Assembly (NCBI GenBank): GCA_021162745.1
Contig: JAGGYC010000102.1
Location: 1-35,493, forward strand
Source: Desulfuromonas sp.
GTDB taxonomy: Bacteria > Desulfobacterota > Desulfuromonadia > Desulfuromonadales > Desulfuromonadaceae
Direction of reading: 5' to 3'
Length of the DNA stretch: 35,493 nt
Under the pieces are notes generated by a model that was not told the origin of the DNA, did no database searches, and saw only the letters and a program-made list of their open reading frames with translations. The position numbers and the translations under genes were made by a program. Position 1 is the stretch's first letter. Every line of letters starts with the position of its first letter. This document shows, piece by piece, positions 1 to 35,493 of this stretch.

Positions 1-42
1 ATAGCGGGCTTTCCTGATAGTAATGATGAGAAGGCAATAGGA

Positions 43-124
43 AAGCCGGATGCGGGAAAACCGCATGTCCGGTTTGACGAGGGGGAGCAAGTCAGCACTG
101 TGGCTGGTTTGCTCTCTACTCTAC
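43..124 (+). mobile_element. 3' end of a group II intron (domains V and VI)
   Basis: Bases 43-75 fold as a domain V: an AAGCCGGA arm with the AGC triad pairs with TCCGGTTT, a TG bulge follows at 66-67, and a GC-rich upper stem is closed by a GAAAA loop. It is 33 nt long against the usual 34. Domain VI follows, with stem GAGCAA (85-90)/TTGCTC (109-114) and inner stem CAGC (93-96)/GCTG (103-106). A pyrimidine-rich tail with candidate branch adenosines comes next. The intron probably ends near 124, after an AC. Any intron-encoded reverse transcriptase would lie to the left, outside the window. The identification rests on structure only. Confidence 0.55.
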
Positions 125-190
125 TGGTACCGTCATGCAACACCTTGTTGGTGGCGTATTTGATCTTCTCTTCTTTTACGATGAACATAA

Positions 191-227
191 AAAATGGGGA
201 GCGTGATTTTGTCACGCTCCCCATTTT
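191..227 (-). terminator. Intrinsic terminator of trpS
   Basis: A perfect 16-bp stem (191-206 with 212-227) and a 5-nt loop lie four bases beyond the trpS stop. On the minus strand the stem ends in a run of U. The A/T-rich flanks on both sides mean it could also work in the plus direction, downstream of the intron remnant. Confidence 0.85.
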
Positions 228-231
228 GTAT

Positions 232-1197
232 TTAGTAAGCAATCCCCGATTTCTTCCGCACCTTGCGCAACACCTTCGACGCCGCATAACGCGCTTTCTG
301 TGCTCCCATGTCCAGAGTCTTGCGCAGCTGCTCTTTGTCGGCCAGCAGTTCATTGCGACGCTCGGTAAAGGGGATAAAGTAATCACGAATCGTTTCAAAC
401 AACTCTTGTTTTACCTCGCCATAGCCCAGGCCACCGGCCTCATAGCGCTGGCGTAGCGCCTGTTGTTGCTCCTTGTCCAGGAACAGGCGGTAGATCTGGT
501 AGACGTTGCAGTTGTCGGGATTTTTCGGCTCTTCCACCGGCGTCGGATCGGTGACGATGCGCATGATCTGCTTGCGCAGCTTTTTTTCATCCTGAAACAG
601 ATCGATGGTGTTGCCGTAGCTCTTGCTCATCTTCTGGCCGTCGAGGCCGGGTACGGTGGCGACATCCGTGTCGATATCCGGCTCCGGTATGGTGAAGATC
701 TCGCCGTACTCGTTGTTGATCTTGGCGGCAATGTCGCGTGTCACCTCAACGTGTTGTTTCTGATCCTTGCCGACGGGCACTTTTTCGCTGTTGAACATCA
801 GGATGTCGGCGCTCATCAGCACCGGGTAGGCGAACAGCCCGTGGTTGGCGGCAATCCCCTTGGTGATCTTGTCCTTGTAGCTGTGGCAGCGCTCCAGCAA
901 ACCCATGGGGGTAAAGTTGGAGAGGAACCAAGCCAGCTCCTGTACTTCCGGTACATCCGACTGCACCCAGAAGGTACTCTTTTCCGGATCCATCCCCAGA
1001 GCCAGAAAATTGGCTGCTGCTTCCAGAGTGCCCTGGGCCAGCGCCTTGCCGTCGGACAGGCTGGTCATGGCGTGGTAGTTGGCGATAAAGCAGAACAGTT
1101 CGTCGTGCTCCTGATACTCAACCATCTTTTTCATCATGCCGAAGTAGTTGCCCAGATGGAGGGAACCCGAAGGCTGAATGCCGGAAAGAATGCGCAT
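232..1197 (-). CDS. trpS: Tryptophan--tRNA ligase
   Basis: A cytoplasmic class I aminoacyl-tRNA synthetase that charges tRNA-Trp with tryptophan using ATP. The product is 321 residues, the usual bacterial length. The HIGH-type motif appears as PSGSLHLGN at residues 9-17 and KMSKS is intact at about 189-193. The start at 1197 is chosen because AAGGA lies nine bases upstream and the protein then begins MRILSGIQPSG, the normal family N-terminus; an in-frame upstream extension has no support. The gene ends just before a strong terminator. It is preceded by a Trp-codon leader peptide and an attenuator (separate entries), so expression very likely responds to charged tRNA-Trp, the enzyme's own product. 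Confidence 0.97.
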   Translation of the reverse strand: MRILSGIQPSGSLHLGNYFGMMKKMVEYQEHDELFCFIANYHAMTSLSDGKALAQGTLEAAANFLALGMDPEKSTFWVQSDVPEVQELAWFLSNFTPMGLLERCHSYKDKITKGIAANHGLFAYPVLMSADILMFNSEKVPVGKDQKQHVEVTRDIAAKINNEYGEIFTIPEPDIDTDVATVPGLDGQKMSKSYGNTIDLFQDEKKLRKQIMRIVTDPTPVEEPKNPDNCNVYQIYRLFLDKEQQQALRQRYEAGGLGYGEVKQELFETIRDYFIPFTERRNELLADKEQLRKTLDMGAQKARYAASKVLRKVRKKSGIAY

Positions 1198-1246
1198 GGT
1201 GTTGATCCTTGTCTGAGAGTTTATATTGAAAAATGTGATTAGATAC

Positions 1247-1276
1247 AAAAAAAGCCACGATATAAGATCGCGGCTT
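1247..1276 (-). terminator. Attenuator terminator in the trpS leader
   Basis: On the minus strand AAGCCGCGAT pairs with ATCGTGGCTT around the loop CTTAT and runs into seven U (1253-1247). One pair (1257/1271) is G-U only when read as minus-strand RNA; on the plus strand it would be A/C. The structure is therefore specific to trpS-direction transcription. It lies 49 bases before the trpS start, with no gene between. Confidence 0.85.
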
Positions 1277-1342
1277 GATCAATTTAAACCGCGCTGTGTT
1301 GAGCGCGGTTCCTGTTTTTATCTTTCATACGAGGACACGCGT
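1267..1342 (-). promoter_or_regulatory. Trp attenuator: mutually exclusive leader RNA hairpins
   Basis: In minus-strand RNA order, segment B (1310-1302, AACCGCGCU) pairs perfectly over 9 bp with C (1295-1287, AGCGCGGUU). C with one extra U (CGCGGUUU, 1293-1286) can instead pair over 8 bp with AAGCCGCG (1276-1269), the 5' arm of the terminator. B:C therefore leaves the terminator free to form, while C:D blocks it. ACGCGUGU (1342-1335), immediately after the leader stop codon, can form a short 5-bp helix with B (GCGUG/CGCGC). It would be covered by a ribosome sitting at the stop codon but exposed when the ribosome stalls on the Trp codons. The pairings are visible in the sequence; the regulatory order is inferred from classical attenuation. 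Confidence 0.75.
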
Positions 1343-1405
1343 TCAGTCTTGAAAGCCTGAGCGCCACCACCATCGTTGTAAGGTTGTTGTTTTGGTTTTT
1401 TCCAT
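1343..1405 (-). CDS. trpL: trpS leader peptide with three tandem Trp codons
   Basis: A 20-codon ORF: ATG, then MEKTKTTTLQR, then three consecutive TGG codons at 1372-1364, then RSGFQD and TGA. Three Trp codons in a row in so short an ORF, ending just before the alternative hairpins and the U-tract terminator, is the signature of ribosome-mediated attenuation. No Shine-Dalgarno sequence precedes the ATG. The best promoter (1441-1413) predicts transcription starting at or one base before the A of the ATG, so translation may be leaderless. It regulates trpS rather than trp biosynthesis genes, none of which are in the window. The symbol is by analogy only. Confidence 0.83.
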   Translation of the reverse strand: MEKTKTTTLQRWWWRSGFQD

Positions 1406-1412
1406 AGCAGGC

Positions 1413-1441
1413 AGACTAGCAGGTTCGTCCGGTGTGGTCAA
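1413..1441 (-). promoter_or_regulatory. Sigma-70-type promoter of the trpS leader
   Basis: Minus-strand TTGACC (1441-1436), a 17-base spacer and TAGTCT (1418-1413). The same two hexamers and spacing recur upstream of the cytochrome c7 gene (32841-32813), which supports both. The predicted start is near 1406-1405, directly at the leader ATG. It lies only 8 bases beyond the relE stop. Confidence 0.6.
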
Positions 1442-1449
1442 TATATAGG

Positions 1450-1716
1450 TTATTTGTAGACTTGTCTGCGATGACCTGTTTCAACGACCAGAATTCGCAT
1501 AACATTATCCTGGATTTCGCAAATCACCCGATAGTCACCGATTCTGTATCTCCACAATTCTCCAAGATGGCCGGAGAGGGATTTACCACGAGTTCGTGGG
1601 TTATCAAGTGGTGCTATTTTGTTATCCAGATAATCAAGAATGCGTCTGGCGATTTGCTTGTCCAGTTTCCGTAGTTGCGTTTCCGCAGTTCTGGTGTATT
1701 CAACTGTCCAGTTCAA
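1450..1716 (-). CDS. RelE/ParE-family toxin
   Basis: An 88-residue basic protein with the RelE-type pattern: an N-terminal helix carrying KLDKQIARRILDYL, a KSLSGHLGELWRYRIGDYRVI segment around residues 45-65, and a C-terminal strand ending VVETGHRRQVYK. These toxins are ribosome-dependent mRNA endonucleases or relatives (family knowledge). The Arg residues in WRYRIGDYR and the GHRR end match the active-site region. It starts at ATG 1716, overlapping the antitoxin gene by 17 bases, so the pair is translationally coupled. Its stop lies just upstream of the trpS leader promoter, so read-through into the trpS leader is possible. Exact subfamily is not resolved. Confidence 0.88.
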   Translation of the reverse strand: MNWTVEYTRTAETQLRKLDKQIARRILDYLDNKIAPLDNPRTRGKSLSGHLGELWRYRIGDYRVICEIQDNVMRILVVETGHRRQVYK

Positions 1717-1927
1717 GAGCCCTCCTTACCTCGGCAGATGAAAGGATTTTCTCCTCCCCTTTGCGAACTCTTTCCAGCGCGTTAGCCGCCAGGTAGTAAT
1801 CTTCCAGATCCTCCATCCCTCGGGTAATTAATTCTCGAAGGTAGAAGGCTTTTGTGCGACCCGTTTGCGTGGCGAGAAAATCTAACCTTTTCTCGATTTC
1901 TGGTTCCAGACGAATAGATGTAGCCAT
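1700..1927 (-). CDS. Ribbon-helix-helix antitoxin of the RelE pair
   Basis: A 75-residue acidic protein. The N-terminus MATSIRLEPEIEKRLDFLA followed by a TGRTKAFYLREL helix is a ribbon-helix-helix DNA-binding fold. The C-terminal half (LEDYYLAANALERVRKGEEK) is the usual toxin-binding tail. The start at 1927 is set by AGGAGA eight bases upstream and by the RHH fold beginning there. It precedes and overlaps the toxin gene, the standard order for autoregulated toxin-antitoxin operons. A repeated TATTCA motif upstream (1942-1965) is the likely operator. Confidence 0.85.
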   Translation of the reverse strand: MATSIRLEPEIEKRLDFLATQTGRTKAFYLRELITRGMEDLEDYYLAANALERVRKGEEKILSSAEVRRALELDS

Positions 1928-1941
1928 AGCGTTCTCCTGTA

Positions 1942-1965
1942 GAATATTTGTATTCACTGTATTCA
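1942..1965. promoter_or_regulatory. Putative operator of the RelE/RHH operon
   Basis: TATTCA occurs twice at a 9-base period (1951-1956 and 1960-1965), with an inverted GAATA at 1942-1946. Short spaced half-sites next to the start are typical of ribbon-helix-helix autorepressors. Their use by this antitoxin is inferred. Confidence 0.45.
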
Positions 1966-2091
1966 GGGTATCACGAAAGTCGGAGGAATGGAATAAAACC
2001 GGGAGGCCCCCGTAAGAAGTGCTGATAAAATAGAAAATGTTTACAATCCTGCGACAATTCATTACTGTTCGCTGATTGGTAACTGCTCAGC

Positions 2092-2127
2092 ATAAAAATC
2101 TCGGCCGCTTGCGTCCGAGATTTTTAT
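2092..2127. terminator. Perfect 13-bp hairpin, possible bidirectional terminator
   Basis: ATAAAAATCTCGG (2092-2104) pairs perfectly with CCGAGATTTTTAT (2115-2127) around a 10-nt loop. A/T tracts on both arms would give a U-run in either direction. It sits exactly where the AT-rich plus-strand ORF loses its 5' end, so it may instead mark a recombination boundary. Confidence 0.5.
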
Positions 2128-2806
2128 AGATGAAGGCATTACAACTGACGCTAATGATTTTGCACTGGAACGCATTTCTGATGTAGGTCTTGAACGGGTT
2201 AAGACCGTCTTTAGAAATAACTCTGAGGAGGGGGTTGGAAGTTTAGAGCAGCGATACATTGACACTGATGGTGCAATTGTTTCTGTTCGTGTTGAAAATA
2301 GAAACGAAGCACAAGGTTATCTGCATTTATCGATAATAAAAGAGGGGCACACTATTGAACTCAAAGGGGCGACTTCTCTTTTGAGTGGGGTGAACTTTTC
2401 AGCAGATGGTCTAGGTGAAATTGTCACAAAGTTGGTCGATGTGCAATTGGACGAAGAATCCGACCTTGTGAAAGTCATTATCAGTAAGGAGTTGACTTCT
2501 AAGGTTTCCGATAACGAAATTGTTTTTACGGTTGATGGAAGGGAGTCGACGGTTGAGGAACTTGAGGTAATAGAGGATGACCCCATTTTGGCTTGGAAGT
2601 TTAGGCGTCCCCAAAGTGATATTCCGAGTTTTTTTATTTCACAAAATTTTGCATCCGATATTGATGGTGCAGAGTTAGTGTACACAAAAGACGCAGCAAT
2701 TATTAAAATGCCTGTTTCTGAGTTGTGGAAAATGACCGATGTAAGAACAGCTTGGGAGGCATACAGAAATTTTGCATGGTCCGCTATTGTGGGACGCCTT
2801 TTGTGA
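2096..2806 (+). pseudogene. 5'-truncated AT-rich ORF of unknown function
   Basis: One reading frame is open from 2096 (after a TAA at 2093) to TGA at 2806, about 236 codons. It has no ATG or GTG start with a ribosome site near its beginning. The only TTG, at 2381, would give 141 residues and lacks a good Shine-Dalgarno. The encoded sequence is acidic and globular-looking (for example VQLDEESDLVKVIIS and TVEELEVIEDDPILAWKF), with no membrane segment or motif I recognise. Base composition is clearly more A/T-rich than the neighbours and codon use differs, pointing to transferred DNA. I interpret it as the 3' part of a gene whose start was lost at the hairpin at 2092-2127. A rare start codon cannot be excluded. 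Confidence 0.4.
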
Positions 2807-2903
2807 TAACAGCTTACGATTGCTGACTACCCAATGAGCCGCCGTTCTGAACGGCTAAATGTTGAATCCTGCATTGCCTCTTCGGTGGGTGTTTCAAAGG
2901 GCA

Positions 2904-2943
2904 CCCCTACGGGGATTTTTAGAGCACCTTCTGGTGCTCTTTG
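2904..2943 (+). terminator. Hairpins after the AT-rich ORF remnant
   Basis: CCCC-TAC-GGGG followed by ATTTTT (2904-2920) is immediately followed by AGAGCACC/GGTGCTCT (2921-2928 with 2933-2940) and TTT. Together they form a plausible plus-strand terminator facing the hipA 3' end. Otherwise 2807-2990 shows nothing recognisable. Confidence 0.45.
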
Positions 2944-2990
2944 CGGAGGGACTGCTGCCGGTTTCTGGGAACATATCAACGCCACTCAGT

Positions 2991-4400
2991 TTATTCGCAG
3001 TTGAATAAGTGCTCCGCCTCCAGGCATTCCTGCCTGGAAAGACCATAACGTATGGCACGCTGTTTCCAGCTTGCAACAGTTTTGCAGACTTTCTGGATAA
3101 TGGCTTCGGCGTTCTTTTCATTTAATCGGTAATAGCCTGCGGTTTCACGAACAATTTCCAGGTCTGGTTGGTGATTATTAAGATCCAGTGCAAGGGCATG
3201 TTCTTCTTTTTTGAAGGATGGATTAATGTCGAAGGCCGGTGCCAATCTCCACCCGGCAGGAGATCGCATAAAACCATGGTTGCGTAAATGATCATCTCTG
3301 TTTGCGGTAACGACGTTGAACACAACCCGTGTGAATAGCTCTTCAAGGTCGGCTTTCAGGAGGTCGGGATTCCCAAATGTGGCCAAAAATTCTGCTAATT
3401 CCAGATAGCTGGCTTCGTCCGTATCGACGTGGTTTATCAGCGTCATGGCTGAGGAGAAAAAACGGCGATTCTCTCCATTCCGATCGAAGCGTTGAACAAG
3501 AAAGGTGTGGTAGCCATCACCGATCTGTATGAGCTTTGATTCTGGAACCGAAATCCCACAATCACGGGCGAGATCATGCACGACTTTTTCCCAGACAGCG
3601 ACATTGTAGTCGTCGTCCGACGAAGGGAATTTGGCAATCCATAACTGACCCTGATCATCAACAAGGTTTGCCTTGGGGCGCGCACCACCGAGTGATGATC
3701 CCGGTGCCACCAGAACTTTCAACCATTCTTTGATTTTATCAGGACCGGCCAGTTTTTTTTTGGTCAGTTCAAATGCAATCGCCTGCAATTCGGCAATTCT
3801 GGTAATCGGAGGGGCGGGCAGGTGGCTGTTCGAGAATACGTGCCGTAGCGAGAGATCGACTGGTCGAGGACAGATTTTCGTAGGTTTGAGAGCGAATAGC
3901 TCAGCTATTTGTCGAAAATCTACGGTAAATATGGGCCGGTCAGACGGTTTCGCAGTAGGCTCTTGTATTCTCGGATAGCTACCTAAGGCTTCATCGGCCA
4001 GAAAGAGATCTTGCCCCGGCAGGCTATAGCGTAATGCCCCCATGCGAGTGCAGTCCTGAACACCTAGCAGAAACTCCCAAGGGCCAAGAGTTCTTGGTCT
4101 GCGATCCTCATCCCTGGCGTCTATCGCCTCTCTGCGCTTCATCAGAATCTGCCCCCAACGATCAGGGCAGGAGTCCATGAATACTCCGAAGTTTGATCCG
4201 CCGGGGTAAAACTCTCCCGGCAAAAGATCCAGCTCAGGATCAAGCTGGAACGCATGGGAGTGAGCAAGCCAATCTGGATTATAGGCAAAGCTGACGCTGC
4301 CGCGGTCACCTTTTGACAGGGTGCCGATCTGTTGCAAAGGGCCGAAAGCCGGGTCATCAAGCCAGACCCACAGTGCTTCTCTATGGGTAGCTTTTGCCAT
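2991..4400 (-). CDS. hipA: HipA-family serine/threonine kinase toxin with an in-frame repeat insertion
   Basis: The toxin kinase of a HipBA module; family members phosphorylate a cytoplasmic target (glutamyl-tRNA synthetase in E. coli) and induce dormancy. 469 residues. The nucleotide-loop motif SSLGGARPKA is at 235-244, the lysine strand LWIAKFPS at about 253-260, the catalytic NRDDHLRN at 367-374 and the metal-binding DIN at 391-393, so the kinase core looks intact. Start 4400 gives MAKATHREALWVWL and overlaps hipB by 20 bases. Residues about 140-193 (GSYPRIQEP to NSH) are encoded by a copy of a dispersed repeat (3821-3983). The flanking residues FLADEAL and LPAPPITRIAEL would be nearly adjacent in ordinary HipA proteins. 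Whether the toxin remains active is not known. Confidence 0.93.
   Translation of the reverse strand: MAKATHREALWVWLDDPAFGPLQQIGTLSKGDRGSVSFAYNPDWLAHSHAFQLDPELDLLPGEFYPGGSNFGVFMDSCPDRWGQILMKRREAIDARDEDRRPRTLGPWEFLLGVQDCTRMGALRYSLPGQDLFLADEALGSYPRIQEPTAKPSDRPIFTVDFRQIAELFALKPTKICPRPVDLSLRHVFSNSHLPAPPITRIAELQAIAFELTKKKLAGPDKIKEWLKVLVAPGSSLGGARPKANLVDDQGQLWIAKFPSSDDDYNVAVWEKVVHDLARDCGISVPESKLIQIGDGYHTFLVQRFDRNGENRRFFSSAMTLINHVDTDEASYLELAEFLATFGNPDLLKADLEELFTRVVFNVVTANRDDHLRNHGFMRSPAGWRLAPAFDINPSFKKEEHALALDLNNHQPDLEIVRETAGYYRLNEKNAEAIIQKVCKTVASWKQRAIRYGLSRQECLEAEHLFNCE
3821..3983. repeat. Dispersed repeat family 1, copy 1 (inside hipA)
   Basis: 163 bp matching the reverse complement of 6528-6689 over its full length. 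By eye there are about 17 mismatches and one 1-base indel. The ends are related inverted repeats (GGTGGCTGTTCGAGAATA at the left; the right end reads back as GGTAGCTATCCGAGAATA). The interior contains CGTAG-TTTGAGAG and TCGAAAATCTACG arms that can fold back. It is read in frame by hipA without any stop codon. Confidence 0.85.
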
Positions 4401-4731
4401 CACGGTTATCCTGTGGGGTTTTCTTGCGCGGGGCTCTTTTTCTGCGGGGGAGGGATTCGTCTTGCAGGCGACGGCCCAACGTGTCGTCTTTGGCGAGCAG
4501 CGCCAGATCGTCCAGCAATCCAAGGACACGCAGGACGTGTACATAATGTCCAAACGCTACAGACGGATCGCCTTTTTCAATTTTGTAGAGTGTTGGGCGT
4601 GAAATATCGGCCCTTGCACAGATTGTCTCCATGGAAAAGCGTCTGCGCAGCCGGGCATCTTTCAGTCGCTGTCCCAATGACTGAGTTTCTCGCTGTGAGG
4701 CAGGGTATAATTGTAGAGTTTTCTTTGCCAT
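4381..4731 (-). CDS. hipB: HipB-type helix-turn-helix antitoxin
   Basis: 116 residues. An XRE-type helix-turn-helix covers about residues 20-75: LGQRLKDARLRRRFSMETIC, then ADISRPTLYKIEKGDPSV as turn and recognition helix. The C-terminus is very basic (RRKRAPRKKTP). HipB binds and neutralises HipA and represses the operon (family knowledge). It is first in the operon and overlaps hipA by 20 bases. Start 4731 (MAKKTLQLY) has no Shine-Dalgarno. The promoter at 4771-4743 predicts a start only a few bases upstream, so a very short or absent leader is likely. An in-frame TTG at 4755 is the alternative. Confidence 0.87.
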   Translation of the reverse strand: MAKKTLQLYPASQRETQSLGQRLKDARLRRRFSMETICARADISRPTLYKIEKGDPSVAFGHYVHVLRVLGLLDDLALLAKDDTLGRRLQDESLPRRKRAPRKKTPQDNRDGKSYP

Positions 4732-4742
4732 AATGATAAATA

Positions 4743-4771
4743 TAAATAACAACAAACTGGAGTTTTGTCAA
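4743..4771 (-). promoter_or_regulatory. hipBA promoter with a palindrome in the spacer
   Basis: Minus-strand TTGACA (4771-4766, consensus), a 17-base spacer and TATTTA (4748-4743). The spacer holds the perfect inverted repeat AAACT-CC-AGTTT (4765-4754). GATAAATA/TATTTATC elements flank the region. Either could be the HipB operator. The predicted transcript starts close to the hipB ATG. Confidence 0.6.
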
Positions 4772-4998
4772 TTTTATTTATCGTTGATGCCCCTCTGGTC
4801 TCCAGGCAAACCGGGGCAGCCGGGTAGGGTTGGCACTTCCCACCATTTCACTGCATAAACTTGTTGCAGCTACACAGAGTGGTAGACTAAAAGTGCAGCC
4901 ATCGCTTGGCCCTTACCTGTTACGGCAATGGAACGCATCTCTTGCTTACACAATGGTTTTTTATGCCTCTGCTATCCTTTATAAAAGCTGGGAGATCC
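4772..4998. other. Intergenic region between hipBA and the PLD gene
   Basis: 227 bases between the divergent hipBA promoter and the PLD-like gene. I see no convincing gene or RNA; short open frames here lack ribosome sites. The promoter of the PLD gene should lie here but no clear pair of hexamers stands out. Confidence 0.5.
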
Positions 4999-6462
4999 AT
5001 GATGCCCATCATCTTTTTGCTTCTGCTCTTTATTGCCGGTATCTCGGTGTTTGGCTGGTGGCACACCATCAAGCCGATTCCAGATGGGCTTAACATGCGC
5101 GGCGGTGAGTATAGTGTCAGTGCTGGGCAGGTACAATTTTTAAGCGATCTGACCACTGTCGATGCTGCCGGTGAACTGGTGCAGGAGCAACAGATTTTTA
5201 CCACCCTGTTTGATCTCATCGATCAGGCGGAAAACTATATTCTTATCGATTTTTTCCTACTCAATGACCATCGTGGCCGCGTAGCGGGGATGGCTGCCAA
5301 ACCCCTGGCGGGGCTTTTGATAAAACATCTGCTGGCTCGAAAACAACAGCTGCCCGATCTGGTGATTGATGTTGTCACCGATCCGGTCAACAGTGCTTAC
5401 GATGGGAGCCATGGCGGTGCCCAGGCTGTCGAGTTGAACGCTTTGCGTGCGGCCGGAATCAACGTCGTTGTGACCAATCTGGAACCGCTGCGGGACAGTA
5501 ACCCGCTCTATTCGGTGTGGTGGCGACTGTTGCTGCGCCTGGTGCCGGATCGGGGCCATTTTTTGCCCCATCCTTTTGATGCTGATGGATCGCGCATCAG
5601 TCCGGCCAGCTGGTTGCGACTGATCAACTTCAAGGCCAACCATCGCAAGGTGGCCCTTGTCGACCGGGACGGTACGTTGGTGTCCCTGGTGACCTCGGCC
5701 AATCCCCATGGTGCCAGCCGTGACCATTCCAATGTCGCCCTGCTGGTAGCCGACAATCGTCTTGCGACCGATCTTTATCGTTCTGAGCAGGCCGTGGCTG
5801 AAATGTCCGCTGGCCGGTTGCATCCGCTGCCACAGATGTTGAATCCCATTGACGTAGTTGAACAACAACAGTTGATGATACAACTGCTGACGGAGGCTCG
5901 TATCAGTGACGCCGTTTGCGCAGCCATTGCCAAGGCTGGGAACGGTGACCGGGTGCGGCTGGCAATGTTTTACTTGGCTGACAGGCAGGTGATTGCCGCC
6001 CTGCTGGCCGCCGAAGGGCGGGGAGCACGGGTTGAACTGATTCTCGATCCGAATCGAGATGCGTTTGGCTATCGGAAAAACGGTGTGCCCAATCGACCGG
6101 TGGCCGCTGAGCTGAAGGAGCAGTCGACCGACCGCATCGCTATCCGTTGGTATCAAACCCACGGCGAGCAGTTTCACACCAAGCTGGTGCTTGTTGAGTA
6201 TGCCAATAATGATGCAACGCTGATGCTCGGTTCGGCCAATCTGACCCGGCGCAATATCGACAATTACAATTTGGAGACCAACCTGCTGGTCACAGCGGCG
6301 CTGGACACGGCACTGATGACGACCGTCAACGATTACTTCGATAAGTTGTGGAATAATCGTGGTTACGATTATTCCGTCCCCTATACAACCTATGCGGATG
6401 CCTCGAGACTGAAATATCTTCAATATCGGCTGCAGGAGGGGCTGGGTCTTGGGACATTTTAA
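4999..6462 (+). CDS. Phospholipase D-like (cardiolipin synthase-type) membrane protein
   Basis: 487 residues from ATG 4999; the next ATG at 5002 is equally possible and better spaced from GGGAG (4990-4994). An N-terminal hydrophobic helix (IIFLLLLFIAGISVFGWW) anchors it. Two HKD-type modules follow: NHRKVALVDRD with TSANPHGASRDHSN at about 214-250, and FHTKLVLVE with GSANLTRRN at about 392-420. The two halves form one active site that transfers phosphatidyl groups or cleaves phosphodiesters. The second module has Glu where Asp is usual (HxKx4E). It is monocistronic, with a strong hairpin after its stop. The substrate is not predictable; cardiolipin-synthase-like is a guess from the architecture. 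Confidence 0.85.
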   Translation: MMPIIFLLLLFIAGISVFGWWHTIKPIPDGLNMRGGEYSVSAGQVQFLSDLTTVDAAGELVQEQQIFTTLFDLIDQAENYILIDFFLLNDHRGRVAGMAAKPLAGLLIKHLLARKQQLPDLVIDVVTDPVNSAYDGSHGGAQAVELNALRAAGINVVVTNLEPLRDSNPLYSVWWRLLLRLVPDRGHFLPHPFDADGSRISPASWLRLINFKANHRKVALVDRDGTLVSLVTSANPHGASRDHSNVALLVADNRLATDLYRSEQAVAEMSAGRLHPLPQMLNPIDVVEQQQLMIQLLTEARISDAVCAAIAKAGNGDRVRLAMFYLADRQVIAALLAAEGRGARVELILDPNRDAFGYRKNGVPNRPVAAELKEQSTDRIAIRWYQTHGEQFHTKLVLVEYANNDATLMLGSANLTRRNIDNYNLETNLLVTAALDTALMTTVNDYFDKLWNNRGYDYSVPYTTYADASRLKYLQYRLQEGLGLGTF

Positions 6463-6500
6463 GCAACAGGCTGTCTCTGATGATGTCGAGAAAACAACAA

Positions 6501-6525
6501 GGGCGCTTACGGAAGGTAAGCGCCC
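6501..6525. terminator. Terminator hairpin shared by the PLD gene and the lon operon
   Basis: A perfect 10-bp stem GGGCGCTTAC/GTAAGCGCCC with a 5-nt loop. In the minus direction it is followed by a U-rich stretch. In the plus direction the sequence after the stem (CTGGAGG) has no T-run because repeat family 1 copy 2 starts only two bases later, at 6528. Confidence 0.7.
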
Positions 6526-6527
6526 CT

Positions 6528-6689
6528 GGAGGCTGTCCGAGAATAGAAGAGCCTACTGCAAAACCGTCTGATCGGTTCATATTCCCGTAGATTTTCGACA
6601 AATAGCGGTGCTATTCGCTCTCAAATCTACGAAAATCTGTCCTCGACCAGTCGATTTTTCGCTACGGCTCCTATTCTCGAACAGCCTCC
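6528..6689. repeat. Dispersed repeat family 1, copy 2 (intergenic)
   Basis: 162 bp, the inverse of the copy inside hipA. The terminal inverted repeats are near-perfect: GGAGGCTGTCCGAGAATAG at the left against GGAGGCTGTTCGAGAATAG read from the right end. Internal arms CGTAGATTTTCGA and AAATCTACG can fold. No transposase is encoded, so it is MITE-like. It has one base fewer than copy 1, which would break the hipA reading frame. Confidence 0.85.
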
Positions 6690-6723
6690 TTGTCAATTCT
6701 ATACTGCGAACAACAGCTTACGG

Positions 6724-6951
6724 CTACTCGCCGCCCAGCGCCCCGCCGTTCATCGCGGCAAATTGCAGTAGTTGCTGTATATCTAGTCCGCTCTCTTTAA
6801 CGATGCCCAAAAATACCGGCAGCAGTTGCATCATAAAGGTCGGATCTTCCATTGCCTCTTTGGCCAGGTCGGGCAGGGTGGTGAGGATAAATTGTTGTTT
6901 CTCTTCGGTGGACAAAGCCATAACGGCCGCTTGCAGTTCTTCGCTAGACAT
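6724..6951 (-). CDS. Small conserved-looking acidic protein downstream of lon
   Basis: 75 residues from ATG 6951, with AGGAG 11 bases upstream; a GTG at 6963 is too close to that site. The protein is helical and acidic (EELQAAVMALSTEEKQQFIL) and ends in a glycine-rich tail (MNGGALGGE). I recognise no family. It lies 30 bases after the lon stop in the same direction and is probably co-transcribed. A role connected with Lon, such as adaptor or substrate, would be speculation from position only. Confidence 0.72.
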   Translation of the reverse strand: MSSEELQAAVMALSTEEKQQFILTTLPDLAKEAMEDPTFMMQLLPVFLGIVKESGLDIQQLLQFAAMNGGALGGE

Positions 6952-6981
6952 CGGGTTTAACACTCCTGTTGCAGTTAATGG

Positions 6982-9396
6982 TCAGTGTGGAAAGGCGACA
7001 TTATAAACATCGCGATAGGTTTTTGCAAAGTGAACCTCAAGCCCCTCTTTTAAGTGATCGGGGAGCTCTTCAAAGTCCTTGCGATTGCCTTCGGGAAAGA
7101 TCAATGTTTTGAGGCCGCTACGGCGGGCGGCGATGGTCTTCTCTTTGAGGCCGCCGATGGGTAGCACTTGACCGGTGAGGGTTAATTCGCCGGTCATCCC
7201 CAGCTTGTTTTGAACCGGTGTGCCGCTGATCATCGACAGCAGGGCAGTGGTCATGGTTACCCCGGCCGAGGGACCGTCTTTCGGGGTGGCTCCTGCCGGG
7301 ACGTGAAGATGAATGAAGTGGCTGTCGAAAAAGTCGTCTGCTATGCCGTATTTATCCAGGTGGCCCATCACGTAGGAATAGGCAATCTCGCTACTTTCCA
7401 CCATCACCTTGCCGAGTTGACCGGTCTGCTTGAACCCTTTGTTCTTGCTCGACATGGCGGTGCACTCAATCTGTAGGGTAACGCCGCCCATGCTGGTCCA
7501 GGCCAGACCGGTGACGACACCGGCCACATTTTTGAATAGCTCATCCTGGGTAAAGACCGGCTTGCCCAGATACTCTTCAAGGTTCTTTTTGCGGACGCTG
7601 ATTTTTTCTACCCGGTCGGCGGCAAATTTCATGGCCGATTTACGCATGATTTTTTTGATGCGATTTTCGAGGCCGCGCACTCCGGCTTCGCGGGCGTAGC
7701 TATCGACAATGGTCTCCAGTGCCTCTTTGCGTATGGTGACATGCTTCTTGGTCAAGCCATGATTTTTCAACGCTTTGGGGATCAGATAGCGGCGGGCGAT
7801 CTCCACTTTTTCCGCCATGATGTAACCGGACAGGCGGATGATCTCCATGCGATCCAGCAGTGGTGCCGGAATGGTGTCGAGCTGGTTGGCCGTGGCGATG
7901 AACAGTACGTTGGACAGGTCAAACGGTACATCCAGATAGTGGTCGCGGAATGAGTTGTTCTGCTCCGGGTCAAGCACTTCGAGCAGCGCCGAAGCGGGAT
8001 CACCCTGAAATGAGGCACCGATCTTGTCGATCTCATCCAGCATCAGCACCGGGTTGGCACTGCCGGCCTGTTTCATGGCCTGGATAAATTTGCCCGGCAT
8101 GGCGCCGATATAGGTGCGGCGGTGGCCCTTGATCTCGGCTTCGTCACGCATGCCGCCCAGCGAGAAACGGAAAAAGTTGCGGTTAAGGGCGGCGGCCACA
8201 CTCTTGCCGATGGAGGTTTTGCCCGTCCCCGGCGGGCCGACCAGACAGAGGATGGAGCCGGAGATCTCCCCTTTCAACTTACCCACAGCAATAAATTCGA
8301 GGATGCGCTCCTTGACGTCATCCAGGCCGAAATGATCGCGGTCCAGCGCCCGCTTGGCTTTGGCGATATCGTAAGAATCCTTGGTGTACTTGCCCCATGG
8401 CAGAATGGTCAGCCAGTCGAGATAGTTACGGCTGACATTGTATTCCGGTGATGTCGGCTCAATCAGCTGCAGTTTCTCAATCTCTTCATCGACGGCTTTT
8501 TGACCTTCGTCATTCAGGGTCAGATTTTTGAGACGCTTTTGAAATTTTTCGATCTCGCTGGTTTTGCCCTCTTTTTCCAGTCCCAGCTCTTTTTTGATGG
8601 TCTTAAGCTGCTCTTTTAAAAAGAACTGACGTTGGTGTTCGGAGATGTTTTTCTCGATCTGCTTGGAAATTTTGCTCTGCAGCCGCGAAACTTCCAGCTC
8701 TTTCTTCAACAACACCAGCACCTGTTCAATCCGTTGGCGGACATCGAGGGTGGCCAGTACCTGTTGCAGTTCCTGACCGTCGGCAGAGGTGAGGTTAGCA
8801 GCAAAATCGGCCAGACGACCGGGATCATCCATACTGGAGCGACCAAGAAACATCTTGATCTCTTCGGAGTAGAGCGGATTGATCTGCACCAGTTCCTTGA
8901 GAGTGGAGATGATCGCCATGGAGTAGGCTTTCAGCTCCTGGCGGTTGGCGAGGCTGAGGTTTTTTTCGAGATGGTATTCCACTTTGGCAAACAGGCCATG
9001 TTCCGTGACATGCAACTCTTCGATGGAAAAACGTTCCAGGCAGTTGACCAGCACCTGAATGCTGTTCTCGTCGTCGTTCAACACCTTGACGATCTTGCCG
9101 GCAACACCGATTTGGTGGAGGTTGTCCAGTTCATCTTTGTTGTCAACATTCTTGACCAGCACCAGACCGACGGTTTGTGTTGAGCTGTTGGCAGCATGGC
9201 GGATAACATCGACCTTGTCGGCACCGTTGATATTCAAGGGGATAAGGATGGCTGGAAACGCCGGACGCGGACGGAGTGGTATAATCGGTAACTGCTCGGG
9301 CAGCAGGTCGCTGGCCAGCACCAGACTCTCTTCGTCTATTTCAACGAGGTGCTCTGTTTTGGTGTTGAGATCTTCTTTATCTTCATGATGACTCAT
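6982..9396 (-). CDS. lon: ATP-dependent protease Lon
   Basis: A cytoplasmic AAA+ serine protease that degrades misfolded and regulatory proteins, including antitoxins in other bacteria. 804 residues. The LON substrate-binding domain (about 37-230), a coiled-coil region, the AAA+ module with Walker A GPPGTGKTS (about 386-394) and Walker B VLMLDEIDK, and the protease domain are all present. The catalytic pair is Ser710 in KDGPSAGVT and Lys753 in GGLKEKT, at the same 43-residue spacing as in E. coli Lon. The N-terminus is about 30 residues longer and acidic. GGAGGA seven bases before ATG 9396 fixes the start, and a TTGACA promoter lies upstream. Confidence 0.97.
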   Translation of the reverse strand: MSHHEDKEDLNTKTEHLVEIDEESLVLASDLLPEQLPIIPLRPRPAFPAILIPLNINGADKVDVIRHAANSSTQTVGLVLVKNVDNKDELDNLHQIGVAGKIVKVLNDDENSIQVLVNCLERFSIEELHVTEHGLFAKVEYHLEKNLSLANRQELKAYSMAIISTLKELVQINPLYSEEIKMFLGRSSMDDPGRLADFAANLTSADGQELQQVLATLDVRQRIEQVLVLLKKELEVSRLQSKISKQIEKNISEHQRQFFLKEQLKTIKKELGLEKEGKTSEIEKFQKRLKNLTLNDEGQKAVDEEIEKLQLIEPTSPEYNVSRNYLDWLTILPWGKYTKDSYDIAKAKRALDRDHFGLDDVKERILEFIAVGKLKGEISGSILCLVGPPGTGKTSIGKSVAAALNRNFFRFSLGGMRDEAEIKGHRRTYIGAMPGKFIQAMKQAGSANPVLMLDEIDKIGASFQGDPASALLEVLDPEQNNSFRDHYLDVPFDLSNVLFIATANQLDTIPAPLLDRMEIIRLSGYIMAEKVEIARRYLIPKALKNHGLTKKHVTIRKEALETIVDSYAREAGVRGLENRIKKIMRKSAMKFAADRVEKISVRKKNLEEYLGKPVFTQDELFKNVAGVVTGLAWTSMGGVTLQIECTAMSSKNKGFKQTGQLGKVMVESSEIAYSYVMGHLDKYGIADDFFDSHFIHLHVPAGATPKDGPSAGVTMTTALLSMISGTPVQNKLGMTGELTLTGQVLPIGGLKEKTIAARRSGLKTLIFPEGNRKDFEELPDHLKEGLEVHFAKTYRDVYNVAFPH

Positions 9397-9437
9397 ATAT
9401 AGATCCTCCAGTGAAGGTATAATAATGATTATGAAAA

Positions 9438-9466
9438 AAGCTAATCATTTAGCGGGCGATTGTCAA
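9438..9466 (-). promoter_or_regulatory. lon promoter
   Basis: Minus-strand TTGACA (9466-9461), a 17-base spacer and TAGCTT (9443-9438), giving a leader of about 35 bases. The -35 is consensus and the -10 is weak. I see no sigma-32-type sequence. Confidence 0.5.
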
Positions 9467-9516
9467 CCCTTGTGCTGTAGTAAGGCTGGTTAGGGGCGTC
9501 AGGGTTGCTGATGAGG

Positions 9517-10386
9517 TTAGCGCAGCTGTGGTGCCGCCAGACTGCCGCTGATGCGGATGATGAAACGTCCGTCTTTTTGTTTTTTGGCAAATAGTGGTAG
9601 CAGGCTGCTGACGGCGGGATCGAGGCTTTTACTTGGAGCCAGGGTCAAGGTCAGATCGAGACGACTGCGCGACAGCTTGCGGTTCAGGTCAATCTTGCCA
9701 CTGCCGTTAACCATCAGATCGCCGTCGCGGCTGGTCAGTTGATCGATGGACAGGCGCTGTTTATCCTGACTAAGCTGGAGTTGGACGCTGCCGAGGTTGA
9801 GGTTGTCAACAGCCAGACCGATCTGTTGCAGACCGCTGAGCCGCAGGGTGGACAGGTGTAGCTGCAGGTGCTCCAGTTGATTGCGTGGTGCGCCAAACGC
9901 CGAGCCGTGGAGCTGTTGGATGGTGGCCTGAAGATGTAACGTTGGCCGTTGTATTACTGATGGCACTGGTGGTAATGGCGCATCCCAGTGCAGATTTTTG
10001 GCCGAGAATTGGACGTGGTTGGCCGTATCCAGTTCGATATGCAGCTGACCACCCAGGCTCTTGGCGCTGAGCTCTGCTGCGGGGGTGTCGCTGAATAGCC
10101 GGTACCAGATGGGTCTCAGGGTCAGATCGGTCAGTTGCAGTGATAGTTTTGCTGCTGCGGTTGTTTCGATAGCGCTGATGGCAAGGGTTGCCGGAAGCTG
10201 CAGTGCAATCTCGCCGACGCTGACCGGGCGTTGGAGTCGCGTTGTCAATTCCTGTTCCAGTCGCTGCTGGAGAGCTTCAGCGGGGAAGAATAACCACAGC
10301 CCGACGGCAAAAAAAAGGATCACCAGCAGCGGCAGTGACCACCAGCGCTGGAGCCGCTCCATGGCGACGTGGCGGCTCTCGTTCAT
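9517..10386 (-). CDS. gspN: Type II secretion protein N
   Basis: Last gene of the secretion operon. 289 residues: a short cytoplasmic N-terminus, one membrane helix (LPLLVILFFAVGLWLFF, about residues 18-34) and a large beta-rich periplasmic domain. Family knowledge places GspN at the inner membrane as an accessory component found mainly in some lineages. It starts at ATG 10386, three bases after gspM ends. An alternative ATG eight codons later would still keep the helix. No clear terminator follows before the lon promoter region. Confidence 0.8.
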   Translation of the reverse strand: MNESRHVAMERLQRWWSLPLLVILFFAVGLWLFFPAEALQQRLEQELTTRLQRPVSVGEIALQLPATLAISAIETTAAAKLSLQLTDLTLRPIWYRLFSDTPAAELSAKSLGGQLHIELDTANHVQFSAKNLHWDAPLPPVPSVIQRPTLHLQATIQQLHGSAFGAPRNQLEHLQLHLSTLRLSGLQQIGLAVDNLNLGSVQLQLSQDKQRLSIDQLTSRDGDLMVNGSGKIDLNRKLSRSRLDLTLTLAPSKSLDPAVSSLLPLFAKKQKDGRFIIRISGSLAAPQLR

Positions 10387-10388
10387 TG

Positions 10389-10913
10389 TTAGCCCTTACT
10401 GTAGGCCGAGATGTGTAAAGAACCGTCGAGTTGCTGCGGATTGTCAAAGCGCACCTTGAGCTGGAGCGACTTGACCTGCAATGACGCTGGAGCGCTGTCA
10501 AAGCTCTGTAGCAACTGCATCATCTGGCCGAGGGAAATATTCTCCAATTTAATCTCCACCGACTCTTCGCTGATGTCGTCGTGATTGATGGCCGCTAACG
10601 GGCGCATGGCGGTAAGATTTTCTCGCCCCGCAATCCGTGACACCTGGCTTTCAACAAAGGCAAACAGGGCAAAATCCGGCGCATTGGTCTGTTGTTTTTG
10701 CAGCGATTTTATCTGGCTCTGAATGCGTAGGTAGTCTTGTTGCAGCTGTTTAACCTGTTGCAGCTGTTTGCTGCGTGAGGCGATCTTACTGTCCAGCTGG
10801 TCGATGGCTGAGCAGTAGGGTTGGATCAGGGCAAAGTAGACCAGCGTTGCCAGGCAGCATAGTCCACCGATCAACAGCATCAGCTGCTCGCGCGGAGAAA
10901 GGTTCTGAATCAT
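10389..10913 (-). CDS. gspM: Type II secretion protein M
   Basis: 174 residues: a cytoplasmic start, one transmembrane helix (LMLLIGGLCCLATLVYFAL, about 11-29), a coiled coil rich in Q and K (about 35-75) and a small ferredoxin-like periplasmic domain. GspM partners GspL in the inner-membrane assembly platform. Its ATG overlaps the gspL stop as ATGA, so the two are translationally coupled, matching their 1:1 partnership. Confidence 0.88.
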   Translation of the reverse strand: MIQNLSPREQLMLLIGGLCCLATLVYFALIQPYCSAIDQLDSKIASRSKQLQQVKQLQQDYLRIQSQIKSLQKQQTNAPDFALFAFVESQVSRIAGRENLTAMRPLAAINHDDISEESVEIKLENISLGQMMQLLQSFDSAPASLQVKSLQLKVRFDNPQQLDGSLHISAYSKG

Positions 10914-12298
10914 TGTTGCCCTCCTTGTTGGCCGATGGTGATCTGTAGACGGAAGCTGATCTGCTGGCCGTCCAACCCTGTTTTGGCATCGGCAATACGT
11001 ACCTCGCCGAAAATCGGTGATTTGCGCAGTTCGCCAGTCAGGCGATTGACGCTGTCGAAGGAGTTGGTGACGCCATCGACAACCAGCGATTGATCCTCGT
11101 AGTTAAAGTTTTTGATATCCACTTTAAGATCGGCAGGGGTATGCGCCGAGAACTCACGCAACACCGACAGCGCCGAGGTTGATTTGTCCAGTCCAACCAG
11201 TTGGCTGGTTTCTTTGAGCTGTTGAACGGCGACTTGCAGCTGCATGGGGATGTTGACGATGGCCCGAGTCTCGGGCAGGGTCTGACGGAACAACTGAGTC
11301 ATCTGTTTGCGGTAGCCCTCGGCAACATCGGTTTTATGCCGATAGGTGTGGATGGCGGTGCCACCAGCGATAATCAGAGCTGCCAGCATTAATGCACCAC
11401 CGATGTAGAGGTGTTTCTTGAGTGATGCCCATTCACTTTTCAGGGTAAAGGGACCACGGCGGAAGTTGACCATTGGTTGGTCGGCGGCCAAGGCGCGGGC
11501 GCAGACCGGCAGAAACGCCGGCTCGACAGCTTGACTGTTGTCACGCAACGGTAGCTCGACCAATTCTAAACCGCGCCCGGCGAGCGCTTTGTTCAGGGCC
11601 GGTGAGACGCCGTTGCCGATCAGGCATAATTTCTGATGTGGCAGTCGGGCACTGCGACAGATCATCGCCGCTTCACGGGCAATCCGGGCAGCGAGGGTGT
11701 CGGAATTATTGCCGACGTTGCCGCAGGCTTCGAAGCTGATCACTTGGCCCTGCTGTAGCAGGCTGATCAGCAACTGCTGTTCATGAACCTGAACCAGCAG
11801 GCCATCGCTGAACCAGTTGTGTAAACCACAGGCTTCGGTATAGGGCGACAGGCCGAGGACATGGAGCGGCAGCTTGACCGCTTCAAAAGGCTGCAGGGCG
11901 GCTTCAATCTGCTCTGTTTTCGCCGTAACGGCGGTGGTGATAAAGCCGCCTTGTGCATCAGCTTGTGGTGGTGTGGTGACGACGATATGCTCGCTGATGT
12001 CGGTGGGCAGCTGAGCGGCCAGTTCCATCCGCGCTGCGGCGTCAATTTTTCGCGTATCGCTGAACGGAAAGCTCAGTCGGCGGACAAAGCCGCTTGTTGT
12101 CGGCAGTGTGCTGCAAAAGCGATCGGCAAAGCCGGGGCGCGAATCGAGCATCTCCAGTAACAGCTCACCGATAGGGCTGCTGTCGTCGATGGCATGTTCA
12201 ACCAATCGCTCAAGTGTTGGGTTCTCTTTTTCGCCGTTGAAGATCGCCATGCGGATACACTGCGCTGTGATCTCTATACCAACCCGTCGTTTTGTCAT
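10910..12298 (-). CDS. gspL: Type II secretion protein L
   Basis: 462 residues. The N-terminal half (1-280) is the actin-like cytoplasmic domain that recruits the GspE ATPase (VGIEITAQCIRMAIF at the start). One membrane helix follows at about 293-312 (LYIGGALMLAALIIAGG), then a periplasmic ferredoxin-like domain. ATG 12298 has AGAGG nine bases upstream; the in-frame TTG at 12307 is unlikely. It overlaps gspM by four bases. Confidence 0.9.
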   Translation of the reverse strand: MTKRRVGIEITAQCIRMAIFNGEKENPTLERLVEHAIDDSSPIGELLLEMLDSRPGFADRFCSTLPTTSGFVRRLSFPFSDTRKIDAAARMELAAQLPTDISEHIVVTTPPQADAQGGFITTAVTAKTEQIEAALQPFEAVKLPLHVLGLSPYTEACGLHNWFSDGLLVQVHEQQLLISLLQQGQVISFEACGNVGNNSDTLAARIAREAAMICRSARLPHQKLCLIGNGVSPALNKALAGRGLELVELPLRDNSQAVEPAFLPVCARALAADQPMVNFRRGPFTLKSEWASLKKHLYIGGALMLAALIIAGGTAIHTYRHKTDVAEGYRKQMTQLFRQTLPETRAIVNIPMQLQVAVQQLKETSQLVGLDKSTSALSVLREFSAHTPADLKVDIKNFNYEDQSLVVDGVTNSFDSVNRLTGELRKSPIFGEVRIADAKTGLDGQQISFRLQITIGQQGGQQ

Positions 12299-12318
12299 GG
12301 GACTCAACCTCTACGTCG

Positions 12319-13233
12319 CTAAAGAATCTGAAAATACAGTAGGCTGTTGTTCTCTTTTTTGACCACGCCACTGGCGCGGCGGCGGCCATCATTGACCCGG
12401 GCATCGGTGTCGATGCGGTAGTAGTTGGCCTGAACCTGCAGTTGGCCGTTGATCGCCCAGTAAAAACTGTCCATGTCGGGCAATAACTTCATCTCGTCCA
12501 GCATTTCGTAGGGAGCTGTCTTACGCTGGGCGACGATCATCTCCGCTGTCGCCATATCCATCTCTTCGGCCAGGGCATAGAGCACCTCGGCCGTTGCCGA
12601 ATTGAGATGGAGCTTACTATCGCCGTACAGACTGATGTGCGGGCGCAGTTTTTTTACCTCGTCATGGCTGAACCCGGCCACCAGTTCCAATTCGTCGAGG
12701 GTGTCGAGGGGGCCGTTTTTGCAATAGCTTGGCGGCGATTGCAGTGCGTAATAGCCGGCCTCGGCTCCGGCTGGCTGCGGGTCGTCATCAGCGTCGAGCC
12801 AGTCGATCAGGGCCTCGATATGCGATGGGCTGTTATCAATGCCCAGAATGTCAAACAGGCGCAGGCAGCGATCCTTGATCACTGCATTGATATTGCCCGA
12901 GCTGCTGACCAGCTTGTTGATGTTGATCCTGCCGTCGAGGGGGGTGATGCGGATGCTTACCTCTCCCGTACCGACCGGGTAATTGGCAATCCCTTGCGCC
13001 CACATTTCATCGTTGCCGTCGTAACTGTTGGTGTCGTCGGCCAGTACCATACGTCCGATCTGAATCCCCCCCTTGGCCAGATAGTAGGCGCGGGTGGTAT
13101 CGCGATAGGTTTGTGTCAGGCGCAGATCCACCAGGGTGGAAAAGGCCAGCTGGCTGAGCAGGGTCGCCAGCAGGGCGGTGATGGCCAGTACCAGCAGCAG
13201 GGCCATGCCCCGTTGGTTGTTCAAGTGTCTCAT
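12319..13233 (-). CDS. gspK: Type II secretion minor pseudopilin K
   Basis: 304 residues. A short leader ends in QRG, followed by MALLLVLAITALLATLLSQL, a class III signal with the prepilin-peptidase site after Gly9. The Glu at +5 is absent, as is normal for GspK. The rest is the large periplasmic domain with SAM-like segments (PSHIEALIDWLDADDDP). GspK caps the pseudopilus tip with GspI and GspJ. There is no ribosome site before ATG 13233. Repeat family 2 (13257-13379) now separates it from gspJ, and the sequence around the start (AACAATGA) is duplicated at the gspJ stop, so the two genes probably once overlapped. Confidence 0.92.
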   Translation of the reverse strand: MRHLNNQRGMALLLVLAITALLATLLSQLAFSTLVDLRLTQTYRDTTRAYYLAKGGIQIGRMVLADDTNSYDGNDEMWAQGIANYPVGTGEVSIRITPLDGRININKLVSSSGNINAVIKDRCLRLFDILGIDNSPSHIEALIDWLDADDDPQPAGAEAGYYALQSPPSYCKNGPLDTLDELELVAGFSHDEVKKLRPHISLYGDSKLHLNSATAEVLYALAEEMDMATAEMIVAQRKTAPYEMLDEMKLLPDMDSFYWAINGQLQVQANYYRIDTDARVNDGRRRASGVVKKENNSLLYFQIL

Positions 13234-13256
13234 TGTTGAAGGTTTTGCAAAAACAA

Positions 13257-13379
13257 TGGCTAAACAAAAATTTCGGCCTACCAGGCGTAGTGGTTTTTCA
13301 AGGGTGAAGGCATACATGCCGTATGTCGAGATCTTGAAAAAACGCTGCAACGCCGTAGGGCGGACTTTTTGCGACGCCA
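13257..13379. repeat. Palindromic repeat family 2, copy A (between gspJ and gspK)
   Basis: 123 bp, the reverse complement of 34384-34506 with about 12 mismatches by eye. The ends are TGGC/GCCA with related CAAAAA-containing arms. Inner arms include TTTTTCAAG/CTTGAAAAA and a CATAC/GTATG hairpin whose loop differs between copies while the stem is kept. It is flanked by TCATTGTT at 13380-13387 and again at 13230-13237, the latter 19 bases beyond the left TGGC end. The open frame through it is a by-product of the repeat. Confidence 0.85.
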
Positions 13380-14027
13380 TCATTGTTCGATCCTCGGTAG
13401 TGACAGATCAAAGGCGGTCAATACCTGGACTTCGTGGCCGTTACTCAGCAGGATCATGCTCATCTCAACGGTTTGCGGCAGGGTATTGCTGGTGTTGCTG
13501 TCCCAGTTATCCTGCCAATTGCTGCCGTCGTAAAAGCGCCATTGCAATTGTTTTATCTGCGAACTGAGGCGCTGGCTGCGCTGTGGTTTATCGGGGACAA
13601 ACAGCGGTACGGCGCTGCGCAGCAGTCGACCGACGGTTTTGCCCGGCTCGCCCATTCCACTATCCATCTCATAGCGCACCCGCACCAACCCGCCTGGAGC
13701 ATCGCCGCGGGTCAGGGCCGAGGTGGAGGTGAAGGCCAGATAGGGGTTGCCATTGCTGTCGTTACCGGCGCTGAACGCCGAACGTTCATTGGCGAGGGCC
13801 AGGTAGCTGCCGCTGAGTTCCCGGCCAATGCGGTCGAAAATCACCCGCGCCTGATGGTAGCTTTCCGATTCGTTTTCCAGCTGTTTTTGCGTGCTGCTGA
13901 TGGTGGAGAAAATCCCATAGACGCTGGTCATCACCAGACTGAGCAGGGCGACGGCCACCACCACCTCAATGAGGGTGAATCCACGCTTATCAGTTGAACA
14001 AAAACGAGTCAATGCTGACCTCTTCAT
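13380..14027 (-). CDS. gspJ: Type II secretion minor pseudopilin J
   Basis: 215 residues from ATG 14027. The prepilin signal KRGFTLIEVVVAVALLSLVM has cleavage after Gly16 and Glu at +5. A periplasmic beta domain follows. It overlaps the end of gspI by 38 bases. A TTG at 14012 has a better ribosome site (AGAGG, six bases away) and would leave a shorter leader, so the true start is uncertain. GspJ forms the pseudopilus tip complex with GspI and GspK. Confidence 0.9.
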   Translation of the reverse strand: MKRSALTRFCSTDKRGFTLIEVVVAVALLSLVMTSVYGIFSTISSTQKQLENESESYHQARVIFDRIGRELSGSYLALANERSAFSAGNDSNGNPYLAFTSTSALTRGDAPGGLVRVRYEMDSGMGEPGKTVGRLLRSAVPLFVPDKPQRSQRLSSQIKQLQWRFYDGSNWQDNWDSNTSNTLPQTVEMSMILLSNGHEVQVLTAFDLSLPRIEQ

Positions 14028-14367
14028 TGCGATCGGGATCACCCCACAAAATCGACACCGTGACCTGTTGCACTCCGGCAATCGGCGTGTCGCTGAACTC
14101 TACCTGCCAGCGGTACTGGCTGTACGGTTCGTCCCATATCCCCTGTTGTCTGCTGCTATCCAATTCGCCACTGCGTGATGCGGCTTCCAGTTCACTCATT
14201 TTATGCTGCGCCAGCATGGTGCCGGTGGTGATCCGTTGTACCTGCTCGTGACTGTGGATACAACGATTGGTCAGCGTCAGACAGGCGATGAGTGCCGTAC
14301 CGATGATGGCCAGGGCGATCATCACTTCGAGCAGGGTAAAGCCTGCTGTGCGATGGTTAACCCGCAT
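13990..14367 (-). CDS. gspI: Type II secretion minor pseudopilin I
   Basis: 125 residues. The signal TAGFTLLEVMIALAIIGTAL has its cleavage site after Gly9 and Glu at +5. The short periplasmic domain is typical of GspI, which nucleates the pseudopilus tip. An 80-base gap separates it from gspH, unusual in this tightly packed operon. The gap may hold another short repeat, but there is no second copy here to test that. Confidence 0.9.
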   Translation of the reverse strand: MRVNHRTAGFTLLEVMIALAIIGTALIACLTLTNRCIHSHEQVQRITTGTMLAQHKMSELEAASRSGELDSSRQQGIWDEPYSQYRWQVEFSDTPIAGVQQVTVSILWGDPDRNEEVSIDSFLFN

Positions 14368-14447
14368 TTTTCAAAAAGATCGTAGCGAGAGGACAAGATG
14401 CACTGTGGATGCAGGCCTCGGAGTAGATTGCTTGTGAGAATTGTGGG

Positions 14448-14951
14448 TTAGTGCTGTTCATGGTAGCCCTCCTCGATTTCCGCCGTGCCGGTAAACGGCA
14501 GCAGGTGAACACTGAGCTGCTTTTCCCCCTGTTGCAAATGAACCGTGGTGGCGGGTAGCCAGCCTTGGGGGTGGAAATCGATGGTTGCAGTACCGGTGGT
14601 TAACGTCCCTTGGCCGTCGATTGCCAGATCTTTTATCTGCACATCTGCCGGCAGGCGATAAACACGTACCGTGCCGCGGGTCGCCTGCCATTCGTTGTTA
14701 TCCGCAAGCTGTTGCGGCGAGCAGATGCCCTGGTCAATGTTAAACACCAGACGGTGGGCGGTGGCGGTCAGTGCCGCTTCGTTGTACAGGTACTTGACCA
14801 TGCCGCTGATGCGCCGGGCACTGTGGTTGAGGTGGTTTTCCCCCACGCTGCTGAACAGCGGCACCGAGATCACGGCGAACAGGCTGAGTAAAAACAGCAC
14901 AATGCACAGCTCTACCAGGGTGAAGGCATGCTGGTCAGGAGCTTGTCTCAT
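14448..14951 (-). CDS. gspH: Type II secretion minor pseudopilin H
   Basis: 167 residues. N-terminal QHAFTLVELCIVLFLLSLFAV is a prepilin signal with Glu at +5, but the residue before the cleavage site is Ala rather than Gly, a tolerated variant in some pseudopilins. The periplasmic domain is beta-rich. It lies three bases after gspG. Position after gspG and length support GspH rather than another pseudopilin. Confidence 0.85.
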   Translation of the reverse strand: MRQAPDQHAFTLVELCIVLFLLSLFAVISVPLFSSVGENHLNHSARRISGMVKYLYNEAALTATAHRLVFNIDQGICSPQQLADNNEWQATRGTVRVYRLPADVQIKDLAIDGQGTLTTGTATIDFHPQGWLPATTVHLQQGEKQLSVHLLPFTGTAEIEEGYHEQH

Positions 14952-14954
14952 TAA

Positions 14955-15392
14955 CTATTCAATCTCCCAGCTCTGTACATCGGCATCCTTGCCTTCACCG
15001 CCGGGTTCGCCATCGCTGCCGTAGGACAGCAGATCGTAGTCGCCGTTCAGACCCGGAGCCAGATAGATGTACTCACCGCTCCATGGATCCTGAGGGATCT
15101 TTTTCATGTAGCCGCCCTCACGGTACTTGTTGGGGATGCGACCGCTTTCCGGTTTGTTGACCAGAGCGCTAAGTCCCTGATCGGTGCTGGGGAACAGGCC
15201 GTTGTCCAGTTTGTATAGCGCCAAGGCCTCTTCAATGCCCTTGATCTGTAGTTCGGCCTTGGTGCGGCGGGCATCTTCCGGGCGATCGAGCAGGTTTGGA
15301 ATGACAATCCCGGCGAGAATACCGAGAATAACCACGACCACCATCACTTCGATGAGGGTGAAACCGCGCTGATTGCGGGTGCTTGTCTTCAT
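14955..15392 (-). CDS. gspG: Type II secretion major pseudopilin G
   Basis: 145 residues. QRGFTLIEVMVVVVILGILA gives cleavage after Gly10 and Glu at +5. The C-terminal loop DGEPGGEGKDADV is the calcium-binding site typical of GspG. This is the subunit that polymerises into the pseudopilus. ATG 15392 has AAGGAG nine bases upstream, one of the best ribosome sites in the operon, as expected for the most abundant subunit. Confidence 0.95.
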   Translation of the reverse strand: MKTSTRNQRGFTLIEVMVVVVILGILAGIVIPNLLDRPEDARRTKAELQIKGIEEALALYKLDNGLFPSTDQGLSALVNKPESGRIPNKYREGGYMKKIPQDPWSGEYIYLAPGLNGDYDLLSYGSDGEPGGEGKDADVQSWEIE

Positions 15393-15443
15393 ATCAGGTC
15401 TCTCCTTGTAATGGATCGGAAATAAACAGTTCAATGAACCGGG

Positions 15444-16661
15444 TTAGCCCAGACCCTGGCTGGCCTGAAAAATTGGCAGCAGCACGGCGAGGACGATAAA
15501 GCCGATGATGCCGCCCATGGCGAGGATCATCAACGGTTCAAGTAGCGACAGCAACCCCGACAGGGTGATCTCCACCTGTCGATCCTGACTGTCGGCTACC
15601 TTAATCAACATCTCTTCGAGATTACCACTGCGTTCACCAATGGCGGTCATCTGCGCCAACAGCGGCGGGAATACCGCCGTGTGCTTAAGAGGTTCGGCGA
15701 GGCTGGCCCCTTCACGCACCGCAATGGTCGTTGTTTCAATGGCCTGTTGCAGCACGCGATTGTGTAGCAGACCGCTGCTGATTTCCAGCGCATTGAGCAG
15801 TGGCACACCACTGTGCAGCAGGGTGCCCAAGGTGCGGCTGAAACGGGCCGTGGCGATTTCACGTTGTATGCGACCAATCAGCGGCAGTTTGAGAGTCCAG
15901 CCATCGCTACGCAGACGGCCCTGGGGGGTTTTGCGATAGCGACGAAACAGTATCACGCCAATTGTCAGCAGCAGTGCTGCCAGCCAGCCGTAGGTTGCCA
16001 GCAGCTCGCTGGTGGTGATCAGCAGCCGGGTGGGCAGCGGCAACGCTTGACCGAGATCCACCAGCATACGGGTGATCTTGGGAACGACAAAGCTGACCAG
16101 AAACAGCAGTACGCCGCTGCCGACGATGGCCATCAATACCGGATAGGCCAGGGCGGCGACGGTGCGCGACTTGAGCCGGGCCTGATCTTCGAGGAAATCG
16201 GCCAGCCGCAATAGCACCTTGTCCAGCGAGCCGCTGTTTTCACCCACCTGAACCATCCGTTGATAGAGATCGGGAAAGCTGCGTCCCTGCTCACTCAATG
16301 CTTGATGGAGTGAATGACCCTGACGCACCGCTTCGCGCACCTGATTGAACAATCGGGCCTGTGCCGGTTTTCCCACTTGCTCGACCAGCGACAGCAGTGC
16401 TTCATCCAGCGGTACGCCAGCCTGCAGCAGGGTGGCCAGCAAGCGGGTGGTGGTGGCCAGGTCGTTGATCGGTAGTTTATTGCTGCGGGCGATGGGCCAT
16501 GCCCGCTTGTTGCGGCTGACTTTCTGCTGCTCTTCGAGGCTGCTGACAAAAATCCCCTGTTCGCGCAGTTGTTCCAGGGCGACACGCTTGCCGTTGGCCT
16601 CAAGGCTTCCCTTGGCTTTTTTGCCGTTGCTGTCAAAGCCGCTGTAGTCAAAGAGTGGCAC
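15444..16661 (-). CDS. gspF: Type II secretion inner-membrane platform protein F
   Basis: 405 residues with two GspF repeats (about 70-190 and 270-395) and three hydrophobic segments (about 165-190, 215-235 and 370-398), the polytopic platform protein of T2SS. It starts at GTG 16661 with AGGA eight bases upstream. That AGGA lies inside a palindromic sequence filling the gap to gspE (16666-16711). Confidence 0.94.
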   Translation of the reverse strand: MPLFDYSGFDSNGKKAKGSLEANGKRVALEQLREQGIFVSSLEEQQKVSRNKRAWPIARSNKLPINDLATTTRLLATLLQAGVPLDEALLSLVEQVGKPAQARLFNQVREAVRQGHSLHQALSEQGRSFPDLYQRMVQVGENSGSLDKVLLRLADFLEDQARLKSRTVAALAYPVLMAIVGSGVLLFLVSFVVPKITRMLVDLGQALPLPTRLLITTSELLATYGWLAALLLTIGVILFRRYRKTPQGRLRSDGWTLKLPLIGRIQREIATARFSRTLGTLLHSGVPLLNALEISSGLLHNRVLQQAIETTTIAVREGASLAEPLKHTAVFPPLLAQMTAIGERSGNLEEMLIKVADSQDRQVEITLSGLLSLLEPLMILAMGGIIGFIVLAVLLPIFQASQGLG

Positions 16662-16665
16662 GGTT

Positions 16666-16711
16666 AGTGTCCTGTCCGGTTAATGATGTCATTAGATTTA
16701 TGCCGGACACT
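16666..16711. repeat. Nested palindrome between gspE and gspF
   Basis: TGTCCGG and CCGGACA arms, with an outer AGTGTCC/GGACACT, enclose the perfect palindrome TAATGATGTCATTA (16681-16694). It overlaps the gspE stop codon and carries the gspF ribosome site. It may be a REP-like insertion or an mRNA structure tuning gspF translation. Confidence 0.6.
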
Positions 16712-18401
16712 ATTTCTCCTCCTGGGTGACTCGGATCACCTCTTCAAGGGTGGTGATTCCCTGCCTTGCGGCTGCCAGTCCGGCCTGACGTAGCGGAATC
16801 ATCCCCTCGCTCATGGCGGTGTTGCGGATTGATGCGGCATCGGTGTTGGTCAGAAGTTGCGAACGGATTGCCTCGCTCATGGTCAGCAGCTCATAGATAC
16901 CGCTGCGACCGCGATAGCCGATCTGCATGCACTGTTCACAGCCGCGACCACGATAGAAGGTCTGTGGCTGGCTGGTATCGAGGCCGAGTTTTTGCAGGAT
17001 GGTTGGCTCGGGCTGATAGGCTTCACGGCAGTGGGGGCAGATGGTGCGCACCAGTCGCTGAGCCAGAATGCCGACGATAGAGGAGGCGGCTAAAAACGGT
17101 TCAATGCCCATCTCCACCAGCCGCGTCAAACCACCGGCGGCATCGTTGGTGTGCAGGGTGGAAAACACCATATGACCGGTAAGGGCCGATTGGATGGCGA
17201 TCTCGGCGGTCTCATGGTCGCGGATCTCGCCAACCATGATGATGTCGGGATCCTGACGCAGAATGGAACGCAGGCCGTTGGCAAAGGTGAGGTCGATCTT
17301 GGCATTGACCTGAATCTGGCCGACACCGGCCAGTTGATACTCAATCGGGTCTTCAACGGTGATGATGTTTTTTTCACGGCTGTTGAGACGGCTCAGAGCG
17401 GCATACAGACTGGTGGTCTTACCGCTGCCGGTGGGGCCGGTAACCAGGAACACGCCGTGGGGGTTGCTGATTAGCTGATCAACCTGCTCCAGCAGTTGCG
17501 TTTCCATGCCGATATCTTCCAGGGACAGCACGTTGTTGCTTTTGTCAAGCAGACGCAGCACTATTCGTTCGCCAAAGGCGGTGGGCAGCGAGGAGACGCG
17601 CACGTCGATATCCTTGGCGGCAATCCGTACCCGAAAACGGCCATCCTGGGGCAGCCGTTTTTCGGCAATGTTCAGGCTGGCCATGATCTTCAGGCGCGAG
17701 ATGATACTCGCTGTGGCCTTGAACGGCGGGCGCAACACTTCGTAAAGCAAACCGTCGATCCGATAGCGGACGATCAGTTCGGTTTCGAAGGGTTCAATAT
17801 GGATATCGCTGGCCCGTTCTTTGTAGGCCTGGGTGATCAGGCTGTTGACAAAGCGGATGATCGGCGCTTCATCGCTGCTGTCGAGCAGGTCGGCAGGTTC
17901 CAAGGTGCTGACAAAATCGTCGTCGCTGTCACTGATGTCGTTGACCACCTCTTGAGCTGCTCCGGCATGAATCTCGTAGCTGCGGTTGATCAGGGCAACA
18001 ATCTCTTCGCGTGGCGCCAGACTGATCTCAACGCGTGCTCTGGCCAGGCTGGCCAGATCGTTGACAATGCTGCGCTCAAAGGGGTCGGCCATCACCACCT
18101 GCAAGCTGTCGGCATCGCGACCCAGCGGCATTACCACATGCTGGCGGGCATAGGCCAATGGCACCAACTCCAGCAGATCGTTACCGCTGACCATTTCGGG
18201 CAGTTTGTCGATAAACGGCAGTTCCAGCTGGTTCGCCAGGGCGCGATATAGTTGCTGCGCGGTGATCGCTTGATCTTCGAGGAGCAGTTCACCCAAACGT
18301 TGCGGACTCTCCTGCTGACGATCCAGGGCCGTCTGCAGAGCCTCATCGCTCAGGGCGCACTGCTGTTGCAGGATTTCACCGAGAAGCTGAGAGTCGGCCA
18401 T
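16710..18401 (-). CDS. gspE: Type II secretion ATPase E
   Basis: 563 residues. N-terminal GspE/MshEN domains (1-150) bind GspL, and the ATPase core has Walker A GPTGSGKTT (about 320-328), an Asp box (ITVEDPIEY), Walker B (IIMVGEIRDHETA) and a His box (HTNDAAG). A zinc site CPHC...CEQC (about 453-490) is the tetracysteine motif of GspE. The cytoplasmic hexamer powers pseudopilus growth. ATG 18401 begins two bases after the gspD stop. Confidence 0.95.
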   Translation of the reverse strand: MADSQLLGEILQQQCALSDEALQTALDRQQESPQRLGELLLEDQAITAQQLYRALANQLELPFIDKLPEMVSGNDLLELVPLAYARQHVVMPLGRDADSLQVVMADPFERSIVNDLASLARARVEISLAPREEIVALINRSYEIHAGAAQEVVNDISDSDDDFVSTLEPADLLDSSDEAPIIRFVNSLITQAYKERASDIHIEPFETELIVRYRIDGLLYEVLRPPFKATASIISRLKIMASLNIAEKRLPQDGRFRVRIAAKDIDVRVSSLPTAFGERIVLRLLDKSNNVLSLEDIGMETQLLEQVDQLISNPHGVFLVTGPTGSGKTTSLYAALSRLNSREKNIITVEDPIEYQLAGVGQIQVNAKIDLTFANGLRSILRQDPDIIMVGEIRDHETAEIAIQSALTGHMVFSTLHTNDAAGGLTRLVEMGIEPFLAASSIVGILAQRLVRTICPHCREAYQPEPTILQKLGLDTSQPQTFYRGRGCEQCMQIGYRGRSGIYELLTMSEAIRSQLLTNTDAASIRNTAMSEGMIPLRQAGLAAARQGITTLEEVIRVTQEEK

Positions 18402-18403
18402 GG

Positions 18404-20380
18404 TTATTGCTGCTCCGTTTCGGATGCTTCGCCACTGGCCTGCATCTTGATCTCGTCCATTTGTCGGCGATTGGTCAGGGTGACGGCGCTCAGCTCTTCC
18501 ATATCCTTGATGATGGTCGGCGTGATGAATACCAGTAGATTGGTTTTGATCTCATCATGTTTGGTGCGCTTAAACAGCCAGCCTAACAGTGGGATATCTC
18601 CCAACAAGGGCACCTTTTTTTCGCTGTCGGTGATATTGGTGGAGATCAGGCCACCGAGCACCACGGTCTGACCGTTCTTGGCTAACACGGTATTGCTGAT
18701 TTTGCGGGTGGTGAAGGTGGGTCCGACATCATTGATGTTGCCAACACCGTCTGCCACCAGATCAGTGGTCTCTTGATAGACATTGAGGCGTACCAGGTCG
18801 CCCTCGGTGATCTGTGGTGTGAAGCGCAGGGTCAGGGCGACATCCTTGCGTTCCACCGACACGCTTTGTGCCAAGTTGTCGCCGCCGGTACTATCCGTGA
18901 GACGCGAGGTGATGATGGGGACGTTGCGACCGACGACGATCTCGGCTTCCTCGTTGTCGGAGGTCAGCAGCCGTGGCGCTGAGAGAATATTGACGTCGGT
19001 GTCTGTTTTCGACAGATCGATCAAGGCTGAAAAGGCCGGAATCTGCACGGTTTCGCCCTCGGTATTGGTGACATCGATCAATTTGCTGAAACCGCCAGCC
19101 AGGATGCCGTCAACCGCCGAAGTCAGCAGGTCTGTCGTCAGTGATTGATCTATATTGCTTTTGATGCCAATGACACCTTCATCACCGAGGTTGAAGCCCG
19201 CCTGTAGACCGACACCGATTTTCCTGGTGGCGTCCATGGACAGTTCCATGATCAGTGCTTCGACATATACCTGCTTACGGCGGATATCGAGTTGACGAAT
19301 GATATCTTTGAGTACCACGTAATCTTCCGGTGTGGCATTGATGACCAGGGCATTGGTCGGTTTGTCGGCGGTAACCGAAACATCGGTATTCAGGGCGGCG
19401 GCAACGGCTGGTTTTCCTTTGGTGGCTTTGTCGCTGCGGGTCGGGGTTTTGATGCCGGTGAGGATCTCATTGAGGGTTTTACTCAATGTCTCGGCGTCGG
19501 CATTTTTCAGATAGTAGAGGTTGATGCGCGAGTGTTCTTTGGTCGGTTGCTGATCGAGTTCGGCGATCAGGTTCAGCAGGGTGGCCATATCGTCTGCCGT
19601 GGCCATAATAACCAACCGGTTGGTGCGCTCATAGGCGATCACCTTGTTGGTTTCGGTGCTGGTGCTGGTGGAGACATTCTTACTGCTGCGTTTTTTCGCT
19701 GTCCCTTTGCCTGATCCCGCCGTGAGGATATCGGTGCAGATTTTTGCTGTTTCCTTGGCGTCGGCATACTGGAGCGGGATAACCTGGGTGTCGCGCAGGG
19801 CACCGGGAACATCGAGCTCATTGATGATATTGGCCAAACGCTGAATGTTGGAAGCGTTGTCGGAGATGATCAACATGTTGGATGGCTCATACACCACCAC
19901 ATTGCTGGTCTTGGGCATCAACGGACTGAGGATTGAATCGGCAATATTGACAGCCTTGATATGTTTCAGGGTGATCATGCGGGTGACAAACTGGTCACGC
20001 GATGAAGCCGAGGTGATGGTGGGCAGGTTGTGTTCTTTGGCGGTTTTGATCGGCACAATCTTATTGGTTTTGCCCGACGGCACTACCGTGTATCCCTTGA
20101 CATTGAGGACGGTGAGAAACAGCTGATAGGCTTCGCTCTGCGACATCTGCTCCGAGGAGATGATGGTCGCCTTACCGCGAATACTGTCGTCGTAGACAAA
20201 GTTTTTGCCCGTCAGTTCACTGACGGTACGAATCAGGTCGGTTAGCTCGATATCCTTGAAATCGAGGGTGATGCCGACGCTATTATCCGTCGCCTGGGCT
20301 GAGGTGGATAACGGGCTCGCCAGCAACAGCGGGCACAACAGCAGAACCAGAAAGGCAAATGTGCAGTTTCGGATTAGCAC
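18404..20380 (-). CDS. gspD: Type II secretion outer-membrane secretin D
   Basis: 658 residues. A cleavable signal peptide (about 1-28) precedes the N0 domain (VGITLDFKDIELTDLIRTVS), the N1-N3 repeats with a low-complexity Ser/Thr loop (KKRSSKNVSTSTSTE), and the C-terminal secretin domain (VPLLGDIPLLGWLFK). Fifteen copies form the outer-membrane channel. The start is GTG 20380 with AAGGAG eight bases upstream. No pilotin gene is visible in the window. Confidence 0.95.
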   Translation of the reverse strand: MLIRNCTFAFLVLLLCPLLLASPLSTSAQATDNSVGITLDFKDIELTDLIRTVSELTGKNFVYDDSIRGKATIISSEQMSQSEAYQLFLTVLNVKGYTVVPSGKTNKIVPIKTAKEHNLPTITSASSRDQFVTRMITLKHIKAVNIADSILSPLMPKTSNVVVYEPSNMLIISDNASNIQRLANIINELDVPGALRDTQVIPLQYADAKETAKICTDILTAGSGKGTAKKRSSKNVSTSTSTETNKVIAYERTNRLVIMATADDMATLLNLIAELDQQPTKEHSRINLYYLKNADAETLSKTLNEILTGIKTPTRSDKATKGKPAVAAALNTDVSVTADKPTNALVINATPEDYVVLKDIIRQLDIRRKQVYVEALIMELSMDATRKIGVGLQAGFNLGDEGVIGIKSNIDQSLTTDLLTSAVDGILAGGFSKLIDVTNTEGETVQIPAFSALIDLSKTDTDVNILSAPRLLTSDNEEAEIVVGRNVPIITSRLTDSTGGDNLAQSVSVERKDVALTLRFTPQITEGDLVRLNVYQETTDLVADGVGNINDVGPTFTTRKISNTVLAKNGQTVVLGGLISTNITDSEKKVPLLGDIPLLGWLFKRTKHDEIKTNLLVFITPTIIKDMEELSAVTLTNRRQMDEIKMQASGEASETEQQ

Positions 20381-20392
20381 TGTATGGTCTCC

Positions 20393-21286
20393 TTACTTGA
20401 TTTCATATTGAAAATTCATCGAGTTGCCAGCACGCTGCAGGTCGATATTGAGTTTTTTAGCCTCGCGCAGTTGTTGGAAAACTTGCAGCCCTTTTTCCGG
20501 GCTGTCCAGAGCGGTGCCGTTGACGGAATGCAGAATGTCACCACGTTTCAGTCCCATTTGTGACAACAGGCTGCCACGTCGTATCCGTTTTATGATAAAC
20601 CCTTGAGTTTTGCCATTGACAACATTGGGGTCAACACGTAGCTGTTTGATGATCCCGGCGATATTTTCGCGTGCTTCGGTGGCTATGACAGCGGGAATGA
20701 TCCAGCGATTGTTGCCCAGGCTGCGAGCGAGAAGTTGTTGTTTTGCACCGGGAGCGGGTTTGGGTGTTGATGAAACAGCGGCACTGTTGTTTGTGCCGAC
20801 AGGGTTCATCTCCAGAATCAGTCGAGTGCCGTCGCGGTTTTCGATCTCAACATGATCGCGCATCACTGCAATCAAGGTGCCGCTGCCGCGGATGTGTTGC
20901 CGCAGCCGGATTACCTCGATCTCTTTGCCGTTGTTAATCACCGCCAGTGAATTGTCGCCGGCGACCACGGTGCCCACCAATTTAAGGTTGTTTGGTGCGG
21001 TCAGTAACCGTTGATTGCCTGCGTTGGTGGTTTGGCTGCTGGCGAGGGCCGCTGCCTGAGCCGGTCGATTGGAATTGAAAATGTTGCGTTGCAGGATAAT
21101 GCGGTTATCCGCTGGCGTGCGGCCCCGTTGCGCGGCTGATAGGCCAACAGATGTGGTTGATGATGAACGTTCCGCACGTAGACGAATCTCGCTTTCGCTG
21201 GTGACAAACCAGGCTAGGGATAGGCCGAGCAGGGCACACAACAAGACATAGTAGACGGGCAGACAACGGTAAAATAGAGTCAGCAT
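20393..21286 (-). CDS. gspC: Type II secretion protein C
   Basis: 297 residues, first gene of the operon. One membrane helix (about 8-30), an HR domain (NLKLVGTVVAGDNSLAVI, about 100-165) that contacts the secretin N0 domain, and a C-terminal PDZ domain (QGFIIKRIRRGSLLSQMGLKRGDILHSVNG, in parts, about 225-290). The PDZ form is the classical GspC, which couples inner-membrane platform and secretin. ATG 21286 has only a weak GGAT upstream. Confidence 0.9.
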   Translation of the reverse strand: MLTLFYRCLPVYYVLLCALLGLSLAWFVTSESEIRLRAERSSSTTSVGLSAAQRGRTPADNRIILQRNIFNSNRPAQAAALASSQTTNAGNQRLLTAPNNLKLVGTVVAGDNSLAVINNGKEIEVIRLRQHIRGSGTLIAVMRDHVEIENRDGTRLILEMNPVGTNNSAAVSSTPKPAPGAKQQLLARSLGNNRWIIPAVIATEARENIAGIIKQLRVDPNVVNGKTQGFIIKRIRRGSLLSQMGLKRGDILHSVNGTALDSPEKGLQVFQQLREAKKLNIDLQRAGNSMNFQYEIK

Positions 21287-21604
21287 GCATTATCCAACAG
21301 ACGTAATTGGTTGATATCAGTGGGCAGTATAGCAGATATGCCCCATAGATAGAATGTCTATTCTCTGTCTGTTTTACAAGGTTAATATTGAAAGTGGATC
21401 CTATTTAATACGATAGAATAGCAGTCGGGAGAAGATTAGAATAGTCTTTTTTGCTTGGATGGCAATCATTATGATGTAGCATGAATAAAGACGAAGAGGG
21501 GGGGGCTGTTTAGAACGGATTTTGTGAGCGAGAAGCAAGGGATGTGTTGATCAACGGTGAAATTGAACGGTAGGTTTGAGCTGGGCCAGGGCTTTTACGG
21601 GAAC
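21287..21604. other. Intergenic region upstream of gspC
   Basis: 318 bases holding the presumed promoter of the gsp operon. The best -10 is minus TATACT (21331-21326), with only a poor TTCTAT 17 bases upstream. AGAAT-GTCT-ATTCT around 21352-21365 is a possible operator. A run of eight G (21498-21505) lies in the middle. I see no terminator for the FeoA-like gene and no RNA gene. Confidence 0.35.
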
Positions 21605-21862
21605 TTAGCGCTGCCAGCAGCCGGTATTACGCGGACAGGAGCAGGCACAGGAAACGAGGATGTTTTCAGCCATACCGCAACCAATGGCCAGTTTGACCCC
21701 TTTGGCTTGAATGACCAATGGTCCGCCGTTGCTGGAGATGATTTCGACCTCTTCGCCGGGCATTAAGCCCATAGCATGCAGCTTGCTACGCAGTTTGGCG
21801 CCACCGGTAAAGCCTTTGACGAAAACAGTATCGCCACTTTTGCATTGAGATAGCGGACTCAT
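21605..21862 (-). CDS. FeoA-domain protein with a cysteine-rich tail
   Basis: 85 residues from ATG 21862 (a GTG at 21874 is the alternative). The SH3-like FeoA fold is clear: LSQCKSGDTVFVKGFTGGAK, then LHAMGLMPGEEVEIIS and the strand GVKLAIGCGMAENILV. The tail SCACSCPRNTGCWQR adds four Cys beyond the domain, a possible metal site or redox switch. FeoA assists the FeoB ferrous iron transporter, but no feoB follows. A 16/19 Fur box beside the promoter argues for iron control. Confidence 0.87.
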   Translation of the reverse strand: MSPLSQCKSGDTVFVKGFTGGAKLRSKLHAMGLMPGEEVEIISSNGGPLVIQAKGVKLAIGCGMAENILVSCACSCPRNTGCWQR

Positions 21863-21918
21863 AACGTTTCTCACGGTAAAAAGGGGGTGTGAAAACTTTC
21901 CGATGCATAATCCTTTCT

Positions 21919-21947
21919 ATGTTATTCCGCAGTGACTAAAAGGTCAA
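21919..21947 (-). promoter_or_regulatory. Promoter of the FeoA-like gene
   Basis: Minus TTGACC (21947-21942), a 17-base spacer and TAACAT (21924-21919). The Fur box begins three bases upstream of the -35, a position suited to repression. Confidence 0.6.
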
Positions 21948-21949
21948 GT

Positions 21950-21968
21950 GATAATGAGAATGGTTATC
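21950..21968. promoter_or_regulatory. Fur box
   Basis: GATAATGAGAATGGTTATC matches the 19-base Fur consensus (GATAATGATAATCATTATC) at 16 positions. It lies between the GGDEF-EAL stop and the FeoA-like promoter. Confidence 0.75.
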
Positions 21969-21988
21969 AATTTTACCTGAATCAGTTT

Positions 21989-24274
21989 TTACTGTATGTC
22001 TTTCAGCAGTGCAATGAGTTGGTCGGCAGGCAGTGGCTTGCTGAACAGGAACCCCTGCCCCTGATGGCAGTTTTTCTGGCGCAAAAATGCGGCTTGAGCC
22101 TCGGTTTCTATCCCCTCAGCAACGACCTTGAGGTTAAGGCTGTGGGCCAGGGCGATAACGGAGGAGGCAAGGGCCGCATCGTCTTCGTCACAGGTGACGC
22201 GTTCGATAAAGCATTTGTCAATCTTGAGCTTTGACAGTGGGAAGTAGCGCAGATAGCTCAGGGATGAATAGCCGGTGCCGAAATCATCAATGGCCAGTTT
22301 CAGGCCCAGGTCGGTCAACTCCAGCATGGTTGACGTCGCTTTGTCGACGCCATCCATGATCATGCTTTCAGTGATCTCCAGTTCTAGGATTGACGGATCA
22401 ATGCCTGTTTCTTCGATAATCTGGGATACCGTGGTGACGAGATTGTTCTGACGGAATTGCAATGGTGACAGGTTGACGGCCACGGTGATGGATGTCATAC
22501 CCTGTTGTTGCCAGGTGACCACCTGTTCGCAGGCGTTTCTCAGCACCCATTCACCGATGGGGACGATCAGGCCACACTCTTCCGCCAGGGGGATGAAGTC
22601 AAGGGGGGAGATCATTCCGTGCTGCGGGTGATTCCAGCGCACCAGGGCTTCGAGACCGGTAATCTTCTGACTGTCGAGATTGATTTGTGGTTGGTAGTAG
22701 ACCACCAGTTGTTGTTTGTCGAGGGCTTTACGCAGATCGTTTTCCAACTGAAAGAATTTGTTGGTATGGCGGGTCATGTCCGCTTCGAAAAACTGATAGC
22801 GGTCTTTCCCCTCTTCTTTGGCACGTGTCAGTGCGACATCGGCGTTGGTCATCAGTTGTTTGGGGTCGTTGCCATCGTTCGGGTAGAGGCTGATGCCGAT
22901 ACTGGTCGTCAGGTATATCTCATGGTCGTTGAGCTTGAGCGGGCTGGAAAATTGCGCCAGAATCTGTTTGGCCATCCGGCTGACAGATGTAAGTTTGTGA
23001 ACTCCTTCGATGATAACTGCAAATTCATCGCCACCGAGGCGGGCCAGAACTTCGCCGTTGCTAAAGCAGTCTTTGAGTCGCATGGCGATTTGCGATAAGG
23101 CCTGATCTCCAGCTTCTCGGCCAAGGGATTCGTTGATTTTTTTAAATCGATCCAAGCCGATAAACAGCAGGGCGACCTTGCTGGGTAAGTTGTTGCAGGC
23201 CAGCGACTGGGTTAGACGGTCGCGGAACAGAATGCGGTTGGGTAAGCTGGTTAGCAGATCATGATGGGACATGTAAAGCAGTCGGGATTCTTTTTCATCG
23301 AGGCTGGCTTCGAGTTTCAGGCGATCGGTTATATCGCGGGTGGTTTCAACGATGCCGGCAAACCGTCCCTTGTCGATCAAGGGTGATGCTTCAATCTCAT
23401 AGATGTTCACATTGCCATCGCTTTGTTGGAGATGTTGGATGAATCGTATGGGGCCGTTGCTGTCGCGTACCGATTGGAGGGGGCAGGCGTTTTGACCGTT
23501 TCGCTCATGACAGTAGTTGTCGGAACAGGTGTCCCCATAATGATCGTTCAGATTGTTTTTGGCCGCGCGATTAAGCAGGATGATCTGCTTTTGATCGTTG
23601 ATCACCCGTACTGGGTCAACGATACCATCAATGACAGTCTGCAAAAAGCAGCGCTGACGAATCAGTGTTTTGGTGGACTGTTCAACTTCGCTGGTGGTGA
23701 CGGCGGCAATTTGCCGACTGAGCCCGGCACCGATCAGCAATGCCAGCACTGTCATGACAATGATTTGTTCAATATTGTTCCAGGCCCGGCGATTCAATTC
23801 ACTGCGTAAAATCCCAAAATGGAGTATGGCCTCGGTGGTGCCGACATCAACCATGATGTGGTAATACTCACTGTCGTTGTGATCGGCGATGGTACGAATA
23901 TCGATGTTGCGGGTTTCGCCGGTGGACAATGGCAGCAGTTCTTCGGGAAAACCCTGCTCAAAGGTGTGAATCAGAGGGACGTTGTTTAAGGTCAGATAGG
24001 CATAGGTGATCGCATTGTCGCTGCTGACGGTGCGTTTCAGGCGATGGAGGAGCTCCCGGTTGTCGTTCCATAAAACCTGGTCGGGTATCTGTGATGCGAG
24101 TAGGCGTGCTTGGGCGCTGTAGAAGGTTTTTGTCGCCTGATGATAATGGCTGGTTTCTGACACGATTGCCGTGACGCTGACGCCGACAATCAATAATGTT
24201 AATAATAGGAACGATCTCCAGAAAATTCTTTTTTTTAGGCTGTTCTGCTCTGTCGGAGCTATAAGTCGTTGCAT
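21989..24274 (-). CDS. Membrane-bound PAS-GGDEF-EAL protein (c-di-GMP turnover)
   Basis: 761 residues. Two membrane helices (about 19-40 and 175-192) bracket a periplasmic sensor. A PAS domain (about 205-325) carries an unusual cysteine cluster (DTCSDNYCHERNGQNACPLQ). The GGDEF domain has an intact RLGGDEFAV (about 411-419), and the EAL domain keeps GLEALVRW (about 540) and DDFGTGYSSLSYL. Both cyclase and phosphodiesterase sites look functional by motif, so net activity cannot be called. It probably senses an extracytoplasmic signal and adjusts c-di-GMP. The start at 24274 has only a weak ribosome site (GAGAAATGG). Confidence 0.92.
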   Translation of the reverse strand: MQRLIAPTEQNSLKKRIFWRSFLLLTLLIVGVSVTAIVSETSHYHQATKTFYSAQARLLASQIPDQVLWNDNRELLHRLKRTVSSDNAITYAYLTLNNVPLIHTFEQGFPEELLPLSTGETRNIDIRTIADHNDSEYYHIMVDVGTTEAILHFGILRSELNRRAWNNIEQIIVMTVLALLIGAGLSRQIAAVTTSEVEQSTKTLIRQRCFLQTVIDGIVDPVRVINDQKQIILLNRAAKNNLNDHYGDTCSDNYCHERNGQNACPLQSVRDSNGPIRFIQHLQQSDGNVNIYEIEASPLIDKGRFAGIVETTRDITDRLKLEASLDEKESRLLYMSHHDLLTSLPNRILFRDRLTQSLACNNLPSKVALLFIGLDRFKKINESLGREAGDQALSQIAMRLKDCFSNGEVLARLGGDEFAVIIEGVHKLTSVSRMAKQILAQFSSPLKLNDHEIYLTTSIGISLYPNDGNDPKQLMTNADVALTRAKEEGKDRYQFFEADMTRHTNKFFQLENDLRKALDKQQLVVYYQPQINLDSQKITGLEALVRWNHPQHGMISPLDFIPLAEECGLIVPIGEWVLRNACEQVVTWQQQGMTSITVAVNLSPLQFRQNNLVTTVSQIIEETGIDPSILELEITESMIMDGVDKATSTMLELTDLGLKLAIDDFGTGYSSLSYLRYFPLSKLKIDKCFIERVTCDEDDAALASSVIALAHSLNLKVVAEGIETEAQAAFLRQKNCHQGQGFLFSKPLPADQLIALLKDIQ

Positions 24275-24362
24275 AGACGGGCCATTTCTCGGCTGTGTTT
24301 TTCCTGTGAAGTTTCTTTAATTAAATGTAAAGTGAAAGTTAGCACAGATGACGTAGCAAAAT

Positions 24363-24584
24363 CTATACCGATGGCAAACTAGACAGGAAATGAGGGTTGG
24401 TGGAAGGTGTCAGGCAGAGGATGGGTAAAAAGACCCACCCGCAGTGGGTGATATAACTCAGTCGTTCTTTTGTGGCTTTAACGTTGCGGCTATCGGTGGT
24501 GGCGCACAGGGAGGATGATGGCGACATGGGCGTGCTCTCCATCAATATCAGTAGCAGGGAGTAAAAGCCTAGTCGTGCAAGCAT
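24363..24584 (-). CDS. Small leader-like ORF ahead of a terminator
   Basis: An ORF beginning ATG 24584 with GAGGA nine bases upstream. It has a hydrophobic, Leu/Ile-rich start (MLARLGFYSLLLILME) and then a polar stretch. An intrinsic terminator (24427-24449) lies inside its reading frame. The arrangement resembles a branched-chain-amino-acid-type leader peptide plus attenuator, but the next gene is the GGDEF-EAL protein. It could equally be an orphan leader, a small membrane peptide or a chance ORF. I cannot identify an antiterminator convincingly. Confidence 0.35.
   Translation of the reverse strand: MLARLGFYSLLLILMESTPMSPSSSLCATTDSRNVKATKERLSYITHCGWVFLPILCLTPSTNPHFLSSLPSV
24427..24449 (-). 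terminator. Intrinsic terminator in the leader of the GGDEF-EAL gene
   Basis: Minus-strand ACCCAC-TGCGG-GTGGGT followed by C and five U. It lies 150 bases upstream of the GGDEF-EAL start, so it either ends a short RNA or acts as an attenuator. Confidence 0.6.
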
Positions 24585-24632
24585 GAAATTCATCCTCGAT
24601 GTTTGCAGTGTAGGTGTGCAGATGTTTTACTG

Positions 24633-24661
24633 TTGGCAATACTATGGGTAAAATGTACTTT
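24633..24661 (+). promoter_or_regulatory. Promoter of the FKBP lipoprotein gene
   Basis: TTGGCA (24633-24638), a 17-base spacer and TACTTT (24656-24661). A minus-strand pair ATGACC/TAGTAT (24667-24639, 17-base spacer) overlaps it and could drive the leader-like ORF, so the region may hold back-to-back promoters. Confidence 0.4.
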
Positions 24662-24737
24662 GGTCATGTATTTTTAGCGCTGATGAATGGTGTCATCAGG
24701 TTTCGTTGGTTACTTTATTTCAGAAGGAAGTGATTAT

Positions 24738-25502
24738 ATGCGTGTATGGATCGTAATGCTGGTGGGATTGAGCCTCGCTCTTTTTGGATGCAAAACCGAG
24801 CAGCAGCAAGCTGTTAAGCTGGAGACACTGCAGCAGAAGGTCAGTTACAGCGTTGGCTTGGATATTGCGAAGAACTTTAAGGAAAATAATTTTGAGTTGG
24901 ACAGTGGCCTGGTTTTGCGGGGGATCAAAGATGTTCAGAGTGACACTGAACCTCAACTCAGCGATGAGCAGATGGCTGAGGCGATGATGGAATTCCAAAA
25001 ATATATGATGGAGGAATATCAGAAGCGCATTGCACGTCAGACCGAAGAAAATTCTGGCAAGGGGGGTGCGTTCCTTGCTGACAATGCGATGAAAGAAGGT
25101 GTTGTTGCTCTGGAAAGCGGCCTGCAGTACAAAGTGCTGGAGTCCGGGAGCGGAGCGGTGCCGCAGTTGTCGGATGTGGTTCGGGTGGACTACAGCGGCA
25201 CCCTGATTGATGGTACCGAGTTCGATAGTTCTTACAAGCGGGGTGAGCCTGTTGAGTTCCCGGTTTCCGGTGTCATTGCCGGTTGGACGGAAGCTTTGCA
25301 GTTGATGAAAGAGGGCGACAAGTGGCAGTTGTTTATCCCGTCAGAGCTGGCCTATGGTGAGCGGGGGATGGGCAATGTGATTGAGCCGAATTCTGTGTTG
25401 GTTTTTGAGGTTGCACTGCACAAGGTGTTGGGAGGCGAGGAGCTGGCGCCTGCGGCAGCTTCGACGGAGATTCCCGAGGAAGCTTCTGTGAAAACTGAAT
25501 AA
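24738..25502 (+). CDS. FKBP-type peptidyl-prolyl isomerase lipoprotein (Mip/FkpA-like)
   Basis: 254 residues. The lipoprotein signal MRVWIVMLVGLSLALFGC has Cys18 as lipidation site. A helical N-terminal dimerisation domain (about 30-115) precedes the FKBP domain (about 120-235: VRVDYSGTLIDGTEFDSSY, VIAGWTEALQLMKEGDKW, LAYGERGMG). It assists folding of periplasmic or outer-membrane proteins. GAAGGAAG seven bases before ATG 24738 sets the start. The C-terminus is an Ala/Glu-rich tail. Monocistronic, followed by a strong terminator. Confidence 0.94.
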   Translation: MRVWIVMLVGLSLALFGCKTEQQQAVKLETLQQKVSYSVGLDIAKNFKENNFELDSGLVLRGIKDVQSDTEPQLSDEQMAEAMMEFQKYMMEEYQKRIARQTEENSGKGGAFLADNAMKEGVVALESGLQYKVLESGSGAVPQLSDVVRVDYSGTLIDGTEFDSSYKRGEPVEFPVSGVIAGWTEALQLMKEGDKWQLFIPSELAYGERGMGNVIEPNSVLVFEVALHKVLGGEELAPAAASTEIPEEASVKTE

Positions 25503-25525
25503 ATCACATCTGGATAAATTGAATG

Positions 25526-25563
25526 AAGAACAGGCTGTTGCCGAAAGGCAGCAGCCTGTTCTT
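25526..25563 (+). terminator. Terminator of the FKBP gene
   Basis: A 17-bp stem (25526-25542 with 25547-25563; one G-U) capped by a GAAA tetraloop, starting 24 bases after the stop. The trailing U-run is short, though the stem base is U-rich. Confidence 0.7.
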
Positions 25564-25663
25564 GTGTGAAGAAAGCTTTTTATAGGGACAAGGAGAGACA
25601 GTCAGGGGATAACGGCGGTTAAGGTCAAATGGGTAAAACCATTTTCGTGCCCGTTCACTTCGT

Positions 25664-25836
25664 TTTCTCAAGACGCAGAGATCGCGGAGAAGGGCAAAAC
25701 CAGACATTCAGGGTTAAGATCTAAACTAAAAAACAAGATTTTGACCTTGATCTTCCCTGCGCTCTTAGCGTTCTCTGCGCGAGACTGTTTTGACCTTCTT
25801 GGCGTTCTTTGCGGCTTGGCGCGATGCGGCTCTTGA
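25664..25836. repeat. Gene-free region with a degenerate GCAGAGA/GCG inverted repeat
   Basis: The stretch 25564-25846 has no credible gene. Within it, ACGCAGAGATCGCGGAGAAG (25673-25692) faces GCGTTCTCTGCGCGAG (25768-25783), and GGCGTTCTTTGCGGCTTGGC follows (25801-25820). This low-complexity pattern of GCG spaced by CTTTG/TCTCTG recurs in many bacterial intergenic regions. Only one unit is here, so the call is tentative. Confidence 0.4.
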
Positions 25837-25846
25837 CCTGGCCTTG

Positions 25847-26689
25847 CTACAGGGGGGCGCTACAGTATTTGCAGAATTGGGCATCAGGATCGTGCCCATC
25901 GGCTCCGCAACTGGGGCAGGAGACGGTGGAGACGCTACGTTCCGTAGCACGCGACAGCCCAACGGTGACAATGCCGGTGGGGACGGCAATGATGCCGTAG
26001 CCCATGACCATAATCATCGAAGCCAGGATTTGGCCGAGATCGGTCTGGGGGGAGATGTCACCATAGCCGACGGTGGTCAGGGTGACGATGGCCCAGTAGA
26101 TGCTGCGTGGAATGCTGGTGAAGCCGTTTGCTTCCCCCTCGACAACGTACATCAACGAGCCACAGATGATCACCAGGGTGGCGACGGCAAACATAAATAC
26201 CGCGATCTTGCGGCCACTGGCGCGTAGCGCATTCAGCAGCAGATTCGCTTCATTAAGGTATTGCACCAGCTTTAAGACACGGAATACCCGCAGGATTCTC
26301 AGTACCCGGATCACCAGCAGATATTTACTGCCCGGCAGAAACAGGCTCAGGTAGCTTGGAGCGATGGCCAGCAGATCGACAATGCCGAAAAAACTGCCGG
26401 CGTATTTGAGCGGGCGGCCGATGCAGAGCAGTCGCAGCAGATATTCGATGCTGAACAGCAGCGTGAAGCCCCACTCGACGATGAGAAACCATTGGCCGAA
26501 TTGGAGTTGCCAACGTGAAACACTGTCCAGCATGACCACAATGACACTGGCGATGATGCTGATGATCAGTAAAATATCGAACGCTTTGCCCGCCGGAGTT
26601 TCTGCTTCGAAGATGATTTCATGCAGTTGGTTGCGCCAGCCCGAGTATGCCGGTGGTCTCGATTCGGAAAAAGGGAGATGTTTTTTCAT
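25847..26689 (-). CDS. Voltage-gated potassium channel with C-terminal zinc ribbon
   Basis: 280 residues. S1-S4 segments (S4: RVLRILRVFRVLKL, regularly spaced Arg) are followed by S5, a pore with the selectivity filter TVGYGD (about 205-212), and S6. This is the Kv layout for K+ flux across the inner membrane. The C-terminus carries a zinc ribbon, CPSCGADG...FCKYC (about 258-277), instead of an RCK domain. ATG 26689 has GGAG eight bases upstream. It is divergent from the HD-GYP gene. Confidence 0.92.
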   Translation of the reverse strand: MKKHLPFSESRPPAYSGWRNQLHEIIFEAETPAGKAFDILLIISIIASVIVVMLDSVSRWQLQFGQWFLIVEWGFTLLFSIEYLLRLLCIGRPLKYAGSFFGIVDLLAIAPSYLSLFLPGSKYLLVIRVLRILRVFRVLKLVQYLNEANLLLNALRASGRKIAVFMFAVATLVIICGSLMYVVEGEANGFTSIPRSIYWAIVTLTTVGYGDISPQTDLGQILASMIMVMGYGIIAVPTGIVTVGLSRATERSVSTVSCPSCGADGHDPDAQFCKYCSAPL

Positions 26690-26717
26690 GCGAGGGCTCC
26701 AAAAATAGCGTAGATTA

Positions 26718-26735
26718 ATTGTCTGCTAAGACAAT
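26718..26735. promoter_or_regulatory. Palindromic operator candidate between divergent genes
   Basis: ATTGTCT-GCTA-AGACAAT is a perfect 7-bp inverted repeat in the 161-base gap between the K+ channel and HD-GYP genes. It is suited to a dimeric regulator; no regulator is identified. Confidence 0.4.
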
Positions 26736-26850
26736 AATGCTCTCATTTAGCGCTAGGGGATGATTTTATTTAGCTCGTCCCTGGGCGTGTGATTGTAATA
26801 ATTCTCATCAGTTTACTGAGTCTTTCAATGTGTGTAAAGGGCAAGGAATA

Positions 26851-28392
26851 ATGACAGAGGTTCAGCCACAGCTTGTTTTGATCGGTTGTGATCATTTTAT
26901 TCATCATTGGCAACGCTCCCTCGGTGGCTGGGCACAGTGTCACCGTGCGGATGATGTTAACGATGGCGATGGCTCGGCGATCTGTGCCGGCTGCGTTGTG
27001 CTGGCGGAACTCGCTTCGAGGGAGTTTAGCCACTGGCTACAGCAGTCTGGAGCCTGTCGTCAGCAATGGCCGGTGATTGTTGTCGGTGATGGAGATGCTT
27101 TCGATTTCGACTGGGGAGGGCGATCTCCTCACAGCTGGCTGCCGAGTCAAAGCTCACCGGACCAGCTGTTGTTTGCCTTGCAGCAAGCCTGGCAGGTCGT
27201 GGTTGTTCGGGCACGCCAGAAAGATCCGTTGAACATGGCCAAAGACGATAGTCAACGCTTTCGTCAGGTGCAGGAGATGGCCCTGCTGCTCAACAGTAGC
27301 CGAAATTTTGATGAGCTGTTTCAGGGCATTGTTCGTCATGTGACACAAATTATGGCTGTAGATCGCACCAGCCTGTTTTTGCTCGATAGTGCATCAGGGC
27401 AGTTATGGACCAAGGTTGCCGAGGGGGTCGATGAGCAGATCCGTATGCCCGTCGGTGTTGGTCTGGCCGGGCGCTGTGCCAGCTCTGAGCAGTCGTTGCG
27501 CGTTAACGATGCCGCTAATCATGTCGATTTTGATTCCAGCTGGGATCGCCAGCTGGGCTATACCACCCATGCCGTGCTGTGCTTTCCCGTTTATAATCGT
27601 GCCCATGAACTTAAAGGGGTGCTGCAGATGATCAACAAATGTGACGGTTTGTTTGATGATCAGGATGACGAGCTGGCGGCGGTTTGCGCGGCTCAGGTCG
27701 GAGTGGCGCTGGAGAACTTTCAGCTGCTGGAAGAGTTGCGCCAGGGCTTTGAAAGCTTCATCCGTGCCCTGACCGAGACCCTGGATGCCAAACATCGCTT
27801 GACCGCTGGTCATTCCCATCGTGTCACCGAATATGCCTTGTTTCTTGGTCGCGCTCTGGCCCTGGATGAGGTGGCGCTCGATGTTTTGAAGTATGCGGCA
27901 TTGCTGCATGATCTCGGTAAGATTGCCGTACCGGATCGGGTGTTGACAAAAAATGGCCGTTTCAGCGCTGAAGAGTTGTCGATGATGCAGAGCCATCCGT
28001 TGTGGACGGGACGTATTCTCGATCGGATGCTGTTGCCACGCCACTTGAAGCAGCTGCCTCAAGTCGCTTCAAGCCACCACGAACGGATGGATGGCAGTGG
28101 TTATCCTCAGGGGGCTGTTGCCGGACAGATCCCCTATCTGGCGCGGATTATTGCCGTCGCTGATGTGTTTGATGCGCTGTCATCCAAGCGTGATTATCCA
28201 AAATACGGTCAACAGGGTGAGTCAGGATTGGGCTATGGACCCCTTGATCTTGATCGTGTGTTCAGTATGATTGAGCAGGATGCAGACAGTCACCTCGATC
28301 CCATGGTTGTCGAAGCCGCATTGCGCCAGCGCCCCGCACTGGAACAGCTTTGCCGACAATTGCACGCAGAACAGCAGGAGGCCCATGTCTGA
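26851..28392 (+). CDS. GAF-HD-GYP protein (c-di-GMP phosphodiesterase)
   Basis: 513 residues. The first ~120 residues resemble no domain I can name. A GAF domain (about 145-295) follows, then an HD-GYP domain (about 310-440) with HSHRV, HDLGK (His353-Asp354) and HHERMDGSGYP. The catalytic metal ligands and the GYP motif look intact, so c-di-GMP hydrolysis is likely. No membrane segment is present, so it is cytoplasmic. AAGGA precedes ATG 26851. The 3' end overlaps the next gene by eight bases. Confidence 0.92.
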   Translation: MTEVQPQLVLIGCDHFIHHWQRSLGGWAQCHRADDVNDGDGSAICAGCVVLAELASREFSHWLQQSGACRQQWPVIVVGDGDAFDFDWGGRSPHSWLPSQSSPDQLLFALQQAWQVVVVRARQKDPLNMAKDDSQRFRQVQEMALLLNSSRNFDELFQGIVRHVTQIMAVDRTSLFLLDSASGQLWTKVAEGVDEQIRMPVGVGLAGRCASSEQSLRVNDAANHVDFDSSWDRQLGYTTHAVLCFPVYNRAHELKGVLQMINKCDGLFDDQDDELAAVCAAQVGVALENFQLLEELRQGFESFIRALTETLDAKHRLTAGHSHRVTEYALFLGRALALDEVALDVLKYAALLHDLGKIAVPDRVLTKNGRFSAEELSMMQSHPLWTGRILDRMLLPRHLKQLPQVASSHHERMDGSGYPQGAVAGQIPYLARIIAVADVFDALSSKRDYPKYGQQGESGLGYGPLDLDRVFSMIEQDADSHLDPMVVEAALRQRPALEQLCRQLHAEQQEAHV

Positions 28393-29209
28393 TTTACACC
28401 AGCTGGAACTCAATCAACTTCTGGAACAATTTTTTCCGCAGCAGGCCAGCGATGTTCGACGGATGGTGGCGGATGTCGAGGCGTTGTATCGCGGTGAGTG
28501 GTCACAGTGGCAGGCTTGTCAGGTGGACTATCATAATATCGATCATGTGCGGGCCGTCTTGCTGGCGGCATTGCGGATATTGGCTGGATACGGAATGGAG
28601 CAGCACGGGGACAGCGAAGATCAACCGGTAAAGGAGCTTGTCGCTGCAGCGTTGTTTCATGACAGTGGCTATATCAAGCAATGGGATGAAGTAACGGGAC
28701 GCGGTGGCCAGTACACTTTTGAGCATGTTCAGCGTAGCCAGCAGATGGTCGATCTCTATCTGCGGCAGCAATCCGATTGGAATGCGGAGCAACGTCAGAC
28801 TGTGGTGGGATTGATTTCGGCAACAGAGATTATTGCCAGCCAGGAAATGATCCAACCGCTGCCTGAAAAATATCAGCTGATCTCGAAGATTCTCGCCAGT
28901 GCTGACCTGCTGGCTCAGGTGGCGGATGAATTTTACTTGGAACGTTTGCCGGAGTTGTTTTCTGAATTTGAGGAAGCCTATGTCGTCTGTGGTCGTGAGG
29001 CCCTCAAGGCGCGGGGAATCCATATCTTTCCTGATCTTGACGCTCTGTTAGCCGGTTCGGCCCGTTTTATCCGTCAGCAGGTGTTGCCGCGTCTGCTGGC
29101 TCTGGGGGATATGGAACGCTATCTGTGCGCTTTTTACGCCCGGCCTGTCAGTCCCTATCGGCAGCGTCTGCAGCAGAATTTGCGCCGCTTTGAATCATTT
29201 GAACGCTGA
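28385..29209 (+). CDS. HD-domain phosphohydrolase
   Basis: 274 residues. HD-superfamily features: DYHNIDHVRAVLLAAL (about 50-65) and LFHDSGYIKQWDE (about 95-108), which carry the His/His-Asp metal ligands. The substrate is unknown; related proteins act on cyclic nucleotides or nucleotides. AGGAGG precedes ATG 28385. The start lies inside the HD-GYP gene, so the two are coupled and probably act in one pathway. Confidence 0.82.
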   Translation: MSDLHQLELNQLLEQFFPQQASDVRRMVADVEALYRGEWSQWQACQVDYHNIDHVRAVLLAALRILAGYGMEQHGDSEDQPVKELVAAALFHDSGYIKQWDEVTGRGGQYTFEHVQRSQQMVDLYLRQQSDWNAEQRQTVVGLISATEIIASQEMIQPLPEKYQLISKILASADLLAQVADEFYLERLPELFSEFEEAYVVCGREALKARGIHIFPDLDALLAGSARFIRQQVLPRLLALGDMERYLCAFYARPVSPYRQRLQQNLRRFESFER

Positions 29210-29227
29210 CTGTTGCCGATTAAGCGT

Positions 29228-31339
29228 TTATTTGCTGGTCAGGCGGGTAATACCGTCCCAGTCGGGATCGGCAGGAGCGTGCTGTCGTGTTGCAATCCGT
29301 TGCAGGAACAGTTGACTTGGGCCATCCTGCGGTGACAACGTACGCAGCTGGGTGAAGCACTGTGCTGCCTGCGACCATTGTTGCTGACGATAGAGCGCCA
29401 GAGCTTGAGCGAACAGCTCCAGTTCCTGTTGCTGAAGGGACGTCAGTTGGTCATGAAATCCCATCAGTTCATAGATCGTCGTTGGCGTTGCCTTGCCTTT
29501 GACGATCACCCGATCAATCTCCCGCACAACAAAATCATCACCGAGCATTGCCGCCGTACTCTCTGAGAGGAGAATATGGGTGCCGTACAGCTTGTTCAGC
29601 CCCTCCAGGCGTGATGCCAGATTGACGCTGTCGCCGATCACCGTATAGTCCATAAATTCGTCACAACCGAGGTTGCCGATGGTGACTTCGCCGGTATTCA
29701 GTCCAATCCCCATCTCCAGTTGATCCAGTCCCGGTAGCGATTGTTGCTGTTTAAGATGGTGTAGCGTGCTGAGCATGTTTAACGAGGCGTTTGCGGCCTG
29801 GCGGGCATGGTGGGCACTGCTCACGGGGGCGCCGAAAAAAGCCAGAATGGCATCGCCGATCAGTTTGTCGAGGGTGCCGTGCTGTTGTTGGATTTGCGGG
29901 ATCATTGCCGCAAAATAGTGGTTAAGCAGCTGCGTCGTCTGGTGGGCATCAAGTTGTTCGGCCAGACTGGTGAATGAACGCAGATCGGCAAAAAAGATCG
30001 TCAACTCCTGGCGTTGGCCGCCCATGTCGGGGGCAATGGTTCCCTGTACCAGGCGGTCAACAATACTTGTGGAGACATACTTGCCAAACATTCCCTTAAT
30101 CCATTCGCTACGCTGACGTTCATGGACTTTTTGCAGGGAGAAGCCGGCCAGGTACTGTCCCCACACCGCAGCCAGCAGCGGCGGGGCTGTCAGCCAGTGG
30201 CCGTGATTGAATAACCACTGGCTGCTGCCGATGATGGCGGCACTGAGCAGCAATAGGCATAATGTGGCCGAACGTTTAGGGGCTTGTCGGTAAAAACGCC
30301 ATTGACTGATGGCTGCGGCCAATAGAATCAGCACGGCGCTGAGTGTCTTGGACAGCGGGTGGATAAAGTGCTCATTGAGAATTGTTTCGATGGCATGGGC
30401 ATGGCAGGCCAGACCTGGTTCCTTGGCTTTTTGAATGTTGGCGACCGTGGTGCCAAACTGGTTGGCAAAATCATGCCCCTGGCTGCGGTAACGGGTAAAG
30501 GGGGTGTTGAATACATCTTTTTCCGTCTTCAAGCTGCTGCCGATGAGGACGATCTTTCCTGCGACCTGCCGGGGGTCGAATTGATTATTGACCACGTCGA
30601 TGTAGCTTAATTTCTGGAAAACATCGTCGGTGCCGTAATAGTTGATGTGTAATTCAGGATAAGGAAGCTTCAGCAGTTTTTGATCTGCCCTGCCAAGGCT
30701 GAAATAGTCAGGATGGGAGAAGTCAAACGTGTAGTCCAGATTGCGGTAGGTGCGGACCACTTCCAGAGCAAATGCCGGGATCAGTTGCAGCTGACCGTTT
30801 GCCAGCGGACTGGCATTGAGGAAGCGGATTTTGCGCAGGCAATCGTCGCGGTCCAGCGGCAGGTCGATGAAGCCATCACCGATCATCCCCTGTTGAAACA
30901 CGGGCAGCGGCTCCAGGGCACCTAGGCCGGGGACGGCGGAGATACGGGCAAGGACGATGTTGTTGCTGTCGGCAATGGCTTTTGCCAGCCGCCGGTCGTG
31001 TTGTGGATTGTGAGCCGGGGCCGAAAAAATCATATCGAGGGCGATGATTTCACTGTCGGCCCGGGTCAGGTTGCCGATGGCCTGAGCCAGATCTTGACGC
31101 GACCAGAACGACTGCTGGCGGTGTAGTCCGGCGGCACTGGCTTCGTCCATGTAGACTAGAACGATTTGTCCAGAGGTGGGACGCGGTCCGCGTAGTTTGA
31201 AATGGAGGTCGTAGCACAACAGATTGAGCCAGCTGAATAAACCGAGGGCGTAGCAAAGCGTAACCATGGCAACAATGCTCAGGCCGAGCAGGGCGGCATT
31301 GCGGCGATAACGTGCCGTCAGGGTGGATAGATCAAGCAT
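29228..31339 (-). CDS. CHASE2-adenylate/guanylate cyclase
   Basis: 703 residues. One N-terminal helix (about 17-40) leads into a periplasmic CHASE2 sensor (about 45-310). Three membrane helices (about 325-410) come next, then a class III nucleotidyl cyclase domain (about 440-600). Metal-binding Asp residues are visible in IFFADLRSFT and LIGDAILAFFG, and the transition-state region NLASRLEGLNK is present. Cyclic AMP is the more likely product, but this is not certain. The C-terminus has a TPR-like helical tail. Start 31339 (MLDLSTLTARY) is preferred over an upstream in-frame start. It lies 13 bases after the next upstream gene, so the two form an operon. Confidence 0.92.
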   Translation of the reverse strand: MLDLSTLTARYRRNAALLGLSIVAMVTLCYALGLFSWLNLLCYDLHFKLRGPRPTSGQIVLVYMDEASAAGLHRQQSFWSRQDLAQAIGNLTRADSEIIALDMIFSAPAHNPQHDRRLAKAIADSNNIVLARISAVPGLGALEPLPVFQQGMIGDGFIDLPLDRDDCLRKIRFLNASPLANGQLQLIPAFALEVVRTYRNLDYTFDFSHPDYFSLGRADQKLLKLPYPELHINYYGTDDVFQKLSYIDVVNNQFDPRQVAGKIVLIGSSLKTEKDVFNTPFTRYRSQGHDFANQFGTTVANIQKAKEPGLACHAHAIETILNEHFIHPLSKTLSAVLILLAAAISQWRFYRQAPKRSATLCLLLLSAAIIGSSQWLFNHGHWLTAPPLLAAVWGQYLAGFSLQKVHERQRSEWIKGMFGKYVSTSIVDRLVQGTIAPDMGGQRQELTIFFADLRSFTSLAEQLDAHQTTQLLNHYFAAMIPQIQQQHGTLDKLIGDAILAFFGAPVSSAHHARQAANASLNMLSTLHHLKQQQSLPGLDQLEMGIGLNTGEVTIGNLGCDEFMDYTVIGDSVNLASRLEGLNKLYGTHILLSESTAAMLGDDFVVREIDRVIVKGKATPTTIYELMGFHDQLTSLQQQELELFAQALALYRQQQWSQAAQCFTQLRTLSPQDGPSQLFLQRIATRQHAPADPDWDGITRLTSK

Positions 31340-31352
31340 GGCTATTTCGATT

Positions 31353-32336
31353 CTACAACTGAAGCAGAGGCGTCGAGAGTCGTCCTTCAATCCCCCCCAC
31401 CGGAGCCGAGGTGATGACGATGACCCGGCAGTTTTTCAAAATCTGGCTGGCGATATCTTCCTGACGCAAACGCGTGGCATCCGTGCTGCTGATCACCAGA
31501 TTGGTGCGGGCCATCCCCTTGGCCTGTTGGGCGTTGGCAACAATGTAGCGTGGCCGCCGCTGACGTTGTTCGGCCCAGGCCTTGCCTACGGGATTGAGCA
31601 GTGCCCACCAGCTTGGCGGTTGGGGTTTAATCGCCATGAGGATCTGCTCAATACTGGCGTTACTGTGAACATAGCGTGCCAACCCGCGCTGAGTCATGGC
31701 GGATTGATGCACCCTGTTGAGGTCGTAGAGGGTTTGACCGTTGCTGGCACAGATTTTTGGAAATAGTCCCGGTTCAACGGCGGCTGTCTTTGCCAGGTTG
31801 CGCCCATCGATCACCAGCCAGGGAGCATCGGGTTTTTCCGGGCGTTGACTGAGATCGGGCAGGGGGAACTTCTGCCATTGCAATGGATGTTTTTTCAATT
31901 GATTGAGCAGCTGGGCCGTCAGTCCTTCAATGCCGTTGAGGGGGGTCACCAAGGTGATTTCAGCATAGGGGCGTTGGGCCTGGGCGGCGAACTCGCGCCG
32001 ATGCTCGCGGTAGCGTAAAAAGGCTTTAAGCTTGAGCACAAAGGTGCCGTTGCCCAGCTTTTCAAGGGTGCGCCGGTCATCGAGCTGCAGGCCGGAGGCC
32101 AGTTTGACGATATTAGCGGCGGCAACCAGTTGTGCCGCACCGAGGGTTTTTTGTCGCGATTGATTGTTGTTGTCCGTATAGGCGCGGCCGGTGCCGAAGA
32201 TCAGGCCGTTATCCCAATCGATCCAGCCGTTGCTGTAGTGTTCGATGTGGGGACTGAACAGGGGCGGTTGTTGAGCTGAAGCCGTGGAGGCCGTCAGGCT
32301 AAAGAGAAGGGCAAACAGCAGCAGGCGCATAGACAT
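31353..32336 (-). CDS. Secreted protein of uncertain family (LPP20-like start)
   Basis: 327 residues with a clear signal peptide (MSMRLLLFALLFSLTASTASA). The following GLIFGTGRAY...SRQKTLGAAQLVAAANIVKL pattern resembles LPP20/FlgT-N type domains; the rest is unassigned. It ends 13 bases before the CHASE2 cyclase in the same direction, a pairing that suggests a periplasmic partner of the CHASE2 sensor (inference). ATG 32336 has GGAG seven bases upstream; an in-frame GTG at 32342 is too close to it. Confidence 0.7.
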   Translation of the reverse strand: MSMRLLLFALLFSLTASTASAQQPPLFSPHIEHYSNGWIDWDNGLIFGTGRAYTDNNNQSRQKTLGAAQLVAAANIVKLASGLQLDDRRTLEKLGNGTFVLKLKAFLRYREHRREFAAQAQRPYAEITLVTPLNGIEGLTAQLLNQLKKHPLQWQKFPLPDLSQRPEKPDAPWLVIDGRNLAKTAAVEPGLFPKICASNGQTLYDLNRVHQSAMTQRGLARYVHSNASIEQILMAIKPQPPSWWALLNPVGKAWAEQRQRRPRYIVANAQQAKGMARTNLVISSTDATRLRQEDIASQILKNCRVIVITSAPVGGIEGRLSTPLLQL

Positions 32337-32428
32337 AGACACACTCCATTCAATGAAAAATGGCCTTGATCATAGCATGGCTTGCCGGGTGATGCATCTG
32401 TCTGAGGACTGATGGGAAGAAAGGGCAT

Positions 32429-32461
32429 AAAAAAAGCGGAGCCCGCAGGTTCCGCTTTTTT
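32429..32461 (-). terminator. Terminator of the cytochrome c7 gene
   Basis: AAAAAAGCGGA and TCCGCTTTTTT arms with a small GC-rich inner hairpin. A and T tracts on both sides allow a U-run in either direction. It lies 26 bases beyond the cytochrome stop. Confidence 0.75.
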
Positions 32462-32486
32462 GTCATAATGTACAGCTTATGTCAAC

Positions 32487-32774
32487 TTACTTGATGTGGC
32501 AACCGCCACACTTGGTAGGACCATTGGTAGCCTTGTGGCAAACTTTGCACATCTTGCCGTGAGCGGTCTTCTTGTCGATGGCAATTTTAGCCGGAGCAGC
32601 ATCGCCGTGGCATGCAGCATTTTTACAGCCACCGTCAACGAACTCGCTGTGAGCTTTGTGGTCAAAAGTAACAGCGCCTTTTTTTGCGTCTGGACAGTAG
32701 GTTACAACGTCAGCAGCAAAAGAAATTGAAGCAGCGAAAGCAACCAGCATTAAAGCAACGATCAGTTTTTTCAT
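32487..32774 (-). CDS. Triheme c7-type periplasmic cytochrome (PpcA-like)
   Basis: 95 residues, with a signal peptide ending at about residue 20 (SISFA/ADVV). The mature ~75 residues carry three heme c sites: CKNAACH, CKVCH and CGGCH, with extra His residues (FDHKAH, TAHGK) as axial ligands. This is the c7 fold of Desulfuromonas/Geobacter, which shuttles electrons in the periplasm during metal or sulfur reduction. The first site is CX4CH, whereas the c7 proteins I recall have CX2CH. There is also an extra Cys near the mature N-terminus (TYCPDAKK). AGGAGG five bases before ATG 32774 is a strong ribosome site. Confidence 0.95.
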   Translation of the reverse strand: MKKLIVALMLVAFAASISFAADVVTYCPDAKKGAVTFDHKAHSEFVDGGCKNAACHGDAAPAKIAIDKKTAHGKMCKVCHKATNGPTKCGGCHIK

Positions 32775-32812
32775 GTTTTCCTCCTAGGATGAATAAAATA
32801 TTAAACGCGCCA

Positions 32813-32841
32813 AGACTAGATGGAAACGAGCCTGTGGTCAA
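32813..32841 (-). promoter_or_regulatory. Promoter of cytochrome c7
   Basis: Minus TTGACC (32841-32836), a 17-base spacer and TAGTCT (32818-32813), identical hexamers and spacing to the trpS leader promoter. Leader length is about 30 bases. Confidence 0.65.
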
Positions 32842-32961
32842 GTTAAAATTTGTGTATGGTGTGCGAAACTCGGCATTTTTTTTGTTTCTATTGCTCCATA
32901 AAACCACCCCTTGTAAGGGTTTGAGATGTTCGTTATTGCCATTTGAATGGAATCTTGATAA

Positions 32962-33005
32962 ACATGCAAAGTTAACCTGTAGCACATGCAAAGTTAACCT
33001 GTAGC
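32962..33005. repeat. Perfect 22-bp tandem duplication upstream of mgtE
   Basis: ACATGCAAAGTTAACCTGTA plus GC occurs twice head to tail (32962-32983 and 32984-33005) with no mismatch. Each unit contains the palindrome GTTAAC. It ends five bases before the mgtE ribosome site, and a candidate TTGCCA -35 lies at 32936. It could be a recent duplication or a doubled operator. No known Mg2+ riboswitch structure is evident. Confidence 0.8.
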
Positions 33006-33025
33006 GCAGATGGAGGCCGTCGTTT

Positions 33026-34381
33026 ATGGATCAAAAAGTACAGATGTTGCTCGATACAATCAGAAAACTGATCCGTCGTGGAGCCCATCCTAATATTGAA
33101 AACCTGTTAAAAAAGACCCACCCGGCGGATATTGCCCACCTGTTTCGTTATCTGGATCTCAAAGAGCAGCATACGTTATTTCATTTGCTTGAAGATGTGG
33201 ATACCGCTGCCGAGGTGTTGTCGGAGATTGAGCACAGTGTCAGTGCGCGGTTGCTGGAGCAGATCGAAAAAGAGACTATTGTCAATGTGTTGCAGCACAT
33301 GTCCCACGATGATGCCGTCGATATCATCCAAAACATGCCTGAAGCGTTGGCCGAAGAGATTCTCGACAGTATGCAGGATGACATGTCGGATGAGATCGAA
33401 CATCTCATGCAATACCCGGAGGATACGGCCGGTGGTATTATGTCCACCGAATTTTTCTCTCTGCGTGAGGATCTTACCGCCAAACAAGCCATTGAAGCGC
33501 TTCAGGAAGCCGAGCACGTTGAGATGGTTTTCTATATCTATGTGACCGACAGGCACAATCATCTGGTTGGTGTGTTGTCTCTGCGCCAATTGCTGACGGT
33601 GCCGCCCGGTCGTTTCCTGCGTGATATTGTTTCACCCGATGTGATCAGTGTTCGTGTCGATATGGACCAGGAAGAGGTGGCGCAGAAGGTTGCCAAGTAC
33701 AATATTCTGGCGATTCCGGTTGTCGATGATCACAATAAGTTGCTGGGTATTATTACGGTTGATGATGTTATTGATGTCATGCGTCAGGAGGCGACGGAAG
33801 ATATCTACAAGATGGCCGGTGCCAGCGATGAAGAGCTGATGTATGGTTATAAGGCGTTCAAGATTGCCCGCTTACGTCTGCCCTGGTTGTTGGTTAACCT
33901 GCTCGGTGGTGTTGTCACCGGTTATCTGATGTGGTGGTTCCAGCTCACCTTGAAAGAGGTGATCGCCCTGATCGCATTTATTCCTGTTATTACCGGCATG
34001 GGCGGCAATGTTGGTAGTCAGTCAGCGACCATTGTTGTACGCGGTTTTGCCACCGGGCGGATCGATTTTACCACCATGCGTCAGGTGTTTTTCAAAGAGC
34101 TGCGGGTTGGTCTGATCATGGGGCTGGTGTGTGGCCTGACCGTTGCGGGTATTGCGACGATTTGGCATCATAATGCCTATCTTGGACTGGTGGTTGGTGT
34201 GGCGATGGTCACAGCGATGACCGTTGCGGCGACCATGGGTGTTCTCGCCCCGGCTTTCTTCAAGCGGATCGGTGTCGATCCGGCTATTGCCTCGACCCCC
34301 TTTGTTCAAACCTCCAATGATATCACCGGCATTCTGATCTACTTCGGAACTGCGACCCTTTTTATTGATAAACTGCGCTAA
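33026..34381 (+). CDS. mgtE: Magnesium transporter MgtE
   Basis: 451 residues. The N-terminal MgtE_N helical domain (about 1-130, with LLKKTHPADIAHLF), two CBS domains (about 135-260, starting at TAGGIMSTEF) and five membrane helices (about 285-450) with the signature GGNVGSQSAT (about 326-335). The CBS and N domains gate Mg2+/Co2+ entry by sensing internal Mg2+. GGAGG lies about nine bases before ATG 33026. Repeat family 2 copy B begins three bases after its stop codon. Confidence 0.96.
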   Translation: MDQKVQMLLDTIRKLIRRGAHPNIENLLKKTHPADIAHLFRYLDLKEQHTLFHLLEDVDTAAEVLSEIEHSVSARLLEQIEKETIVNVLQHMSHDDAVDIIQNMPEALAEEILDSMQDDMSDEIEHLMQYPEDTAGGIMSTEFFSLREDLTAKQAIEALQEAEHVEMVFYIYVTDRHNHLVGVLSLRQLLTVPPGRFLRDIVSPDVISVRVDMDQEEVAQKVAKYNILAIPVVDDHNKLLGIITVDDVIDVMRQEATEDIYKMAGASDEELMYGYKAFKIARLRLPWLLVNLLGGVVTGYLMWWFQLTLKEVIALIAFIPVITGMGGNVGSQSATIVVRGFATGRIDFTTMRQVFFKELRVGLIMGLVCGLTVAGIATIWHHNAYLGLVVGVAMVTAMTVAATMGVLAPAFFKRIGVDPAIASTPFVQTSNDITGILIYFGTATLFIDKLR

Positions 34382-34383
34382 AA

Positions 34384-34506
34384 TGGCGTTGCAAAAAGTC
34401 CGCCCTACGGCGTTGCAGCATTTTTTCAAGACCTCGACATACAATCTGTATGCCTTCGCCCTTGAAAAACCACTACGCTTTGTTGGTCGAAATTTTTGTT
34501 TAGCCA
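34384..34506. repeat. Palindromic repeat family 2, copy B (between mgtE and recO)
   Basis: 123 bp, inverted relative to 13257-13379, with about 12 differences by eye. It starts TGGCGTTGCAAAAAGTCCG and ends TTTTTGTTTAGCCA. It fills almost the whole mgtE-recO gap. A reading frame through it on the minus strand is a by-product and not a gene. Confidence 0.85.
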
Positions 34507-34522
34507 TTAAGTTTTGTTGACC

Positions 34523-35296
34523 ATGTTTGATGAAACCCCCTGCGAAGCGATTATTCTCCGCTATACCAATTACGGCGAGGCGGATCGTATTGTCACGCTG
34601 CTCACCCGTGAGCATGGCGTATGCAGTGCTTTTGCCCGCAATGCTCGCAAAAGTCGGCGGCGTTTTGGTGGGGCGTTGCAGCCGTTCAGCCGCGTTCGGG
34701 TATCATGGCAGCAGCGTCGCCGTGCCGGTATGGCGCAGTTGGCGGAGGTGGAATTTCTGGATGGTGCCGGCGCATTGCTGGCAAATCTGGATGCGCTGGC
34801 GCTGGCCGCCTATGGCTGCGAACTGGTGTCGGCGTTGTTGCCGGAACAGCATCCTGCGCCGGAGGTCTATCAGGTTCTTGATGCTTTTCTGTGTTATCTG
34901 CCCGTCGCAGAATCGTTCCCTACGGCCCGTTTGCTGCTGGAGTTGCGCTTGCTCGATCTTGCCGGACTGTTACCGCATATCGGTCACTGCGCCAGTTGTT
35001 GGCAGCCCTTACGTGATGAATGGCTGCTGTTTGATGCCCGGCGCGGCGGCACCCTGTGTCCACGTTGTTGTCAGGATCGGGCCGGTGTGGTGGTGCAGGC
35101 GACAACCCTTGGTAGCCTGGTGCGATTGTTGCGTGTCGAGCATCATCTGTTTTCTGGTATCCGTTTAAGTGATCAGACTCTTGAGCAGGGGGCGGTACTC
35201 GTCCAGCAGGCTGTTGGCTACAGTGTCAGCCATCCGCTGAAAAGTGAGCAGTTTCTTGATCTGCTGGACGGTGGTCATAACGGAGTTTTGGCTTGA
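34523..35296 (+). CDS. recO: DNA repair protein RecO
   Basis: 257 residues. The N-terminal OB fold (EAIILRYTNYGEADRIVTLLTREHG) is followed by a helical domain and a zinc site, CASCWQP (about 155-161) with LCPRCC. RecO loads RecA onto SSB-coated single strands with RecR. ATG 34523 is preferred over TTG 34514/34517. No good ribosome site is present, possibly because the repeat just upstream displaced the original leader. Confidence 0.94.
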   Translation: MFDETPCEAIILRYTNYGEADRIVTLLTREHGVCSAFARNARKSRRRFGGALQPFSRVRVSWQQRRRAGMAQLAEVEFLDGAGALLANLDALALAAYGCELVSALLPEQHPAPEVYQVLDAFLCYLPVAESFPTARLLLELRLLDLAGLLPHIGHCASCWQPLRDEWLLFDARRGGTLCPRCCQDRAGVVVQATTLGSLVRLLRVEHHLFSGIRLSDQTLEQGAVLVQQAVGYSVSHPLKSEQFLDLLDGGHNGVLA

Positions 35297-35426
35297 CAGT
35301 GACTGGCCGAATAGGCTAGTAATTCTGGTTTTACAGCAGGTTGGCTCGTTGTTTTTCGGGTCGGCCTCTTTTTTCTCGACATCTTTTCCGACGGCTGCCG
35401 TTCAGGCCGCTTTCTCGGAGGTTATT

Positions 35427-35493
35427 GTGACTTTTCAGGATTTGATTCTGTCCCTACAGAATTACTGGGCACAGCAGGGCTGTATTATTCAGC
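35427..35493 (+). CDS. glyQ: Glycine--tRNA ligase alpha subunit (partial)
   Basis: The first 22 codons, cut by the window edge: GTG start, then TFQDLILSLQNYWAQQGC, the conserved N-terminus of GlyQ of the alpha2-beta2 type. GGAGG lies five bases upstream. glyS is expected to follow outside the window. The 130 bases after recO hold no other recognisable feature. Confidence 0.93.
   Translation, partial: MTFQDLILSLQNYWAQQGCIIQ

Follow-up and report, generated by a model that had tools for sequence, protein, structure and literature searches.

The trpS gene of the window, by which we mean the whole 35,493-nt stretch of Desulfuromonas sp. DNA analyzed here, lies on the minus strand at 232..1197, with its ATG at 1197. 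It encodes a tryptophanyl-tRNA synthetase of 321 aa, assigned to the Trp/Tyr family of the class I tRNA synthetases by its match to PF00579 (204.8 bits), and the motif AAGGA stands upstream of its start codon at 1210-1206 on the minus strand. Directly beyond the end of the gene a strong inverted repeat, GGGGAGCGTGA...TCACGCTCCCC, was found by eye at 197-226 and is probably the trpS terminator. At the extreme contig end, further downstream of trpS, Rfam matched a group II intron at 41-124 of the plus strand (49 bits), and this was the only match at gathering score over the whole window. On the other side, immediately upstream of the trpS promoter, a ParE-like toxin gene (1450-1716) and its partner ORF, which matches DUF6290 below threshold, occupy the region 1450-2062 of the minus strand; the ParE-like gene is on the same strand as the leader described below and 44 nt from its ATG. 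A second toxin-antitoxin-like pair, comprising a HipA-like protein and a helix-turn-helix partner, lies at 2991-4755 (minus strand), and a small ORF without Pfam match (6724-6963) adjoins lon in the region 6724-9396, also on the minus strand.

Upstream of trpS, the earlier note had described a 20-codon ORF with three consecutive TGG codons, and this was exact: on the minus strand an ORF of 20 codons plus stop runs from an ATG at 1405 to a TGA at 1343, encodes the peptide MEKTKTTTLQRWWWRSGFQD and carries as its putative sensor three tandem Trp codons, TGGTGGTGG, at 1372-1364. A perfect 9-bp hairpin (1310-1302/1295-1287), an antiterminator pairing of 8 bp including one G-U (1293-1286 with 1276-1269) and a U7 terminator, which the same note had placed one after the other before trpS, were each confirmed in position on the minus strand. 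The terminator consists of a stem of 10 pairs including one G-U (1276-1267/1261-1252) and a tract of seven T at 1253-1247 that overlaps the end of the 3' arm. Terminator-like sites were counted on both strands of 1150-2150, and five were found, the trpS-leader terminator among them, compared with 0.9 (sd 1.1) in shuffled sequence. Two of the features that mark ribosome-mediated amino-acid attenuators, a short leader ORF with tandem codons matching the downstream gene and an intrinsic terminator between that ORF and the gene, are thus present. It is highly probable that the element is a ribosome-mediated transcription attenuator tying trpS expression to the level of charged tRNA-Trp. A T-box leader was also considered and rejected, since the nine weak Rfam matches obtained in 1150-1500 with E values up to 10 included no T-box. 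The Rfam amino-acid leader families likewise fell far short, with Phe_leader at 15.7 bits (threshold 55) and Leu_leader at 14.9 bits (threshold 50), and no family reached its gathering score on the trpS loci of three relatives or on four trpE loci.

Conservation was assessed in 118 genomes of the order Desulfuromonadales. A TrpS match was obtained in 113, and the upstream DNA of 108 was used; the remaining five (G030, G063, G092, G095 and G116) had distant or partial matches without a gene start. Three regions with less than 70 nt of upstream DNA (L029, L083 and L090) were scored as misses within the 108. The strict leader pattern, defined as TGNTANNNT, 6-10 nt, an ATG and an ORF of 6-45 codons with an in-frame TGGTGG, was present in 37 of the 108 regions, representing 11/21 families and 20/49 genera, and was missing from 71. 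Within the window's family it was found in 11 of 13 regions, the window counted, and the rest were spread over 10 further families. The check proposed for close relatives was therefore borne out, and the reading of a Trp-codon attenuator controlling trpS stands because the leader ORF and its Trp codons are conserved in the window's own and these other families. Records with the strict leader include Desulfuromonas sp. (BM513, BM508, CSMB_57, STCSWMC_149), Pelobacter sp. (UBA6812, UBA6093) and Desulfuromonadales metagenome bins. When the leader peptides were compared, chiefly a WW(W)R core was held in common, and the N-terminal part differed between families. A second set of loci gave the strict leader in 16 of 42 trpS loci of the order, although this set overlaps the genome set, with several contigs the same, and is not independent of it.

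Markov shuffles of the 108 regions yielded the strict leader in only 3/21,600, so chance does not explain its presence upstream of trpS in the order. No strict leader was found in 40 further trpS loci (two of them from the order), in 30 regions upstream of trpE in the order, taken irrespective of the position of trpE in its operon (three of these, L229, L230 and L234, with less than 300 nt of upstream DNA), or in 30 trpS regions from a sister order within the class. This sister order, to which G163 belongs, we infer to be the Geobacterales. A looser pattern, requiring an ORF of 6-45 codons with TGGTGG, accepting any of three start codons and treating the promoter as optional, was matched by 40/108 order regions compared with 2/30 trpE regions, 4/30 sister-order trpS regions and 4/40 of the other trpS loci.

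With respect to the promoter, a -35 box TTGACC (1441-1436, minus strand) stands 17 nt before an extended -10 box TGCTAGTCT (1421-1413, minus strand), which is followed after 7 nt by the leader ATG. Promoters and folding were compared in 39 leaders, namely the 37 strict leaders and two with a single Trp codon (L012 and L017). The spacing between the boxes was 17 nt in 38/39, TTGAC was present in 38/39 and the combination TTGAC-17-TGNTANNNT in 37/39. The ATG followed TGNTANNNT by 6-10 nt in all 39, although the motif at 4-12 nt belonged to the filter that defined the set. Because the -10 box is only 7 nt from the ATG, the predicted 5' end of the leader mRNA is the leader start codon itself or lies no more than a few nucleotides away; and because so short a distance cannot accommodate a transcribed Shine-Dalgarno site, the mRNA would be leaderless. 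A terminator was located in all 39 leaders, including L012, in which the script misplaced it and the correct one was found by eye.

From the last Trp codon to the 5' arm of the 9-bp hairpin the distance is 53 nt, and from the leader stop codon it is 32 nt. At this distance the position of the ribosome cannot directly control the hairpin, and because the hairpin is beyond the reach of a stalled ribosome, two upstream segments (1364-1357 and 1346-1329) would be needed as a relay. The switch drawn in the earlier note was correct in that the hairpin and antiterminator pairings are both real, but it was half of the switch, the upstream segment pair being missing. The complete arrangement proposed here comprises six segments, all on the minus strand. 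Segment 1 (GCGCUCAG, 1364-1357) overlaps the third Trp codon by that codon's final base and, in the fold without a ribosome, pairs with segment 2 (CUGAACGCGUGUCCUCGU, 1346-1329), which contains the stop codon. Within segment 2, 1346-1339 pairs with segment 1 and parts of 1345-1329 pair with segment 3 (1315-1300), which includes the hairpin 5' arm at 1310-1302. Segment 4 (1295-1286) is the 3' arm of the hairpin and has either segment 3 or segment 5 as its partner, and segments 5 (1276-1267) and 6 (1261-1252) are the 5' and 3' arms of the terminator.

The elements are present and conserved, and their pairings are seen to compete; how the ribosome would stall, the transcript terminate and the switch respond to Trp may be pictured as follows. 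Transcription would begin at or beside the leader ATG, and the leader would be translated as a leaderless mRNA. With ample Trp-tRNA the ribosome would reach the stop codon inside segment 2, leaving 3:4 to form and 5:6 to terminate transcription; with no ribosome on the leader, 1:2, 3:4 and 5:6 would form and the outcome would likewise be termination. When Trp-tRNA is scarce, a ribosome stalled on the Trp codons would cover segment 1, so that segment 2 would pair with segment 3, segment 4 would take segment 5, no terminator would form and trpS would be transcribed. This relay, in which 1:2/3:4/5:6 terminates and 2:3/4:5 reads through, is to our judgment the probable mechanism, held somewhat less firmly than attenuation itself.

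All six segments could be aligned in 18 leaders, none of them from the window's family (alignment A1). Their common forms are GGCGCUGGACC for segment 1, which lies on the Trp codons, GGUCCGCGCGCC for segment 2, CCGCGGACC for segment 3, GGUCCGCGG for segment 4, AAAGCCGCGGCC for segment 5 and GACCGCGGCUUUU for segment 6. The odd segments are alike and the even segments are alike, which is why 1:2/3:4/5:6 and 2:3/4:5 constitute two exclusive states. In the first state 89.0% of the A1 cells formed standard pairs, compared with 32-44% when partners were slid by 1-3 columns, and in the second state 87.9%, compared with 30-43%. The covariation score of 1:2/3:4/5:6 was reached by 2 of 500 shuffles, although we think that part of this score is due to a one-base alignment shift, and that of 2:3/4:5 was reached by 430 of 500, with a single pair changed on both sides. 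The A1 pattern is accordingly one of conserved complementarity as opposed to covariation: because each segment has two partners, the segments hardly vary and compensatory change is scarce. Of the two things that an alignment had been expected to reveal, the tandem TGG codons were conserved, but covariation of the stems was weak and for 2:3/4:5 no better than shuffled. A further alignment, A2, was set aside as it contains opposite-strand matches.

When 163 kb of sequence was searched with a covariance model built from the 18 leaders, the window leader was matched from end to end at 37 bits (E 3.2e-6). In a search of the window's whole genome the leader was the top match (37 bits, E 5.8e-5), followed by one of 34 bits, with 15 extra matches in all, so that at the scale of whole genomes the model operates close to background. 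Under the stricter filters of a search of the class the window leader was missed and another site of that genome was listed instead. This class search, covering 277 genomes, gave 31 matches above 45 bits, all of them in the order and directly upstream of trpS, and none in genomes belonging to the same class only. The extra matches in the window's own genome and the class matches below about 40 bits, apart from those coinciding with trpS, were taken as a background of G+C-rich hairpins.

Folding was then computed with the ribosome masked. Sequestration of the terminator 5' arm, averaged over 38 leaders (the 39 less L012, owing to its misplaced terminator), was 0.92 for a ribosome stalled on the Trp codons, 0.58 for one at the stop codon and 0.64 when the ribosome was absent. 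The corresponding values in dinucleotide shuffles were 0.76, 0.73 and 0.74, the stalled value being the mean of three footprints for native leaders and of one footprint for shuffled ones. Taken individually at the 5% level, 15/38 leaders passed for stalled minus stop and 12/38 for stalled minus none; without a ribosome, segment 5 was more than half sequestered in 31/38. In the window alone neither difference was significant, since stalled minus stop (0.15) was matched by 20% of 100 shuffles and stalled minus none (0.08) by 28%. In the window the combination of 2:3 and 4:5 was the best fold, with P(4:5) of 0.66-0.87, only when the ribosome edge lay 18-27 nt past the first Trp base. At edges of 9-15 nt the 3:4 pairing dominated (0.95-0.97), with part of segment 5 paired further upstream in the leader, and at 30 nt P(3:4) was back to 0.81. 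Measured from the first base of the A-site codon, the ribosome edge lies some 12-15 nt downstream and, if this figure holds, the range of 18-27 nt would be consistent with stalling at the third Trp codon. The folding results support a ribosome-dependent relay across the relatives but, taken for the window by itself, are marginal. An automated hairpin search for 3:4 was set aside as it took the wrong hairpin in several leaders (among them L002, L005, L018 and L038), and with it its counts of leaders with 4:5 above 3:4 (14/39 stalled, 6/39 without a ribosome and 11/39 at the stop codon). In its place, segments were taken from the aligned sequences and the pairing of segment 5 was evaluated over the whole ensemble.

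The same data bear on three other explanations. A four-segment attenuator, in which the hairpin 1310-1302/1295-1287 competes with the antiterminator 1293-1286/1276-1269 and the upstream part is unneeded, would make use of two pairings that are real. Simpler layouts than six segments may moreover exist, as in L041 (372-515) a segment after the Trp codons, near the stop codon, seems to pair with the terminator 5' arm around 3:4. We nevertheless regard it as unlikely, with the hairpin 5' arm, 32 nt past the stop, out of the stalled ribosome's reach and with the stalled fold using 2:3 to release segment 4 in several relatives and, at edges of 18-27 nt, in the window. That the hairpins are the mere end of the toxin-antitoxin transcript, insulating trpS, and that the Trp ORF arose by chance, is suggested by the ParE-like gene (1450-1716) directly upstream, on the same strand and 44 nt from the leader ATG. 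This explanation is the least credible of the three: in 10 other families trpS is preceded by a leader, promoter and terminator of this kind, 16 of the 37 strict-leader regions have a homologue of the small ORF at 6724-6963 within the 600 nt upstream, a promoter-like site separates the toxin gene from the leader, and the 3/21,600 shuffles speak against a chance ORF.

A terminated leader RNA or peptide acting mainly in trans, with control of trpS secondary, as for rnTrpL/peTrpL of Sinorhizobium meliloti, would be consistent with the predicted leaderless, ATG-initial short transcript, which resembles that of S. meliloti (PMC7298713). It appears very improbable, though slightly less so than an origin in the toxin transcript, as mainly the WW(W)R core is common to the peptides and their variable N-terminal part fits a role in cis. 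The six-segment attenuator acting on trpS remains our preferred reading.

With respect to the history of the element, the leader was mapped on a tree of 96 TrpS sequences, with the single-Trp leaders L012 and L017 and the too-short region L029 scored as without leader. It required 10 changes, at least 7 of which are forced by well-supported branches, compared with 24.6 when labels were shuffled, and all 28 leader-labelled rows fell within one well-supported TrpS clade of the order (100/99, 58 rows). We read this as one old gain followed by repeated loss, although the tree itself leaves the direction unpolarised. Loss is favored because several regions without the strict leader retain the promoter with remnants of a terminator or an out-of-frame leader: by eye, L047, L050, L054 and L084 have the same promoter followed at once by the terminator or half of it, and L053 has the same promoter and a leader ATG out of frame with the Trp codons. 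Sister-order TrpS seems to represent another lineage, as it is only 33-39% identical. It is conceivable, at somewhat less than even chances, that one leaderless Trp attenuator of six segments, ancestral in the Desulfuromonadales, guards the synthetase rather than Trp biosynthesis and has been lost repeatedly, with promoter and terminator fragments remaining. If so, the level of the charging enzyme would be set by the cell's reading of charged tRNA-Trp. Where the promoter still stands after an apparent loss, the decay of an attenuator could also be watched.

The pheST attenuator of gamma-proteobacteria uses Phe codons and thus differs from the trpS leader in its codons as well as in bacterial group. 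It is an instance of attenuation of an aminoacyl-tRNA synthetase operon, and attenuators predicted before trpS and leuS in Streptomyces have been likened to it (PMC1262725). In Streptomyces lividans, trpL2 is described as a leaderless leader before trpS (PMC8079986). This leader resembles ours in both respects but has one Trp codon compared with three tandem codons here, and no uridine-rich sequence was found there; Streptomyces belongs to a distant phylum, and the likeness is one of description, not of sequence. For Caulobacter trpS mRNA, a study using ribosome profiling gives a putative small leader CDS, with no attenuator structure described in the text available (PMC4117421). The trpL leader RNA of S. 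meliloti also begins with the ATG of a Trp leader ORF but controls trpE(G), not trpS (PMC7298713). Also close, in layout, is the attenuator with segments A-F that controls the his operon in Salmonella and E. coli, in which E:F terminates with A:B as the default and B:C plus D:E read through (PMC4046918, PMC10989985). Its segment logic is that of the relay proposed here, and it too has tandem regulatory codons in a leader ORF, but it uses seven His codons and controls biosynthesis genes, whereas the trpS leader uses Trp codons and a putative leaderless start; the two are likened by layout, not by sequence.

Searches of open-licence papers brought up none on a trpS attenuator in Desulfuromonadales, and the main text of the survey by Naville and Gautheret contains no word beginning Geobacter or Desulfo (PMC2965389). 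The suggestion that the case is undescribed for this order thus held within that literature, but the Streptomyces predictions mean that it is not the first trpS attenuator. Given these precedents, the lack of a Desulfuromonadales paper in that search and the lack of an Rfam match, what is new is a clade-wide Desulfuromonadales trpS leader with an unusual combination of features, within the known type of attenuation before trpS. The leader is thus an RNA element spread across a clade and unmatched in the Rfam copy searched, through which expression of trpS would be tied to the level of TrpS's own product, and it would provide a natural case for attenuation on a leaderless mRNA, where no Shine-Dalgarno site paces the first ribosome.

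Of the 108 order regions, 45 have a homologue of the small ORF at 6724-6963 no more than 600 nt ahead of trpS (16 of these 45 having the strict leader), the homologue in L011 being 72% identical. Because of this proximity in other genomes, about 5 kb carrying the toxin-antitoxin-like and PLD-like genes may have been inserted between the small ORF and trpS in the window.
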